29,225 nucleotides of DNA from a virus (IMGVR_UViG_3300023237_000054:1-29225), one strand, 5' to 3'. Shown: positions 1 to 29,225, counted from the first letter of the stretch. Made by a program: numbers and translations. Notes: generated from the sequence alone by a model not told the origin.

Positions 1-124
1 CATTTACTTTAGTCGCATGTCAGACCAAGTAAATTGGGGCGGTGGTGATACTGTAGACCGTGAACGTGTTTACGAGATTATGCGTGAAATTTATACTTTT
101 GAATACAAAGTGGAGGTAGCGTAA
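1..124 (+). CDS. C-terminal end of an unknown phage protein (5' partial)
   Basis: An open frame enters from the left edge (first full codon at base 2) and ends at TAA 122-124, giving the last 40 residues. They include a Gly-rich VNWGGGD stretch and an acidic helix-like tail. The stop overlaps the ATG of the next gene by one base, the usual tight phage packing. I do not recognise the family, and too little is visible to assign a role. Confidence 0.6.
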   Translation, partial: IYFSRMSDQVNWGGGDTVDRERVYEIMREIYTFEYKVEVA

Positions 125-303
125 TGAAAAAATCAATTACTATGGAAGAACTTACGATGGCACAGGCCACGTACAAAAAACTACAATTTCTTCAAGAAGA
201 GAATGCTGAACGTATTGAAAAACTAGAGCAACTCTTTGAGGATTTAGACTTAGGTGTGGTTGCAATTAGAATACCAGAATCAGATAGACTATCTAACGGT
301 TGA
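124..303 (+). CDS. Small coiled-coil protein of unknown function
   Basis: ATG at 124 overlaps the upstream stop, and the frame gives 59 residues ending at TGA 301-303. The middle (about residues 14-42) is a strongly charged, heptad-like helix with E/K/L/Q spacing (for example LEQLFEDLDL), so a short coiled coil is likely. No signal peptide or membrane segment is visible. Its last bases form the start of a sigma70-type -35 box for the next transcript. The family is not recognised. It could be a small regulator or an assembly factor, but nothing shows this directly. Confidence 0.6.
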   Translation: MKKSITMEELTMAQATYKKLQFLQEENAERIEKLEQLFEDLDLGVVAIRIPESDRLSNG

Positions 304-328
304 CATCTAAATCGAGTGACGCTATACT
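300..328 (+). promoter_or_regulatory. Sigma70-type (early) promoter
   Basis: TTGACA at 300-305, a 17-nt spacer, then TATACT at 323-328: a near-consensus host sigma70 promoter. The -35 box overlaps the stop codon of the small gene upstream. A start near 335 would give a leader of about 30 nt before the ATG at 365, with a G-rich Shine-Dalgarno (AGGGGGAAG, about 350-358). It probably drives the AAA+ ATPase and genes downstream early in infection using unmodified host RNA polymerase. Confidence 0.7.
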
Positions 329-364
329 ATTAAAACTAGGGAAACAGACAGGGGGAAGTAATAC

Positions 365-1180
365 ATGACGACATTGCTTAAAGTTGACAGGGTAGAAAAA
401 GATTTATCAAAAGAAACGGACGCTCAGATCATGGAGCGCATTGGAGAGCGTTTTAACATCCTAACTGAAATGACCAAAGCGGTTATTACCAATGACGTTA
501 GGGCAATGATTGTTTCCGGACCTCCAGGAGTAGGCAAGAGTTATGGCGTAGAGTCACTGCTCGAAAAAGAAAATCTGTTTGATCAGATACAAAATCGTAA
601 ACCCAAATATGAACTTGTAAAAGGCACAGCATCAGCACTAGGCTTGTATTGCACATTGTTCGAACATTCGGATCGAGGACACGTTATTGTATTTGACGAT
701 TGTGACTCAATCTTAATGGACGAGCTCAGTCTAAACATCCTTAAAGGTGCATTAGACTCTGGCAAATCTAGACGTATTAGTTGGAAAGCAGATTCACACA
801 AACTTCGTAACGAAGGTGTGCCTAACTCGTTTACATTTAACGGTAGTGTTATCTTTATCACTAACCTTAAGTTTGATCGAGTGCGTGGTAAGATCAGACA
901 ACACTTAGAGGCGATACAATCACGTTGCCACTACTTGGATCTTACACTTGATACTGACCGTGAGAAGATGCTACGTATTAAACAGATTGCCAAAACTGGT
1001 GAATTATTCGAGCGTTATCACTTTACAAAGGAGCTCGAATCAACTATACTAAGTTTTATGGATGATAACAAAGATAGTTTACGTGAACTTAGTTTAAGGA
1101 TGGCAATTAAGATTGCGGATCTTGTTAAAATTAATCCAAATACCTGGCAGAAACTTGCAAGGTGTACAGTAATGAGGTAA
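365..1180 (+). CDS. AAA+ family ATPase
   Basis: 271 aa. It has a Walker A motif GPPGVGKS (residues 52-59), a Walker B motif VIVFDDCD (107-114) and a sensor-1-like strand ending in ITN (N167), followed by a helical segment with candidate arginine-finger residues (around R186) and a C-terminal helical lid. This is the arrangement of a single-domain AAA+ protein that remodels protein or nucleic acid by ATP hydrolysis. The gene is first after a sigma70-type promoter and lies upstream of uvsW, suggesting early expression and a role near replication, recombination or transcription. The exact substrate is not visible. It lacks the clamp-loader gp44 signature (SRC motif), so I do not call it gp44. 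Confidence 0.85.
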   Translation: MTTLLKVDRVEKDLSKETDAQIMERIGERFNILTEMTKAVITNDVRAMIVSGPPGVGKSYGVESLLEKENLFDQIQNRKPKYELVKGTASALGLYCTLFEHSDRGHVIVFDDCDSILMDELSLNILKGALDSGKSRRISWKADSHKLRNEGVPNSFTFNGSVIFITNLKFDRVRGKIRQHLEAIQSRCHYLDLTLDTDREKMLRIKQIAKTGELFERYHFTKELESTILSFMDDNKDSLRELSLRMAIKIADLVKINPNTWQKLARCTVMR

Positions 1181-1193
1181 TAGCAGTTTTCCC

Positions 1194-1274
1194 ATGTTCG
1201 CCCATCTCCCTCAAATATGCTCCCTTGGGCGAACATTTTCGAATCCCCCGGCCCCCTCGCTGGGGGGTTCACCC
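1194..1274 (+). ncRNA. GC-rich structured non-coding element (candidate regulatory RNA)
   Basis: A perfect 11-bp inverted repeat ATGTTCGCCCA (1194-1204) / TGGGCGAACAT (1226-1236) encloses a 21-nt pyrimidine-rich loop. It is followed by GAATCCCCC (1241-1249), which can pair with GGGGGGTTC (1262-1270). A competing stem can form between CCCCC (1252-1256) and the same G-run. The block is far more GC-rich than the surrounding AT-rich genes and sits in the only long gap (1181-1293) of this part of the window. It precedes a gene with no clear ribosome-binding site, so a 5'-UTR regulatory RNA, attenuator or processing site is plausible. I cannot match it to a known RNA family. Confidence 0.5.
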
Positions 1275-1293
1275 TTTTAAAGTATCGGTCGGC

Positions 1294-2478
1294 ATGAAAA
1301 CATTTAACTATGTAGAAGACTATATTATTGAATTGTATGAAGGCAGTTATAGGTTTAATGCTAATAGTCAAGACATCGACTATCGTCTAGCCAGTTACGA
1401 CATTAGAATAGTTCAAAGCATTCACAACCAGGTAACTTTCCAGAGCGTAGCACTGACAGATAAACAAGCAGAGCTCTGCGTTAAATTAGTAGAAAAATAC
1501 ACACGCCAATTTAAACGGGCAGGCATTGACAACTTTGCAATGCTAGAGTCAAGTACTCGGAAGTTTAAACTTGGCATACGCAAGGTTAATAGGGATTATA
1601 AGATCCATATCAAAGACGACCTGATACATGCTACGTTTCCCTATAACCTAAGGCTTATTTCAGAAATAAGAAAGCGTTCAGAAAAGTCTGGGGGTGTTAG
1701 AGCCATTTGGAGTCGAACTGACAAAGTCTGGAAGTTTGGGTTTACAGAACCTAATGTAAAGTTTACTATTAGTTTTGGTCAAGATTATGATTTTGATATA
1801 GATCCTAAATTGTTAGAGATAGCCGGTAAGCTAGCCAAGCAGGACTGGGAACACTATAATATCAAACTTGTGGAACATGATGGCAAGTACACTATACAAA
1901 ACTGTCCAGTCAGTCTAAGCGAGTACGTTGACAAACACGCAGGCACTGATCTATTGAGTTTGGTAGACTACAGTGGTATCTGTGCCTACCAGGTTGACAA
2001 TAACATTGCCAATCAGATTAAACAGGCTCATACTGAAACAGTAAGTGCATGTCTATTAGGCAAGCATATCTGGTTAGATCCAAAGAAACATTCGTTTAAC
2101 GATATTATAAAGTATGCAGAGTTAACCGATAGATTTCCAGTAACTGTATACGACACACTAGGAAATTTTGGACCTTTCCTAAATCAAAATATAGAAAAAA
2201 CAGACAGTAACTTTAAATATCTATATAGTCGCTTTTTAAATTTGTCTGAACGTGTTGGTCCTATATACCATCATGACACGGTACTACCTGATAACTGGCC
2301 GTACAAAAACGCAGATCCTAAAACTGCTAGAATAAAAATTTATTCATCAGCATCAAAGGATATGTTTATTGACGACATACCTTTATTAGTATGTAGCCAA
2401 AATTTTAATTATGGAAGTTTGCGCATACAGATGCTTGCAAAATCTGAAAAAATAGTGTATCATTGTGTTAAATTATGA
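1294..2478 (+). CDS. Unknown protein, uvsW-linked, with weak resemblance to a HARP-like fold
   Basis: 394 aa from ATG 1294. The frame stays open upstream to a GTG at 1162, but that stretch crosses the GC-rich hairpin island and would encode an atypical Pro/Arg-rich peptide, so I prefer 1294. Around residues 90-160 there is a pattern (aromatic strand, 'PYNLRLISEIRKRS', then 'WSRTDKVWKFGF') that recalls the HARP domain of annealing helicases, in which a helix is followed by a strand with conserved Trp. This is inference only. The stop overlaps the uvsW start as ATGA (2475-2478), so the two are translationally coupled and may act together. No Walker or nuclease motif is visible. Confidence 0.65.
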   Translation: MKTFNYVEDYIIELYEGSYRFNANSQDIDYRLASYDIRIVQSIHNQVTFQSVALTDKQAELCVKLVEKYTRQFKRAGIDNFAMLESSTRKFKLGIRKVNRDYKIHIKDDLIHATFPYNLRLISEIRKRSEKSGGVRAIWSRTDKVWKFGFTEPNVKFTISFGQDYDFDIDPKLLEIAGKLAKQDWEHYNIKLVEHDGKYTIQNCPVSLSEYVDKHAGTDLLSLVDYSGICAYQVDNNIANQIKQAHTETVSACLLGKHIWLDPKKHSFNDIIKYAELTDRFPVTVYDTLGNFGPFLNQNIEKTDSNFKYLYSRFLNLSERVGPIYHHDTVLPDNWPYKNADPKTARIKIYSSASKDMFIDDIPLLVCSQNFNYGSLRIQMLAKSEKIVYHCVKL

Positions 2479-3932
2479 CAACAGCCATACTACATATCAA
2501 GGACGAAGTTAATTGCAAGATCGAAGGATTAGATTTAACAACTAGAAAAAACCTAGTAAACAAATTTAAATTTGAGATCCCCTATGCACGTTACTTACCA
2601 GCAGTCAGACTAGGTCGCTGGGATGGTAAGATCAGTTTCTTTCAGCTGAGTGGTAGCACCTTTGTAAACTTATTGCCAGAGATTATTCCTGAACTGGAAT
2701 CTGCAGGTTACGATCTAGAACTAAATGACCTGCGTGAATACAATACTAATTTTGATTTTGAGGAAGTTACTGAGGACAGTTATGCAAATATATCCTGGCC
2801 CAAGAGACATCCTGCAGAAGGTCAACCAATTAAATTACGTGACTATCAGGTTGACACTATCAATAACTTTTTGCGCAACCCGCAATGCTTACAAGAGATA
2901 GCAACTGGTGCAGGTAAGACACTAATGACTGCTGTGCTCAGTAGTAAGTGCGAACAGTACGGCAGAACAGTAGTTATTGTGCCTAATAAGAGTCTAGTAA
3001 CACAAACAGAAGAAGACTATGTTAACATGGGCATGGATGTTGGCGTGTTTTACGGTGATCGCAAGGAGTATACCAAGACGCATACTATATGCACCTGGCA
3101 GAGTCTAAACAGTCTGCTAAAGCGAACTAAAAACCAAGAAGCAGATATCGGTATAGGCGAGTTCTTGGAAGGTGTCGTTGGTGTTATTGTTGATGAAGTA
3201 CACGGTGCTAAAGCAGACGCACTTAGAACATTACTAACAGGTGTAATGAGTCATGTACCAATACGTTGGGGGCTAACAGGCACTATACCCAAAGAAGATT
3301 TTGAGTTTATGAGTATACGATGTAGTTTAGGTGATGTTATTAATCGTATCAGCGCAAGCGAGTTACAGGACAAAGGAGTACTGGCTAATTGTAATGTAAA
3401 TATATTACAGTTAGTTGAACATACAGAATATTCAAATTATCAAAGCGAACAGAAGTACTTGTTAGATAATACAGAAAGACTGGACTATATTGCAAGTGTA
3501 ATCGAAAATATAAGACTAAGCGGTAACACACTTATACTAGTAGATAGAATTTCAGCTGGCACACGACTGTCAGAAAAGATTAAAGACGCAGTGTTTGTGC
3601 AAGGGGCAACTAAGTCGGCAGACCGCAAAGAGCAGTATGATGAAGTTGCCACCACCACTGATAAAGTTATTGTGGCAACGTATGGCGTTGCTGGTGTTGG
3701 CATTAACATTCCCCGTATTTTTAATCTGGTTCTCATTGAGCCTGGTAAAAGTTTTGTACGGGTTATCCAGTCTATTGGTAGGGGTATTCGTAAAGCCCAA
3801 GACAAAGACTTTGTACAGATATGGGACGTAACTTCAACATGTAAATTTAGTAAAAGACATTTAACAAAACGGAAGCAGTTCTATAAAGATGCTAATTATC
3901 CGTTTCAGATAGAGAAGATTACATGGCAATGA
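2475..3932 (+). CDS. uvsW: UvsW-type DNA/RNA helicase (SF2)
   Basis: 485 aa, close to the roughly 500 aa of T4 UvsW. The N-terminal about 110 residues hold the small DNA-binding domain with RLGRWDGKISFF (45-56). They are followed by the Q-motif-like LRDYQ (121-125), Walker A ATGAGKT (143-149), the DEVH box (240-243), motif III LTGT (267-270), motif V GVAGVGINIP (404-413) and motif VI QSIGRGIRK (432-440). UvsW unwinds R-loops and branched recombination intermediates and so shifts T4 from origin-dependent to recombination-dependent replication. It overlaps the upstream gene by 4 nt and the downstream SGNH-like gene by 10 nt. Confidence 0.93.
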   Translation: MTTAILHIKDEVNCKIEGLDLTTRKNLVNKFKFEIPYARYLPAVRLGRWDGKISFFQLSGSTFVNLLPEIIPELESAGYDLELNDLREYNTNFDFEEVTEDSYANISWPKRHPAEGQPIKLRDYQVDTINNFLRNPQCLQEIATGAGKTLMTAVLSSKCEQYGRTVVIVPNKSLVTQTEEDYVNMGMDVGVFYGDRKEYTKTHTICTWQSLNSLLKRTKNQEADIGIGEFLEGVVGVIVDEVHGAKADALRTLLTGVMSHVPIRWGLTGTIPKEDFEFMSIRCSLGDVINRISASELQDKGVLANCNVNILQLVEHTEYSNYQSEQKYLLDNTERLDYIASVIENIRLSGNTLILVDRISAGTRLSEKIKDAVFVQGATKSADRKEQYDEVATTTDKVIVATYGVAGVGINIPRIFNLVLIEPGKSFVRVIQSIGRGIRKAQDKDFVQIWDVTSTCKFSKRHLTKRKQFYKDANYPFQIEKITWQ

Positions 3933-4723
3933 AAAAATTAGCAGTATGTGGGTGTAGTTTTTCAGCACCCAGTAACGACCCTAAACTCAAAGGAACAAGT
4001 TGGGGAGAGCAACTGGCAGATATGTTAGGCTGGGATCTATTGCATTATGCACGTCAGGGTGTTAGTAATGGCGGCATACGTGTAATGATAGACCAGTGTA
4101 TTAAAGACAAAGTAGACTTTGCAGTAATAGCGCCAACGTTTCATGACAGAATGGAGATACCTGCCACAGCGGCTCCTTTTGATTGGAACAAGTCAACAGA
4201 TGGTTGGAACCCACTAATACAACAGCACTTGCAAGACGTCGATATTAAAAACGGTTACCAAGAAGACTTGGGTGTACAGAATATTAATTACGGCAGTAAC
4301 AACTACACACTGATTAGTGAAACAATCTACACACTGGCAGAAAACTTTGATCATCCTTATCGTAGTCAGAAACTAGATAAAATGACAGCCAGTGCAGTTA
4401 AACAGTATATTAACTTCATGTACGACAGCAATTGGAAACTTCAACAAGATCGCTGGATCATACGTGATGGCATCATGCAGTTACACTATCACAAGATACC
4501 TTTCTTACTGGTAGCCTGTAACATATGGACAAGCGACATGGTGAGAGATCACTTTCCAGATGCAATACCTGATCATTGTTTAACATTAGATTACAAAGAT
4601 ACTCCTGCATACTCAACCAATGAGTGGCCTTTTGAGGGGGAGGACCCAGGCTATCACGGTGCAGTAGAAAGCCAAACTTACCTAGCAAAAAGATACAAGG
4701 AAATTATTGAATGTCATTCATAA
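3923..4723 (+). CDS. SGNH/GDSL-hydrolase-like protein (copy 1 of 3)
   Basis: 266 aa. The N-terminus reads KKLAVCGCSFS: a beta strand running into a GCSFS block I (nucleophile Ser in place of the classical GDS). It is followed by a block II-like ARQGVSNGG and a C-terminal block V-like EDPGYHGAVESQTYLA containing a candidate catalytic His. SGNH enzymes hydrolyse or transfer acyl groups on sugars and lipids, and phage members are often of unknown substrate. The start at 3923 (MAMKK) has an AGAGAAG-like ribosome site upstream; ATG 3929 is an alternative. It is followed by a methyltransferase and a PIG-L deacetylase, so a carbohydrate-modifying role is possible. Confidence 0.7.
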   Translation: MAMKKLAVCGCSFSAPSNDPKLKGTSWGEQLADMLGWDLLHYARQGVSNGGIRVMIDQCIKDKVDFAVIAPTFHDRMEIPATAAPFDWNKSTDGWNPLIQQHLQDVDIKNGYQEDLGVQNINYGSNNYTLISETIYTLAENFDHPYRSQKLDKMTASAVKQYINFMYDSNWKLQQDRWIIRDGIMQLHYHKIPFLLVACNIWTSDMVRDHFPDAIPDHCLTLDYKDTPAYSTNEWPFEGEDPGYHGAVESQTYLAKRYKEIIECHS

Positions 4724-5652
4724 ATCACAAAGAAGAATCATCAGACATTAGTTGGTTTGAGGATGATGGCACAAATATCGGCATGCTTAATGACAATGGT
4801 CGTAATAGATTCTACGACCAGGCATTAAAAAGCATTTGCCAGAATAAAACGGTTGTTGACATTGGTGCAGGCACGGGATACTTAACAGCATTAGCAATCA
4901 AGCACGGCGCAAAACATGTCACAGCAGTAGAAGCCAGTAGTAAACGTTGTGCATTCCTTAAAAACATGATAGAGAAACTGGGGTACCAAGACCGAGTTAC
5001 CATTGTAAACAAAAATTATTTTGACACAGACTTACACAGCGACATAGTCGTAAGTGAAACAATAGGTGCGCATATCTATAATGAAAACTGGTTGCGACTT
5101 GCTGACCATGCAAGAATTCGTTGTCAATATATGATACCAGAGAAGTTTTCAATTAACATTGACTTGTACGAAAATCATCCTATCTGGACTACATGTATGC
5201 AGGAAAGCATGGCATTTAACTACAATGAGAACAATCATCCTGAGTTTGCAGATGTTCTGAATAAAGAGATGCAATTAGAAGACCGTGGAGAACAGGCAAA
5301 TACCATACCTAATCTATTTTCACACCTACACAACTTTGAGGACATAAGATTAAACAAGATCTGGCAGAGTGCCCCAATAGTTATAGACCACATGGAGTCA
5401 ATGGTTGTTCCTGAAATAATTATACCTAGACATGTATTTTCTGCGTTAGGTCAAAAACTACAAAGGCTAGGTCCCAATGATTGGGTATTTTTAAATATAA
5501 ACTGGCATGCAACATTCCAAACAACAAGTATGTGGGTGTCAGATACTATTTGGCAAAATGTGTGTAAGTGTATAGCAATACCTAAATCTGATTTACGTAT
5601 TTATTTTAGCGAACAAAAAAACAAATGGATGTTTCAAAAATTACAGGATTAG
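4711..5652 (+). CDS. Class I SAM-dependent methyltransferase, PRMT-like (full-length copy)
   Basis: 313 aa. Motif I VDIGAGTG (49-56), acidic motif II with E74 (AVEASS) and a loop SETIGAHIYNE (115-125) with E116 and E125 match the double-E loop of protein arginine methyltransferases. The C-terminal half is beta-rich, as expected for the PRMT barrel domain. The enzyme probably transfers a methyl group from S-adenosylmethionine to a protein or small-molecule nitrogen; the substrate is unknown. It overlaps the upstream SGNH gene by 13 nt and the PIG-L gene by 28 nt. A diverged, truncated paralogue lies just downstream (6227-6773), so this is one of a duplicated pair. Confidence 0.85.
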   Translation: MSFINHKEESSDISWFEDDGTNIGMLNDNGRNRFYDQALKSICQNKTVVDIGAGTGYLTALAIKHGAKHVTAVEASSKRCAFLKNMIEKLGYQDRVTIVNKNYFDTDLHSDIVVSETIGAHIYNENWLRLADHARIRCQYMIPEKFSINIDLYENHPIWTTCMQESMAFNYNENNHPEFADVLNKEMQLEDRGEQANTIPNLFSHLHNFEDIRLNKIWQSAPIVIDHMESMVVPEIIIPRHVFSALGQKLQRLGPNDWVFLNINWHATFQTTSMWVSDTIWQNVCKCIAIPKSDLRIYFSEQKNKWMFQKLQD

Positions 5653-6230
5653 TTATAGTAGCACACCCAGATGACTGTGCTATACTTGCTGGAGGATTTA
5701 TACAACGATATAAATCCAAGATCAACTTTGATATATGCTATCTAACATATCGACACCAGGACAGCAGAGCTCGGGAACTTGCCAAATTTTGGTTAGCAAG
5801 AAATATCGATACACAGTTTTTAGGCTATGTAGATGACTACCGTGACATGGAACACGGTATAAGTTTTGATACTGCACAGGCAGAATTAGATATAATAAGA
5901 GTAGTTAAGAAGACACAGGCAGAATTAGATATAATAAGAAAGAAGAACTATGACCTAGTAGTTACGCATGCCAAGGACGGAGACTATGGACACATACACC
6001 ACAAGTTTGTACATGAGTGTGTAACAAAGATTGATGTACCCAAGGTTTACTTTGCTAACACAGAAGTGTATAATAATAAAATAGTGGAAAAGTCATGGTA
6101 TACTCTTGATGAGTTACCTCTACATAGTGCTGTTATAAAAGACGAGTGGAGTTATCTAACAGGCGAATACTACTATAACATAACAGAGGACGCACACCAA
6201 ATAATATATGAGAATACTAACACTCAATGA
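5625..6230 (+). CDS. PIG-L/LmbE-family deacetylase
   Basis: 201 aa. The N-terminal strand leads into AHPDD (13-17), the zinc-binding motif of the PIG-L/LmbE fold. A second motif, HAKDGDYGHIHH (115-126), supplies further metal-binding histidines. Family members remove acetyl groups from N-acetylglucosamine-type sugars (GlcNAc-PI, MshB, BshB), so the likely target is an N-acylated sugar or conjugate, cellular or viral. The gene sits between two PRMT-like copies and overlaps the first by 28 nt. Residues about 85-105 contain an in-frame 13-residue tandem duplication (QAELDIIR twice), which looks recent at DNA level. Confidence 0.85.
   Translation: MDVSKITGLVIVAHPDDCAILAGGFIQRYKSKINFDICYLTYRHQDSRARELAKFWLARNIDTQFLGYVDDYRDMEHGISFDTAQAELDIIRVVKKTQAELDIIRKKNYDLVVTHAKDGDYGHIHHKFVHECVTKIDVPKVYFANTEVYNNKIVEKSWYTLDELPLHSAVIKDEWSYLTGEYYYNITEDAHQIIYENTNTQ
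5875..5939 (+). repeat. In-frame tandem duplication inside the PIG-L gene
   Basis: An identical 26-bp unit occurs at 5875-5900 and 5914-5939, with a period of 39 nt (13 codons), so the reading frame is kept. Both copies encode QAELDIIR. The perfect identity suggests a recent slippage or duplication event. It lies between the two metal-binding motifs and probably only lengthens a helix. Confidence 0.9.
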
Positions 6231-6652
6231 CTGACAACACAAAAACAAGCAGTGAAGAAGACTTTGACTGGTTCAGTAACAATGGTATTTTTATGCCAAT
6301 GATCAACGACACTGGTAGGAACATTGCATATAAAAAAGCAATTGAGAAAATAGCGCCTGGCAGTATCATGTGTGACATAGGCACAGGTACAGGATTGTTA
6401 AGTATATTAGCCGCCAAAGCTGGAGCCAAAAAAGTCTACAGTATCGAAATGGACAAGGGCAGGGCTGAGTTTGCAATAAAAATAATTCAAAAACTTGGTC
6501 TTGACGATACTATACAAGTCATTAACAAAAATTTTTACAATTGCGACAGAAATGATATCCCAGACGATGTGGATTATTTTGTTTCTGAAACAATTGGATC
6601 ACAAATATTCGACGAAGAAATAATACAAATAGCCAACAAGTCAAAAGAGTAA
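6227..6652 (+). CDS. Truncated PRMT-like methyltransferase (N-terminal half of a second copy)
   Basis: 141 aa, clearly paralogous to the protein at 4711-5652. Shared features are a DWF/SWF segment, the GRN tripeptide, motif I CDIGTGTG, an IEMDKGRAEF motif II region, the INKNF strand and VSETIGSQIFDEE. It stops just after the double-E loop, so the C-terminal barrel and substrate-binding half are absent. A remnant of the missing end follows in another frame (6633-6773). The SAM-binding part is intact, but activity without the second domain is doubtful. The start overlaps the PIG-L stop by 4 nt. Confidence 0.75.
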   Translation: MTDNTKTSSEEDFDWFSNNGIFMPMINDTGRNIAYKKAIEKIAPGSIMCDIGTGTGLLSILAAKAGAKKVYSIEMDKGRAEFAIKIIQKLGLDDTIQVINKNFYNCDRNDIPDDVDYFVSETIGSQIFDEEIIQIANKSKE

Positions 6653-6773
6653 TGTAGAACATACCATATGGGGTAGTCCTGCAAAAACAATTTTAGCCAG
6701 AGTAAGAAACACAAACGCCGATATAAAAATATGGTACGATCATAAAATAGAAAACTGGAGACTGAATTACTAA
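6633..6773 (+). pseudogene. Frameshifted C-terminal remnant of the second PRMT-like copy
   Basis: Frame starting at 6633 (one base downstream of the 6227 frame), ending at TAA 6771-6773. It reads VEHTIWGSPAK... DIKIWYDHKIENWRLNY. This aligns with the end of the intact copy (DTIWQN... DLRIYFSEQKNKWMFQ), including the TIW tripeptide and the DLRIYF/DIKIWY strand. Relative to the intact paralogue roughly 130-140 codons are missing between the two pieces and the frame is shifted, so the second copy has suffered an internal deletion. No start codon or ribosome site makes this piece a gene of its own. Confidence 0.7.
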
Positions 6774-7273
6774 TGCGAATTTTAACACTTGAGAATAAAT
6801 CTTTTGAAATGAACGCAATACCTGATGACGTAGGTGATTTGCGTTTCTGCGTACTAGACAACTCAGATGCCAAGGATCCAGATTATTTCTTTATCCCATT
6901 AATCTTTATGGAATCATTTAATAGTCCTGCACTTGTGTTAAACATTGGCAATAATATTATCAAGATGCCGGTAGACTGGCAAATTCTAATTGGTGAGCCT
7001 GATTTAGGTGACCTAGAAGTACTTCCTCTCACAAGTGTTAATGACAGAGGGTTTAGTGCGTTTGCGTTTAATCCTCGTAGCAGTTATCGACCTGAGTTTT
7101 ACCCAATAGAAATAGTTGACATATACCAAGATGTAAAGTGGTACTTTCCTAAACTTAAACCTGGACAGCTATTGGCAGTGCCACTGACTAAGGGCGATAA
7201 ACCACTGTGTGCATATTTCGTTAAAGATATAAGCAGACAAAGTGAAGTTGTAGATTACAGCAAAGTATGGTAG
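6773..7273 (+). CDS. Conserved hypothetical protein, beta-rich
   Basis: 166 aa from an ATG overlapping the TAA of the methyltransferase remnant (TAATG). The sequence alternates short hydrophobic strands with many Pro, Gly and Asp residues (for example VLNIGNNIIKMPVDWQILIGE) and ends in a conserved-looking FNPRSSYRPEFYPIEI and KWYFPKLKPGQLLAVPL. No catalytic motif, membrane segment or signal peptide is apparent. It overlaps the downstream candidate gp62 gene by 7 nt and is probably co-transcribed with it. I think it belongs to the conserved T4-like marine phage core, but I cannot name a function. Confidence 0.7.
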   Translation: MRILTLENKSFEMNAIPDDVGDLRFCVLDNSDAKDPDYFFIPLIFMESFNSPALVLNIGNNIIKMPVDWQILIGEPDLGDLEVLPLTSVNDRGFSAFAFNPRSSYRPEFYPIEIVDIYQDVKWYFPKLKPGQLLAVPLTKGDKPLCAYFVKDISRQSEVVDYSKVW

Positions 7274-7734
7274 ATAAGTTATCAATTAAAAACGAAATGG
7301 CCATGGTTGATGGCAAGGTGCGTGATTTCTACGACGACCTTACTGAAGATGAACGTAAGAAGTTTAGTCCTTATGTACTAATGAAGTTTTCAGCAAACGT
7401 GTCTGGCAACCTGGACCTTGCTGAGTATTACTTGCGTAGGTGCAATGACACAACAAATAAAGACTTCTTTAACATTAACAAACACCCCAAACTTCAGTGG
7501 TTATGCACAACAACCATAAGTCCTAAGATGGGAAACACATACCATTATTGGTTAACAACTCCTAAGAACGGCAGTACCAGTAACAAGGAGCGCAAGTTCT
7601 TGCAACAGATATACCCCAATGCCAAGGAAGATGAGTTGGAGTTATTGGTGAAAATTAACACCAAAGCCGACCTTAAGGAACACGCTCGACAACTAGGTTG
7701 GTCTGACAAAGAGATTAAAGATGCCTTTAAATAA
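7267..7734 (+). CDS. Possible sliding-clamp loader small subunit (gp62-like)
   Basis: 155 aa, all-helical and charged. The order of features (DDLTEDERKKFSPYVLMKF near the N-terminus, a central KHPKLQWL, then a helical C-terminus ending in ARQLGWSDKEIKDAF) fits my memory of the gp62 clamp-loader A subunit family in marine T4-like phages. There gp62 caps the gp44 ATPase ring that loads the gp45 clamp. There is no ATPase motif, as expected for gp62. The gp44 and gp45 genes are not in this window, which weakens the context, so this is a tentative family call; otherwise conserved hypothetical. Confidence 0.5.
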   Translation: MVDKLSIKNEMAMVDGKVRDFYDDLTEDERKKFSPYVLMKFSANVSGNLDLAEYYLRRCNDTTNKDFFNINKHPKLQWLCTTTISPKMGNTYHYWLTTPKNGSTSNKERKFLQQIYPNAKEDELELLVKINTKADLKEHARQLGWSDKEIKDAFK

Positions 7735-8299
7735 ATTTCTTGGCTACAACACAAGTCACACTGTGATTAATGGTGAACATTTTTATCAGATAAAAGACTT
7801 CCTTGATGACAGTACTCAACTGCAAATGGTTGCAGATATTGATCGCTTTAAAAGAGAACATCAGGGAATTCATCCACATGTAGCTGGAAACTCAGTAACT
7901 GATATGCATACTCGTGAACAGTTTCAAACTACATTGTGGCGGACATTTTACGATACTATTGTTAAGATTGTGTCAGAAATTGAGGGGCAGGAGTTGCACA
8001 TAATTAACGCATGGTCAGCAACAGCACATGCAAACAATGTCGATGACTCCTACTGGCATCAACACTTAACTGCTTATTCATTGGTGTACTATCTACGTAA
8101 TTTTGATCCTGCTCATGGCACACACTGGAAACCAGCTGACGATGAGGAGTTTATGATATTTGGTTATGAGAACAGCATATCATTTTTTACTGCCAACTGG
8201 TCACATGATGGCGTAATGCCTCGCTGGAGACGAGAGCAGTATCTAACTGAACATCCAAGGCATGTACTAGCGGCAGAGATAGCCTGGGGGCCTGGATGA
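7721..8299 (+). CDS. 2OG-Fe(II) oxygenase-like protein (HxH type)
   Basis: 192 aa. The jelly-roll core shows YWHQHLTAYSLVYYLR (111-126), the form seen in the 2OG-FeII_Oxy_5 group, where an H-x-H motif replaces the usual H-x-D (H113 and H115). A distal NWSHDGVMP supplies the third metal ligand (H162), and R180 in RHVLAAEIAW is a candidate 2-oxoglutarate anchor. Such enzymes hydroxylate or oxidise proteins, nucleic acids or small molecules with Fe(II), O2 and 2-oxoglutarate. The substrate is unknown. It overlaps the upstream gene by 14 nt, and the next SGNH gene starts within its stop (ATGA). Confidence 0.75.
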   Translation: MPLNKFLGYNTSHTVINGEHFYQIKDFLDDSTQLQMVADIDRFKREHQGIHPHVAGNSVTDMHTREQFQTTLWRTFYDTIVKIVSEIEGQELHIINAWSATAHANNVDDSYWHQHLTAYSLVYYLRNFDPAHGTHWKPADDEEFMIFGYENSISFFTANWSHDGVMPRWRREQYLTEHPRHVLAAEIAWGPG

Positions 8300-9030
8300 T
8301 ATCACATGTTGTAGCCAACGGGTGCAGTTACATGGACACGTATACTAGAGGCCGAGGTCATGACGACCTAGCATTAAATCTGCAAATGCAAAGTGAAGAC
8401 ATCAGTATTACAGGCAGTGCGAACAGTAGAATTATAAGAACAACACTCAAACATAGTTACGAGTCAGAATACAAGTCACTGTATGTTATTGGACTTACCT
8501 TTATCAGCAGAGAAGAATTACCTATTTGCCGTTACGATGAGTACTCTTTTCCTAAGGAACAAGACATATGGGAAGGGGCGTGGTCTAATCCACAAAATCA
8601 ACAATTTGGTAAGAATAGATGGATACCCCAATGGACTGATGCTGATACAAAACAATGGAAACTGTTTAGAGAAAAGTACGAAGTAGGCACCATGGTGGAT
8701 AGACTAGAAAACCTTATGTACCAAATGTTGTCATTGATTGATAGTTTGACACAACGTGGACATAGCTGTATAATATATCAACAAGCAGACCATTGGTGGG
8801 ACGGTATGTTGCCTGAAGAGTTCAACAGGATACGGCTATTAGCAGGACATAAAAATATCATAGGTGATTTTAAGTGGTGTGCAATACGAGAACAACACCG
8901 AGCAGGAGTGGCATGTGTGCCTGGCGAAGAACACATTGAGGCTGAAATTCGACACAGACAACCTGGCGAACACAAGTGGTTGAATGATTATTTGGAAACG
9001 CATATAAGAAAACATGAGTTACACCTGTAA
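8296..9030 (+). CDS. SGNH-hydrolase-like protein (copy 2 of 3)
   Basis: 244 aa. The N-terminus HVVANGCSYMDTYTRG has the hydrophobic strand plus GCSY block I with a candidate nucleophile Ser. A central VIGLTFISREELP corresponds to the block III strand seen in related proteins, and a C-terminal segment QPGEHKWLNDYLETHI holds a candidate block V His. A clear Asp three residues before that His is missing (the dyad partner may be Glu), so hydrolase activity is uncertain. It starts in the stop of the oxygenase gene and overlaps the zinc-finger gene by 17 nt. It is only distantly similar to the SGNH-like proteins at 3923 and 12329. Confidence 0.65.
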   Translation: MISHVVANGCSYMDTYTRGRGHDDLALNLQMQSEDISITGSANSRIIRTTLKHSYESEYKSLYVIGLTFISREELPICRYDEYSFPKEQDIWEGAWSNPQNQQFGKNRWIPQWTDADTKQWKLFREKYEVGTMVDRLENLMYQMLSLIDSLTQRGHSCIIYQQADHWWDGMLPEEFNRIRLLAGHKNIIGDFKWCAIREQHRAGVACVPGEEHIEAEIRHRQPGEHKWLNDYLETHIRKHELHL

Positions 9031-9697
9031 GTATTGTACCAAGAGCTATCGCAAGGAATCAACACTTGCGGTACATCTTTGCGAGCCCAAACGTAGAGTA
9101 CAACAAGAGTCTGAAACAGGTGTGCAGTTTGGACTCAGGGCATATAAGCGTTTTTATGAGATAACTCAAGGGTCAGCACGTACTAAAGACTACGAGGACT
9201 TTGCTAAGAGCCCATACTATATTGCATTTGTAAAGTTTGGACGTTATTGTGTAGACATACGTGCCATAAACTTTGTGAACTTTTGTGAATGGTTACTGAA
9301 AAACAATAAAAAGATTGACCACTGGACAAAAGACAAGTTGTACCAAGAATGGATGTTGCCCTACATAAAACGTGAACAGTCACAAGACGCACTTGAACGT
9401 GGTGTTAAAGAAATGTTGGACTATTGCGAGGAACATCCTGAACTTAAGAATGGTATTACGGATTACTTTAGATATGCTAACAGCAATCGTATATGTCATC
9501 ACATCAGCACAGGCAGAGTAAGCGCATGGCTAGTGTTTAATAGCGACAGCGGACGAGAGTTTTTAGATACATTGAATGAAGAACAACTTGCTATTGTGTA
9601 TCCTTACATTGACCCAGAGTACTGGCAACGTAGGTTTATAGATTTTGTAGCAGACACAGAGTGGGTTACACAGGCACTTAAGGACATTAGGCTATGA
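9014..9697 (+). CDS. Zinc-finger protein of unknown function
   Basis: 227 aa. Residues 4-22 read YTCKYCTKSYRKESTLAVH, followed by L-C. This is a C2H2/C2HC-like zinc finger (C5, C8, H22 and C24), a common nucleic-acid-binding module. The remaining about 200 residues are helical and rich in aromatic residues (YKRFYEITQ, FVNFCEWLLKNNKK, WMLPYIKRE) without a recognisable enzymatic motif. It overlaps the SGNH gene upstream by 17 nt and the mini-DnaE gene downstream by 4 nt, so it is probably co-expressed with the latter and may act at DNA. It might be a transcription or replication accessory factor; that is inference. Confidence 0.7.
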   Translation: MSYTCKYCTKSYRKESTLAVHLCEPKRRVQQESETGVQFGLRAYKRFYEITQGSARTKDYEDFAKSPYYIAFVKFGRYCVDIRAINFVNFCEWLLKNNKKIDHWTKDKLYQEWMLPYIKREQSQDALERGVKEMLDYCEEHPELKNGITDYFRYANSNRICHHISTGRVSAWLVFNSDSGREFLDTLNEEQLAIVYPYIDPEYWQRRFIDFVADTEWVTQALKDIRL

Positions 9698-10263
9698 AGT
9701 TTCAAGCAGATATTGACATAGACTTTGGTGCCAGAGATCGAATACTCGAACACATTAAACATATTCCTGCCAGCATATATCGCAATGAAGAGTTTGTGCC
9801 GCATAACACAGGCGTGTATGTAAATAATATACCACAACACCCAATAACTAAGTTAGCAAGCATTGACCATAAAGAAGCAGAACAGCGTGGTTATGTTAAA
9901 CTAGACTTTCTAAATGTTAGTGTGTATCAGCAGATTCAGTCAGAAGAAGAGCTTGATGTGTTAATGGCCACAGAGCCTCCCTGGGCTAGATTACAAGACC
10001 CAGAGTTTGTAAAGAACATCATACATATCAGCAACCATTATGATATTGTTCAAAAACTAAAACCTCAGACTGTTGATGAGATGGCGGCTGTACTAGCAAT
10101 CATACGTCCCAGTAAACGGTATTTGTTAAACAAAGACTGGGCGACTATTAATCAGGAAGTATGGACTACACCCAGAGATGGCAGTTACTACTTCAAGAAA
10201 AGTCATGCAACTAGTTATGCATATCTTGTAATAGTGCATATGAACTTGTTAAATATGATATGA
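9694..10263 (+). CDS. Miniature DnaE-like (family C DNA polymerase palm) protein
   Basis: 189 aa. Several segments line up in order with bacterial Pol III alpha. ADIDIDFGARDRILEHI (5-21) matches the PDxDxDF...R..VIeYV catalytic block. HNTGVYV (37-43) matches the HAGGVVI strand. GYVKLDFLN (66-74) matches GLVKxDFLGL, with D71 in place of the third catalytic Asp. AAVLAIIRPSK (131-141) matches the ALYRPGP helix, and FKKSHATSYA (167-176) matches FNKSHAxxYA. All three catalytic acids (D8, D10, D71) are present, but the PHP, thumb, beta-binding and OB parts and most of the fingers are missing. A T4-like phage normally replicates with a family B polymerase, so this is unlikely to be the replicase. 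The ATG overlaps the upstream stop. Confidence 0.72.
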   Translation: MKFQADIDIDFGARDRILEHIKHIPASIYRNEEFVPHNTGVYVNNIPQHPITKLASIDHKEAEQRGYVKLDFLNVSVYQQIQSEEELDVLMATEPPWARLQDPEFVKNIIHISNHYDIVQKLKPQTVDEMAAVLAIIRPSKRYLLNKDWATINQEVWTTPRDGSYYFKKSHATSYAYLVIVHMNLLNMI

Positions 10264-11195
10264 AAATCTATATTGATCACGTAGCTGAGTGTATGCAAGA
10301 TTTTGTTGAGTATACTCTAAACACTGTTTTTGTTACCGGAAATTTTAGTATCACTTTGGCGCAGACGAGGTCAATGCAAGAACGTATCTTTTCAGTTAAC
10401 AATGCCACACTAAACAATCTGGATGGTGATAACAGAATCTATATCGAGTTTACTCAGGAAGACCTTTTACATATATCACAGATATCGTTAAATCTGCCTA
10501 AAAGAATAAGATTAGGATCGGAAGGGGATCTGTCTGTAGATACAATCAGTAAGTTATCCAACAATTATTATCAACAAGCTCTAGACGATATTATAAAACT
10601 AACTGACGTTATACCAGACTTCTACAATGAAGTAAAAGGATCTGATTGGCCCAATATTAAGACTATTACAGAATTTTACGAACTACCAGTTCACATTGTT
10701 GACGAATGTGCTAAACAATTTGGGTTCTCTCCTAAGTTGTTAACCAAGGAATATCCCGACGCCAGTGGACCTCTACTGCGTAAGTACTTTACTAACTGGT
10801 TCTCCGGAGTTAACCCATTTATGCAAAAACAAGATGAGGTTGTGTACACAAGCAATCAAAACGTTTACAAGTTACCGTTTTTAGATATCTTTAATACTGA
10901 TAACATGTTGCAACACATAGATGATATTGCAAAACAGTTTGGGTTAACATTGGTGGATAAGAAAGAACTGTCTAGGAATCTCAAGGATTCACGACACTTT
11001 CACGAAACTTTTGTGAAAAGACAGCAGTGTGTGGGATTAAAGAAAGAGGTAGACGACATATTAGAACAGTCTAGGGGTGTGCGTATTGATTTAACAATAA
11101 TGCAGGAATCTTACTTAAATGCAAAATTAGGAGGAGTACTGACAGATTTGCCCCGTATAGACAACACATCTATAATTTTTGATGCTATTGGGTAG
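10260..11195 (+). CDS. Unknown protein, possibly sulfotransferase-like
   Basis: 311 aa, starting at ATG 10260 within the stop of the mini-DnaE gene. It is mixed alpha/beta. A C-terminal half with YKLPFLDIFNTDNMLQHIDDI, a FGL motif and a final helix QESYLNAKLGGVL is reminiscent of the distal part of phage sulfotransferase-like proteins, but I cannot find a convincing PAPS-binding P-loop, so the resemblance is weak. No signal peptide or membrane segment is seen. Its last 11 nt overlap, tail to tail, with the minus-strand gene at 11185-11595. Best treated as a hypothetical protein. Confidence 0.65.
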   Translation: MKIYIDHVAECMQDFVEYTLNTVFVTGNFSITLAQTRSMQERIFSVNNATLNNLDGDNRIYIEFTQEDLLHISQISLNLPKRIRLGSEGDLSVDTISKLSNNYYQQALDDIIKLTDVIPDFYNEVKGSDWPNIKTITEFYELPVHIVDECAKQFGFSPKLLTKEYPDASGPLLRKYFTNWFSGVNPFMQKQDEVVYTSNQNVYKLPFLDIFNTDNMLQHIDDIAKQFGLTLVDKKELSRNLKDSRHFHETFVKRQQCVGLKKEVDDILEQSRGVRIDLTIMQESYLNAKLGGVLTDLPRIDNTSIIFDAIG

Positions 11196-11595
11196 GTTTT
11201 CGTACTAGTGTTATTGCCCTACGTTTTGTTCGTTTTAAACTTAGGTTTTTAAGACTCAACTGAGGACCATACTTAATAACAACGTCTTTGCTGTTAAACG
11301 TTTTAAGGAATACCTTAAATACTTTCCAGTCGTTTTTTAAAAACACATTAATAGGCATTAATCTATTAGATTCCCACCACCAGGAATCTGCCAGTTCTAA
11401 GAATTGTAGACGTTCTTCAGGGGACTTTAACGCAGAATAATCATATAGCGTGGTAATAATTTCATCGTAATTTTGTATTATGCCGATGTAATCGTTGCCT
11501 CCATAGACAACATAACTCAAAAAAGGATATTTGTCTAAGAGTTGATGGAATTTGTTGTCTGTCACAATAAATACAATATGCAATTCATTACTCAA
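11185..11595 (-). CDS. Conserved hypothetical protein on the minus strand
   Basis: 136 aa, one of only two minus-strand genes here. Notable segments are YVVYGGNDYIGIIQNYDE, LADSWWWESNRLMPINVF and a basic C-terminus (LKRTKRRAITLVRKP) that could bind nucleic acid or RNA. The frame begins at a TTG (11595). A GTG at 11565 is an alternative, and no good ribosome-binding site is visible for either. A TATAAATA box lies on the minus strand immediately upstream (11596-11603). It overlaps the unknown gene at its 3' end by 11 nt and the 5' end of the divergent virion-type gene by 18 nt. Function not recognised. Confidence 0.65.
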   Translation of the reverse strand: MSNELHIVFIVTDNKFHQLLDKYPFLSYVVYGGNDYIGIIQNYDEIITTLYDYSALKSPEERLQFLELADSWWWESNRLMPINVFLKNDWKVFKVFLKTFNSKDVVIKYGPQLSLKNLSLKRTKRRAITLVRKPTQ

Positions 11596-11603
11596 TATTT
11601 ATA
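11566..11603. promoter_or_regulatory. Divergent late-promoter-like boxes overlapping two start codons
   Basis: Plus strand: AATAAATA at 11566-11573, 4 nt before ATG 11578. Minus strand: TATAAATA at 11603-11596, directly abutting the TTG at 11595. Both resemble the T4 late promoter consensus (TATAAATA, recognised by gp55 sigma). If used as in T4, transcription would start about 6 nt further, giving a leaderless plus-strand message and placing the minus-strand start inside the annotated N-terminus. The motif match is seen; use as promoters is inferred. Confidence 0.4.
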
Positions 11604-12336
11604 TAGGCAAAAGATACCTTGCCAAATAGTAGAACTTTTGGACACCAACAGAAGGACAGTCAGTGTGTATAATAGAGACATAAAAGCCTACCGTGGGGTA
11701 GCAAATAAATTCTTAATCGAAATTAAAAACCAAGATCAGAAACCCATTAATATCAGCGATCGTACAATTAAGTTAAATGTGCTAAATCCAGAGACTAATT
11801 CGGTTTATAGCACAACCACTGCCATTATTCATAGTGCCAGTAAAGGTCAGGCACTAGTGACACTAGATGACAATAACTTACTGGACTTACCTGCTACCTA
11901 TTACAATTACACCGTGGCAGTAACAAGTGGTGAGGGTAATGACGAGATTGCATATGCTGACGACAACTATGGGGTGCGTGGCACACTGCAAGTATTAGAT
12001 GGTCACTATCCAACGTTTACAGCCTCAACTGAGCTCACTGTTAATGCTGATAGTAATGTAACAAGTTATGTTATCAGTGACAAGAGTTCCAACCAGGGTA
12101 GTAAGTTGCATACTGCGGCATTTTACCTAAGCAACTATACAGGTAATATCCTTATTGAAGGCACACTGGACGATACTCCAAACTACGCTAGTGCAAATTA
12201 CTTTACCGTACAGACAAAAACATATGCCAGTGCAACAGGTACGTACTATGCAACCTGGACAGGTAACTATAGAGCTGTAAGGTTCACTCAAGTAAAAACT
12301 TCAGGGAGTATAACCAAAATACTATATCGTGGCTAA
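11578..12336 (+). CDS. Virion structural protein (baseplate/fibre-like, beta-rich)
   Basis: 252 aa from ATG 11578; the frame extends upstream to 11542, but that peptide lies in the minus-strand gene. The N-terminus (QFITQYLYRQKIPCQIVELL) is followed by an Ig-like beta domain of the phage upper-baseplate/fibre type, with a strand pattern such as ANKFLIEIKNQDQKPINIS and Asp-flanked turns (LVTLDDNNLLDLPA). The C-terminal part is Thr/Ser/Tyr-rich beta sandwich (ATWTGNYRAVRFTQVKTSG), a carbohydrate-binding style composition. A virion part is therefore likely, although it sits among replication genes. The next SGNH gene starts inside its last codons. Confidence 0.65.
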   Translation: MQFITQYLYRQKIPCQIVELLDTNRRTVSVYNRDIKAYRGVANKFLIEIKNQDQKPINISDRTIKLNVLNPETNSVYSTTTAIIHSASKGQALVTLDDNNLLDLPATYYNYTVAVTSGEGNDEIAYADDNYGVRGTLQVLDGHYPTFTASTELTVNADSNVTSYVISDKSSNQGSKLHTAAFYLSNYTGNILIEGTLDDTPNYASANYFTVQTKTYASATGTYYATWTGNYRAVRFTQVKTSGSITKILYRG

Positions 12337-13051
12337 ACGTATAGTATGTTTTGGCGACAGTTGGACTTACGGATCAGATTTAGTTGATCCTGCACTTGTT
12401 CCTAAATTAGAAAGTGAAGGTTACGGCGTTGACGACGCTGAATACAAATACTTTCACGAAAATCTTCCTTACAGAGAAGAACATAGATATTCCAGTCTAC
12501 TCGAAAAAGCATTAGGTACTCCTGTTTTAAATTTATCTAAACCTGCCGATAGTTTAATAGGTATGCGTGTTAAATTTATAGAATGGGTGCACCAGCAACC
12601 CAAAGATTGTTCAGACAGTCTAATAATATTTGCCACAACCTCACATGAGAGATACAGTTTTTACTCAGCAAAGGACAAGCAATGGCTAAGCAGTGGCTAC
12701 TTGCAATACGGTGATCAGCACCAGCCTTTAGTTGAACACTGGAAAAGACATTTGGTGCATAGCAGTGGTCCAGAACTGCATGATTATACGTTATTGGATT
12801 TTGTTATGTCATCAAGAGCACTTTGTAAAGAACGTAATATGAAATGGGTGTATGCTCCTGTTTTTCCAAAACGCACTCAAGGCAACATCGACGACAAGTT
12901 TGTTACAGAATGGAGTATGATGGATGTATGCACACACCGAGCAATGGAAGGACATAAAGTCTGGGCATGGGGAGAACATCCCAACGAGCTTGGTCACCAA
13001 TTTATAGCAAAATACTTGATAAGTTTTATGAAAGAGTGTAAACTTATATAG
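12329..13051 (+). CDS. SGNH/GDSL-hydrolase-like protein (copy 3 of 3)
   Basis: 240 aa, GTG start at 12329. This copy has the most classical block I: VCFGDSWTYGSDL with GDS (S11 nucleophile). A central FATTSHERYSFY may be the oxyanion-hole block, and the C-terminal HPNELGHQFIAKYL is a clear block V His (H217). The Asp expected three residues before the His is a Trp (W214), so the triad is incomplete or rearranged. A long insertion (about residues 20-60) separates block I from the rest. It overlaps the virion-type gene by 8 nt and the primase start by 1 nt. Substrate unknown. Confidence 0.75.
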   Translation: MAKRIVCFGDSWTYGSDLVDPALVPKLESEGYGVDDAEYKYFHENLPYREEHRYSSLLEKALGTPVLNLSKPADSLIGMRVKFIEWVHQQPKDCSDSLIIFATTSHERYSFYSAKDKQWLSSGYLQYGDQHQPLVEHWKRHLVHSSGPELHDYTLLDFVMSSRALCKERNMKWVYAPVFPKRTQGNIDDKFVTEWSMMDVCTHRAMEGHKVWAWGEHPNELGHQFIAKYLISFMKECKLI

Positions 13052-14076
13052 TGAATATTATACAGCAAACAGTCTTAGATAAATTGCCCTCAAAACGCAA
13101 GACAGCACCAAGTGGCTGGACTAGCTTTAATGCACAGTGCTGTACACATTTAGGCCATAGTCAAGACACCAGAGGTAGGGGCGGTATTATAACTGCACCA
13201 GACGGTTCGATATCCTACCACTGTTTTAACTGTAATTTTAAAAGCACCTGGCGTCCAGGGTGGCATTTTAACTTCAAGTTTCGTAGACTGTTATCCTGGT
13301 TTGGGGTAGCACAGAATGATGTACAACGTTTGGTGTTTGAAGCCATGCGTATCAGAGAAGAGCTTGTTGATGTTGTTGAAGAGATTGACAAACAGCAGGA
13401 AAAAATAGAGTTCGACCCAAGGCCACTGCCTGAAGAAAGTGCAGATATTAGACAAGTTGCCACAATGATGGCATTAGATCCCAATTACGAAATAACTCAG
13501 AACTTCAGAGATGTTGTCGGCTATGCAGTTGAGCGAAAGATTAACACACAACGCTATCCTATATTTTATAGCACCAGCAGTAATGTTAATATGGATAGGC
13601 GAGTTATTATACCGTTTACCTGGCAGGACAAGATAATAGGATATACTGCAAGAGCAATGGATCCCAGCATAAAGCCCAAGTACTTTAACAGTTATGATAG
13701 CAATTATGTATTCAATACAGATGCACAAACCAAGGACACCAAGTTTGTTATTGTGTGTGAAGGTCCTTTTGATGCAATGGCAGTTGATGGAGTTGCTATA
13801 TTAAGTAATAACATAAACGACACACAGGCTGAAATAATTGATAGGTTGGGTAAACGAGTAATTGTGGTACCAGACTTTGATCGAGCAGGACAGCGTATGA
13901 TACAAGACGCAATAGAATATGACTGGGAAGTTAGTTTCCCTACATGGTCAGAAACCTGTAAAGATGTTGGAGAAGCGGTACAACGATATGGTAAATTATT
14001 TGTAGTAAAAAACATCTTAGATAACGCACAGGCAAGTAAACTAAAGATTAATTTAATGCGTAAAGCAATAAAATAA
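13051..14076 (+). CDS. DNA primase, T4 gp61-like
   Basis: 341 aa, the same size as T4 gp61 (342 aa). An N-terminal zinc ribbon uses C30/C31, H33/H36, C58 and C61 (HCFNCNFK). The Toprim catalytic centre shows VCEGPFDAM (E237, D241) and VVPDFDRAGQ (D275, D277). The protein makes RNA primers at the fork together with the gp41 helicase, whose gene follows two genes downstream (15838). GTG start at 13051, sharing its first base with the upstream TAG; the stop overlaps the radical SAM start (TAATG). Confidence 0.9.
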   Translation: MNIIQQTVLDKLPSKRKTAPSGWTSFNAQCCTHLGHSQDTRGRGGIITAPDGSISYHCFNCNFKSTWRPGWHFNFKFRRLLSWFGVAQNDVQRLVFEAMRIREELVDVVEEIDKQQEKIEFDPRPLPEESADIRQVATMMALDPNYEITQNFRDVVGYAVERKINTQRYPIFYSTSSNVNMDRRVIIPFTWQDKIIGYTARAMDPSIKPKYFNSYDSNYVFNTDAQTKDTKFVIVCEGPFDAMAVDGVAILSNNINDTQAEIIDRLGKRVIVVPDFDRAGQRMIQDAIEYDWEVSFPTWSETCKDVGEAVQRYGKLFVVKNILDNAQASKLKINLMRKAIK

Positions 14077-15194
14077 TGGACCCAAAACAAAAGTTTTTTC
14101 TTTTTAAACAGTCACGCAATTTTTGTGCGGTGCCCTGGAACCACTTCAAAGTTGAAATGGATGGCACAGTAAAAACCTGCGTACATGGTATGGATACGTT
14201 GGGCAACTTATCCACCGACAACATTGATAGCATTTTACATAGCCCTGTAGTAAAGGATATAAGACAAACTCTGTATCAGGATAAGCCGCATAAAAATTGC
14301 ACACATTGCACCAGACACGAGGACGAAAGTGATCACAAGTACCTAAGAGATCTTTACAATCCCATGTTTAAGTTTGAGGACATAGATTACAGTGACGATT
14401 CTGCATTCCAACTAAGAGCAGTTGATCTACATTGGAGTTCTACCTGTAACTTAAAGTGTATTACGTGTTGGGCAAATCAGAGTAGCAGTATTGCACAGGA
14501 ACAGGGCAAACCAGTCTTACATACACCCAATGACCAAGCAGACAAGATAATAGACATAATTGTCGACAACCAGCACAACCTTAAAGAAATATACCTGAGT
14601 GGCGGTGAGCCTACCCTCATTAAGCATAATCAAAGACTGTTAAAGCGTTTGGACAAGAATATAGATTGTCAGTTTAGAATTAACACTAACATGATGTTCG
14701 AACAAGACAATGCCATAATAAACGAAATATTAAAGTTTAAAAATGTATTGTTTACAATAAGTGCTGACTCTACAGCAGATAGGTTTAATTATATTAGACG
14801 TGGGGCAGACTGGCAGAAGTTCCTAACAAATCTAACATGGTTACAGCAGAGTCACGCTAAGTTTAGGTTAAACAGTGTGTTCTTCATAGCAAGTGCGTTG
14901 TATCTGACAGACTGTCAGAAGTTTTTCCACAATAATTTTGGTATAACAGATTTTACAATTAACCAAGTCCTCATGGACCATACTGTTATTAAGTGTCGCA
15001 ACCTATCACACTCCCTTAAAGAAGATTGTAAAACTAAAATACTTGCACATAAACAGGAGTTTGCTGATAATGCAAACTTATGTAATGAGTTAGATGCTTG
15101 CCTACAAGAATTAAATTGTGATAAGGCAGATGACTATACATCTTTCTTTACACAGTTTCCAGGCAACTGGCAAGAGGTATTTCCTGAACTATGA
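14076..15194 (+). CDS. Radical SAM protein with N-terminal twitch/SPASM-like cysteines
   Basis: 372 aa. The radical SAM signature CNLKCITC (C124, C128, C131) would bind the 4Fe-4S cluster, and YLSGGEP (173-179) contacts S-adenosylmethionine. Upstream, NFCAVPW, TCVHG and CTHC (C17, C35, C75, C78) form an auxiliary-cluster pattern normally found after the radical SAM core (SPASM/twitch), so the domain order is permuted. Members of this type occur in marine phages and their substrate is unknown; peptide or nucleotide modification is possible. It lies between primase and SDR-like genes with 1-4 nt overlaps, so it is expressed with the replication genes. Confidence 0.82.
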   Translation: MDPKQKFFLFKQSRNFCAVPWNHFKVEMDGTVKTCVHGMDTLGNLSTDNIDSILHSPVVKDIRQTLYQDKPHKNCTHCTRHEDESDHKYLRDLYNPMFKFEDIDYSDDSAFQLRAVDLHWSSTCNLKCITCWANQSSSIAQEQGKPVLHTPNDQADKIIDIIVDNQHNLKEIYLSGGEPTLIKHNQRLLKRLDKNIDCQFRINTNMMFEQDNAIINEILKFKNVLFTISADSTADRFNYIRRGADWQKFLTNLTWLQQSHAKFRLNSVFFIASALYLTDCQKFFHNNFGITDFTINQVLMDHTVIKCRNLSHSLKEDCKTKILAHKQEFADNANLCNELDACLQELNCDKADDYTSFFTQFPGNWQEVFPEL

Positions 15195-15829
15195 ACATTT
15201 TGCTAGTAGGTTGTGGTAAAAAGTTTGGTAGAACTATATTAGATAGTTTAGTGCAACGTGGACATAGTGTACACAGTATTAGCAGTGTGGACGTAGATGG
15301 TGTTAATAATATATTATTAGACTGGGATACTCTTAATCCTGCTGTAATAGAACGACAGTTACAACAGTTGCCCAGAATAGATTTTGTATTTTTTAACCAC
15401 AATGGAAGTGCATTAAGTACTCAGAGCTTTGGCAAACTAAGCACACTGGAGTTATGGAAGTTGGGTAAGCGATGGAATCAGCAATACTACAATAGTGTTA
15501 TATTTCCATTTCATCTTATACAGTCAATTACGTTAGATTTAAATGCAGTAGTAGCCTGGATGACAAGTTCTTATGTTTACAACCATGCAGATATCACACA
15601 TAATGACTACATAGGGAATAAGTATCAGAGCTACCTTATAATGAAACAGTTTGGCAACACTGATCGAGCATGTTTTTGCGGCGTAAATCCTGACAGTCTT
15701 TATGATGCCAGTGTACAACCAGGTGAGTTTATTGAGGGCATGTACAAGTTAGATAGGCACGAGTTAAACGGTTCTGTCATCGGTTTTGACTACACAAAAG
15801 ATACACATTTTAACAAATTTAATGTATAA
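15191..15829 (+). CDS. Short-chain dehydrogenase/reductase-like protein
   Basis: 212 aa. The N-terminal strand leads into LLVGCGKKFGR (5-14), a degenerate nucleotide-binding glycine motif. The central FFNHNG resembles the NNAG strand. A catalytic-type Ser pair follows (WMTSSYVY, S126/S127), then Y140-I-G-N-K144, a correctly spaced YxxxK. The fold and triad fit an NAD(P)-dependent SDR, smaller than the usual 250 aa and with an irregular first glycine motif, so cofactor binding may be altered. It starts in the stop of the radical SAM gene (ATGA-type overlap), suggesting the two act on one pathway. Substrate unknown. Confidence 0.7.
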   Translation: MNILLVGCGKKFGRTILDSLVQRGHSVHSISSVDVDGVNNILLDWDTLNPAVIERQLQQLPRIDFVFFNHNGSALSTQSFGKLSTLELWKLGKRWNQQYYNSVIFPFHLIQSITLDLNAVVAWMTSSYVYNHADITHNDYIGNKYQSYLIMKQFGNTDRACFCGVNPDSLYDASVQPGEFIEGMYKLDRHELNGSVIGFDYTKDTHFNKFNV

Positions 15830-15837
15830 TAATTAAT

Positions 15838-17208
15838 ATGAAGAATTACAGTGCAGATTTACAAAAACTATTTTTAGAAATGATGATGGCAGACGCTCAA
15901 ATGTTTGTGCGTGTTGGAAACATCTTTAACCCTGCTAACTTTGATAGAAGTCTACAGGACACAGCCAGGTTTATACAAGAGTACACAGACAAACACAAGT
16001 CTCTGCCTAATAAAGATCAGGTAAAAGCAACATCTGGTGTAGAGCTTAAAGACGTTGGTGAAGTGCAGGAAGCACAACATGACTGGTTTCTAGAAGAATT
16101 TGAAGGATTTAGTCGCAGACAAGAACTTGAACGTGCCATACTGAAGGCGGCTGACTACTTGGAAAAAGGTGACTATGATCCTGTTGAGAAATTAATTAAA
16201 GACGCAGTACAAATTAGTTTAACAAAAGATCTAGGCATAGACTATTTTGAGGATCCTAAGGCTAGACTTAGTTTACTAAGGGACAACAACGGACAAGTAA
16301 GTACAGGCTGGCCCACACTGGATAAGAAACTGTTTGGTGGCTTTAACAAAGGCGAGTTAAACATCTTTGCTGGTGGCAGTGGTAGTGGTAAGAGTTTGTT
16401 TATGCAAAACCTTGCTATTAACTGGATTATACAAGGACTTAACGGGGTATTCCTAACACTAGAACTTAGTGAAGGCTTGTGTGCTATGCGTATAGACAGC
16501 ATGTTGTCTAATGTCAGCACACGTGAAATATTTAAAGAGATCGATACTGTGGAGATGAAGATCAAAATGGTTGGTAAGAAGTCAGGTAGCCTACGCATCA
16601 AGTACATGCCGGCACAGAGCAACGTTAATCAAATTAGAGCGTACTTGAAAGAACTGGAAGTACAGACAGGACAAAAAGCAGACTTTATCATGGTAGACTA
16701 TTTGGACTTGGTTATGCCAGTTAGTGCAAAGGTAAGTCCAAGTGACTTGTTTGTTAAAGACAAGTATGTGAGTGAAGAACTACGTAATCTAGCAAAAGAA
16801 TTTAACATACTGATGGTAACCGCATCACAATTAAATCGCAGTGCGGTTGAAGAAATAGAATTTGATCATAGCCACATATCTGGTGGGTTAAGCAAAATAA
16901 ATACTGCTGACAACGTGTTTGGTATATTTACGTCAAGAGCAATGCGTGAACGTGGACGATATCAGATACAGTTAATGAAGACTCGTAGTTCTAGTGGTGT
17001 TGGACAAAAGATTGATTTAGAGTACAACATGGAGACGCTGAGAATTATCGACGCAGGTGAAGAAGAGCAGACTAACCAACGACAATCGGGTATTATGAAT
17101 CAAATAAAAACAAAATCATCAACAACTACAGAAGCACCCAAGGTCACAGCTCAAGTCGATAGTTCTAAGCTCAAGTCTATGTTGGCTGGGCTGAGGAAAG
17201 TTGAATAA
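15838..17208 (+). CDS. Replicative DNA helicase, T4 gp41/DnaB-like
   Basis: 456 aa against 475 aa for T4 gp41. The N-terminal helical domain (about 1-130) is followed by a RecA-like core with Walker A GGSGSGKS (179-186), a catalytic-Glu strand TLEL (207-210), Walker B FIMVDYLD (283-290) and a DnaB-type sensor ASQLNRSA. The C-terminal about 45 residues are Thr/Lys-rich and flexible. The hexamer unwinds duplex DNA 5' to 3' at the fork and binds the gp61 primase (13051-14076). ATG at 15838 lies 8 nt after the SDR-like stop with no strong ribosome site. Confidence 0.92.
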   Translation: MKNYSADLQKLFLEMMMADAQMFVRVGNIFNPANFDRSLQDTARFIQEYTDKHKSLPNKDQVKATSGVELKDVGEVQEAQHDWFLEEFEGFSRRQELERAILKAADYLEKGDYDPVEKLIKDAVQISLTKDLGIDYFEDPKARLSLLRDNNGQVSTGWPTLDKKLFGGFNKGELNIFAGGSGSGKSLFMQNLAINWIIQGLNGVFLTLELSEGLCAMRIDSMLSNVSTREIFKEIDTVEMKIKMVGKKSGSLRIKYMPAQSNVNQIRAYLKELEVQTGQKADFIMVDYLDLVMPVSAKVSPSDLFVKDKYVSEELRNLAKEFNILMVTASQLNRSAVEEIEFDHSHISGGLSKINTADNVFGIFTSRAMRERGRYQIQLMKTRSSSGVGQKIDLEYNMETLRIIDAGEEEQTNQRQSGIMNQIKTKSSTTTEAPKVTAQVDSSKLKSMLAGLRKVE

Positions 17209-17461
17209 CGATAGTTTTGAGATAATATATAGAGAATTAGTGATATTTGAATCTCCAGATGGCGGACAAACGGTCTACGAACGTAGTCCAGGTCAAATTG
17301 CACGTACTCTTGTGGGTAGACGAGACACAATACCATCATGGTATATAGATGTACGAGGGTTTAATCAGCTAATGCACGAGGCAAAGGATAATGTTACCTT
17401 ACAGGATGCTCTATTGCAATTAAAAACATTGTGGGAATTAACAAAGAAAGACGACAGTTAA
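17201..17461 (+). CDS. Small hypothetical protein downstream of the helicase
   Basis: 86 aa. The likely start is TTG 17201, just after GAGGAAAG (17193-17200) and 8 nt inside the helicase gene; no ATG is available early in the frame. The sequence has a basic central part (QIARTLVGRRDTIPSWYIDV) and a helical C-terminus ending KTLWELTKKDDS. The stop overlaps the ATG of the next 2OG oxygenase gene. I do not recognise the family; its position next to the helicase suggests a replication-linked accessory, which is inference. Confidence 0.55.
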   Translation: MNNDSFEIIYRELVIFESPDGGQTVYERSPGQIARTLVGRRDTIPSWYIDVRGFNQLMHEAKDNVTLQDALLQLKTLWELTKKDDS

Positions 17462-18039
17462 TGCATTTATTAGAAAACTTTAATTACATTCAAAGAACAG
17501 CAAAACATGCCGCTGAATCGATCGCAAACAGAACTCGTATTGCATCGTGGGCATGGCGTATAGAAAACGTGTTGCCAGATGATATTATAGTTGACATAAG
17601 AGACTTTATGGCGGCAAATCAGAAGTGGGAGACTGAGCAATTAGAATTTGATATACCAAGACGTGCAGTACACTGGGATCAGGTATCAACTAGTCCATAT
17701 AGACGTATGCATTATGCTTTTCAACAACTAAGCCCAGTAATATCGGAAGCAATAGGACACCAGGTAGACTTTCAACATTGTAACATGTGGGAGGATGGTA
17801 CAGAATATATAATTCCACCACATGTAGACAATGATAGTATTAGGGTAGCCATACAAGTTTATCTTAACGATGCAGATGAGGATTGTGGTACTTCAATATA
17901 TTCTAGTCAAAACACAGAAATATATAAGTTTCCTTTCATTTCGAACACAGGATACATCATGCACAATACTCCAACTAGTTGGCACGGTATGATGACGCCA
18001 GGAAATGTTAGGCGTAGTTTATACGCAAACTATCGATAA
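17461..18039 (+). CDS. 2OG-Fe(II) oxygenase (HxD type)
   Basis: 192 aa from ATG 17461 (TAATG overlap); the frame extends to a GTG at 17431, but that lies inside the upstream gene. The jelly-roll metal triad is complete: H121-x-D123 in PPHVDND, H175 in TSWHGM, and R184/R185 in NVRRSLYANY as the 2-oxoglutarate anchor. The spacing is that of the prolyl-hydroxylase-like oxygenases common in T4-like marine phages. It hydroxylates an unknown target, possibly protein or DNA. The last 32 nt overlap tail to tail with the minus-strand gene that follows. Confidence 0.83.
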   Translation: MHLLENFNYIQRTAKHAAESIANRTRIASWAWRIENVLPDDIIVDIRDFMAANQKWETEQLEFDIPRRAVHWDQVSTSPYRRMHYAFQQLSPVISEAIGHQVDFQHCNMWEDGTEYIIPPHVDNDSIRVAIQVYLNDADEDCGTSIYSSQNTEIYKFPFISNTGYIMHNTPTSWHGMMTPGNVRRSLYANYR

Positions 18040-18898
18040 AAGTATAGTTAGACAAGTACTCTTTCTCAAAAATCTTTTTATCACAATCACTGGGAAAACT
18101 TAGTTGCCCAACCTGAATAGACCCCAATGCAAATTTAGGCGCAGTATACCCTAACTTTATAAACTTTTCTTTATGCTTGTGGTAATAATTTAACACATTG
18201 CGTTCTAACTCCGCATACTCTTCCTCAGTGTGATGAGTAAACTTTGCGTTAAAGTCGCTTTTGAAATATTGTTGAGGTATAAATGCTTCGTCACCGATAT
18301 GCTGATCATCGTCCCTATACATATCAACCAATGTCTTGCCTATTTCGCAATAGTTTATATACAATCCTCCCCATTGTTCCTGCAGACTAAAGTGTTCGTA
18401 ATCTTCTGGGGCAAACGGTATCCGTGGTCTCTGATCACTGCTAAACGTACACACAAACCTTGCGTACCCGCTACTGCTCTCTAGTCTATGTATGTATATG
18501 TTAAGTTGTCCTAGTGCATGTTGTACAGCCTTGGGTGCCTTAGAGTACCAGTCACTGCTGTCTTGAGCATCATAGAGCCCATGATAGCGTTCAAATATAT
18601 TATGTAAGTAGTTGAGGTCGTCCTGTGTGTAATTGTAGTTAATATAACGTTCGCATACAGGCTTATATGCGTTTATTGTGTCCACAAACCCATTTATTGT
18701 GTCCACACAGTATTCCAGTGTATACTTAGATCCAGTAAAGCCATAGAGTCTCTCAGGGTCGTCTAAATGGGTACCCAAATCTAGTGTTTTTTGCAATTCG
18801 GACAACCATTTACTTGCTATTTCGGTGCGAAATATGCTATAATAGAGTGTATATTGAGAACCATGTATATTGGATAGTGTTATTTCTAATCTTGTCAT
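18008..18898 (-). CDS. Conserved hypothetical phage protein (minus strand)
   Basis: 296 aa from ATG at 18898; the frame extends upstream to 18994, but that part overlaps the divergent gene's leader and start. The sequence shows LHNIFERYHG, a LNIYIHRLES helix, a VCTF strand, RIPFAPEDYEHFSL and GGLYINYCEIGKTL with a run of Asp (DMYRDDDQH) and PQQYFKSDF. This combination matches a family I have seen as hypothetical in marine T4-like phages; no function is known to me. It reads against its neighbours, from a divergent region that also carries a TATAAATA box for the plus strand. A 7-codon tandem duplication is present (18672-18707). Confidence 0.75.
   Translation of the reverse strand: MTRLEITLSNIHGSQYTLYYSIFRTEIASKWLSELQKTLDLGTHLDDPERLYGFTGSKYTLEYCVDTINGFVDTINAYKPVCERYINYNYTQDDLNYLHNIFERYHGLYDAQDSSDWYSKAPKAVQHALGQLNIYIHRLESSSGYARFVCTFSSDQRPRIPFAPEDYEHFSLQEQWGGLYINYCEIGKTLVDMYRDDDQHIGDEAFIPQQYFKSDFNAKFTHHTEEEYAELERNVLNYYHKHKEKFIKLGYTAPKFALGSIQVGQLSFPSDCDKKIFEKEYLSNYTFIDSLRINYA
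18672..18707 (-). repeat. Short in-frame tandem duplication in the minus-strand gene
   Basis: A 15-bp unit occurs at 18672-18686 and 18693-18707, period 21 nt, so the frame is preserved. The protein reads VDTIN-GF-VDTIN. The exact identity of both copies suggests recent slippage. Confidence 0.85.
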
Positions 18899-18913
18899 AA
18901 TGTTTATAGATAC

Positions 18914-18921
18914 TATAAATA
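18914..18921 (+). promoter_or_regulatory. Late promoter box TATAAATA
   Basis: Perfect T4-type late promoter consensus, 21 nt before the GTG at 18943. A GGAG ribosome site at 18933-18936 lies between. It opens the late gene block. The 44-nt gap also serves the divergent minus-strand gene (ATG at 18898). Confidence 0.65.
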
Positions 18922-18942
18922 TACTTAATCCTGGAGCGTGTA

Positions 18943-19191
18943 GTGCAAAAGAAAACAAGAAGCCTATTAGATGAATTAGATATCTTTGTTTCACAAAGAG
19001 ATAATAATGTTCTAATAGAGAACAGAGCCCACAATGTTATTCTAAGTGCGATAAACTTGCTACAGCACATAAAAGAAACTTATGACTCAGAGACTGCCGC
19101 AAACTTAGAAAAACGTTTGCTAAACAGCATACGCACCGGGGAACCAGAAAAGTTTACCAGGGGTATAAGGAGAGCCAAACGTGAAGGTTAA
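18943..19191 (+). CDS. Small conserved late protein
   Basis: 82 aa, GTG start at 18943 preceded by GGAG (18933-18936) and a late promoter box. It is entirely helical and charged: KKTRSLLDELDIFV, ENRAHNVILSAINLLQHI, then EKRLLNSIRTGEPEKFTRGIRR. The sequence pattern matches a short family that recurs in T4-like marine phages next to head genes, with no assigned function that I know. It overlaps the next gene by 11 nt and is the first gene of the late operon. Confidence 0.7.
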   Translation: MQKKTRSLLDELDIFVSQRDNNVLIENRAHNVILSAINLLQHIKETYDSETAANLEKRLLNSIRTGEPEKFTRGIRRAKREG

Positions 19192-19450
19192 CGAGGTTGT
19201 TACAGAAGGCTGGAAAGATCTAGCATCACAGTTTGCTGGCGGACTTGCTGGAAAATCCGCTGACACTGTTAATTATGAAAAACAGAAAGCAGGAACAGAA
19301 AATGCAGAAAAAGAAAGAATACAAAAAGCGGCTAGAGAAAAAGGCATGTCAGTGCCACAATACCTAGATTGGCTTAAAAAACAAGCAACAGCACAGGGTA
19401 GTAGTATTAGTCTTGACACTAATATTTCTGCCGCAAAAAAGGCGCATTAA
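19181..19450 (+). CDS. Small late protein with candidate capsid-targeting N-terminus (A)
   Basis: 89 aa, GTG start at 19181 preceded by AAGGAG (19167-19172). Residues 1-10 (MKVNEVVTEG) end in V-T-E-G, close to the T4 prohead-protease consensus (L/I)-x-E|(A/G). Residues 20-27 GGLAGKSA are identical in the next protein, so the N-terminal regions are related. The rest is a Lys/Glu/Ala-rich helix (KERIQKAAREKG) and a flexible tail. It could be an internal head protein that is cut after Glu9. The overall family is not recognised. Confidence 0.6.
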   Translation: MKVNEVVTEGWKDLASQFAGGLAGKSADTVNYEKQKAGTENAEKERIQKAAREKGMSVPQYLDWLKKQATAQGSSISLDTNISAAKKAH

Positions 19451-20040
19451 TGAAAGTTAAAGAATTATTTGAGGCAGGGTTGTGGGCACAAATCGCAGGT
19501 GGTTTGGCAGGCAAAAGTGCTGGGCAAATTGATCGTGAAGAGCGATCCTATACAAAACAACAAAAAGCAAACCAAACTGCACAACAGTCAGTAACTAATA
19601 CGCCTGTACAACAAAAAGCAAACCAAACTGCACAACAGTCTCCTGCACAACTTAATGCAAATTTAGATGCTAAAATAGCGTATGCAAAGTCTAGAGGCTG
19701 GATTGGATCGAGGCCTACTAATCAGGATAAAGCATATCTTGACAGTGTGGATGTTGATATAGATCCAAACAGATTTAACAACGTTGATCCTAAAACATTT
19801 TTTATACCACACCAACCTCTTCATGTAAAATCCGCCCTGGACGAATTTTCTGTATCAACAGTTGAACTTAACAGGGCGTTGGGATTTAAGCATCAAGAAG
19901 AATTTAAAGGATACTCTACTATAACACTTACACCAGCAGGTTGGTACTCTGTAAACAGACAAGCATATATTAACCCTAACAGTAAAGCACAGACTGTGAT
20001 TGACATGTTCTATAATAGAAGCAAGGGCGGAACACGATGA
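19450..20040 (+). CDS. Late protein with candidate capsid-targeting N-terminus (B), repeat-containing
   Basis: 196 aa, ATG at 19450 overlapping the upstream TAA. The N-terminus MKVKELFEAG contains L-F-E|A, an exact match to the T4 gp21 cleavage consensus. GGLAGKSA (17-24) repeats the upstream protein's motif. Residues about 36-64 are Gln-rich with two copies of QQKANQTAQQS encoded by a 33-bp direct repeat. The C-terminal half is globular: FFIPHQPLHVKSALDEFSV and a final beta segment ending YINPNSKAQTVIDMF. The paired N-terminal structure suggests a fused targeting peptide plus a separate functional domain of unknown role. Confidence 0.65.
   Translation: MKVKELFEAGLWAQIAGGLAGKSAGQIDREERSYTKQQKANQTAQQSVTNTPVQQKANQTAQQSPAQLNANLDAKIAYAKSRGWIGSRPTNQDKAYLDSVDVDIDPNRFNNVDPKTFFIPHQPLHVKSALDEFSVSTVELNRALGFKHQEEFKGYSTITLTPAGWYSVNRQAYINPNSKAQTVIDMFYNRSKGGTR
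19557..19640 (+). repeat. 33-bp direct repeat, period 51 nt, in frame
   Basis: Identical 33-bp copies at 19557-19589 and 19608-19640, period 51 nt (17 codons). Each encodes QQKANQTAQQS. The perfect nucleotide identity points to a recent tandem duplication; the frame is kept and a Gln-rich linker is lengthened. Confidence 0.9.
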
Positions 20041-20735
20041 TATCAGAAGGTGGTAAAGCAATTCCTTCAGCACTGCCAGTTACACTTAAGAACTTTGATG
20101 CTGTTAAGAAGAACTTACAAAAGGCGTTACCACTTGGTATAGACATGTACGCTATTGGTTCAGCAGGCAAGAAAGAAGTTAGCAGTGACGTTGATGTTCT
20201 TATTGATGCCGAACAGTTACTAGACATATTTCCGTTAGATGACTTAAAACTAGCTAGACAAGCATTGGAAAAACATTTCCAAAACATGGGGCTAGAAGCA
20301 AAACGCACTGGTGTTAGTATACACGTTGGCGTACCTAACGGTGAAGGCGGTGTGGCACAAGTAGACTTAATGGCAGTTAATAATGCACAAGCGGCACAGC
20401 CATTGCATACACATGATTATACTGATCCCAACATGAAAGGTGGGACACTACATGCTATGTGGGCAGACCTAGCAAACATGAGTGCGACACCTGAAGCAGA
20501 AAGTTTAATGATGAGTCCATACAAAGGACTAGTTAACAGGGAAACTAAGGAATTGGTCTCCAACAACAAAGATGAAATAGCAAAGATTATTATTGGTCCC
20601 AGTGCCACAGCAGACGACATGGGCAATCCCACAAAGTTACTAAAGGCATTGGAGCCCTATCCTAAAAAGTACGACGCAATTAAAAACAAATACATGGCAA
20701 CAGAGTGGAATCAAAAATGGCAGAACCTACAGTAG
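20037..20735 (+). CDS. Nucleotidyltransferase (Pol beta-like superfamily)
   Basis: 232 aa, ATG at 20037 in the stop of the upstream gene, with an AAGGGCGG site. GSAGKKEVSSDVDVLID (41-57) is the GS...DxD signature of the Pol beta nucleotidyltransferase superfamily (D51, D53), and VAQVDLMAV supplies the third acid (D110). The family transfers NMPs to nucleic acids, antibiotics or proteins; the target here is unknown. The N-terminus MISEGGK contains I-S-E|G, again a prohead-protease-like site. The neighbours are a KxDG ligase-like protein and an HxGH nucleotidylyltransferase, so three nucleotidyl-transfer folds are adjacent. Confidence 0.85.
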   Translation: MISEGGKAIPSALPVTLKNFDAVKKNLQKALPLGIDMYAIGSAGKKEVSSDVDVLIDAEQLLDIFPLDDLKLARQALEKHFQNMGLEAKRTGVSIHVGVPNGEGGVAQVDLMAVNNAQAAQPLHTHDYTDPNMKGGTLHAMWADLANMSATPEAESLMMSPYKGLVNRETKELVSNNKDEIAKIIIGPSATADDMGNPTKLLKALEPYPKKYDAIKNKYMATEWNQKWQNLQ

Positions 20736-21832
20736 GCAGAAAGTATCAACACATTGAAGATCTGGTATTCACTAACGGCAGTCGTGGTGGACTACATGCT
20801 GTTGGGCGTCTTAAAGACATGCAAGAGTCCGGCGGTATAGAAATAAAGTGGGACGGAATGCCTGTAGTGTACTGGGGAGAAGTTCACGGTAAGTTTACGG
20901 TTCTGATGAAGAATGCTCTTGCATACCTTAAGCGTGGTGTGAGAGAGGTTGGTGCAGGTATCCCTACACTGGCAACAGGACCGCAGGATGTAACAGACTT
21001 CGTAGCAGGTACAGGTAAGATTAAACCAGAACAACAAGATGCTAGACAGGCACTTGCTAAAGACATGGGTGCATTATGGCCTTACTTACGTAACGCAAGT
21101 CCTAAAAAGGGACTAGTGGAAGGTGGGTTATTGTTCCATCCAGGAAAGCCTGCTGTGTTAAACAAAGCAACAAACGAATACGAGTTCCAACCTAATGTAA
21201 CAAAGTTTCATATTCCAGCAGACAGCAATTTAGGCAAGCGTATTGCTACTGCAACAATCATGGTAGCGATTACTGGATACCAAGAAGACATAATGTCGCC
21301 TGAAGGTCGTCTGGATAATGTAGAGAAGTTAAGCACACCGGATGTCATTGTACAAGGCACAGCGTATACTGAAGAAAAACCTAAACTTGACGACAAAGGG
21401 TTAGGTATTGTGGAACGTTATATTAGCAGTAATGCCAGTAAAATAGATGACTTTATTGGTGGCCAGTCAGGATTAAAAAGACCAGGCGATGTGTTATATA
21501 AGTTCTACAATCAGTCGCTTAGAATACCAGGTGCAAAGAAAGGTTTTACAGACTGGGTACAAAATAACTTAAGTGCTGAGCAAGCACAAAAAGTTTTAAA
21601 CCATCCTGGATTAGACGCTACGCTTAACGCAGTTGAAATGATAACAGGACAAAAGAATCTGGTATTACAGCAGTTAGGGTCAGCAACACACGGTGATATC
21701 AGACAGACTAAACCAGAAGGTTATGTGCAAGCTCATCCAGGTAAAGAGTTTAAGGCTGACTTACCGGGACAGTTTATTAAAATGATTGATCAACCGACTT
21801 GGACGCCTAACAGAGGCTTTAAAGATAAGTAG
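20717..21832 (+). CDS. Ligase-like nucleotidyltransferase (KxDG) protein
   Basis: 371 aa from ATG 20717 (GTG 20705 is the other option). IEIKWDG (41-47) fits motif I (KxDG) of ATP/NAD-dependent ligases and capping enzymes, where Lys44 would accept the nucleotidyl group. GLVEGGLLFHPG and FQPNVTKFHI downstream correspond to motif III/IIIa-like strands. I recall related KWDG proteins in T4-like cyanophages with no proven activity, and the C-terminal half lacks an obvious OB-fold motif VI. The 3' end of the nucleotidyltransferase gene overlaps its start by 19 nt. It might seal or nucleotidylate RNA, DNA or a protein; substrate unknown. Confidence 0.7.
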   Translation: MAEPTVGRKYQHIEDLVFTNGSRGGLHAVGRLKDMQESGGIEIKWDGMPVVYWGEVHGKFTVLMKNALAYLKRGVREVGAGIPTLATGPQDVTDFVAGTGKIKPEQQDARQALAKDMGALWPYLRNASPKKGLVEGGLLFHPGKPAVLNKATNEYEFQPNVTKFHIPADSNLGKRIATATIMVAITGYQEDIMSPEGRLDNVEKLSTPDVIVQGTAYTEEKPKLDDKGLGIVERYISSNASKIDDFIGGQSGLKRPGDVLYKFYNQSLRIPGAKKGFTDWVQNNLSAEQAQKVLNHPGLDATLNAVEMITGQKNLVLQQLGSATHGDIRQTKPEGYVQAHPGKEFKADLPGQFIKMIDQPTWTPNRGFKDK

Positions 21833-21836
21833 TACT

Positions 21837-22427
21837 ATGAGAGCAAAAGAAATATTAAGAGAAGCACCAGAACAACGTGTAGCCTTTAGTTGGGGTAGGT
21901 TTCAGCCACCACACTTAGGACACGCAGAGGTGTTTAAGAAACTGGAGTCAGTAGGAAACTATGGTTTCTGGATAGGCACGGGACAAACAACCGATCCTAA
22001 AAAGAATCCATTGCAGTATGCAGACAAAGTTGCTATACTGAAACAGATGTTTCCTGGGCACAGCGACAACATATTATCTGACCCCAGTATTAAGACAGTA
22101 TACAATGCTATTGTAGCAATATATAACAAATACGATCCCAAAGAAGCAGAGAACATTACTTTAGTTTTTGTTGGTGATCCAGAAAGAATTAACGACTTCG
22201 TTGGTAGTTTTAAAAAGTTTAATGGTGTTGAAGCACGTCATGGTTATTACAAGTTTAAAGATGTAACCGGATTTGCTAACACCGATAAAGGTGATGTGAG
22301 AGCAACAGATGTTCGAGGTGCAGTGCAGGCTAAGGACATGACAAAATTTCAACAACTTACTGGTTTAACTGGTGAGTTGGCTCAGACAGTTTTTAACAAG
22401 GTAGCAAAGGGAATGGGCGTTGTTTGA
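21837..22427 (+). CDS. HxGH-type adenylyl/cytidylyltransferase (NadM-like)
   Basis: 196 aa from ATG 21837, 4 nt after the ligase-like stop; the frame extends to 21786 inside that gene. GRFQPPHLGH (20-29) is the T/HxGH motif of the nucleotidylyltransferase superfamily, and GDVRATDVRGAV near the C-terminus corresponds to the ISxTxxR motif. This is the fold of NMN adenylyltransferase and CTP:phosphocholine or glycerol-phosphate transferases. The N-terminus MRAKEILREAPEQ holds L-R-E|A ahead of the domain, a candidate prohead-protease site. NAD synthesis or head-group activation are both possible. Confidence 0.82.
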   Translation: MRAKEILREAPEQRVAFSWGRFQPPHLGHAEVFKKLESVGNYGFWIGTGQTTDPKKNPLQYADKVAILKQMFPGHSDNILSDPSIKTVYNAIVAIYNKYDPKEAENITLVFVGDPERINDFVGSFKKFNGVEARHGYYKFKDVTGFANTDKGDVRATDVRGAVQAKDMTKFQQLTGLTGELAQTVFNKVAKGMGVV

Positions 22428-22977
22428 CTTTATTCAAGAATTAAATGAAAGCAGGATTTTTAGGTACGAACACGACTTCGAGGGGATGTCTGCTCGTGAC
22501 CTAGGTCATCTACTGTATCAAATTGTTATGATGTTGGAAATTATTAGACATTATGACAAAAACTGGGTTAAACAGTATGCTAAGAAGACATATCAGTTTG
22601 GGGGGTTTCCAGGAATGAAGGCTGCCCAAACTGATATGTACAATCTTATAAGTGTTGTTAATAACCAAGACAAATATGACACGTATTTAAAGACTGACAA
22701 GTCAGTGTATGTTCCTGACTTTGGCATCAAACGTTATTTGTTAGACATTATTAACGATAATAGACACATCACCAGAGACAGAGCACTATTCACTAAACTA
22801 GAAGACACATTAAAAGTACAGGATAGTGCTCTTAAAAACATCAGACGCTTAGTAAGTTACTGGGACAACTACAGTGACGCACAAAAGAAAACAACAGTAG
22901 TAAATCTTAGACAGAACGTTCGTTCTGACACTCCTTATATTGACGTATACTGGTCAAAATTTAAAGAACTAGCATAA
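22420..22977 (+). CDS. Conserved helical late protein
   Basis: 185 aa. TTG start at 22420 with AAAGGGA (22406-22412) upstream, overlapping the HxGH gene by 8 nt. The N-terminus FDFIQELNESRIF is followed by an all-helical protein with GMSARDLGHLLYQIVMML, KQYAKKT and a basic C-terminal helix QDSALKNIRRLVSYW. I recall a similar protein in T4-like cyanophages beside virion genes, function unknown. It ends the NTase operon; a late promoter box overlaps its last codons. Confidence 0.65.
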   Translation: MFDFIQELNESRIFRYEHDFEGMSARDLGHLLYQIVMMLEIIRHYDKNWVKQYAKKTYQFGGFPGMKAAQTDMYNLISVVNNQDKYDTYLKTDKSVYVPDFGIKRYLLDIINDNRHITRDRALFTKLEDTLKVQDSALKNIRRLVSYWDNYSDAQKKTTVVNLRQNVRSDTPYIDVYWSKFKELA

Positions 22978-22980
22978 ATA
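22973..22980 (+). promoter_or_regulatory. Late promoter-like box CATAAATA
   Basis: CATAAATA, one mismatch from the T4-type consensus, 48 nt before the ATG at 23029. A strong AAGGAG ribosome site (23016-23021) follows. It probably gives a monocistronic message ending at the terminator at 23507-23540. Confidence 0.6.
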
Positions 22981-23028
22981 ATAGTAAGTTAGCGAACAGG
23001 CTAATAATAAAATTTAAGGAGTTTTAAA

Positions 23029-23487
23029 ATGGCAGACGTAACAAGAGTACATGGTAACGCACATGGTGTGGTTCATCAGGACAGAGGCCTCTCTGGTAGT
23101 GGAGCATTAAGTGGTGACGAGTTAGTAGTTAACATTGGTAGAAGTGCTAAGTTCTTTGGAATCGTTATTTACAACGCATCTGGATCAGGCGGCGCAGGTA
23201 ATGTCGATCTACAAAACGAATTAGACGCTGGCGAATCAGTTGAAGCAATTCTTAAAGCAGTTGCGGCATCTACCGTTTCTAGCGTACAATACGGTGGTGA
23301 GATTTTAGCATATCAGGTACAAGACGATGCTAACGGTCAAATCAGCGTTATGGTTGCTGGTTCAAATTGGACAGGCGCAACATTGCAAACAGCAATTCGT
23401 GCATTAGGCGCAACAGTTGGTGGCAATTCAAAAGACGTAACAGGCACACTCGTAACAGATACAGGCATGAAGTTAGCACTATCATAA
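23029..23487 (+). CDS. Small virion protein, first of a tandem paralogous pair
   Basis: 152 aa, ATG 23029 with AAGGAG 7 nt upstream. It starts MADVTRVHGNAHGVV and is Ala/Gly/Ser/Val-rich, with strands such as FFGIVIYNAS, GGEILAYQVQDD and GQISVMVAGSNW. The next gene (23587-24018) shares the MAD-TRVHG start and the AYQV-DD-GQISV core, so they are duplicates. The individual late promoter, perfect ribosome site and strong terminator imply high, monocistronic expression, as for an abundant capsid decoration or tail protein. Which virion part is not determined. Confidence 0.75.
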   Translation: MADVTRVHGNAHGVVHQDRGLSGSGALSGDELVVNIGRSAKFFGIVIYNASGSGGAGNVDLQNELDAGESVEAILKAVAASTVSSVQYGGEILAYQVQDDANGQISVMVAGSNWTGATLQTAIRALGATVGGNSKDVTGTLVTDTGMKLALS

Positions 23488-23506
23488 TTTAGAGTTTTAG
23501 TAACTT

Positions 23507-23540
23507 AAAAAAGGGCGCATATTATTTGCGCCTTTTTTTT
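23507..23540 (+). terminator. Rho-independent terminator after the first virion gene
   Basis: Stem GGCGCA (23514-23519) / TGCGCC (23527-23532) with a 7-nt loop, flanked by a 6-nt A-tract and followed by a run of eight T (23533-23540). The A/T flanks extend the stem. A classic intrinsic terminator, strong on the plus strand; the A-tract makes it partly bidirectional. Confidence 0.9.
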
Positions 23541-23548
23541 ATAACCAG

Positions 23549-23556
23549 TATAAATA
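23549..23556 (+). promoter_or_regulatory. Late promoter box TATAAATA
   Basis: Perfect T4-type late box starting 9 nt after the terminator and lying 30 nt before ATG 23587. A ribosome site AAGGAG (23575-23580) follows. It drives the second tandem virion gene independently. Confidence 0.75.
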
Positions 23557-23586
23557 CTACAAATACATTTAATTAAGGAGTGACAA

Positions 23587-24018
23587 ATGGCAGATTTAAC
23601 AAGAGTACACGGTAGCCCATCAGGTAACGTGTCATATGACAGATCAGTAGCAAACGTTGGTAACATCTCAGCAGACGAACTAGTAGATGTTGTAGGTCGT
23701 AAGTTAGACTTTTTCAAAATTGTTATTCAAAACGGTTCTAGTACTAACCAAGACTTGCGTTCAGAAATGGGACCTAACGAGTGTGTAGAAAAAGTTTTAC
23801 AAATTATCCAAAACTACACAGACGGTACTAACGAAGGAACTGCAACTCTCGTAGCATATCAGGTAGAAGGCGACGACACAGGACAAATCAGTGTTGCAGT
23901 TGAAGGTTCTAGCTGGACAGCGTCAGCATTGCAGGCGTCCATTCGTGCTACTACAACATTGAACTCAATCAATGTTACAGGTACAGACGTTACAGCACCT
24001 GGGTTAGATTTAGCATAA
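23587..24018 (+). CDS. Small virion protein, second of a tandem paralogous pair
   Basis: 143 aa, ATG 23587 with AAGGAG 6 nt upstream. MADLTRVHGSPSGNV and VAYQVEGDDTGQISVAVEGSSW align with the preceding protein; sequence divergence is substantial, so this is an old duplication. It has its own TATAAATA promoter and is followed by a terminator (24040-24070). As with its twin, the expression signals fit an abundant virion component made late. The two may form a heteromeric or specialised pair. Confidence 0.75.
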   Translation: MADLTRVHGSPSGNVSYDRSVANVGNISADELVDVVGRKLDFFKIVIQNGSSTNQDLRSEMGPNECVEKVLQIIQNYTDGTNEGTATLVAYQVEGDDTGQISVAVEGSSWTASALQASIRATTTLNSINVTGTDVTAPGLDLA

Positions 24019-24032
24019 TACTAAATTAACAC

Positions 24033-24040
24033 TATAAATA
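24033..24040 (+). promoter_or_regulatory. Late promoter box TATAAATA overlapping a terminator
   Basis: Perfect TATAAATA immediately before, and sharing its last base with, the A-tract of the next terminator. If used, transcription would begin about 24046, inside the hairpin, with the next gene's ATG at 24071. Confidence 0.5.
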
Positions 24041-24070
24041 AAAAGGCATACATTTTGTGTGCCTTTTTTT
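24040..24070 (+). terminator. Rho-independent terminator after the second virion gene
   Basis: Stem GGCATACA (24045-24052) / TGTGTGCC (24056-24063), one T-G wobble and a 3-nt loop, with a 5' A-tract and seven T at 24064-24070. The T-run ends directly at the ATG (24071) of the next gene, so the terminator abuts a start codon. Confidence 0.85.
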
Positions 24071-24487
24071 ATGCACTGTCAAAGTTTACATAGAGATTTA
24101 AGAATACAGCAAGTGCCCTTAACACAATTAAGTTCACTTTTTATACACCCCAACGAACGTTTTAAATGGAAGGTTCTCCCAACGATGCGGGATCAAGGTA
24201 TGTATTACCCATTAGCAGTGTGTAAGATAACAACGGAGTTGTTTAGTAAACAATTCTGGGGTAAACTTAAAGTAGATCCTGTAGTAAACGAGGATAATTT
24301 AGTCTGGGCAATTAAAATGGGAGCTAATAGATATGATGCCGCCCTTCATCTTGGATATACATCTATAGATGTAATTATACATCCCAATCTAAATGATTGT
24401 ATTACCTGGGACCGTTACTTTAAGTATGTTAATCCTTTATTCAATAAAGATCCTGAGCCTTACCAGGCAAAGTTTACATATGAGTAA
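24071..24487 (+). CDS. ParB/sulfiredoxin-like domain protein
   Basis: 138 aa from ATG 24071 (a GTG at 24059 is inside the terminator). IQQVPLTQLSSLFIHPNERF, GMYYPLAV and the C-terminal NRYDAALHLGYTSIDVIIHP follow the pattern of the ParB-N/Srx fold, in which a (G/A)NRYxAAxxLGYxxIxVII stretch binds nucleotide or acts as nuclease. Phage proteins of this type are often of unknown function. No ribosome site exists because the terminator T-run sits before the ATG, so translation is probably weak or depends on read-through. ATG 24185 is an in-frame alternative with GGAAGG upstream, but it would lose part of the domain. Confidence 0.7.
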   Translation: MHCQSLHRDLRIQQVPLTQLSSLFIHPNERFKWKVLPTMRDQGMYYPLAVCKITTELFSKQFWGKLKVDPVVNEDNLVWAIKMGANRYDAALHLGYTSIDVIIHPNLNDCITWDRYFKYVNPLFNKDPEPYQAKFTYE

Positions 24488-24986
24488 AATACACGGTCAT
24501 AGTGCAGGCAGTGTGGAAGGCAGAGGCAGTTGTGTAATTGATTGTTATACACTAGTGGATATGACTAGAACAGGCGTAGTAGCATACTACAAAGAAGGCA
24601 TGCCTATGTTCAATGATGATGCAGATCAACTAATTAATGACGAGAAGTCCTGGATTAGAAGCCGTAATCAACAACGTAACTACGAAACCTGCATACAAGT
24701 AATTAGTTTAAGGGCCCAACCTGTGTATCTGGAAGATCCTAAACGATTGCGTAAACAGGACATGTCGCTCTATAATTTTACTGATATCACAGGCACCCAC
24801 GACATCTGGCATTTTAGTTTTAGTCCAGAACAGCCGGATGTATACAGAATAGGTGACGATCCTGTTGCCGCTCTTAATAATGATACACACAATATACCTA
24901 TAATAACTGGTTTACACGAAACAGCAGTAGTAGAAATACCCATACTACATATAGGTATAAATATATATTACAAACTCAGGTGGTAA
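24480..24986 (+). CDS. Unknown late protein
   Basis: 168 aa from ATG 24480, overlapping the upstream stop by 8 nt; the open frame extends to 24393 inside that gene. The N-terminus is SKIHGHSAGSVEGRGSCVIDCY, the middle has two Cys and a basic SRNQQRNYE segment, and the end is beta-rich (TDITGTHDIWHFSF, HIGINIYYKLRW). No catalytic signature is found. Its place between virion and lysis-like genes suggests a structural or assembly role, but that is inference. A TATAAATA box lies inside its 3' end (24956-24963). Confidence 0.65.
   Translation: MSKIHGHSAGSVEGRGSCVIDCYTLVDMTRTGVVAYYKEGMPMFNDDADQLINDEKSWIRSRNQQRNYETCIQVISLRAQPVYLEDPKRLRKQDMSLYNFTDITGTHDIWHFSFSPEQPDVYRIGDDPVAALNNDTHNIPIITGLHETAVVEIPILHIGINIYYKLRW
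24956..24963 (+). promoter_or_regulatory. Late promoter box TATAAATA inside the end of the unknown gene
   Basis: Perfect TATAAATA within the last codons of the gene at 24480-24986, with a related AATAAATA at 24991-24998. Either could serve the short interrupted frame at 25000 and the holin-like gene at 25092. Confidence 0.5.
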
Positions 24987-24999
24987 AAGGAATAAATAC

Positions 25000-25098
25000 T
25001 TGGGTAATAAACGGCACATATACTAGGCACTCACTACTCTGGCACTATCAACAGGCATAGCTCTATCAGTTTTAACTTACATAGGAAGAGAGTGGTGA
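25000..25098 (+). pseudogene. Short hydrophobic frame interrupted by an amber codon
   Basis: Frame TTG 25000 ... TGA 25096-25098 contains TAG at 25024-25026. After the TAG it encodes a 23-residue segment with LALSTGIALSVLTYIG, which looks like a transmembrane helix, and its TGA overlaps the GTG (25095) of the next gene, as for coupled phage genes. This suggests a former small membrane gene broken near its start, or an amber read-through or non-standard start (CTG 25039). Evidence is limited to composition and stop/start overlap. Confidence 0.3.
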
Positions 25099-25382
25099 CA
25101 ATTAAACAACAAACAATCGAGAAGAAAAATCTTTCCGCCCACGTAGATTTATGTGCCGAAAGGTACAAAGAATTGAACATTAATTTTAAAATCCTAGAGA
25201 ACCGATTAGATTCTTTATCTACCCACTTGTTGGGTCTGAAAGAGGACATGAATAAGGTCACAGCCCGCATTAATAACCGCATCTTAACTATTGCAGGTAC
25301 TACTATTGCTGTTATGACCACTGCTGTTATAGCCTTAGTGCTGAAACTAATTGATGTTATTTCAATCATGCCTGTATCCTAA
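25092..25382 (+). CDS. Coiled-coil plus C-terminal membrane segment protein (holin/XhlA-like)
   Basis: 96 aa. Two GTG codons (25092 and 25095) follow AGGA (25083-25086); 25095 would overlap the upstream TGA. The N-terminal about 65 residues are heptad-like (AERYKELNINFKILENRLDS, then SLSTHLLGLKEDMNKV), followed by a basic RINNR and a long hydrophobic helix ILTIAGTTIAVMTTAVIALV. This coiled-coil plus single C-terminal TM design resembles XhlA-type lysis proteins and holin accessory proteins. Role in lysis is inferred from this architecture and from its late position. Confidence 0.55.
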   Translation: MVTIKQQTIEKKNLSAHVDLCAERYKELNINFKILENRLDSLSTHLLGLKEDMNKVTARINNRILTIAGTTIAVMTTAVIALVLKLIDVISIMPVS

Positions 25383-25384
25383 AT

Positions 25385-25861
25385 GTGAAAACTCAAACAG
25401 CAATAAAACTTAAACAGTCAGCAAAAAAACTTAAACAGTTTACTACTAAGCATCTGCCAGATATATTATTCAATAGCCCTGATATAATTTGGGCCAAGGA
25501 AGATAATAGTCTTATGGTAGGAGAACTGCGTGTTTATAAGAATAAACACGGTACCTACTCAGTAAATCTAGCTGGTGGCAAGGTATGTAATTTCTATAAA
25601 CAAAAACATGCGGTATGTTATGCCAGTTATTACCAACTATGCAACCTCAATCGCTGTAGTAATATTGCTATTTTAGACAGTAAATTAGAAAATTACACAC
25701 AAGATGTAGAGTACTACAAACAACAACTAACACTACACTACAAAAACAACAATAAGGATAAGTTTTTGCTATACTATGCTAGATATAGTCAAGCTCTTCC
25801 AATCAAGAAACAAACCGAACAGGAATGTAAGAAAAGTATCTTTCTGGCTAAATATAATTAA
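25385..25861 (+). CDS. Conserved hypothetical protein
   Basis: 158 aa from GTG 25385, 2 nt after the holin-like stop. A basic helical N-terminus (KLKQSAKKLKQFTTKHLP) is followed by a strand-rich core (IIWAKEDNSLMVGELRVYKN, GTYSVNLAGGKVCNF), five Cys residues and a Lys/Gln/Tyr-rich coiled-coil C-terminus (YYKQQLTLHYKNNNK). No enzyme signature is evident. Similar architectures occur as hypothetical proteins in T4-like marine phages near head genes. Confidence 0.6.
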   Translation: MKTQTAIKLKQSAKKLKQFTTKHLPDILFNSPDIIWAKEDNSLMVGELRVYKNKHGTYSVNLAGGKVCNFYKQKHAVCYASYYQLCNLNRCSNIAILDSKLENYTQDVEYYKQQLTLHYKNNNKDKFLLYYARYSQALPIKKQTEQECKKSIFLAKYN

Positions 25862-25878
25862 ATTTAGGAATTCTTAAT

Positions 25879-26511
25879 ATGCAACTTAACGACTTAAAGA
25901 GAAAAAACACAAAAAAAGTAATGGAAAGCAGATTTGGCTTTGCTGTTAACTTTGATAGAATGACAGTGGAAAAAGCGGAAGGGTTGTTAGAAACAATTTC
26001 TTCTGGTATGGAGAACGTCCGTAACAGCAGTTCTTTCCACACAGCCGAAAAGAACCCACGTTATATGGAACTTTTAATGGTTAAAGAGAGTCTAACTGAC
26101 TGGTTAGATGACACAGTTGAAGTAGTGGTAGAAGGTGAAGTACAAACTGCTGAAGTTCTGTTAGCTGCCAAGGACATTACAGATAGATTACAAGGTATGG
26201 TAGAGGATTTGGGAGAAATTCTAAACGAAGATCTTCCACCATTAGGCGATAGCATTAATGACCAGATGGGCGGAGGCAAAGGCACACAGTATGTTAATTC
26301 AGCAAGCGCCACAATCCAGGGGTTATTAGATGCAATGACGGCCGCACGAATGTCATTAGACGATGCAAGTAAAATCGTTACTGGTGAAGGTCCTGATCCT
26401 GCAATGGCAGGTGAGATGCCCGTAGAAGAGCCTGCAATGGCAGATATGCCAGAAGAAGAGCCTATGATAGAGCCTGAAGAGGACGAGCCAGTCGGCAGAG
26501 AAATGCGCTAA
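25879..26511 (+). CDS. Head/core-associated-like helical protein with acidic tail
   Basis: 210 aa. Helical body with MTVEKAEGLLETISSGMENV, MVKESLTDWLDD and AAKDITDRLQGMVEDLGEIL, then NSASATIQGLLDAMTAARMSL. The C-terminal 40 residues are strongly acidic and Met/Pro-rich with a duplicated AMA-MP-EEP element. I recall such proteins in T4-like marine phages near scaffold and core genes, so a prohead core or internal protein is likely, but this is not proven. The following gene starts in its stop codon (TAATG). Confidence 0.6.
   Translation: MQLNDLKRKNTKKVMESRFGFAVNFDRMTVEKAEGLLETISSGMENVRNSSSFHTAEKNPRYMELLMVKESLTDWLDDTVEVVVEGEVQTAEVLLAAKDITDRLQGMVEDLGEILNEDLPPLGDSINDQMGGGKGTQYVNSASATIQGLLDAMTAARMSLDDASKIVTGEGPDPAMAGEMPVEEPAMADMPEEEPMIEPEEDEPVGREMR
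26398..26443 (+). repeat. In-frame repeat in the acidic tail
   Basis: A 13-bp unit occurs at 26398-26410 and 26431-26443, period 33 nt (11 codons). Each copy encodes PAMA followed by MP-EEP. The frame is kept, suggesting slippage growth of a flexible tail. Confidence 0.8.
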
Positions 26512-26858
26512 TGCGTTTTTCAGAGTTACATGAAGATCAACAGGAGCTAGTCTCAAAGCTGGCTTCTGTCCTTGAGTTCCTTAAAGGTCGATCTCAAGAT
26601 AGCGGCTTACAGCCAAATATCACTTTAAACAGTCTAGTAAAAATGGTTGGCAATACAGGAACACAAATTGATCCTAATACAATACAACAGTTGTTTAACG
26701 AGCCAACAATACGAAACCTAATTAAAAATATAGACGGTAACATGGTTACTCTTAATTTAGATGGTGGAATGACCCAATTACAGCCTGGTGGTGGCAACAT
26801 GCCTCCTGAGGTTAAAGTTAACCAAATGGCAAAAAGAGCATTGAGTCGTAGACAATAA
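26511..26858 (+). CDS. Small late protein of unknown function
   Basis: 115 aa, ATG 26511 overlapping the upstream TAA. The N-terminus MRFSELHEDQQELV resembles the short amphipathic peptides of the late NTase cluster, but the expected E|A/G cleavage is absent (H-E-D). It has a helical body (SKLASVLEFLKGRSQ, QQLFNEPTIRNLIKN), then a Gly/Pro-rich loop (GGMTQLQPGGGNMP) and a basic C-terminus. No recognised family. Confidence 0.6.
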   Translation: MRFSELHEDQQELVSKLASVLEFLKGRSQDSGLQPNITLNSLVKMVGNTGTQIDPNTIQQLFNEPTIRNLIKNIDGNMVTLNLDGGMTQLQPGGGNMPPEVKVNQMAKRALSRRQ

Positions 26859-26869
26859 TCTGTTATAAT
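26841..26869 (+). promoter_or_regulatory. Sigma70-type promoter ahead of the Fe-S carrier gene
   Basis: TTGAGT at 26841-26846, a 17-nt spacer, and TATAAT at 26864-26869: a near-consensus host-type promoter inside the late block. The -10 box ends 6 nt before ATG 26876, so the message would be leaderless or nearly so. This is unlike the TATAAATA late boxes around it. Confidence 0.6.
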
Positions 26870-26875
26870 ACACAC

Positions 26876-27190
26876 ATGATTACATTTACCCCCCGAGCAT
26901 ACGATCACTTTTACAAGTACGTAAGTGATAATAAAACCCTACGAATAAGTTTTAAACAACAAGGCTGTACTGGTTATAGTTATCAACTTGACTGGCTCGA
27001 TCACATACCAGAAGGCTTCAAGGTTAGTAAGCAAGGTGATGTAACTTATACATGGGACCCTGTGCATGAAGACTGGCTTACCGGCACAACTGTAGACATG
27101 CAAGTTAAAGGTCTTAATAATTTATTAGTATTCCTAAACCCTAACGAAATAGCTAGTTGTGGGTGCGGGGAAAGTGTTACTTTTAAATAA
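26876..27190 (+). CDS. A-type Fe-S cluster carrier (IscA/HesB-like)
   Basis: 104 aa, the usual size for this family. C31 lies in QGCTGYSYQLDW and the C-terminal CGCG (C95, C97) follows NPNEIAS, which are the three cluster-binding cysteines of IscA/SufA/HesB proteins. The protein receives and hands on 2Fe-2S or 4Fe-4S clusters. It may supply the phage radical SAM enzyme (14076-15194) or host enzymes, though that link is inferred. It has an apparent host-type promoter and no ribosome-binding site, so it may be translated as a leaderless message. Similar genes are known in marine T4-like phages. Confidence 0.88.
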   Translation: MITFTPRAYDHFYKYVSDNKTLRISFKQQGCTGYSYQLDWLDHIPEGFKVSKQGDVTYTWDPVHEDWLTGTTVDMQVKGLNNLLVFLNPNEIASCGCGESVTFK

Positions 27191-27193
27191 ATA
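27186..27193 (+). promoter_or_regulatory. Late promoter-like box AATAAATA
   Basis: AATAAATA overlapping the stop of the Fe-S carrier gene, 17 nt before ATG 27211. An AAAGGA ribosome site (27198-27203) lies between. One mismatch from the late consensus. Confidence 0.5.
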
Positions 27194-27210
27194 CACTAAA
27201 GGATACTAGC

Positions 27211-27570
27211 ATGGCATTTTTACCAACATCAGCAAACGCAAGAGAACAATCGCAAGGCAACGCCGTAGTTGCTGGCGAGATTGCAATCTTAACACAGCGT
27301 GTACTAATCGCAATTAGTTCGGGTGTGTTTACTATTACTGCCACAAGTGCAACCACTATTACTATTAACGGTACCACTATTACTGGCAGTGTAATGACCA
27401 ACGCTGATGCAACAGGTAGAGAATATTACACAGCCTGGCAAGGCACAACGACAGATGCAGTAAAAACCGAGCAGATGACAGAAGTTATCTCGCATTTTCA
27501 AAAACTAGGATATGCTATTGTCCGCAAATCAACAACAGGTACTGAGCTATATTGGCAAATGTCCTGGTAA
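27211..27570 (+). CDS. Small virion-type protein, Thr/Ile-rich beta
   Basis: 119 aa, ATG 27211 with AAAGGA upstream and a late box. Thr/Ala/Ile-rich beta strands (FTITATSATTITINGTTITG) contain a 21-nt imperfect nucleotide repeat (27352-27384). These are followed by REYYTAWQGTTTDAVKTEQM and a C-terminal HFQKLGYAIVRKSTTGTELYWQ. The composition is that of an exposed structural protein or fibre/decoration component. No family is recognised, and there is no membrane or signal segment. Confidence 0.65.
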   Translation: MAFLPTSANAREQSQGNAVVAGEIAILTQRVLIAISSGVFTITATSATTITINGTTITGSVMTNADATGREYYTAWQGTTTDAVKTEQMTEVISHFQKLGYAIVRKSTTGTELYWQMSW

Positions 27571-27573
27571 TCG

Positions 27574-28248
27574 ATGATCACAGACCGATACGAATACGTA
27601 AGAATCAATAGAAAAAACATAGACGGAAAAAGACATTACCTCACACCAGAGGGAGATGCTGTTCCATCTGTAACTACTGTTCTTGATAAAACTAAACCTG
27701 CTGAAAAAATGCAGGCACTAATGAACTGGCGAAAGCGTGTAGGTGAAACCAAAGCACAACAGATAGTAACTGAAGCCGCCAACGTTGGTACAGTTCTACA
27801 CAAAAAACTAGAAGAATACTGTTTAGGTACACTGGAAGCACCAGGTAGTAACCTTATACAACAACAAGCAGACAAGATGGCTCGTGTGGTTATTGACACT
27901 GGGCTAACGGATATGAATGAGTGTTGGGGGGTAGAGGTTCCTTTGTACTACTCGGGGCTATATGCTGGCACAACAGACTGTGTGTGCATGTTTAAAGGTG
28001 AGCCTGCTGTCTTAGACTTTAAACAAACGAACAAGCCTAAAAAACGTGAATGGATTGAGGATTACTTCCTGCAATTAAGTGCGTATATTTTAGCACACGA
28101 CAAAACACACAACACCGAGATTAAACGTGGTGTGATTTTAATGTGTTCAAGAGATTTAACCTACCAACAGTTTGAGATCGAAGGTGACGAACTAGAGTTC
28201 TGGAAACAGAAATGGTGGGATAGAGTAGAGCAATATTATAATAAATAA
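27574..28248 (+). CDS. PD-(D/E)XK exonuclease, MGME1/RecB-like
   Basis: 224 aa, ATG 27574, 3 nt after the upstream stop. PSVTTVLDKT (31-40) and GTVLH (72-76) are followed by WGVEVPL (E121), AGTTDCV (D135), AVLDFKQ (D148, K150) and DYFLQLSAY (Q167), all in the order and spacing of the RecB/Cas4/MGME1 nuclease group. The protein is expected to degrade single-stranded DNA or process DNA ends, using Mg2+ or Mn2+. It lies beside tail and head genes, so it may be made late for DNA end processing or recombination-repair. Confidence 0.88.
   Translation: MITDRYEYVRINRKNIDGKRHYLTPEGDAVPSVTTVLDKTKPAEKMQALMNWRKRVGETKAQQIVTEAANVGTVLHKKLEEYCLGTLEAPGSNLIQQQADKMARVVIDTGLTDMNECWGVEVPLYYSGLYAGTTDCVCMFKGEPAVLDFKQTNKPKKREWIEDYFLQLSAYILAHDKTHNTEIKRGVILMCSRDLTYQQFEIEGDELEFWKQKWWDRVEQYYNK
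28240..28247 (+). promoter_or_regulatory. Late promoter-like box AATAAATA
   Basis: AATAAATA overlapping the nuclease stop (TAA 28246-28248), about 30 nt before GTG 28277. AAGGA at 28264-28268 is a good ribosome site. One mismatch from the late consensus. Confidence 0.45.
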
Positions 28249-28276
28249 GTAAAATACATTAGTAAGGACTCCTAAC

Positions 28277-29225
28277 GTGGCAATTTTACAAATATCTCGA
28301 ATACAACACAGACGTGGAACATCAGATAACCTACCGCAGTTATCAGCGGCAGAACTTGGCTGGTCGGTAGACAACAGAAGGTTATACATTGGTAACGGCA
28401 CACTTGAAGAGGGTGCGCCTGCACTAGGCAACACACAGATCCTGACAGAGTTTAGTGATTTACTAAACACGAGCCAAGTGTACACTTATGTGGGCGAACA
28501 GTCTGGTTACGTAGTAACAACAGGCACAAGTTCAAGCACCCCTGTTGAGAGATCACTACAGAAAAAGTTTGATGACTTTATAAATGTTAGAGACTTTGGC
28601 GCAGTGGGTGATGGTGAGTCAGACGACACAGCCGCTATTAATAGAGCACTCTTTCAGTTGTATTGTAGAGAAGTTAACGAAGAAATCCGCAGATCTCTTT
28701 ACTTTCCAGCAGGGATTTATAAAATTACAGGCGATGTAATTAAGATTCCTACTTACGCTAAACTAATCGGCGAAGGCGCAGAAAGCACAATCTTTAAGCA
28801 AACAGATTCAGGACAATCTTATGTGTTTAAGACGGCAGATAGTTTACAACAAATAGATGCCAGTATTGCAACTAATGCAGCCACAAGACCAGAATTTATT
28901 GAAGTGTCTGGGTGTACATTCTGGAACAGCACAACTGAACACGTTGGTTTAGTTTCCTCTGCCCAGCACATACATTTTGATGATGTTAAATTTAAAGGCA
29001 ATCTAACGTTGCCAATATCAGTTAGTGACGCAAAGGCATGCCTTCAGATAGAATCAACAGCAGTATTAGTTACAGAGCACGTTACATTTGATAATTGCTA
29101 CTTTACAAACAACACATTTGGTATTGAGGTAGACTACAATTGTAGAAACGTTGTTGTGCAGAATAGTTACTTCGACGAACTCTATAAAGGAGTTAAGTTA
29201 GGCGAAAGTCTAACAGGATCTTCTC
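28277..29225 (+). CDS. Tail fibre/spike with pectate-lyase-like beta-helix (3' partial)
   Basis: GTG 28277 (AAGGA 8 nt upstream) opens a frame that runs to the right edge (316 codons seen). The N-terminus ISRIQHRRGTSDNLPQL plus a segment ending RRLYIGNGT is the attachment domain common to phage tail fibres. Residues 104-118 VRDFGAVGDGESDDT match the Pectate_lyase_3 start, followed by YFPAGIYKI and beta-helix rungs (FDNCYFTNNTFGIEVDYN). Such proteins bind and may cleave host surface polysaccharide. The C-terminus is outside the window. Confidence 0.85.
   Translation, partial: MAILQISRIQHRRGTSDNLPQLSAAELGWSVDNRRLYIGNGTLEEGAPALGNTQILTEFSDLLNTSQVYTYVGEQSGYVVTTGTSSSTPVERSLQKKFDDFINVRDFGAVGDGESDDTAAINRALFQLYCREVNEEIRRSLYFPAGIYKITGDVIKIPTYAKLIGEGAESTIFKQTDSGQSYVFKTADSLQQIDASIATNAATRPEFIEVSGCTFWNSTTEHVGLVSSAQHIHFDDVKFKGNLTLPISVSDAKACLQIESTAVLVTEHVTFDNCYFTNNTFGIEVDYNCRNVVVQNSYFDELYKGVKLGESLTGSS

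Follow-up and report, generated by a model that had tools for sequence, protein, structure and literature searches.

The question raised by this locus is whether a group of neighboring phage genes encodes proteins that carry a shared, detachable N-terminal signal for packaging into the virion. In the window, by which we mean the whole stretch of viral DNA that was analysed (29,225 nucleotides; IMGVR_UViG_3300023237_000054:1-29225), the first-pass annotation had pointed to short N-terminal peptides, resembling the capsid-targeting sequences (CTS) of phage T4, on the proteins starting at 19181, 19450, 20037 and 21837. We keep that reading for 19181, 19450 and 21837, extend it with some caution to 26511, and find no support for it on 20037. 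We put at about 0.75 the probability that 19181, 19450, 21837 and probably 26511 bear T4-type tags and are packaged, because a gp21-class protease is encoded in the same genome together with L-x-E sites in the capsid propeptide and scaffold, because homologs in many related phages are tagged and one tagged homolog appears in published virion mass spectrometry (MS), and because the tag is present on some homologs of a single domain and absent from others.

The phage and its gene cassette

The window corresponds to positions 220492-249716 of an IMG/VR contig of 289,070 bp, here called G001, at 99.99% identity. G001 is a T4-related marine jumbo phage of 289 kb. Genes were called with a purpose-written simple caller, which recovered 90 of the 93 MS-marked genes of phage PA5oct, and 107 of the 340 predicted proteins of G001 match PA5oct; judged by these matches, G001 is a distant relative of the Arenbergviridae. 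Its genome encodes a gp23-class major capsid protein (PF07068, 2e-99; 65% identity to that of PA5oct) and, at G001:153459-153893, a gp21-class prohead protease of the Peptidase_S77 family (PF03420, 1.4e-27; 55% to that of PA5oct). The genes of interest in the window are listed below, with an arrow marking the predicted cut site or the equivalent position.

18943-19191, + strand: 82 residues; head/virion-structural family phrog_11854; first gene of the cassette; homolog of PA5oct EST35_0225
19181-19450, + strand: 89 residues; MKVNEVVTE↓G; GTG start with AAGGAG upstream; predicted mature end Gly10
19450-20040, + strand: 196 residues; MKVKELFE↓A; predicted mature end Ala9
20037-20735, + strand: 232 residues; Pol-beta-type nucleotidyltransferase (GS...SDVDVLID...QVDL, motifs in alignment); MISE↓G
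20705 or 20717 to 21832, + strand: DUF6267 (PF19782); predicted ligase-like covalent nucleotidyltransferase; no clear tag (MESKMAE↓P)
21837-22427, + strand: 196 residues; HxGH nucleotidylyltransferase (CTP_transf_like, PF01467, 3.5e-8); MRAKEILRE↓A; predicted mature end Ala10
22420-22977, + strand: 185 residues; unknown protein; possible tag MFDFIQELNE↓S; TTG start uncertain
25879-26511, + strand: 210 residues; related to virion structural family phrog_14154; homolog of PA5oct EST35_0237, which is MS-detected
26511-26858, + strand: 115 residues; MRFSELHE↓D; positional counterpart of PA5oct EST35_0238

The open reading frames and N-termini at 19181, 19450, 20037, 21837 and 26511 are present as first described, but the tagged genes are not four in a row, as had been thought: 20037 and 21837 are separated by the DUF6267 gene, which is untagged.

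The N-terminal peptides and the prohead protease

The N-termini of 19181, 19450, 21837 and 26511 fit the pattern M[KR]φxx(φ)φxE. Orthologs of 19181 start with MKIKEVITE↓G, MKVKEVVTE↓G or MKINEVVTE↓G. The MKVKELFE↓A of 19450 is unchanged in five relatives, and in a further homolog (L005) the N-terminal half of the protein has been replaced, yet a tag is still present (MKIKELTE↓G). Both 19181 and 19450 contain GGLAGKSA downstream of their tags; they are thus probably paralogs, and their tags should not be counted as independent instances. In relatives of 26511 the residue after the glutamate is D, N or K, and we regard this peptide as probably a targeting tag, perhaps one that is poorly cleaved. 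The possible tag of 22420, overlooked in the first description, is a plausible packaging signal. The MISE↓G of 20037 was considered and set aside: its MI[ST]E↓GG start is conserved in seven relatives, but it consists of only four residues, has no targeting helix of the type found in T4 IPIII, and is indistinguishable from chance.

Such peptides are more frequent in G001 than expected. The strict motif ^M[KR]x2-9[LIV]xE[AGS] occurs in 7 of the 340 genes, against 0.8 expected (500 shuffles, maximum 5). Refined register patterns, which were partly tuned on G001 itself, for which reason the strict motif gives the cleaner count, fit 13 proteins against 1.0 expected (1000 shuffles, maximum 6), and the 9-residue register alone fits 8 against 0.11. 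A loose search for L-x-E[AGS] close to the start gives a weak excess (26 versus 18 expected), and the bare L-x-E was therefore dropped as a search criterion; what stands out is the peptide as a whole, not the tripeptide at the cleavage site. The 13 tagged genes lie mainly in three clusters, at 32.5-34.6, 185.7-188.9 and 239.7-247.3 kb of G001, one further gene standing alone at 213.8 kb, and in some of those outside the set discussed above the cut site is followed by K, E, I or D, which is unusual. Elsewhere, the refined patterns fit 2 of 301 proteins in genome G006 and 2 of 178 in cyanophage S-SM1.

The likely substrates of the protease give an indirect view of its preference. In the capsid propeptide of G001 we find the sites LLE↓G, LLE↓G, ILE↓N and LAE↓S, ending at residues 7, 19, 34 and 42 (4 L/I-x-E sites versus 0.6 expected, p = 0.0015), and the propeptide of PA5oct has L/V-x-E at the same four positions. 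A scaffold-like protein of G001 contains 23 L/I/V-x-E sites where shuffles give 11.7, a twofold excess. Because such sites are enriched in both proteins, the G001 protease appears to share the cleavage preference of the T4 enzyme.

Homologs and virion proteins

A search of related phages for the same motif had been suggested, and it gave the idea its best support: the tag is kept on homologs in many relatives. Homologs of 21837 were found by TBLASTN in 474 phage records, mostly cyanophages, and a profile scan of IMG/VR yielded 80 nucleotidylyltransferase loci. Among 80 distinct N-termini, taken from the IMG/VR loci and the relatives of the window, 61 fit MKxFxxFxxE. This frame itself sets K2, F4, F7 and E10, whereas the share of fitting sequences and the residues at positions 8 and 11 are free observations: position 8 is L, I, F or V in all 61, and 55 of them have A at position 11. 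The T4 IPII/IPIII database record reads MKTYQEFIAE↓A. In IPIII, residues 4 and 7 mainly govern targeting and residues 8 and 10 processing, and in T4 mutants Asp at position 10 stops processing and spares targeting (PMC9026906); positions 4, 7, 8 and 10 are those matched in the cyanophage-type homologs. The window tags, at 8-9 residues, are one or two residues shorter in register than that of T4, and most of them have no aromatic residue at position 4; in 19181 and 21837 both hydrophobic residues and the glutamate preceding the cut are kept, and the equivalent of position 4 is V or A. Across the homologs the enzyme motif begins 31-154 residues from the protein start, and from this variable distance the tag is judged to be separate from the enzyme and no part of its fold. 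Genes of the homologous loci that do not encode the enzyme are also tagged more often than expected (19 versus 4.6).

The DUF6267 gene, directly upstream of the nucleotidylyltransferase gene in 34 of 89 loci, is untagged in the clade of the window and in most cyanophage loci. Tagged forms occur in L011 (MRFKEIIQE↓A), L013 (MKSFKQHITE↓A), C48C1 (MMLDFKNFITE↓Q) and Melnitz (MINFSKYITE↓D). In L011, moreover, the nucleotidylyltransferase domain heads a protein of 1808 residues, with the tag MKIANLLE↓A, in which it is joined by DUF5661, DUF6934, Amidoligase_2 and NT5C domains. Compared across these proteins, the tag is modular: it stands on unrelated proteins and seems to have been gained or lost among homologs of one domain.

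Published virion proteomes bear on whether tagged proteins are packaged. The cyanophage cytidylyltransferase T4-GC190 was detected by MS in purified S-SM1 virions (Sullivan et al. 2010, PMC3037559). This protein is SSM1_190, with the N-terminus MKKFSAFLNE↓AERSF. The untagged PA5oct homolog EST35_0307 (MSILTSILNN...) has no MS mark, and CBB_73, also untagged, is absent from those rows of the CBB MS table that were covered. The contrast between one tagged homolog in the virion and two untagged ones not seen there amounts to three data points and is suggestive only. No report of a CTS on the cyanophage cytidylyltransferase was found in the openly accessible journal literature searched.

PA5oct allows a second comparison. 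Window positions 18943-28248 are syntenic with EST35_0225-0240, and the genes at 18943, 24480, 25879, 27211 and 27574 match EST35_0225, 0234, 0237, 0239 and 0240 with their order kept. ESI-MS/MS marks fall on 11 of these 16 PA5oct genes (0226, 0227, 0230-0235 and 0237-0239). One of them, EST35_0238, begins MKIKDILVE↓S and sits where the window has 26511, to which its sequence aligns weakly (E = 0.19). Another, EST35_0231, aligns with 20037 across the catalytic motif (hhalign E = 5.9e-5, probability 65%) and is MS-detected with no visible tag; the tag is therefore not the sole route into the virion. The alignment of EST35_0228 with DUF6267 is weak (E = 1.8e-4), and EST35_0228 was not MS-detected. 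Across PA5oct, the previously fixed pattern showed no significant association between tag and MS detection (2 of 93 versus 2 of 212, p = 0.36), whereas a pattern widened after the data had been seen gave 7 of 93 versus 2 of 212 (p = 0.004).

Several other explanations can be put to these observations. The peptides might be targeting helices and nothing else, so that their proteins bind the core, stay associated with the scaffold and either remain in or exit the prohead uninjected, the L-x-E not always being cut. Such a picture is consistent with the residues that follow the site in several G001 tags (K, E, I, D) and in orthologs of 26511 (D or N), with the T4 mutants that are targeted and not processed (PMC9026906), and with PA5oct EST35_0150 (MKINDIITE↓G), which lies between the portal and protease genes in the place of T4 core genes 67 and 68. 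Against it, 55 of the 61 nucleotidylyltransferase tags have alanine after the site, which is expected of a protease site and needless for a helix, and it is not obvious what enzymes would do in a scaffold; we regard this as an unlikely account, if the least unlikely of the alternatives.

Nor does entry into the virion have to depend on the tag, since proteins might themselves bind DNA or the head, or be abundant enough late in infection to contaminate the virions, which would leave the peptide incidental. The untagged nucleotidyltransferase EST35_0231 and the likely contaminants NrdA, NrdB and ClpP in the PA5oct MS list speak for this, but it would not predict that, in the portions of the virion data covered, the tagged S-SM1 homolog is present and the untagged PA5oct and CBB homologs are not, and we think it quite improbable. 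We give still less credence to an ordinary amphipathic start, shared through recent paralogy or favored by translation initiation, with no packaging role. Starts with M-K/R and glutamates are common, the cleavage motif by itself hardly exceeds chance, and 19181 and 19450 are probable paralogs; on the other side stand the shuffle controls (7 versus 0.8 and 13 versus 1.0), the retention of the tag across many phages while the linker to the enzyme varies between 31 and 154 residues, and the placing of a tagged homolog in virions by published MS (PMC3037559).

Under the favored T4-type CTS reading, we infer that targeting and cleavage both operate in this phage. While the prohead assembles, the short helix would bind the scaffold core through its hydrophobic face and bring its protein into the head. 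A cut after L/I/V-x-E would follow, made by the gp21-class protease whose gene lies in another part of the genome, and the mature protein would stay among the DNA. By analogy with T4 IPI and Alt, the cargo, including the HxGH nucleotidylyltransferase, would likely be injected into the host with the DNA.

Cargo and comparison with known systems

The cargo had been said to include both a nucleotidyltransferase and an HxGH nucleotidylyltransferase; the latter, 21837, is tagged, but the former, 20037, has no convincing tag. The only PDB sequence match of 21837 is the archaeal MJ0541 (1f9a; E = 0.0037), an NMNAT (nicotinamide mononucleotide adenylyltransferase). Restoration of NAD is not favored as a role for the cargo, since no NAPRTase-family gene was found in G001. 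In the DUF6267 protein (form starting at 20717) the candidate ligase motifs I and IV are KWDG at 44-47 and EGYV at 334-337, with K44, D46 and G47 invariant in the alignment and E334, G335, V337 and K355, the candidate motif V lysine, nearly so; its AlphaFold model (pLDDT 82) has as best PDB matches mostly RNA ligases, with E values of at least 0.09 and low TM-scores. The AlphaFold model of 20037 has a pLDDT of 40, and its class rests on motifs and the PA5oct comparison; TBLASTN gave no phage matches to it, and its matches in IMG/VR are close relatives only. PADLOC matched none of the cargo to a defense system.

It is a reasonable guess that these proteins form a nucleotidyl-transfer set that would act early on RNA or cofactors. 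More tentatively, and on balance doubtfully, T4-related marine and jumbo phages might share a virion-delivered set of this kind, which would be loaded partly by the exchangeable tag and would act within minutes of the start of infection; if so, a core gene of the cyanomyoviruses would be an injected effector. The proposed set consists of the HxGH nucleotidylyltransferase, the DUF6267 ligase-like enzyme and the Pol-beta-type nucleotidyltransferase, the last in this lineage. One example of a role for it would concern RNA or cofactors damaged by host defenses.

The proposed system is of the known T4 CTS/internal-protein kind, and what is new is the cargo and the slightly shorter register of M[KR]φxx(φ)φxE. 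With T4 IPI, IPII, IPIII and Alt it shares an N-terminal peptide with L/I-x-E before A or G, a gp21-class protease and gp23 in the genome, hydrophobic residues at positions 4 and 7 (in the homologs), and diverse cargo under one kind of tag. It differs from them in tag length and the mostly missing aromatic, in that packaging is predicted, and in that the cargo is a predicted nucleotidylyltransferase and unknown proteins that are not homologs of the IPs or Alt. The closest parallel to 21837 is T4-GC190 of S-SM1, with a homologous HxGH domain, an N-terminal tag and a DUF6267-family neighbor upstream, although its tag has 10 residues and is followed by a long linker, whereas that of 21837 has 9 and is joined almost directly to the enzyme. 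The passages of PMC3037559 covered here report virion presence and describe neither a signal nor neo-N-termini; a tag would be a possible reason for the cytidylyltransferase found in cyanophage virions in 2010. The peptide could serve as a sequence rule for forecasting the head-carried proteins of T4-related phages, abundant marine ones included, and would make time-zero effectors of uncultured phages testable.

More distant likenesses also exist. Phages phiKZ, SPN3US and 201phi2-1 eject many head proteins whose propeptides are cleaved after glutamate by prohead proteases; these proteases, however, are only diverged gp21 homologs, and the review consulted describes no short T4-like tag for these phages (PMC9026906). 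In P1, an N-terminal peptide directs the large injected protein DarB into the head (Iyer et al. 2017, PMC5512222), and the tagged 1808-residue protein of L011 has the architecture of the polyvalent proteins (PMC5512222).

Domains carried by tagged proteins

Proteins beginning with a putative T4-type capsid-targeting peptide (tag; a slash marks the predicted cut site) are encoded in G001, the jumbo-phage contig containing the window, and in phage loci (L numbers):

G001 32933-33538 (= L024:12933-13535), 201-aa protein, tag-like start MSNDIYKILE/G
G001 213796-214542 (= L033:13796-14539), tagged protein, start MRAYQFLTE/G
L011 7130-12556, tagged protein of polyvalent type, 1808 aa

The 201-aa protein ends in a sigma-70 region 4 domain (PF04545; Pfam, 1.2e-7), and it is possibly a virion-borne transcription factor. 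A Pfam search with the second protein returned no match; by eye, its stretch DIEATYNGKPFNIEIKAS resembles PD-(D/E)xK. The polyvalent-type protein combines CTP_transf_like, DUF5661, DUF6934, Amidoligase_2 and NT5C domains.

An EYQG...YW-type C-terminal domain recurs on tagged proteins (L020 14914-16866, L019 24608-24925, G001 187243-188259); it is phrog_7595 in the latter two, and in one case is joined to the nucleotidylyltransferase.

Other genes of the window

26876-27190, HesB/IscA-like iron-sulphur cluster biosynthesis protein, late block (PF01521, 4.7e-11)
23029-23487 and 23587-24018, tandem paralogs, MAD[VL]TRVHG, ~45% identity
14076-15194, candidate radical-SAM-like protein (CNLKCITC, by eye)

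The paralogs occupy approximately the place of EST35_0232-0233 in the related phage PA5oct, both detected in virions by ESI-MS/MS.

Insert and repeats

At L016 7390-9500 an intein-like insert apparently splits the predicted ligase-like DUF6267 gene, its end reading ...EVIIHN/SPAVFAGTDP (slash, junction) at the ligase motif I position. In G001, densely packed internal repeats (164905-167352, ~85-94% identity) are possibly part of a fibre gene.
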